DNA from: Solirubrobacterales bacterium
GTDB taxonomy: Bacteria; Actinomycetota; Thermoleophilia; Solirubrobacterales; Solirubrobacteraceae
Direction: 5' to 3'
DNA length: 19,284 bases
Assembly: GCA_009781575.1 (NCBI GenBank)
Contig: WQXW01000004.1
Location: forward strand, 1 to 19,284
A model generated the notes under the pieces. The model made no database searches. It was given only the letters and a program-made list of their open reading frames with translations, and was not told the DNA's origin. Below, in pieces: positions 1-19,284 of the stretch. A program made the position numbers and the translations under genes. How positions within the stretch are numbered: the first letter of the stretch is position 1; each line of letters begins with the position of its first letter.

Positions 1-2
1 AG

Positions 3-218
3 ATGATCAACGGGATCGCGGTCGATTCCAAGCTCAAACGACTCTATGCGCCAGCGCTCGCCACCAAGAACCCGCTCACGAGATCGCAGAGGCTCGCGCT
101 CGCACTGAAAACGTGCGAGAAACTCAGATCGAAGAAGGCGCGCGCGCGGTGCCAGAAGGCGGCCAGGCAGCGATATGGGGCAAAGCGCACGAACAAGCAC
201 AGGAAGGGCAAGAAATGA
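3..218 (+). CDS. C-terminal end of a basic-tailed, probably secreted protein (likely 5' truncated)
   Basis: The 71 residues end in a very basic tail (final residues KRTNKHRKGKK). They contain the pattern L-T-x-x-Q-x-L-A-x-A-L-K-x-C-x-K-L-x-x-K-K-x-R-x-x-C-x-K-x-A-x-x-R-Y-G, roughly residues 25-59. From general knowledge, this two-cysteine Lys/Arg motif recurs at the C-termini of many unrelated secreted proteins of Solirubrobacterales, so this is probably the last part of a longer gene that begins left of the window. The ATG at position 3 is then an internal methionine. A stand-alone 71-residue protein cannot be excluded, because only two bases are visible upstream. No enzymatic domain can be assigned. 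Confidence 0.55.
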   Translation: MINGIAVDSKLKRLYAPALATKNPLTRSQRLALALKTCEKLRSKKARARCQKAARQRYGAKRTNKHRKGKK

Positions 219-273
219 CCGCGATCGCGCAGATCAGGTTGAAGCCTCTCGGAAACTCTGGAGGCCCGATCGC

Positions 274-613
274 TTGAACGAGGGTGGCCCGGAGAGCAGG
301 ACCACCAAGCGCTATCCGACCCAGGTGCGTGAGCACGCCGTGCAGCTGGTGTTCGACCGGCGCGGCGAGTACTCGAGCGAATGGCGAGCGATCACCGCGA
401 TCGCCCAGGAGTGCGGGGTCACCGGCGAGACGTTGCGCAAGTGGGTGCGCCAGGCCGAGGTGGACGGCGGCATGCGAGCCGGGACCACGAGCGCGGAGAC
501 ACAGCGCATCTCAGAGCTCGAACGCGAGAACGCCGAGTTGCGGCGCGCTAATGAGATCCTGAGGGCCGCGTCGGCCTTTCCTGCGCGAGCTCGAGCCGCA
601 GCACAGGGGATGA
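274..613 (+). pseudogene. IS3-family transposase orfA remnant, copy 1 (frameshifted, orfB deleted)
   Basis: Reading from the TTG at 274, the product has the IS3 OrfA architecture. An N-terminal KRYPTQVREHAVQLVF segment leads into a helix-turn-helix (GVTGETLRKWVRQAEVDGG), then a leucine-zipper segment (ELERENAELRRANEILRAAS). Near 579-582 the sequence is two bases shorter than the equivalent stretch of the second copy. This shifts the frame just before the usual FFLRELEPQ end; restoring it gives a stop at 611-613. Only about 15 codons that look like the start of orfB (AVDRLAGEHGVVPP, after 613) remain before the sequence becomes unrelated. The element is therefore a decayed fragment that cannot encode an active transposase. 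Confidence 0.8.
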
Positions 614-703
614 GCGGCGGTCGATCGGCTGGCAGGCGAGCACGGAGTGGTGCCACCGCACGCTGTTCAGCGCCGCTGACTCGGGTCCGTCCCCCAATGC
701 GGC

Positions 704-709
704 AATACT
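704..709 (+). promoter_or_regulatory. Possible -10 element for the MerR-type gene (leaderless start)
   Basis: AATACT matches four of six positions of the -10 consensus and ends seven bases before the ATG at 716. No Shine-Dalgarno sequence is visible. A transcript starting at or next to the ATG would be leaderless, which is common in actinobacteria. No convincing -35 is seen at the usual distance, so this is weak. Confidence 0.25.
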
Positions 710-715
710 GTTGTC

Positions 716-1381
716 ATGGATCCCCGCGGCGCCTACACCGCCAAGCGTGCGGCCGCCCTCTCGGGTGTGCCGAAGTCGACCGTGCACTACTGGGCTCGCG
801 AGCAGATCCTCGTTCCCGGCGTCTCCTCGGTGCGCGTCAAGCTCTGGTCCTACAGCGATCTGCTCGCTCTGCGCATCATCGCCTGGCTGCGCGCCTCAAA
901 GACTGCCCCCGATGGACACACGGTCCCGGCAACCGCGATGAGGGCTGTGCGCACCGCGCTCCGGGAGCTGAGCGCTCTCGACCTTGCGCTTTGGACCGAG
1001 GAGGGCAGCCCCAACGTCGCCGTGGACCGCGGGGGACGGATCGTGATCGACGCCGAGCCATCTCCCGAGCATCCCGACGGGCAAGCTGTGCTCGGCGTCG
1101 CCGCGCTCGAGCTCCTGCGTCCGCTCGAGATCGGACGGCAAGTGCGTGGGCCCGATCTCTTCAGTCCGCGACCGCGGCTTCGCATACTGCCGGGCAAGCT
1201 CTCCGGCGCGCCTCACGTGCATCGCACCCGCATCGAGACCGAGGCGCTCGCCGCCCTGCGCCGTCGCGGCTTCACCGCGGAGCGGATCAAGGACCTGTAC
1301 CCGGCGATCGAGCTTGCCGACATCGAGCAGGCGCTCGACCTCGAGCGCGAGCTGCAACCGGACCTCGCCGCGGCGGCCTGA
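716..1381 (+). CDS. MerR-type HTH protein with DUF433-like C-terminus, putative antitoxin/regulator
   Basis: The product has 221 residues. Residues 7-60 form a MerR-like winged helix (YTAKRAAALSGVPKSTVHYW, then LWSYSDLLALRIIAWL). Residues about 163-215 resemble a DUF433 domain (HRTRIETEALAALRRRGF, then TAERIKDLYP, then ELADIEQALDLERE). DUF433 proteins are known partners of PIN-like DUF5615 proteins in toxin-antitoxin-type pairs. The next gene, 12 bases downstream on the same strand, is PIN-like, which supports the antitoxin reading. The middle (60-160) is a linker I cannot assign. The ATG at 716 fits the start of the HTH. Autoregulation is likely by analogy with other such pairs but is not shown. 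The module sits between two transposase remnants, suggesting horizontal arrival. Confidence 0.75.
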   Translation: MDPRGAYTAKRAAALSGVPKSTVHYWAREQILVPGVSSVRVKLWSYSDLLALRIIAWLRASKTAPDGHTVPATAMRAVRTALRELSALDLALWTEEGSPNVAVDRGGRIVIDAEPSPEHPDGQAVLGVAALELLRPLEIGRQVRGPDLFSPRPRLRILPGKLSGAPHVHRTRIETEALAALRRRGFTAERIKDLYPAIELADIEQALDLERELQPDLAAAA

Positions 1382-1393
1382 TCGGCGGCAGCG

Positions 1394-1900
1394 ATGCCGC
1401 ACCTCTTCGCGCTCGACCAGAACTTCCCTGAGCCGATCGCGAGGGCCCTTCAGGAGCATCTCGAGGAGAATGTCGAGTTGGTTCCGATCCGTCGCATCGA
1501 CGCGCGGCTGCCGGCGTTTGAGGATTGGCAGATCCTGCATGCCCTTCACGTCCACGGCCGCCCTTGGGATGGCCTGATCACCACCGACGCCAACATGCTC
1601 AGCCTCCCCAGAGAGCTCTCGGTGCTGTGCCAGACCCATCTCAGCCTCGTGGTTGCGATCGCCGCCGGCCACGACCCCATCAAGGCGACTGGGCTGGTGC
1701 TCGCCCACATCGGCGCCATCTGCAGTCGCACCCGGGCGGACACGGCTCAGGTGTGGAGGCTGCGCACGACGGCCAAGCAGCCAGAGGATCCCTGGCAGTT
1801 CATCACCGAACTCGCCGGTCGTCGTGAAGAGGATGCCACTGGCCTCTATCGGCGTGAGCGGCTGGCGCCCGCTCAGCTCCACAGCGATCCGCTGGCATGA
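1394..1900 (+). CDS. PIN-like (DUF5615/Mut7-C-type) protein, putative ribonuclease toxin
   Basis: The product has 168 residues. It begins with MPHLFALDQNFP, the N-terminal acidic strand of PIN-like DUF5615 proteins (Asp8). Further acidic residues lie at Asp44 (FEDW), Asp59 and Asp65 (WDGLITTDANML), matching the layout of a PIN-type metal site. PIN-domain toxins cleave RNA, and the DUF5615 branch is typically encoded next to a DUF433 protein, as here. The start codon follows the upstream stop by 12 bases, so co-transcription is likely; the ribosome site (GGCGGCAGCG) is weak. The tail after about residue 140 is less conserved in appearance. Toxicity is inference; the domain-level call is stronger. 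Confidence 0.72.
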   Translation: MPHLFALDQNFPEPIARALQEHLEENVELVPIRRIDARLPAFEDWQILHALHVHGRPWDGLITTDANMLSLPRELSVLCQTHLSLVVAIAAGHDPIKATGLVLAHIGAICSRTRADTAQVWRLRTTAKQPEDPWQFITELAGRREEDATGLYRRERLAPAQLHSDPLA

Positions 1901-2020
1901 CGCCTGAGCTGCCGTACGACGCCGACACGGCGGCCGATTCCTCTCCCTCGTACAGTCCGAGCTCATTCGCTCAGTCACAGCGGATGCGCACGGCTGCAGC
2001 TGATCATCGCTGCGGTCACC

Positions 2021-2267
2021 GTACTCGAGCGAATGGCGCGCGATCACCGCGATCGCCCAGGAGTGCGGCGTCACCGGTGAGACGTTACGCAAGTGGGTGC
2101 GCCAGGCGGAGGTCGACGGCGGCCTGCGCGCCGGCACCACCAGCGCGGAGACCGCGCGCAGCTCAGAGCTCGAGCGCGAGAACGCGGAGCTGCGGCGGGC
2201 CAATGAGATCCTGAGGGCCGCCTCGGCCTTCTTCTTGCGCGAGCTCGAGCCCCAGCCGAGGGGATGA
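2021..2267 (+). pseudogene. IS3-family transposase orfA remnant, copy 2 (5' truncated)
   Basis: From 2021 the sequence matches copy 1 (from 369) at roughly 90% identity by hand comparison. It encodes YSSEWRAITAIAQECGVTG, the zipper ELERENAELRRANEILRAAS and the normal end FFLRELEPQPRG with a stop at 2265-2267. The first 30 or so residues are missing; the 120 bases before 2021 are unrelated. No orfB follows. Most differences from copy 1 are at third codon positions, so the two are better read as independent related insertions than as a recent duplication. Confidence 0.8.
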
Positions 2268-2352
2268 GCGCGGTGTCCACCGCCGACCCCACCCCGCGGT
2301 CGGTCGCGCTGCCACGACCTTCGAATTGGTGTGCAGCACCCGCACCTCGGCG

Positions 2353-2757
2353 CTATCCCCCTCGCAGCCGCAACTCCGACCACTCCTCGTAACTGTCGAT
2401 CGTCACGCGGAATGGGTCCATGCCGGCGAGGCCCAGCAGACCGAACGCCCAGTGCCAGGGATCGCAGAAGTACACGGTGGGGCTCCACGCGTGGCTCTCC
2501 CCGCCCTGGCGCAGCTCCAGGTGAACCGCGGCCCCAACGCCGGTGATCTGAAGACCACCGATCACCGCCTCCTGGGTCAGCGACTCATCCAGCTCCATGC
2601 CCGCGAGCTCGGACACCTGCCTGCCCATCCGCACCTCTGTGGCTCCGGTATCCAGCAGGCACGCCTGCGGCGCGAGCTCCAGCCCTTCGACAACCAGATC
2701 CACAACCGCCCGCGCTCGTCCCGCCAAACCTGGGAGGGCCTGGAAGGCGTGTCTCAC
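2353..2757 (-). CDS. Retropepsin-like (clan AA) aspartic protease
   Basis: The protein has 134 residues, reading from GTG at 2757. It contains the catalytic signature LLDTGAT at about residues 31-37, followed by the hydrophobic-hydrophobic-Gly pattern AFGLLGLAGMDPFRVTID near the C-terminus. This is the single-domain layout of retroviral-type aspartic proteases, which act as homodimers. There is no signal peptide, so it is presumably cytoplasmic. The start codon overlaps the stop of the upstream gene (GTGA at 2757-2754), so translation is coupled. The product is short even for this family. The substrate is unknown. Confidence 0.72.
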   Translation of the reverse strand: MRHAFQALPGLAGRARAVVDLVVEGLELAPQACLLDTGATEVRMGRQVSELAGMELDESLTQEAVIGGLQITGVGAAVHLELRQGGESHAWSPTVYFCDPWHWAFGLLGLAGMDPFRVTIDSYEEWSELRLRGG

Positions 2758-3272
2758 GACGGAGCCGCGCCGCCGGCCTGCAACGGCGCGCTCGCCACAC
2801 GGAACATGCTGTCCGCCTGCATGCCGTGTTCGGCCAGCCAGCCCACCACCGCGCGCGGATCCAACGCCGCGACCAGCACCTCCGATCCCCTTGTCGCGAC
2901 CCACTCACCGACGAACGGCTCGAGGTCAGCTGCGCTCGGGCGCACGGTTGTGATCACACCACGTGAGCGTTGCCGCGAGCGATCCGCCCGCCCGGAGGGC
3001 TGCCCACCGTCGCCTCGCTTCCGGCCGCCCTGGCCGGTCGCCGAGCTGCGCCGGCCCGCTGCAAAGCCGAGACCGGTGACGATGCGCCGCGCATCGTGCG
3101 TGGTGAACTCTGCCCGATCCAGTCCGGTGAGCGCCTCGATGACCTGCTTGGGGGGATACCGGCGGCGGTTGATCACCACGAAATGGTCCTTCAGCGGCTC
3201 GGGCGCAACGCCGCGCATGCGCCACTCGACCTCGGTTGGCCGAAACGCAAACTCTCTACGGGCGATCACCAC
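2754..3272 (-). CDS. Two-domain protein with DUF5678-like C-terminus, partner of the aspartic protease
   Basis: From GTG at 3272 the product has 172 residues. Residues about 10-70 carry a conserved-looking block (EVEWRMRGVAPEPLKDHFVV, then RRYPPKQVIEALTGL, then TTHDARRIVTGLGF) that I recognise as recurring in actinobacteria but cannot name. A basic linker follows (GRRSSATGQGGRKRGDGG). The last 50 residues (FVGEWVATRGSEVLVAALDP, then VGWLAEHGM, then FRVASAP) resemble DUF5678, a small domain often encoded beside clan AA aspartic proteases, which is the case here. The stop overlaps the protease start by four bases. The start is uncertain: GTG 3269 and an internal ATG are alternatives. Starts further upstream fall inside the dispersed repeat and are rejected. 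Confidence 0.65.
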   Translation of the reverse strand: MVIARREFAFRPTEVEWRMRGVAPEPLKDHFVVINRRRYPPKQVIEALTGLDRAEFTTHDARRIVTGLGFAAGRRSSATGQGGRKRGDGGQPSGRADRSRQRSRGVITTVRPSAADLEPFVGEWVATRGSEVLVAALDPRAVVGWLAEHGMQADSMFRVASAPLQAGGAAPS

Positions 3273-3286
3273 TTTGCGGGTCGTCT

Positions 3287-3304
3287 CTGCGCTGGAGAGC
3301 GCAG
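3287..3304 (-). other. Small perfect hairpin just upstream of the 3272 gene
   Basis: CTGCGCT and AGCGCAG form a 7-bp stem around a 4-base loop, 15 bases upstream of the GTG at 3272. It could be an operator or a 5' UTR stem of the DUF5678/protease pair. In this GC-rich DNA a stem of this size may also be chance. Confidence 0.3.
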
Positions 3305-3313
3305 CAGTCAGTC

Positions 3314-3429
3314 GGCCTTGAAGACGTCTGTCGGAGGCGCCGTTGGGGGATTCAAAAAGAGGATTCGTTCCGCGCGGAACCAATCCTTAAAACAAAACAC
3401 GCAACGGACGCTGCTGGGCCGGTGCCGCC
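3314..3429 (+). repeat. 116-bp palindromic element, copy 1
   Basis: This is a full-length copy. Its 26-bp core (3361-3386) has arms GGATTCGTTCCGC and GCGGAACCAATCC with one mismatch. It is flanked by GATTCAAAAAGA on the left and TTAAAACAAAACAC on the right. The outer repeat is CCGTTG on the left and CAACGG on the right. The left flank is more diverged than in copies 2 and 5. It lies between the DUF5678/protease pair and the leader of the 3901 gene. Read on the minus strand it is a hairpin followed by CTCTTTTTG, so it could stop minus-strand transcription entering that pair. Confidence 0.9.
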
Positions 3430-3544
3430 AGAGCGGGCGCCCACGAGGCGCCGCGCTCCGCGAGCCGGCGAGCAGGTGCCACCCCACACGTCCACATCAG
3501 CTCCTCCCCGACCAGTGCGCTGGGCCGCTGAGTCTCAGCCGAGC

Positions 3545-3570
3545 GTCAACTCGACGTTGCTGTTTAGTAT
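3545..3570 (+). promoter_or_regulatory. Promoter-like motif GTCAAC-N11-GTTTAGTAT for the large secreted protein
   Basis: GTCAAC (3545-3550) is followed after 11 bases by GTTTAGTA (3562-3569). The minus strand upstream of the 15007 gene carries GTCAAC, 10 bases, then GTTTAGTA, so an exact pair of motifs is shared by two loci that both encode secreted proteins. TAGTAT at 3565-3570 would serve as the -10 and place the start near 3577. The GTCAAC to TAGTAT distance is shorter than for a standard housekeeping promoter, so an alternative sigma factor or an activator site is possible. Confidence 0.45.
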
Positions 3571-3577
3571 CCTGTTG

Positions 3578-3714
3578 ATGGCGCGCCGGCTTTCGAAGGC
3601 CGCGCCATAGAGATCCCCTCCGGGATCGCCTCAGCGAGCCCGGAGATCCGAGGTGGCCGCTTTCGGCGCGCATATCTCCGGACGCGCATGGGTGCTCGGT
3701 GCCCGCGCGCGTCC
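3578..3714 (+). ncRNA. Candidate structured leader RNA (four consecutive stems) of the 3901 gene
   Basis: Four stems follow one another. ATGGCGCG (3578-3585) pairs with CGCGCCAT (3601-3608). GATCCC (3612-3617) pairs with GGGATC (3622-3627). CCGGAGAT (3640-3647) pairs with ATCTCCGG (3674-3681) and encloses GCCG-CTTT-CGGC (3656-3667). GGACGCGC (3680-3687) pairs with GCGCGTCC (3707-3714), with an inner GGGTGC/GTGCCC stem that includes two wobble pairs. The last two compete for two bases. The first stem starts where the promoter motif predicts transcription to begin, about 320 bases before the start codon at 3901. I match it to no known riboswitch. Chance pairing is more likely in GC-rich DNA, so covariation evidence is needed. 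Confidence 0.4.
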
Positions 3715-3900
3715 TGCCCTGTCGCCTCGCCACAGGACATTCACATCGCCCACGATCACAAGATGTTTACGTCGATCGACCGGCTTCAGGAGAGCATAAG
3801 CATCCCGCAAAGAGATTGCACCTGTTTATATGCCGACAACGCCCAACCAGCACCGTCCGGTGCGCGCCGGCGCTCCAAGCGCGCGTGGACGGCGCGCTCG

Positions 3901-6900
3901 ATGAGTTCGCGCCGGGCCACCTCGCGCCGGGCCGCCGCGGGCGCAGCGCTCGCGCTTAGCGCCGCCGTGGCGGTTGTCCTTGCGCTTGCGCTCGCCTCGC
4001 CTGGGCGCTCGCCGGCCGACGCGTCCGCCACGGGCGGCGTGCCCAGCGCGCAGCCCGTGATCGGGCTGCCCGTAAGCGCGCCCACGTTGATCGGCTCCTC
4101 GCCCCAGGGGTCCCCCGGCGAGAGCTGGGGCTTTGCGCAGGGGCGCTCCGGCATGGTGCTCATCCGCTACCGGGCCGGCGGTGTGTGGCAGCTGCAGCCC
4201 CCGCCGGTCGACGCCAAAGGCGCGGCGCTCGCCTCCTTCAAGCCCGCCCCGGGGCCGCTCGCGGGACGTGTCACCCCGGCCGGCGGGGTTGCGATCGCCG
4301 GCGAAGACCAGGCCCACCAGCAACAGCTGCTCGTGCGCGACCCCGACGGCTCGCCCGCCGACCCCGGCGGCCTGCTGCGCGAGGCGCCCACGGTCGCCAC
4401 CACACCGCAGAGCACCGCGCCGCCGAGCACCGCACCGCAGACGGCCCCACCGAAGCCGGCGGGCGAACCGGCCGCGGAAACCCCCAACGCGGTGCTCCAC
4501 CCGGGGGAGACGCTGTTCCCCGCCAACGGCACCGAAGGCACGCTGATCGCGCCCACTGACGGCGAAGGCGATCGCACGGTGGTGTTCGTGGTGCCCCACG
4601 AAACCGGGCCCGGCGTGCAGAACGGGGTGCTGTTCTTCGACGGCCACGGCTGGACGCGTGAGCCGATCTGCACCGCCACCGAAGGCTCCGCCGGCGGCAC
4701 CGAAGGCTGCACGCAGCCCACGGCCGGCTTCAAGGTGCTGGCGATCGACGCCTCCTCGCCCCAGAACGCCTGGCTTTTGGCCAAGGGCGAAGGCCACACA
4801 GAAGGCGTTGTGCTGTTCGCGCGCCAGGCCCTCGGCGCCGATTGGCGCTGGGTCAAGCAGACGCTCGGCTCGGGGCTCGGCGCGCAGTTCGCGCAGTCCA
4901 AGCTCACCTTCGAAGTCCCCTCGAGCGCGACCCACGAAAGCGTCCCTGTCGGGGTGGCCGCGTTCGAACACGGGCAGCCGCTCACTGTCACCAGCGCCGG
5001 CGTGTGGGTGGACGGGCAGCTGACGTTCCCGAGCCCCCAGCGCGCGGTGGACTTCACGCTCTACTACGACCTCTCCGCCCGGCGGGTGAGCGCGAGCTGG
5101 TGCGACGCGCCGCCCGTGGCCGCGTCGCTGTGCTCCGAGCCGCTCTCCTCGAGCCTGCCGCCCAGCGCGTACCGCAGCTTCGCCTGGCCCACCGGCGGGC
5201 CCTACGGCACGCGTGTGATCACCGGACTGTCCAACGGCGTCACGCTCAGCCTGCAGGGGAATCAGTTCACCAGGGTGCTCGGCAACGGCGGCGAAAGCGG
5301 CACACAGAACGGCGCCGCCTTCTCCTCGCCACAGGAAGGATGGCTGGCCGACCCGATCGGGTATCAGCTCACGCACGTCACCACCGCGCCCGAACCCGAT
5401 CGCCTGCGCGAATGGCCGGTGCCCTTCCGCCGCCCGCTCACTGCGGTCGCCACCCAGCCGGGGATGGCCCCCGGCGCGCTGGGCGCACAGGCGATCGCGG
5501 TCGGCGATTCCGGCCAGGTCGCGCACTACTTCCCGGGGGGTCGCGGATGGGTGCCCGAACCGCTGCTCGACTCCACCGGCAAAGCCACCCAGCCCGCGCT
5601 GCGCGGGGTCGCGTGGCCCGAACCCGAACGCGCCTACGCGGTGGGCACGCACGGCGCGATGTGGGTGTGGCTGCAGTCCACCGGGCTGTGGGAGCCCGAC
5701 CCCGCGCGCCTGCCGAGCGCGCAGATCGACAACTTCACGGGGATCGCCTTCAACCCCTCAAACCCGAGTCAGGGCTACGCGATCGGCCAGCAGGGGGTGC
5801 TGCTCGGGTACGGCAAGAGTTGGACCCAGGAAGCGCTGCCCCCCGGGCTGTCGGGCGCCGAAGGCGCCAACTTCACCTCGATCGCGTTCGCCGGCGGCGA
5901 AGCGCTGGTCACCTACCAGGTCCCCCCCAACTACAAGGAAGGCAACAACAGCTACATCGGCGGTGTGCTGCGCAACGCCGGCAACGGATGGGAAGTCGAC
6001 ACCGAAGCCGACTCGGTCCTCCTGGGCAGGTACGAGATTCCGGTGCGCGTCGCCGGCCTGCCCGACGGCGGCGCCGCGTTTGCCACCGCCTTCGGCGAAG
6101 TGTTCGAGCGCCAGAGCGCGGGCGCGCCGTGGCTGCCCGCGCCGGCCGGGCAGGTGAGCGGCTCCCCGGCCGCGCTCGCGCCGTTCCGCGAAGGCGGCGT
6201 GCTGCGCACCGTGGTCTCGATCGACACCGTCAACGGTGGCGGGCTCTCACAGGATCTCAGCGGCGACTACGGGCTCTCGCAGCCGCCCGCCGAAGGCGAG
6301 GCGCCGGTGCTCACCGCCCCCTACACGCTGCCCGGCAGCGGGTATCTGCTGCGCGAAACCCCGGGCGGGTGGCGCGATGAGGAGCACAACGACTATCCCA
6401 CACCGGAACGCAGCGGCGCGCACCCGCCGGGCGGCAGCGGTTTCGACTTTCCCGTGATGCCCGACGCGGTGCTCGCGCTCGCGCTGCCGCCCGACGGTGG
6501 CGAAGGCTGGGCCGTCGGCGGCCAGACGGGCGCGATCAACCTCGGCGTGCCGGGCGGGGGCGGTGAACAGTCGACCCTCCCGATCCAGACCGCCGGTGTG
6601 ATGCGCTACCCCTCCAGCGCCACCCCGCCGTCGGGCTTCGCGGTGACACCGGAAAGGACCGCTTCTGCCAACGCCACCTTCGCGATCGGCGGCAACGCGC
6701 AGTGCGCGACCGCCTGCGCCGACCTCGCCCAGGACCAGCTCGGCCCCGACGAATGGCTGGCCAACGCGCTGGAACGCGCCGCGCAGACCCCGGGTGTGCG
6801 GGCGTTTCTGTACACCGGCCCCCATCTGGCCGCGGGGCTCGGCGACAACGGGCCGGCGAGCTTCCTCGAACCGCCCGCCTTTCAGCGCGAGGAGGAACGG

Positions 6901-8589
6901 TACGCGCGCCTGATTGCAAGCGCCGCCGGCACCCTGCCGGCCTACGCCGCGCCGAGCGAATCCGACCTCGACCCGACCGGCAGGCTCACGAGCTTCACCT
7001 CCGCCTTCGGTGCGCTCGACGCGCCGCAGGGCAGCGTGCCGGCGCCGCCGGGGATAACGCCGCTCACGCAGCCGGGCAGCGCGGGCGCGTACTTCTCCTT
7101 CGACTCGGCCGGCGCCGGCGCCGGCGGTGCGGTGCGCGTGGTGGTGCTCGACTACTCAAAGCCCGAGCTCGGCACAGAACAGCAGTGCTGGCTCGCGCAG
7201 CAGCTCGCACAGGCAAAGCACGAGCACGCGCCCGCGCTGGTGCTCGGCTACCGCAGCGTCCTGAGCCAGGCGGGCACCGTGGCCGTGGACGCGCCCCAGG
7301 TGGCCGCGATCCTCGGCGGTGGCTCCGGCCCGTCGGGGTGTCCGTTGGGCGGGCTCTCGCCGGGTGTGGCCTCGGCCTACTTCTTCGATGCCCCACAGGA
7401 GAACACCGCGCTCAGCATCGTGGCCGGCGGCATCTCGATCCCCGCGTTCGGCAGCGGCACGCTCGGCTACACCGGCCTGCCGTTCGGCAAGCTCGACACC
7501 GAGTTCCTGGGCGCCAGCGGCTTTCTGCTCGCCGAAGTCGATCTCGCCACGCGCAACGCCACCACCAACCGCGCGCGGGTGACCGTCAAGCTCGAGCCCG
7601 ACATCGCGGCGCTCGCGATCAACGCCACCGGCGGCACGCTGCTGCGCCGCAGCCGCCCCGCCCTCTTCGAAGCGCTCGCCCGGCGCCGTCCGGCGGGGAT
7701 GGAATGCGGCAACGAGGCGGTGTGCAAGCCCGATCCCTACGTGCCGATCCCCGACCCCTGCCACGGCCCGGCGTGCGCGACCGCGATCTTCCCCGAATAC
7801 CGCTTCACCTCCTCAAACCCCGACATCGGCGATTTCGTGGAGCCCGACCCGGCCAACCCCGAAGCCAACACCGTGCTGCAGGGGGCAAACGGGAAGCCGG
7901 TGGCGGATGAACACTCGGGGCTCTTCTGTGCCTACAACGCCGGCACCACGACCGTGACCGTGCAGAGCGGCGGCCTCTCCGCGTCGGTGCCCGTCACCGT
8001 GACGGCCGGCAGCGTCGAGCAGCCCTGTGGCACGGTGCCGCTGCGCAACCCGCCCGCGCCCGTGCAGGAGGCCGCGCTGAGCGTGCCGCCCCCGACGCCC
8101 GCGCCGGCGCCCGCGCCCGCGCCCGGGCCGACGCTGGCCCCGCCGCCGCCCGCGCCGCCCGCGCCCGCTCCACCGCCGGCCCCGGCTCCCGCGCCGGCAC
8201 CCGTGGCCGTCCTGCCCGTTGTCCACCACGTTCATCCTCTGCAGCCGGTCCTGCCGCCGGTGCCGGTGCAGCCCGCGCAGCTGGCGCCGATCATCGCCTT
8301 CGCGCCGCCACTCGCGCCGAGCGCGGCCCGCCCGACCCCGCCCTCGGGCACCGTGCAGGTGCCGGCGCAGAGTCCGGTCTCACAGCCCGTGGCCGCCGCC
8401 GAACGCGAGGAGGAGGAGAGCGCGGCGGTCCAGCACGTCCACCACATGGCGGCATATCGCCACGGCGAAGGAGCCCCGCTGCCGCCGTGGCTGCCGGCGC
8501 TCGTGTTGCTCGCCGCGCTGGCGGGTGTCTCGCTGCGCCGCAGCGCGCGCACGCCGCAGCGGGCTTACGCCCGTTCACCGTCTCGCTGA
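3901..8589 (+). CDS. Giant secreted, membrane-anchored propeller/degenerate phosphoesterase protein
   Basis: The product has 1562 residues, counted from ATG 3901, chosen because it directly begins a signal peptide (basic MSSRRATSRR, then a hydrophobic run to about residue 33). Residues about 50-900 carry propeller-like repeats with recurring blade motifs such as NAWLLAKG, RAYAVGTHG, GYAIGQQG and GWAVGGQTG. Residues about 920-1215 resemble a calcineurin-like phosphoesterase (FAIGGNAQC, VVVLDYSKPEL, GSGTLGYTG), but the metal-binding Asp/His/Asn motifs are absent, so it is probably not catalytic. An Ig-like domain (about 1299-1374), a Pro/Ala-rich stalk (about 1381-1517) and a membrane helix (PPWLPALVLLAALAGVSL, about 1528-1546) with an Arg-rich tail follow. 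It is probably displayed on the cell surface. It converges on the 10467 gene. The function is unknown. Confidence 0.85.
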   Translation: MSSRRATSRRAAAGAALALSAAVAVVLALALASPGRSPADASATGGVPSAQPVIGLPVSAPTLIGSSPQGSPGESWGFAQGRSGMVLIRYRAGGVWQLQPPPVDAKGAALASFKPAPGPLAGRVTPAGGVAIAGEDQAHQQQLLVRDPDGSPADPGGLLREAPTVATTPQSTAPPSTAPQTAPPKPAGEPAAETPNAVLHPGETLFPANGTEGTLIAPTDGEGDRTVVFVVPHETGPGVQNGVLFFDGHGWTREPICTATEGSAGGTEGCTQPTAGFKVLAIDASSPQNAWLLAKGEGHTEGVVLFARQALGADWRWVKQTLGSGLGAQFAQSKLTFEVPSSATHESVPVGVAAFEHGQPLTVTSAGVWVDGQLTFPSPQRAVDFTLYYDLSARRVSASWCDAPPVAASLCSEPLSSSLPPSAYRSFAWPTGGPYGTRVITGLSNGVTLSLQGNQFTRVLGNGGESGTQNGAAFSSPQEGWLADPIGYQLTHVTTAPEPDRLREWPVPFRRPLTAVATQPGMAPGALGAQAIAVGDSGQVAHYFPGGRGWVPEPLLDSTGKATQPALRGVAWPEPERAYAVGTHGAMWVWLQSTGLWEPDPARLPSAQIDNFTGIAFNPSNPSQGYAIGQQGVLLGYGKSWTQEALPPGLSGAEGANFTSIAFAGGEALVTYQVPPNYKEGNNSYIGGVLRNAGNGWEVDTEADSVLLGRYEIPVRVAGLPDGGAAFATAFGEVFERQSAGAPWLPAPAGQVSGSPAALAPFREGGVLRTVVSIDTVNGGGLSQDLSGDYGLSQPPAEGEAPVLTAPYTLPGSGYLLRETPGGWRDEEHNDYPTPERSGAHPPGGSGFDFPVMPDAVLALALPPDGGEGWAVGGQTGAINLGVPGGGGEQSTLPIQTAGVMRYPSSATPPSGFAVTPERTASANATFAIGGNAQCATACADLAQDQLGPDEWLANALERAAQTPGVRAFLYTGPHLAAGLGDNGPASFLEPPAFQREEERYARLIASAAGTLPAYAAPSESDLDPTGRLTSFTSAFGALDAPQGSVPAPPGITPLTQPGSAGAYFSFDSAGAGAGGAVRVVVLDYSKPELGTEQQCWLAQQLAQAKHEHAPALVLGYRSVLSQAGTVAVDAPQVAAILGGGSGPSGCPLGGLSPGVASAYFFDAPQENTALSIVAGGISIPAFGSGTLGYTGLPFGKLDTEFLGASGFLLAEVDLATRNATTNRARVTVKLEPDIAALAINATGGTLLRRSRPALFEALARRRPAGMECGNEAVCKPDPYVPIPDPCHGPACATAIFPEYRFTSSNPDIGDFVEPDPANPEANTVLQGANGKPVADEHSGLFCAYNAGTTTVTVQSGGLSASVPVTVTAGSVEQPCGTVPLRNPPAPVQEAALSVPPPTPAPAPAPAPGPTLAPPPPAPPAPAPPPAPAPAPAPVAVLPVVHHVHPLQPVLPPVPVQPAQLAPIIAFAPPLAPSAARPTPPSGTVQVPAQSPVSQPVAAAEREEEESAAVQHVHHMAAYRHGEGAPLPPWLPALVLLAALAGVSLRRSARTPQRAYARSPSR

Positions 8590-8632
8590 GCCGGGTTCCG
8601 AGGGGCCCGTCAAGGCTTGCGTCGGCGCGCGC

Positions 8633-8748
8633 GGCCTCGAACACGCCTGTCTGAGGCGCCGTTGGGGGATTCAAAAAGAGGATTCGTTCCGCGCGGAACC
8701 AATCCCCAAAACAAAACACGCAACGGCCGCTGCTCGACCGGCACCGCC
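8633..8748 (+). repeat. 116-bp palindromic element, copy 2
   Basis: This full-length copy lies 44 bases after the stop of the 3901 gene. The core is at 8680-8705 (GGATTCGTTCCGC / GCGGAACCAATCC, one mismatch, as in copy 1). Outer GCCGTTG (8658-8664) pairs with CAACGGC (8721-8727). A left stem GCCTC/GAGGC (8634-8638/8653-8657) and a right stem GCCG/CGGC (8725-8728/8739-8742) are also possible, giving a multi-hairpin layout. It forms an inverted pair with copy 3 around the 8818-10467 gene. Confidence 0.92.
8669..8705 (-). terminator. Possible intrinsic terminator for the 10467-8818 gene, formed by repeat copy 2
   Basis: On the minus strand the palindromic core of copy 2 is followed by CTCTTTTTGAATC, a hairpin plus T-run arrangement 113 bases past the stop of the 8818 gene. 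In the plus direction the hairpin is followed by A-rich sequence, so it would not terminate the 3901 transcript by this mechanism. Confidence 0.4.
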
Positions 8749-8817
8749 GGAGGGAGCCGCGCCCAAAGCAGAACCCCACGCTCGCGCCTGGGCCGCTGCG
8801 CGCCGCGGTCGGCGCGA

Positions 8818-10467
8818 TCAGGGCACCGGGCCGAGCGGGCGGACGCGCAGTTCCAGGCGCGTCGGCCACGCGCGGCGGTGCACACGCAGGGTGAGCGCGT
8901 GGCGGCCGCCGGCGAGCACGTAGCCACGGCTCTGGGCCACGCGGCGATGGTGGCGCAGCGCCAACAGGCGCACGCGCGAGCGGGTGGCGAGCGTGAATGT
9001 CACCCGCAGCCTGGTGCGGCCGACGAGCTGCTCCTTCACGTGCGAGTAGAGCGCCACGCGCGCGGGCGCCGGCGGCGTGGGCGGGGGCGGCGTCAGCAGC
9101 GGGGGGAGCACCTGCGGGATCGCGCCGGAGTCGTCTTCGGGGAAGGTTTCCGGCGCGATGAACGGCAGGCTGGCGTCGGGCGGCCGGTAGGTGATGACCT
9201 TCTGGAAGTTGGGGTCCTGGTCTTCGGGGTAGTTGGGGCCGAGGTGAAAGAGCCATCCCTGGACCGTGACGACCCAGCAGTCGCCCTGCGCGGGGCAGGT
9301 GATCGCTCTGGCCGAGCCCTTGTCGCCGAGCGCTTCTCCCGCTTCGGGCAGCACGGTGAGGGGGTCTATGCTCGCTTCGTCCGTTTCCCCGACCGGGGCG
9401 TGGATGCGCGTGACGCGCGTGCGCGCGCCCGGACCGCCGTAGTTGCCTTCCGGCCCGCCGTTGAGGTCCACCGAGATCCACGCGTCGTCGGTTCCCGGCT
9501 CCGCCGCCACGCCGCCGATGTACGCTTCGGAGAGCGCCCCCGAAGGATCGGCGAGCAGCAGTTGCTGGAACTGGCCGTGACCGTTCAACAACAGCACCGT
9601 GCCCGGGGCGGCTGCCCAGAGGTACTTGCCGGCGGCGCTGAACTGGAATGACGTTTCCCCGTTGCCGTTGAAGTTGAATGTGAAGGGCTGGCCGGGCGGG
9701 CCTTCCAGGAGCAGCGGCTGGAAGGTCCTGCTCGAGCCCTCGATCAGCTTGTGAATGAAGTCGGAGGCTTCTGGCGATCCTTCCGGCTGGACTCCCTCGT
9801 AGAAGTGGCCGCCGTAGCTGATCAGCGAGCGCACGTTCTGCGGGGGGTCTTCGAGCCCCGGTTCGGGCACTTCGGGCGAGGGCAGCGGGGTGAGCGTGCT
9901 GCCGTTCCAGTGCAGGTGAAACGCGCCGCTGTTCAGCGCGCCTTCCAGCCGTTCGCCCGCAAACCAGCAGTCGCTGGGCCCCGAGCACGCCGCGGCGAAC
10001 ATGCGCCCGTAGGAGGTTGTGAGCCCCAGCGGCTCGGCGTATGAGGCCACGACCTTGCCGTTCTGGAAGTGGCACAGCGAGCGGTCGCGGCCTTCTGATT
10101 CCGACACTCCGCCCGGGCCCGAGCGCTGGCCGACCTGCATATCGGAGATCGTCCAGAAGTCGTCCGGGCCGGCCCACGCGATGCGCCCGTCGGTGCCGCC
10201 GCACACGGTGGACAGGCGCCGCCAGCTGACGCCGTTGTAGTAGAAGAGCCCCGGCGCCACCGCTTCGGTGCCCTGGGTGATCAGCACCCCCCGGTTGGGC
10301 GCCCAGAAGCTGATCTGGCCGATGTGCCCGAGCGGCACCGGCACTTCGATGCTGCGCTCGCCTTCCGGCGCCGGTTCGGGCAGCGGCTGGGCGGAGTGCC
10401 ACCCCCCCGCGGCCGACGCGCTGCTCGCGAGGAGTGCCGCGATCGCCAGCGCGAGCAGGACGCGCAT
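8818..10467 (-). CDS. Secreted beta-propeller-like protein with Arg-rich C-terminal beta domain
   Basis: The product has 549 residues. The ATG at 10467 starts a clear signal peptide (MRVLLALAIAALLASSASAA, cleavage near residue 20); longer reading frames would begin inside the 116-bp element and are rejected. The body has blade-like motifs with cysteine pairs (CSGPSDCWFAGE, CPAQGDCWVV) plus NRGVLITQGT and DDFWTISD, as in actinobacterial secreted propellers. A proline-rich hinge (PPLLTPPPPTPPAPA) precedes a C-terminal beta-sandwich of a type common in Solirubrobacterales (LRVTFTLATRSRVRLLALRH, ending in HALTLRVHRRAWPTRLELRV). No catalytic motif is seen and the function is unknown. It may be the last gene of the 15007-13031-10467 series. 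It is bracketed by inverted copies of the 116-bp element. Confidence 0.82.
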   Translation of the reverse strand: MRVLLALAIAALLASSASAAGGWHSAQPLPEPAPEGERSIEVPVPLGHIGQISFWAPNRGVLITQGTEAVAPGLFYYNGVSWRRLSTVCGGTDGRIAWAGPDDFWTISDMQVGQRSGPGGVSESEGRDRSLCHFQNGKVVASYAEPLGLTTSYGRMFAAACSGPSDCWFAGERLEGALNSGAFHLHWNGSTLTPLPSPEVPEPGLEDPPQNVRSLISYGGHFYEGVQPEGSPEASDFIHKLIEGSSRTFQPLLLEGPPGQPFTFNFNGNGETSFQFSAAGKYLWAAAPGTVLLLNGHGQFQQLLLADPSGALSEAYIGGVAAEPGTDDAWISVDLNGGPEGNYGGPGARTRVTRIHAPVGETDEASIDPLTVLPEAGEALGDKGSARAITCPAQGDCWVVTVQGWLFHLGPNYPEDQDPNFQKVITYRPPDASLPFIAPETFPEDDSGAIPQVLPPLLTPPPPTPPAPARVALYSHVKEQLVGRTRLRVTFTLATRSRVRLLALRHHRRVAQSRGYVLAGGRHALTLRVHRRAWPTRLELRVRPLGPVP

Positions 10468-10544
10468 CAGCCCGCCGGCCAACGGCCCTCGGGCCGAGAG
10501 CCCGCCGACCGGTGGGAAGGTACCGCCAGATTTCCGCAAAATGC

Positions 10545-10660
10545 GAGAGTGGTGGTCGAGCAGCGTCCGTTTCGTGTTTTGTTTTAAGGATTGGTTCCGC
10601 GTGGAATGAATCCTCTTTTTGAATCCCCCAACGGAGCCTCGGACAGGTGTGTTCGAGCCC
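10545..10660 (-). repeat. 116-bp palindromic element, copy 3 (inverted)
   Basis: This is full length on the minus strand, between the 10758 gene and the start of the 10467 gene. Its core is at 10588-10613. Read on the plus strand the arms are GGATTGGTTCCGC and GTGGAATGAATCC, which pair with one mismatch and two G-T wobbles. The pairing is thus better kept in RNA read from the plus strand than in RNA read from the minus strand. Flanking tracts GTTTTGTTTTAA and CTCTTTTTGAATC are intact. The outer repeat is partly lost (GTTTCG instead of GTTGCG). It is the most diverged of the full-length copies together with copy 1. Confidence 0.88.
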
Positions 10661-10757
10661 GCGCCAGATTCCCGCCCAACGCGCATCCTCATGGCGCCCA
10701 GGCGGACCCGGGCCGGCACGGGGACTTCGAGATGCGGTCTCGACACCGACTGTCACC

Positions 10758-13031
10758 TCAGCTGCGCCGCGGCGCGGGCCGGCTGCGCCCGCGTCCGTGC
10801 GCTCGCCTGTGCGCCGCCACGCGCTTGGGCGCTGTGGTTTTCGGGGTTTGCGCGCGCAGCTCGATCATCACGCTGTGCGTCAGGGGCGGGCCGCCGGCGC
10901 CGGTGAAGCGCACGCGCACGGTCGCATATATGCCCGCCGGCGAGCGCAGCAGCGACTGGTAGCCGGTGCTGACGTGTACCGGCAGTTCGACGAGGCCCGC
11001 GATCGCGGTCGACGTTTCGGCGCTCGCCACGGTGCGTTCCCGCACGACTGCCGGCTTGCCGGTGCGCTTGCGCGCGGTCGCGCGCCGGCGGATGGGGGGG
11101 TGAGGGCGGCGCGAGGCCCGCCCGGCGACTGTGCCGCGAGGGCGCTGTGACGCCCGCCCGGCGGCGGCGGCGGCGGCGCGCGTGCGCCGGGACGCCCGCC
11201 CGGCGGCGGAGGCGCTGCGGCTGCGCTGCGGGACCGCGGCCATCGCGCTGGCCGACAATCTTCCCGCCCCGGGGACCTCGACGTCGAGCGTGACGCTGCC
11301 GTCGGGCTCGAGCACCGGCACGACGCTCAGCCCCCACAGCCCCGCGGCCGGTTCCAGGGTGGGCGGCTGCGGGCCGATCTGCACAGGGCCGGGCTGATCG
11401 GTGTTGGGGAGCTCCGTCACGGTGAACACGTCGCTGGCGCCGTTGGAGTCGCCGCCCACCAGGTTTGAGGCGGTGTCGGCGAACGCCAGCGTGAGGCCGT
11501 CGGCGGTGAACGTGGGCGCCAGCGCACCGTTGGTCGTCGGCACGGACGTACCCCCGGCTTCGAACGCCGGCCCGTCGCCGGGCCCATGGGTGACTCGCAC
11601 GAGCGACTCGTTGGCGAGGTCGATCTCGTACAGTTCCACCACGCCGATGTGCGCGGTGGGTGTTTCGGTGTAGTAGGGCGGCGCGAGCGGGAACTGCTGG
11701 CGCTGTGTGGTGAACGCCACGCGGCTGCCGTCGGGCGAGATCGCAAGGTCGAAGATGTTCCCCGCGCCCGGCACATATCCGGACTGGAAGCCGGGGTTGG
11801 TGAGGATTTGGCCGGCCTGTGGCACCTCGCGCGTGAGTTGGCGCAGGGCCTGCACGCGGTCGAGACCTTCGTGCATGTTGACGATGAAGAGATTCGAGGC
11901 GCTGTCGGGGTCGCCGATCAGCGCGGCGGTCCAGCCGTCGAAGCTCAGCTGCGGGACGCCGTCGTAGTTGTGGATCCCGAGCCAGCCGTAGTTGGATTCC
12001 TGGCCCCCCCTCACGCTCTGGTCGATCGTCGGGAAGGGGCCCTGGCAGGCCGGCTCTTCGAGCGTGCCTCCCGCGGGGCAGCCCGGCGCGAGTGGGTCGC
12101 CGCCGCCGACCATGCGGCGCGTGGGCGCGGTGGGGCCGTCGGCGATCCGGCGCCAGAGCGGCTCATCGTACGGTTCGAATTCGTCCTCGCGTTCGATCAC
12201 CGCGCGTTCGCCGGCGAGCGTGGGCACCTGCGCGGGGATGTGCCCCCCGAGCCAGGCGACCGTGGAGCCGTCGCCGCTGAGCGCGGCGGCGGGCAGCAGC
12301 GGGCCGCTGCCCGAGGTGAGCGTGCGCGTCACCGCACCGCCCGGGACCGGTTCGGGCGTGCCGGCGAGTGACTTCATCGTCTGGCTCACCAGCACGGTGC
12401 GCTTGGGGTCGAGGTAGCGCACCACCACCTGGTGGGCGGGCGTTTCGAGGTGGGCGGGGTCGTGGCTCTCCAGATCGGATGCGTTGTCGGTGACAAACGC
12501 GACCTCGCGCCCGTCGGCGCTGAGCGCGACGCGGGCGGTGGCGATCGCGCCGCCGGCGAGGCCTTCTTCGCTGCCGTCCAGCGCGGAGGCGAGTTCGTAG
12601 GGGCAGCGCGCACCGGCCTGCTCGGCGGCGCTCGTGCACGCTTCGCCGGTGGGCGTGGGCACGTCCATGTCGCGCACGTACACGTTGTTGCCCGGCTGCG
12701 CGGTGGGTGTGAGCTGTGCGCTCGCCGTGAAGCTCACATACCGCCCGTCGGCGGAGATCGACGGCGCGGAGGCGTCGGAGCCGCGCACCACCAGCGCGAG
12801 CGCGCCGGTGTGCAGGTCCTTGCGAAAGATGCCCGACACGCCCTGCGCACCGCCGAGCGTTCCGGTGAAGACGAGGTAGCGACCGTCGGCGGAGATCGCG
12901 GGTTCGGTGGCGACTTCAAACTGTTCCACCTGATTGGTCGACTGCAGCTGGATGGGGGTGAAATCTGCGGCGGCGGACGCCGGCAGCAGAAGCGCCGCGA
13001 GGGCGCAGATGGGCAGCGCGCGAGAGCTCAT
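10758..13031 (-). CDS. Secreted seven-bladed PD40/TolB-like propeller protein
   Basis: The product has 757 residues. It has a signal peptide at residues 1-22 (MSSRALPICALAALLLPASAAA). Seven PD40-type blade motifs are visible in order: AISADGRYLVFTG, SISADGRYVSFTA, ALSADGREVAFVT, ALSGDGSTVAWLG, QLSFDGWTAALIG, AISPDGSRVAFTT and TFTADGLTLAFAD. That is the number expected for one closed seven-bladed propeller (about residues 40-515). The C-terminus is a beta domain beginning SVTLDVEVPGAGRLSASA and resuming near VRERTVASAETSTAIAGL, interrupted by an Arg/Ala-rich repeat loop and ending in a basic tail. The start overlaps the upstream stop by ATGA (13031-13028), so it is translationally coupled to the 15007 gene. 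Such propellers are usually binding scaffolds; the ligand is unknown. Confidence 0.85.
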   Translation of the reverse strand: MSSRALPICALAALLLPASAAADFTPIQLQSTNQVEQFEVATEPAISADGRYLVFTGTLGGAQGVSGIFRKDLHTGALALVVRGSDASAPSISADGRYVSFTASAQLTPTAQPGNNVYVRDMDVPTPTGEACTSAAEQAGARCPYELASALDGSEEGLAGGAIATARVALSADGREVAFVTDNASDLESHDPAHLETPAHQVVVRYLDPKRTVLVSQTMKSLAGTPEPVPGGAVTRTLTSGSGPLLPAAALSGDGSTVAWLGGHIPAQVPTLAGERAVIEREDEFEPYDEPLWRRIADGPTAPTRRMVGGGDPLAPGCPAGGTLEEPACQGPFPTIDQSVRGGQESNYGWLGIHNYDGVPQLSFDGWTAALIGDPDSASNLFIVNMHEGLDRVQALRQLTREVPQAGQILTNPGFQSGYVPGAGNIFDLAISPDGSRVAFTTQRQQFPLAPPYYTETPTAHIGVVELYEIDLANESLVRVTHGPGDGPAFEAGGTSVPTTNGALAPTFTADGLTLAFADTASNLVGGDSNGASDVFTVTELPNTDQPGPVQIGPQPPTLEPAAGLWGLSVVPVLEPDGSVTLDVEVPGAGRLSASAMAAVPQRSRSASAAGRASRRTRAAAAAAGRASQRPRGTVAGRASRRPHPPIRRRATARKRTGKPAVVRERTVASAETSTAIAGLVELPVHVSTGYQSLLRSPAGIYATVRVRFTGAGGPPLTHSVMIELRAQTPKTTAPKRVAAHRRAHGRGRSRPAPRRS
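11112..11205 (-). repeat. Short in-frame repeats encoding AGRAS units in the propeller protein
   Basis: A 15-base unit ending in CCCGCCCGGCG occurs at 11112-11126, 11149-11163 and 11191-11205. In the minus-strand frame it encodes AGRASRR, AGRASQR and AGRASRR, separated by Ala/Arg/Pro-rich linkers including a GCG-type run near 11160-11177. The repeats sit in a loop of the C-terminal beta domain, and length variation between strains would be expected. Confidence 0.7.
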
Positions 13032-15007
13032 CGCACGCTCACGCGCAGATGCGCGGTGGTGGCGTTGCCGACGTTGTCGCGCATCGCAACCGTGATCACG
13101 TACAGCCCGGGGCGACGGTATGTGTGCTTCGCGCTCCTGCGCCCGCGCGCGTGTGCGCCGTCGCCGAAGGCGACCCGCGTGGCGGAGGCGCGCACGCCGG
13201 ACTGCGCGTCGCTCACGCGCACCGTCACCGTGCGGCCGCGGCGGCGCACCCTCGCCACGGGAGGTTGGCTGTCGACCATCAGCTTGGCGGGCGCGCTGAG
13301 CGTCTGCTGGCCGGCGGCGTCGTTGGCGAGCACCTGCACGTTGCGCACGCCGCTGCCCAGCAGCCGCGGGTCGGGCACGGCGCTGAGCCCGGCGAGCCGC
13401 CGCGCGGCCACGCGACCGTCGATCAGCAGCGCGTAGGTGACCCCGCCGGTGGCGTCTTCGGCGCTGGTCCAGGAGACGCGCGCGGCGGCGGGGCGCACCC
13501 AGCGGTTGGGCGCTTCCACGGTGAGAGACGGTGGGGGCGCGGAGACTCCGTCGCCCACGATCTCGGGCGCGCCGGAGGGGCCCTGGCGAAAGGCGAGCAG
13601 CGACTCGCCGCTTTCGGAGCCGGCGGCCACGAGTCCCGACACCGTGCCGTCGATGCGCCCCGCGATCAGCCCCGTCTGCGCCTCGCCGCTGGGATAGTCC
13701 TCGCGCACCGCCACCCCGGGAAGCGGGCCCGCGCTGGCGGGCCAGGCGCTCACCGCGCCGCCTTCGGGCGCGAGCACCGTGGGCACCGGCGCGCCGGCGA
13801 CGCTGGGCGTGGGCCCAAGCGCGGTCTCGGGCGTGGCGGTGGCGCTTTCACTGCCGCGCCACACCTCGGCCTGCCCCGCGGTGGTGAGCGCGACGCGGAA
13901 GTTGCCCTGATCGTCGACCGAGACGCTGGGCGGGCCCACTTCACGCGCGCCGGGGGCGAACGGCACGGGGCCCGAGAACTGAGACGCGCCGGGCGCGGTG
14001 GAGACGGGCAGCGTGTTGGCGAACAGGCGCGCGCGCGTGGGCGGCGCGCCCGGTTCGGGGGCGATGTGACTCACCACCGTGGCGCCGCCGAGTTCGGAGA
14101 CCGAGAGCGCGAACGCATCGGCGTCGGCGCCGAGCGGATCGCCGCCGAGGCTCACCGGGCTGGCCTGCAGGGCGAGCCCGAGCGAAGAGTGAAACACGCG
14201 GCGCGCCCAGATGCGCGCGGTGCCGGTGGTTTCGGATTCCTGCCACGCCACCACGGCCTGCCCCCGGCGCCCGACCCCCGCCTGGGGCGCGTTGGCTTCG
14301 GAGGGCGCGCGCGTTGAGAGCTGGGGTTCGCGGTCGACCCGCTGCGGCGAGCCCCACAGCTGGCCGTTGTAGCGGGCCACGCGAATGTCGGCCAGCACAT
14401 CGCCGGGCCGCAGCACCGGCGCGGTGTTTTCACCCAGCTGGGAGTAGTCGGAGAAGTTGTCGATCACCGCGCGGTAGGCGACGAGCCCTTCGCCGTTTGA
14501 GGCCAGTGCCAGCGAGGGGCTGGCCCCCTGCCCGTTGCCGACGTTGGCGTCGACGATTTCGGCCGGCGCGAAGCTTTCGGCGCCCGGCCCGAGCGTGCTC
14601 CCATAGAGCGCGTCCTGCCCGGCGGCGACCTGGGTCACCCACACGACCACCAGCCAGCCGTTGTCGGCGGCGGCGACACGCGGGTAGGAGGCGGCGTAGG
14701 GGTTGTCGGAGTCGACCCGAGTGGGCGCCAGCCAGTGGCCCTGCGCGTAGCGCGCGGCGAACACGTGCGGCACCCCGCCGACCTCCTTCAGATACACGAG
14801 CCCGCCGGTGCCGTCGGCCGACACCGCCACCCCTCCGAGTTCGCCGATCGTGGCGCTCGGGCCGTCGATCGTCTGCGGCTGCAGTATCAGCGCCCGAGCA
14901 GTGGGCGCGCGCGCGAGCGAGCCCGCGAGGAGCAGAGAACAGGCGAGGACGAGCGCGACAAACGCCGCGGCGCCGGCGGGGCGCGTGGTGGGGGTGAGGC
15001 GCGGCAA
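13028..15007 (-). CDS. Secreted repeat protein with C-terminal Ig-like and PKD-like domains
   Basis: The product has 659 residues, from TTG at 15007 (GGAG lies just upstream, with short spacing). No ATG in frame precedes the signal peptide (GAAAFVALVLACSLLLAGSLA). Residues about 45-480 repeat patterns such as GVAVSADGTGGLVYL, SLALASNGEGLVAY, VGRRGQAVVAWQE and VSVDDQGNFRVAL, suggesting propeller blades. The C-terminus has an Ig-like domain (about 485-580, SLTVEAPNRWVRPAAARVSW) and a PKD-like domain (about 585-658: VAFGDGAHARGRRSAKHTY, PGLYVITVAMRDNVGN). It is the first gene of the minus-strand series and overlaps the next by ATGA. It shares a promoter-like motif with the 3901 gene. It is probably extracellular; the function is unknown. 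Confidence 0.82.
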   Translation of the reverse strand: MPRLTPTTRPAGAAAFVALVLACSLLLAGSLARAPTARALILQPQTIDGPSATIGELGGVAVSADGTGGLVYLKEVGGVPHVFAARYAQGHWLAPTRVDSDNPYAASYPRVAAADNGWLVVVWVTQVAAGQDALYGSTLGPGAESFAPAEIVDANVGNGQGASPSLALASNGEGLVAYRAVIDNFSDYSQLGENTAPVLRPGDVLADIRVARYNGQLWGSPQRVDREPQLSTRAPSEANAPQAGVGRRGQAVVAWQESETTGTARIWARRVFHSSLGLALQASPVSLGGDPLGADADAFALSVSELGGATVVSHIAPEPGAPPTRARLFANTLPVSTAPGASQFSGPVPFAPGAREVGPPSVSVDDQGNFRVALTTAGQAEVWRGSESATATPETALGPTPSVAGAPVPTVLAPEGGAVSAWPASAGPLPGVAVREDYPSGEAQTGLIAGRIDGTVSGLVAAGSESGESLLAFRQGPSGAPEIVGDGVSAPPPSLTVEAPNRWVRPAAARVSWTSAEDATGGVTYALLIDGRVAARRLAGLSAVPDPRLLGSGVRNVQVLANDAAGQQTLSAPAKLMVDSQPPVARVRRRGRTVTVRVSDAQSGVRASATRVAFGDGAHARGRRSAKHTYRRPGLYVITVAMRDNVGNATTAHLRVSVR

Positions 15008-15056
15008 GGGCTCCGCCGCATGCTGAGGCGTTGGGGCGCTGTTTTCAAGACCTGTT

Positions 15057-15080
15057 TACTAAACGCTTACAAGTGTTGAC
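15057..15080 (-). promoter_or_regulatory. Promoter-like motif GTCAAC-N10-GTTTAGTA for the 15007 series
   Basis: On the minus strand, GTCAAC (15080-15075) is followed after 10 bases by GTTTAGTA (15064-15057). This is nearly the spacing seen at 3545-3569. TAGTAA would be the -10, placing the start about 45 bases before the TTG at 15007. The match between two distant loci encoding secreted proteins is the main support. Confidence 0.45.
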
Positions 15081-15115
15081 CACGACGCCCGCTGCGACCC
15101 GGTCAGCGCCGCCAC

Positions 15116-15151
15116 TCACGTGACTGTCAATTGTGTTGATGTTGTTATCAT
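15116..15151 (+). promoter_or_regulatory. Divergent regulatory region and possible promoter of the 15162 gene
   Basis: TCACGTGA (15116-15123) is a perfect 8-bp palindrome. It is followed by GTCAAT (15126-15131), 12 bases, and GTTATCAT (15144-15151), a weaker form of the motif at 3545 and 15080. TATCAT as a -10 would start transcription near 15158, making the ATG at 15162 almost leaderless. The region also lies upstream of the divergent 15007 gene, so a protein bound here could influence both. Confidence 0.4.
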
Positions 15152-15161
15152 TTGAGCGCAC

Positions 15162-15641
15162 ATGGGCAAGACAGCCGAGAGGTCGGCCATACTGCGCGGC
15201 AGAGAGATGCAGGTCCACCGGATCAGCGACCAACGCGACGACGTCGATGGCAACGGCGATGGGGCGCCGAGGCTCGAGGAGATCGAGCAGGCGGCGGAGA
15301 GGCGCCTGCTCGAGCTGCAGCCGATGGTGGAGGAGGCCGAACGGTTGCGCACGGTGCTGGACGTGATCGCGGGCAAGCTGCGCGCAAACGGTGCCGGAGC
15401 GGAGCGGGGGGACGGCGGTCTGGTCGCGCTCGGCCCGCCGCGCGCGGCGACGGGCTCGAACAAGCGCGCGATCCTCGAGCTGGTGGCCGAGCGGCCCGGG
15501 ATCACGGCGAGCGAAATAGCCGAGGAGACCGGGGTCAAGCGCACGGTGGTGGCATCGACGATCAGCCGGCTGAAGCAGCGCGGTGAGCTCGGCGAGCACG
15601 CGCAGGGCGGCCTGTGCGTCACCGAGGCCGCCGGGCGCTGA
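15162..15641 (+). CDS. Small winged-helix DNA-binding protein with N-terminal coiled coil
   Basis: The product has 159 residues. Residues about 35-75 are a charged helix likely to form a coiled coil (LEEIEQAAERRLLELQPMVE, then EAERLRTVLDVIAG). Residues about 97-155 are a winged helix-turn-helix of MarR/IclR-like type (NKRAILELVAERPGITASEI, then VKRTVVASTISRLKQRGELG). This coiled-coil plus wHTH layout is common in Thermoleophilia. It is divergent from the 15007-13031 secreted-protein genes, which makes it a candidate regulator of them; that is inference. The start is uncertain: ATG 15162 suits a leaderless transcript, while ATG 15207 is preceded by GGCAGAGAG. The conserved part is unaffected. 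Confidence 0.7.
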   Translation: MGKTAERSAILRGREMQVHRISDQRDDVDGNGDGAPRLEEIEQAAERRLLELQPMVEEAERLRTVLDVIAGKLRANGAGAERGDGGLVALGPPRAATGSNKRAILELVAERPGITASEIAEETGVKRTVVASTISRLKQRGELGEHAQGGLCVTEAAGR

Positions 15642-15762
15642 CCTCAACGCGTCGCGCCAGGCGCCCTGCGCAACGAACCCTGGACGACGTGGGGCGCCGG
15701 CCTCGACGACGTGCTTGTAGATGGGGTGAGGCGCTCCTGGAGGGATAAGGATTCCGCTCGCT

Positions 15763-15878
15763 GAAACGGTTTTCACCTATCGCAGGCACTGTTGGTGAAT
15801 TCAAAAGTGGATTGGTTCCGCGCGGAACCAATCCTCAAAACAAAACACTAAACGGCCGCTGCTCGGCCGGGCTTCGCC
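15763..15878 (+). repeat. Palindromic element, copy 4 (degenerate left end)
   Basis: The core at 15809-15834 is a perfect 26-bp palindrome (arm GGATTGGTTCCGC). The right side is conserved (TCAAAACAAAACAC, then AACGGCCGCTGCTCGGCCGG), with a perfect right stem GGCCG-CTGCT-CGGCC. The left side is degenerate: GTTGGTGAATTCAAAAGT replaces GTTGGGGGATTCAAAAAGA, and sequence before it shows little match. The boundary at 15763 is estimated by alignment with copy 5. Confidence 0.85.
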
Positions 15879-15943
15879 GTTGCGGTCGAGGAGTTGTTCG
15901 CCTAACTGGAGTCGGTCCGCGCGGCCGACTTCTCCAAAGCCCC

Positions 15944-15962
15944 CCTCCCGCGCCGCGGGAGG
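15944..15962. terminator. Strong GC hairpin, possible terminator without T-run
   Basis: CCTCCCGCG and CGCGGGAGG form a 9-bp perfect inverted repeat around one base (a tight loop in practice), about 300 bases after the stop of the 15162 gene. A second hairpin (AGTCGG/CCGACT, 15910-15930) precedes it. No T-run follows on either strand, so termination is uncertain, although hairpins lacking a T-run have been proposed as terminators in actinobacteria. Confidence 0.3.
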
Positions 15963-16011
15963 CCCGCACGGGCGCAATGAGCATGCGCACTTTGCGGCAG
16001 GTCTGGCGCGC

Positions 16012-16127
16012 GGCCTCGAACACGCCTGTCTGAGGAGCCGTTGGGGGATTCAAAAAAAGGATTGGTTCCGCGCGGAACCAATCCAAAAAACAAAACACGC
16101 AACGGCCGCTGCTCGACCGGCACCGCC
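16012..16127 (+). repeat. 116-bp palindromic element, copy 5 (best-preserved core)
   Basis: This is full length, with a perfect 26-bp core at 16059-16084 (arm GGATTGGTTCCGC). Flanks match copy 2 almost throughout, from GGCCTCGAACACGCCTGTCT on the left to CGGCCGCTGCTCGACCGGCA on the right. Outer GCCGTTG/CAACGGC is intact. It lies 134 bases after copy 4 in the same orientation and ends 46 bases before the dyad of the TetR gene. Confidence 0.92.
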
Positions 16128-16173
16128 GCTGGAGCGGGCGCCGGGGCGTTGGCGCATTTTCGGGAGATCCACC

Positions 16174-16192
16174 ACTAGAGGCGCGTTCTAGT
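16174..16192 (+). promoter_or_regulatory. 19-bp dyad, probable operator of the TetR-family gene
   Basis: ACTAGA (16174-16179) and TCTAGT (16187-16192) are a perfect inverted repeat around GGCGCGT, 23 bases before the ATG at 16216. TetR regulators commonly bind dyads of this size in their own promoters. AT-rich sequence downstream (TTTTGTAGTAGTGTTA) probably holds the -10. Autorepression of the operon is the natural inference. Confidence 0.6.
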
Positions 16193-16215
16193 TTTGTAGT
16201 AGTGTTACGGCGGTC

Positions 16216-16911
16216 ATGTCGACCGGCGCGAGCACGCGGCAGGGGCGGCGCAAGCAGCGCACCGCGGCGGCGATCCTCGACGCCGCCGAATCGCTCTTTC
16301 TCGACGCCGGCTATCAGGCGACGACTGTCGAGCAGATCGCCGAGCGCGCCGACGTGGCGCTCGGGTCGCTTTACGGGCACTTCGCCGGCAAGGAGGGGGT
16401 GTACGCGGCGCTGGTGCTTCGCGCGGTCGACACCGTCGAGCGCTGCACCGATGACGCGTGGGCGGCGAGCGGCGATCCTGTCGGCCGGCTGCTGGGAGTC
16501 TCGGAGGCGTATCTGCGCTTTGCGCGCGAGCACCCCGGGCTGTTTCGGTTCTTTCGCTTTCCTCCGCCGGGGGTGCCGGCGGGCGGTCCGATGGTGGCCG
16601 CCGCCGAGCGAGTTGCGCGGCGCGTTGGCGATGAGGTCCAGCGGGTCACCGAGGCCATCGAGGAGGGGCTGGCGGTGGGTATTGCGCCGGGGGTCGAGGA
16701 ACGCGCGGCGTTGGGGTTCGAGCACGAGCCGGACGCGCGCGCGATCGCGGTGTTTCTGTGGGCCGCGTGGGATGGCGTGATCGCCGCCCATCTGCTGCCC
16801 GGCAATATGGCGCTCTCGCAACAGGAGTTCGAGCGGGTGCTGGCGGTCGCGCGGGCGGTGCTCATGCGGGGACTGCTCGCCACGGGCGCCGTGGATGTGG
16901 CGCCACGGTGA
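16216..16911 (+). CDS. TetR/AcrR-family transcriptional regulator
   Basis: The product has 231 residues. Residues about 15-62 form the TetR DNA-binding domain (TAAAILDAAESLFLDAGYQA, then TTVEQIAERADVALGSLYGH, then FAGKEGVYAAL). The remaining 165 residues are a helical ligand/dimer domain (YLRFAREHPGLFRFFRFPPP; AVFLWAAWDGVIAAHL). The ligand cannot be read from sequence. The stop shares one base with the start of the next gene (TGATG at 16909-16913), so the two are coupled. A 19-bp dyad lies just upstream. The likely role is control of the hydrolase and membrane protein downstream. Confidence 0.9.
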   Translation: MSTGASTRQGRRKQRTAAAILDAAESLFLDAGYQATTVEQIAERADVALGSLYGHFAGKEGVYAALVLRAVDTVERCTDDAWAASGDPVGRLLGVSEAYLRFAREHPGLFRFFRFPPPGVPAGGPMVAAAERVARRVGDEVQRVTEAIEEGLAVGIAPGVEERAALGFEHEPDARAIAVFLWAAWDGVIAAHLLPGNMALSQQEFERVLAVARAVLMRGLLATGAVDVAPR

Positions 16912-17828
16912 TGGTGCGCGAGCGCGAGATCGTGCTCGACGGGCGGCGCCTGGCGCTGCTGGAATGCGGGGCGCACCCCGGGGGCGAGACGGCCACGTTG
17001 CTGCTGTTGCACGGACTCGGCGGCTGCGCTCGCCACTGGCTGCAGGTGCTCCCCGCGCTCGGCGAGCGCTCGCGGGTGGTGGCTCTCGACCTGCCGGGGT
17101 TCGGGCGCTCGCAGCCGATCGCGGGGACAGTGTCGCTCGAGCGGATCGTGGATGTGCTCGCCGCGGCGGCGTCCACGCTCGGGCTGGGCCCGGTGGTGGT
17201 CGTGGGACATTCGTTCAGTGGGCCGGTGGCGATCCGCTTCGCGGCCGCTCACCCCGACGCGGCCGCCGGCGTGGCGCTCATCGGGGGCGGCGTGTTTCAG
17301 TTCTCCGCGCTGCTCGGCCTGCGCCGCATGCGGTGGTTCATGCGCCACCGCGCGCGCTCGACGCTCGCGATCGGGGCGGAGGCGCTCGGCGCGGGCCTCC
17401 CGCTGCCACCCGCCGCGCGGCGTGCGATCGCGCGCTCGGCGTGGCTGCGCCAGGCGCTGCTGTGGCCGTACGTGTCCACTCCGCGCGGCCTCTCCGCGGA
17501 GGCCGCCGCGCTGCTCCTGGATGGGGTCGGCGCGCCCGGGGTGCGCGCGGTGGTGCGCGCGGTCGGCGGCAGCGATCCGCTTCAGGGGATCGAGCGCGTG
17601 GGGTGTCCGGTGCTCTCGATTGCCGGGGCGCGCGATCTGATCGTGCCGCTGGCCGACACCGAGGAGCTTGCGCGAGCAGTCCCCGGTCTGCGCTCGGTGG
17701 TGCTGGAGGGGTGCGGTCACATGGTCATGCTCGAGCGCCCCGCGCAGCTCGTGCGAGAGCTGAGCGAGTTCGCATGCATCTGTTCATCAAACGAAAGGAG
17801 TGAGAGTGAACTCTTCTCACAACAATAA
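16911..17828 (+). CDS. Alpha/beta-hydrolase fold protein
   Basis: The product has 305 residues from ATG 16911, which overlaps the TetR stop by one base. The oxyanion-hole motif LLLHGLGG is at residues 31-38, the nucleophile elbow GHSFSG places Ser101, GARD gives Asp242, and GCGHMVMLERP gives His270, so the full catalytic triad is present. The length is usual for the family. The region between 130 and 215 is the variable lid, which sets substrate. It could be an esterase, lipase or a C-C hydrolase; no finer call is justified. Its last 23 bases overlap the next gene, whose ribosome site AAAGGAG lies inside this gene. TetR plus hydrolase suggests response to a small hydrophobic molecule. Confidence 0.88.
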   Translation: MVREREIVLDGRRLALLECGAHPGGETATLLLLHGLGGCARHWLQVLPALGERSRVVALDLPGFGRSQPIAGTVSLERIVDVLAAAASTLGLGPVVVVGHSFSGPVAIRFAAAHPDAAAGVALIGGGVFQFSALLGLRRMRWFMRHRARSTLAIGAEALGAGLPLPPAARRAIARSAWLRQALLWPYVSTPRGLSAEAAALLLDGVGAPGVRAVVRAVGGSDPLQGIERVGCPVLSIAGARDLIVPLADTEELARAVPGLRSVVLEGCGHMVMLERPAQLVRELSEFACICSSNERSESELFSQQ

Positions 17829-18219
17829 TGACGCGTTGGTGGCGTCGGGGTTGGTGGAGCTCGCGCTGGGCGCCCTCACAGGGTGGCCGTACGCGCTGGC
17901 GGTGGACGATCCACAGGCGGCGGCCCGCGTGGGAGTGCGCTCGCCGGCACGGCTGCGTCAATGGCACCTCGACCTGATCGCGCTCGGCGCGCTGTCGGTG
18001 CTGATCGGCAGCGCGGTGCCGCAGCTGCCACGGTGGGTGGCGCTCCCGCTCGGGGTCGGCGCGTGGACGAACGCCAACGCGTTCGGCGTGCTCGTGGTGC
18101 GACCCGAGTGGAAGGGCCACACCGCCTATCGGGCGGGCGTGGGGGCGTCGTTTGCGACGGTCAGCTTCGGCTGTGTGGGGCTGGCGGCAGTTGGAGTGCG
18201 ACGGCTGCTGCAGCGATAG
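17806..18219 (+). CDS. Small integral membrane protein, four predicted helices
   Basis: The product has 137 residues. GTG 17806 is chosen over GTG 17800 because AAAGGAG (17794-17800) then has a 5-base spacing. Four hydrophobic segments are visible: VASGLVELALGALTGWPYAL, LIALGALSVLIGSAVP, WVALPLGVGAWTNANAFGVL and GVGASFATVSFGCVGLAAVG. RQWHLDLIAL precedes the second helix. The layout (short four-helix protein with a His before helix 2 and an Asn-rich segment in helix 3) recalls hydroxylaminobenzene mutase/styrene-oxide-isomerase-like proteins, but I cannot confirm this. It overlaps the hydrolase by 23 bases, so it belongs to the TetR operon. Confidence 0.75.
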   Translation: MNSSHNNNDALVASGLVELALGALTGWPYALAVDDPQAAARVGVRSPARLRQWHLDLIALGALSVLIGSAVPQLPRWVALPLGVGAWTNANAFGVLVVRPEWKGHTAYRAGVGASFATVSFGCVGLAAVGVRRLLQR

Positions 18220-18300
18220 CTGGCCCGCACACAGGCGCCCATCCATGGCTCCCCCCGGGTTCGTATGCTCGCGCGCGCAGGGTTACGCTACCATGACACC

Positions 18301-18510
18301 ATGGCAAAGAATCTCACCGTGCGACTCGACGACGAGCTGGCGTCCGACACGGAGGCGCTCGCGCGAGCCGAAGGCAAGAGCCTGAACGAGACCGTCAAGC
18401 ACGCGCTCACCGAGGCTGTGCAGCGCCGCCGCGACGATCCTCTGTTCAGGGAGCGCGTGCGCCGCATCATGCAGGAGGATCGCGAGTTGCTAGAGCGACT
18501 CGCGCGGTGA
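18301..18510 (+). CDS. Ribbon-helix-helix protein, orphan VapB-type antitoxin-like
   Basis: The product has 69 residues. The N-terminal strand KNLTVRLDDEL followed by two helices (ASDTEALARAEGKSLNETVK, then HALTEAVQRRR) is the ribbon-helix-helix fold of VapB/CopG-type DNA-binding proteins. A charged C-terminal helix (FRERVRRIMQEDRELLERLA) would be the toxin-binding part in a pair. No toxin gene follows; the next gene is a metal transporter starting 41 bases later. TACCAT (18289-18294) may be a -10 for a leaderless transcript, as no Shine-Dalgarno is seen. It could act as an orphan regulator. Confidence 0.75.
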   Translation: MAKNLTVRLDDELASDTEALARAEGKSLNETVKHALTEAVQRRRDDPLFRERVRRIMQEDRELLERLAR

Positions 18511-18550
18511 GCGTCCGCTACGTCGAGCAGCTTCCCCGTAGGCTTTGGCT

Positions 18551-19284
18551 GTGGATCAAGCGACGAGCTCGCCGGCGCATCGGCACGGTCGGCGGCGGCA
18601 CAGCCATCCGTATCGAGGGCGCCACCGCCATCTGACCGCGCCGCGGCTCTCCGGGCCGGATCATGCCTCGCGCCCCGCGCGCGCCGAGCACACCCACGGG
18701 AACCCGGGGGGCGGTCGTGGTCATTCGCACGGGCTGGTCGCCGACAGCGTCAAGCGCTCCCGCGAGGCCATCCGTGCGGTGTCGCTGTCCCTGGCCGTGC
18801 TCGCGCTCGCCGCCGTCGCGCAGACGCTCGTGTTCGTCGCGAGCGGCAGCATCGCACTGTTGGCTGACCTGATCCACAACTTCGGCGACGCGCTCACTGC
18901 GCTCCCGCTGGGCGTCGCGTTCGCGCTCCGCTCGCCGGTGGCGGAGCGCCGCGCGGGCCTCGCGGTCGTGGCGGCGATCTTCATCAGCGCGTGTGTGGCC
19001 GCCGTCGAGGCCGCCAGCCGGCTCGCCCACCCGTCCCCGCCCGGCCATCTCGGCGCGCTCGCGCTCGCCGGCGTGATCGGGTGCGCCGGCAACGTGCTCG
19101 CCGCGCGTATCCGCCTGCGCGCCGGCACGCGGCTGCACAGCGCCGCGCTGATCGCCGACGGCCACCACGCCCGAGCGGATGCCCACGTGAGCCTCGCCGT
19201 GGTCGCCTCCGCGGCGATGGTCGCGCTCGGCGTCCCCGCCGCCGATCCTCTGATCGGCTTGGCCATAACGCTCGTGATCGCACG
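18551..19284 (+). CDS. Cation diffusion facilitator (CDF) metal efflux transporter, 3' end outside window
   Basis: The open frame begins after a stop at 18539-18541 and has GTG 18551 (or TTG 18545) as start. It runs without a stop to the window edge (244 residues visible). The first 60 residues contain 11 histidines (SPAHRHGRRRHSHPY, EHTHGNPGGGRGHSHGL), typical of Zn2+/Co2+ CDF proteins. Membrane helices follow from about residue 75. The two transport-site HxxxD motifs are present: His109-Asp113 (ADLIHNFGDALTALPLG) and His206-Asp210 (LIADGHHARADAHVSLAVV). CDF proteins export divalent metals in exchange for protons. A metal-sensing regulator is not evident nearby; the RHH gene 40 bases upstream could be co-transcribed. 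Confidence 0.88.
   Translation, partial: MDQATSSPAHRHGRRRHSHPYRGRHRHLTAPRLSGPDHASRPARAEHTHGNPGGGRGHSHGLVADSVKRSREAIRAVSLSLAVLALAAVAQTLVFVASGSIALLADLIHNFGDALTALPLGVAFALRSPVAERRAGLAVVAAIFISACVAAVEAASRLAHPSPPGHLGALALAGVIGCAGNVLAARIRLRAGTRLHSAALIADGHHARADAHVSLAVVASAAMVALGVPAADPLIGLAITLVIA

Follow-up and report, generated by a model that had tools for sequence, protein, structure and literature searches.

A dispersed palindromic repeat in the window

The window, a stretch of 19,284 nucleotides of Solirubrobacterales contig WQXW01000004.1, contains five copies of a 116-bp repeat. A sequence-only reading had proposed these copies, and they proved real, as they were recovered by a repeat search and a MAFFT alignment, and matches to the core pattern at up to three mismatches are far above chance (375 in the organism's own draft genome vs 0 with a reversed control pattern). 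The repeat search of the window yielded four plus-strand copies of 123 nt with 87, 100, 66, and 96% identity to the reference, as well as 116-nt inverted pairs with identities of 90% and 87%; in the alignment of all five copies, the mean column identity was 79%. Copy 1 (3314..3429, plus strand) has its 71-bp unit at 3338-3408 and the palindrome at 3361-3386. Copy 2 (8633..8748, plus strand; unit 8657-8727, palindrome 8680-8705) lies in a convergent gap, and copy 3 (10545..10660, minus strand; unit 10566-10636, palindrome 10588-10613) has two minus-strand genes either side. Copy 4 (15763..15878, plus strand; unit 15786-15856, palindrome 15809-15834) is degenerate in its left part, and is followed by copy 5 (16012..16127, plus strand; unit 16036-16106, palindrome 16059-16084). 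The 26-bp palindrome, initially described as shared, is free of mismatches in copies 4 and 5 alone, while copies 1 and 2 carry one C.C mismatch (GGATTCG...CCAATCC) and copy 3 diverges further. This mismatch is the majority state, found in 81 of 113 copies sampled from the draft.

Some of the copies adjoin other repeats. A sequence of the GCATTTTGCGGGAATCTGGCG type, which we call module C, lies on the minus strand on both sides of copy 3, at 10661..10687 (left in the element orientation) and, as a direct repeat, at 10524..10546 (right). On the plus strand, it is found to the left of copy 5 (15985..16009), and by eye we read its remnant to the right of the same copy (16152..16170). Beside copy 4 there is an end-like plus-strand piece that belongs to another repeat family, F, with the terminal repeat GGGTGCGGCTCTCCTGGAGGGACG (15724..15747, 4/24 mismatches).

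Copy number and host range

The host genome is a metagenome-assembled draft of 2.25 Mb in 401 contigs, 73% complete (∼27% missing). It carries 334 palindrome sites at no more than two mismatches, that is, ∼1 site per 6.7 kb. The detailed sample comprised 113 copies in 737 kb on 61 contigs.

The sequence-only reading had suggested looking for the element in relatives. Performed with DNA patterns rather than a covariance model, this search revealed no other host: the palindrome was found in 0 of 23 congeners, 0 of 145 other genomes of the family (including these 23), and 0 of 395 other genomes of the phylum (8 of them from the same family). De novo k-mer analysis of 799 kb from six congeners showed no comparable repeat, with the best z of 209 in the own genome and at most ∼11 in the congeners. 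Diverged homologues in the congeners were considered and rejected: weak matches occur in all 23 (best E 5.9e-5), among the matches listed none exceeds 52 bp, and none of those listed covers the palindrome, most falling in the GC-rich right arm. Phage and plasmid records searched with the element gave only short matches (E ∼0.3), and no exact match to the element was found in viral contigs. In a scan with the Pnp protein, the closest of the 80 loci kept belonged to a Solirubrobacteraceae metagenome-assembled genome (81% identity). The element family is lineage-specific, being present in one Solirubrobacteraceae-like species and absent from the relatives searched.

Architecture and conservation

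The near-constant part of the element is a 71-bp unit formed by CCGTTG, an A or T tract, the 26-bp palindrome, an A tract, and CAACGG. The left tract is in the A form in 89 copies and in the T form in 23, with one copy having neither. Within the palindrome, positions 60-64, 67-78, and 81-85 show 96-100% constancy, and the intervening positions 65, 66, and 80 show 83-88%; all 21 fixed palindrome sites are present in 91 of 113 copies. When the 26-mers are classified without indels, 52 copies carry the master sequence, 41, 15, 3, and 1 are at distances 1-4 from it, and 1 is unrelated. This master-plus-mutant spectrum is confined to the 26-mer, as the 71-bp rows are distinct in 104 of 108 cases. 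As regards possible selection on the palindrome after insertion, singletons are infrequent everywhere (0.29% at the fixed palindrome sites, 0.91% in the left arm, and 0.28% in the right arm), although alleles seen at most three times are more frequent in the two arms (2.55% and 2.46%) than at the fixed palindrome sites (0.95%). There is almost no linkage between the variable sites.

The pairwise core identity of the 113 copies averages 83% and reaches 97% at maximum, and within the four tandem pairs the two members match at only 72.7-91.9%. Given the lack of near-identical pairs and the divergence within the tandem ones, recent copying is not visible, and a simple recent burst is rejected, no pair being above 97% identity. 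Of the two explanations initially offered for the likeness of the copies, namely, that the sequence itself matters or that the spread was recent, the former stands, whereas the copies give no sign of a simple recent burst.

The unit forms the centre of larger, frayed composites. Module C was found next to 34 of the 113 copies, 6 of which have it on either side (0 with the reversed control), and 40 of its 42 matches are within 400 bp of a copy. Similarly, a search for the TTGATC module gave 37 places, and 15 of 16 TTGATC..TTGATC pairs are within 250 bp of a copy. Thus, the flanking modules are hardly found without the unit. The unit is framed by the CCGTTG/CAACGG repeats, although of 104 rows, 46 have pair 3/72 broken, 26 have pair 4/71 broken, and 49 have pair 9/66 broken; longer outer repeats were read by eye in a few copies only. 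Taking the longest direct repeat between the flanks of 111 of the 113 copies, we found that, C-flanked copies apart, target-site duplications do not clearly exceed what shuffling gives. Flank repeats of at least 11 bases occur in 11 of 111 copies vs ∼7 expected from shuffled pairs, and the longest of them (12-23 bases) are mostly module C.

Genomic placement

In the sampled 737 kb, 112 of 113 copies lie outside called genes, in gaps that make up only 15% of the sequence, so that the intergenic position noted for the window holds generally. The single exception lies in a called ORF that apparently extends from a DnaC-like gene into purA, both of which we name from our own reading of the translation. 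The suggestion that copies follow a gene and share its orientation holds for four of the five copies in the window, but not in general: among the 107 copies having both neighbours, the upstream neighbour is co-oriented in 54, and in the 737-kb sample orientation relative to genes is random. Copies are enriched in convergent gaps (25 of 76, compared to 60 of 440 tandem and 18 of 91 divergent ones). They occupy 56 of the 61 sampled contigs, where 10 empty contigs would be expected by chance. Spacing is not regular (standard deviation 2861 vs 2767 ± 260 for random placement in gaps), nor is the orientation of adjacent copies consistent (33 same, 26 opposite).

Eight gaps with a single copy have a median length of 334 bp vs 70 bp in the congeners, while 26 copy-free gaps longer than 30 bp measure 71 vs 54 bp. 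By length, five of the eight single-copy gaps and the one double-copy gap would be compatible with empty sites in the congeners; the remaining three single-copy gaps are not clearly longer than their congener counterparts (differences of -236, +28, and +40 bp).

Comparison with known repeats

Among the papers listed by a literature search, no matching family appeared. Of the outcomes that the sequence-only reading had named as refuting it, only a part is present: covariation is absent, but the family goes well beyond five copies and corresponds to no named one.

As described in PMC3116915 and PMC8049555, REPINs are palindromic, intergenic, and present in hundreds of copies, with mutant classes around a master sequence and with tandem units that include flanks. 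The element resembles the REPIN/REP-RAYT systems of Pseudomonas and Escherichia coli in these hundreds of short intergenic palindromes, tandem clusters that take in the flanks, and the master spectrum. It differs in lacking a consistent GTAG/CGTC tag, a Y1 transposase in the draft, and an excess of compensatory changes, and its unit is longer and includes A/T tracts. BIME-1 of E. coli consists of two inverted REPs around an IHF site, according to PMC2817692. Like BIME-1, the element is a mosaic in which a palindromic unit is combined with other modules and for which a DNA-binding protein is proposed, but it has one palindrome with tracts on both sides and no REP. With bacterial MITEs such as ERIC/RU-1, Correia/NEMIS, and RUP it shares a length of ∼100-200 bp, the lack of coding capacity, and dispersal, as described in PMC2229807. 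Unlike them, it has no clear terminal inverted repeat and target duplication at most copies, and its centre is conserved instead of the ends. CGTC-tagged REPs are outlined in PMC3733652 as small stem-loops whose 8-9 bp stems adjoin the tag; they are likewise abundant palindromes with no dedicated transposase, and CGTC is found at the unit edge in 39 of 113 copies of the element. Still, the tag of the element is present in a minority of copies, with no such stem following. The 148-position consensus contains neither GTAG nor CGTC nor their complements. In the 113 copies, GTAG occurs in 2, CGTC in 19 (scattered), and GACG, which is CGTC on the other strand, in 51; in 39 of these 51 it lies at the right edge of the unit, and by eye we saw no 8-9 bp stem after it.

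Alternative explanations

A transcribed RNA element, either an intrinsic terminator or a 3' UTR stabiliser, is very unlikely. In its favour, the A-form copies have a T tract after the hairpin on the minus strand, copies are enriched in convergent gaps, and the window contains 16 terminator-like sites vs 7.4 ± 2.7 in shuffles, including the palindromes of copies 4 and 5 as well as small stems at every copy except copy 3. However, in the 23 T-form copies neither strand shows a T tract following the hairpin. Copies in tandem gaps split 28 vs 35 by orientation (p 0.45), the predicted side faces an incoming gene in 61 of 107 cases (p 0.18), and the folding z of copy 2 is only -1.35 and -0.96. An intrinsic terminator (a GC stem followed by a T tract) is rejected, as the pattern exists in A-form copies on one strand only, is lost in the 23 T-form copies, and shows no orientation bias. 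The only Rfam match in the window was below threshold and lay outside the copies (18167-18238). Covariation is absent in the proposed stems, with 86.5% of cells paired vs 86.7% in shuffles, and compensatory changes amount to 3 pairs and 16 cells changed on both sides vs 4.4 and 17.4 in shuffles. Since there is no covariation, and since the A and T forms of the left tract amount to the same thing only in double-stranded DNA, a stem-loop maintained by pairing is rejected: sequence, not base pairing, is conserved. The 3' UTR option of the sequence-only reading was thus dropped, given the random orientation to genes and the stems lacking covariation, while its dispersed MITE- or REP-like repeat and its putative protein-binding site both fit.

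The REPIN family proper, that is, paired REP sequences mobilised by RAYT, a Y1 tyrosine transposase, seems improbable despite the shared features listed above and the complementary-strand CGTC abutting the unit in about a third of the copies. No tag is common to most copies, and a search of the 73%-complete draft for Y1_Tnp (PF01797) gave no match, PF01797 being present in one of 23 congeners. Moreover, compensatory changes, said to be common in REPINs in PMC3116915, do not exceed chance here. Another explanation, which we consider unlikely though less so than the REPIN one, is a chromosome-wide binding site that the cell would retain, regardless of how it arose, for use in nucleoid organisation, in supercoiling, or as an insulator between genes. 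The density, the broad occupancy of contigs, the near absence of degraded palindromes, the near-independence of variable sites, like that in a binding-site matrix, and the enrichment in convergent gaps all agree with it. On the other hand, the palindrome is absent from all 23 congeners searched and hence does not serve a general need; spacing is about as irregular as expected from random placement within the gaps, adjacent copies show no consistent orientation, and the flanking composite modules imply copying. Finally, an assembly or binning artefact, conceivable for such a fragmented and incomplete draft, is for practical purposes contradicted and has a negligible probability, as copies adjoin genes that we take from their translations to be core ones, such as pnp, most sampled contigs carry copies with flanks individual to each, and almost all aligned rows differ.

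Proposed origin and significance

On balance, we somewhat favour a lineage-specific population of short non-autonomous mobile repeats, REPIN/MITE-like, kept as a putative protein-bound DNA site. The palindromic core is probably kept as DNA sequence, a putative protein site, rather than as an RNA fold. Copies would have been dispersed by a process that resembles transposition and acts on the composite, and selection would have removed insertions within genes. The palindrome, flanked by A/T tracts that may bend the duplex, would be the recognition site of either the mobilising enzyme or a host factor; such recognition could hold the unit constant, whereas the modules around it fray and other repeats invade them. 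Several observations weigh against this reading: searches for Y1_Tnp, RVT_1, and Transposase_mut, the transposase-related families covered, gave no match in the 73%-complete draft, neither target-site duplications nor recent copying are apparent, and three of the eight single-copy gaps are not clearly lengthened. More speculatively, and with rather little likelihood, this could be another kind of stable sequence population within bacterial genomes, distinct from REP/RAYT: a palindrome resembling a recognition site, with bending tracts, would have arisen in a single species and come to occupy several hundred of its gene gaps, its variable sites reassorting freely by ectopic conversion or site-by-site equilibrium, and would now be a chromosome-wide protein-binding array.

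An abundant family with no consistent REP tag or detected RAYT, so far in one species, would be an independent case, which would allow for studying the origin, spread, and possible host use of such repeats. The repeat could also mark contigs of this organism for binning. Should the unit be a protein site, a single pull-down might suffice to name the mobilising enzyme or a DNA-binding protein that acts chromosome-wide.

Structure of the Repeat

All five copies of the palindromic element claimed by the sequence-only reading are present in the window, at 3314–3429, 8633–8748, 10545–10660 (minus strand), 15763–15878 and 16012–16127. The four plus-strand copies match the reference at 66–100% across 123 nt, and the inverted copy is 90% and 87% identical to copies 2 and 5, respectively, across 116 nt. 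Copies 4 and 5 have a perfect palindrome; in copies 1 and 2 it contains a C.C mismatch, and copy 3 carries changes beyond this mismatch.

The near-constant part is a 71-bp unit comprised of CCGTTGGGGGATT, an A or T tract, the palindrome (GGATT-nn-TTCCGCGCGGAA-nn-AATCC), two free bases, AAAACAAAA, and a more variable stretch with AACGG. The 116 bp described initially correspond to this unit extended by a left arm (GGCCTCGAACACACCTGTCGGAGG) and by the first part of a right arm (GCTGCTCGACCGGCACCGCC). Outside the arms we found a flanking module, module C (GCATTTTGCGGGAATCTGGCG), at 34 of 113 copies (reversed control, 0): left of 25 copies, right of 15, and on both sides of 6. In one copy, the two modules form an exact 23-bp direct repeat; the pair at window copy 3 lies at 10661–10687 and 10524–10546. 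Pairs of TTGATC are found farther left than module C, 15 of 16 being within 250 bp of a copy. At locus L070 (1399–1558), the outer modules enclose a lone module C and the palindromic unit is missing; this is either a unit-less version of the composite or a recombination product. Given this locus and the layout of module C and the outer modules, the composite is frayed around a constant centre, the unit, and module C plus unit behaves as a repeating segment that is present zero, one or two times; L061, L062, L094 and the window provide tandem examples.

Abundance and Genomic Context

The host draft genome has 2,254,892 bases in 401 contigs and is 73% complete. The core at up to 3 mismatches yielded 375 matches, although symmetric copies can count on both strands. 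The self-complementary palindrome GGATTNNTTCCGCGCGGAANNAATCC at up to 2 mismatches was found at 334 sites, ca. 1 per 6.7 kb, which would scale to ∼460 in the complete genome. Copies were analyzed in 61 contigs (737,186 bases; the first three to 20 kb only), which contain 113 distinct copies with full flanks. A profile search of these contigs produced 122 non-overlapping matches and added just 8 to the set, of which six are located at contig ends and two are weak scraps; therefore, a tail of decayed copies is almost lacking.

Genes were called with a purpose-made codon-based caller. The element had been described as always intergenic, and 112 of the 113 sampled copies do lie outside called genes; the remaining one is within a single ORF that seemingly fuses a DnaC-like gene with purA across the gap, the gene names being our reading of the translation. 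The suggestion that copies lie downstream of a gene and in its orientation reflects a local coincidence: among 107 copies with two neighbours, 28 are oriented as both neighbours versus 35 opposite to both, with 26 in convergent and 18 in divergent settings. By gap type, 25 of 76 convergent gaps contain copies, as do 18 of 91 divergent and 60 of 440 tandem ones. Their spacing looks random aside from four pairs less than 400 bp apart, all in the same orientation, and so does the orientation of adjacent copies (33 same, 26 opposite, the close pairs included).

Sequence Conservation and Variation

Base pairing was tested on 108 aligned copies, 104 of them distinct. The two stems show no covariation (86.5% paired cells versus 86.7% in shuffles), and changes on both sides are slightly rarer than in shuffles. 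Pairing fails at the inner pair 30/45 in 79 of the 104 rows and at the outer pairs 3/72, 4/71 and 9/66 in 46, 26 and 49, respectively; other inner pairs are almost invariant, hence uninformative on pairing. The fold of copy 2 is unremarkable (z of −1.35 as DNA and −0.96 for the other strand as RNA). Of the left tracts, 89 are A-rich and 23 T-rich, forms that are unlike as RNA but equal as duplex A-tract DNA. The element is kept as sequence, not as pairing, and the way fixed and free bases alternate with one another in the palindrome would suit recognition of duplex DNA by a dimeric protein.

In pairwise comparison, cores are on average 83% and at most 97% identical, and copies from the same contig are not more similar to one another than to others. 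Relative to the master, the 26-mers fall into classes of 52, 41, 15, 3 and 1, with one further sequence unrelated. Variable sites are weakly linked, except for immediate neighbours and the tract block, and their linkage drops to the permuted level past ∼30 bp; all four combinations are seen at 513 of 528 site pairs. This reflects either a reshuffling of variants among copies or an equilibrium of the permitted bases. Among the 34 copies that carry module C, the left arm has 2.7 mismatches per 21 sites and the fixed palindrome sites have 0.29, compared with at least 2.2 in the module itself, which was selected at up to 6 mismatches. On selection after insertion, the rare alleles point both ways: the frequencies in fixed palindrome sites, left arm and right arm are 0.29, 0.91 and 0.28% for singletons, and 0.95, 2.55 and 2.46% for alleles seen up to three times.

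Distribution and Relation to Known Repeats

As far as searched, the element is confined to one species: no match was found in 145 further family genomes, including 23 congeners, or in 395 other genomes of the phylum (8 of the same family), and 799 kb from six congeners held no repeat comparable in strength. At the pnp region, the best matches among those listed are 80–83% identical across ∼2 kb in 18 of 23 congeners; the closest named record among 80 Pnp loci listed, with 81% identity in that protein, comes from a Solirubrobacteraceae MAG.

We compared by length 62 gaps whose flanking genes are also adjacent in a congener; 9 of these gaps contain copies. Eight gaps with a single copy have a median of 334 bp versus 70 bp in congeners, although three counter this pattern (differences of −236, +28 and +40 bp), and the one double-copy gap is 363 bp versus −28 bp. 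Copy-free gaps over 30 bp (n = 26) have medians of 71 and 54 bp. Module C excepted, no target-site duplication clearly exceeded the level of shuffled pairs.

On balance, these observations favour a population of non-autonomous repeats specific to this lineage; it would have spread as a composite, and a putative protein-recognised palindrome would hold it together. REPIN and MITE families work alike, but we assign the element to neither, because it lacks a consistent REP tag, the compensatory changes of REPINs and the target duplications of MITEs, and no Y1 transposase was found in the 73% complete draft. Such a transposase is present in only one of 23 congeners; RVT_1 and Transposase_mut had no match in the draft. 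In 39 of 113 copies, CGTC lies directly against the unit, and the element may therefore be distantly related to CGTC-type REPs. This comparison draws on published work (PMC3116915, PMC3733652, PMC2229807, PMC2817692, PMC8049555). Literature searches for such repeats in Solirubrobacter, Thermoleophilia or Solirubrobacteraceae retrieved nothing.

Other Repeats and Mobile DNA

The window contains a transposase fragment in two copies (369–578 and 2021–2230, 90% identical), and 301–570 matches HTH_Tnp_1 (PF01527). At 716–1900, a gene for a MerR-like/DUF433 protein is followed by a 168-aa ORF without a Pfam match, possibly a toxin-antitoxin-like pair. Contig L081, which has no copy of the element, encodes a tail tape measure protein (PHROGs) and is possibly prophage or phage DNA.

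A second repeat family is represented by a 397-bp element in L080 (6446–6842) with terminal inverted repeats of ∼24 bp (GGGTGCGGCTCTCCTGGAGGGACG). It interrupts a copy of the first family within the right A tract and is flanked on each side by AAAAACAAA, a 9-bp duplication, judged by eye. Similar ends, found in L079, L092, L096, L097, L104, L105, L109 and at window 15724–15747, next to copy 4, adjoin A-rich tracts elsewhere. This second family looks like a classical MITE, and its nested insertion supports the view that the gaps of this genome are built from several mobile repeat families.
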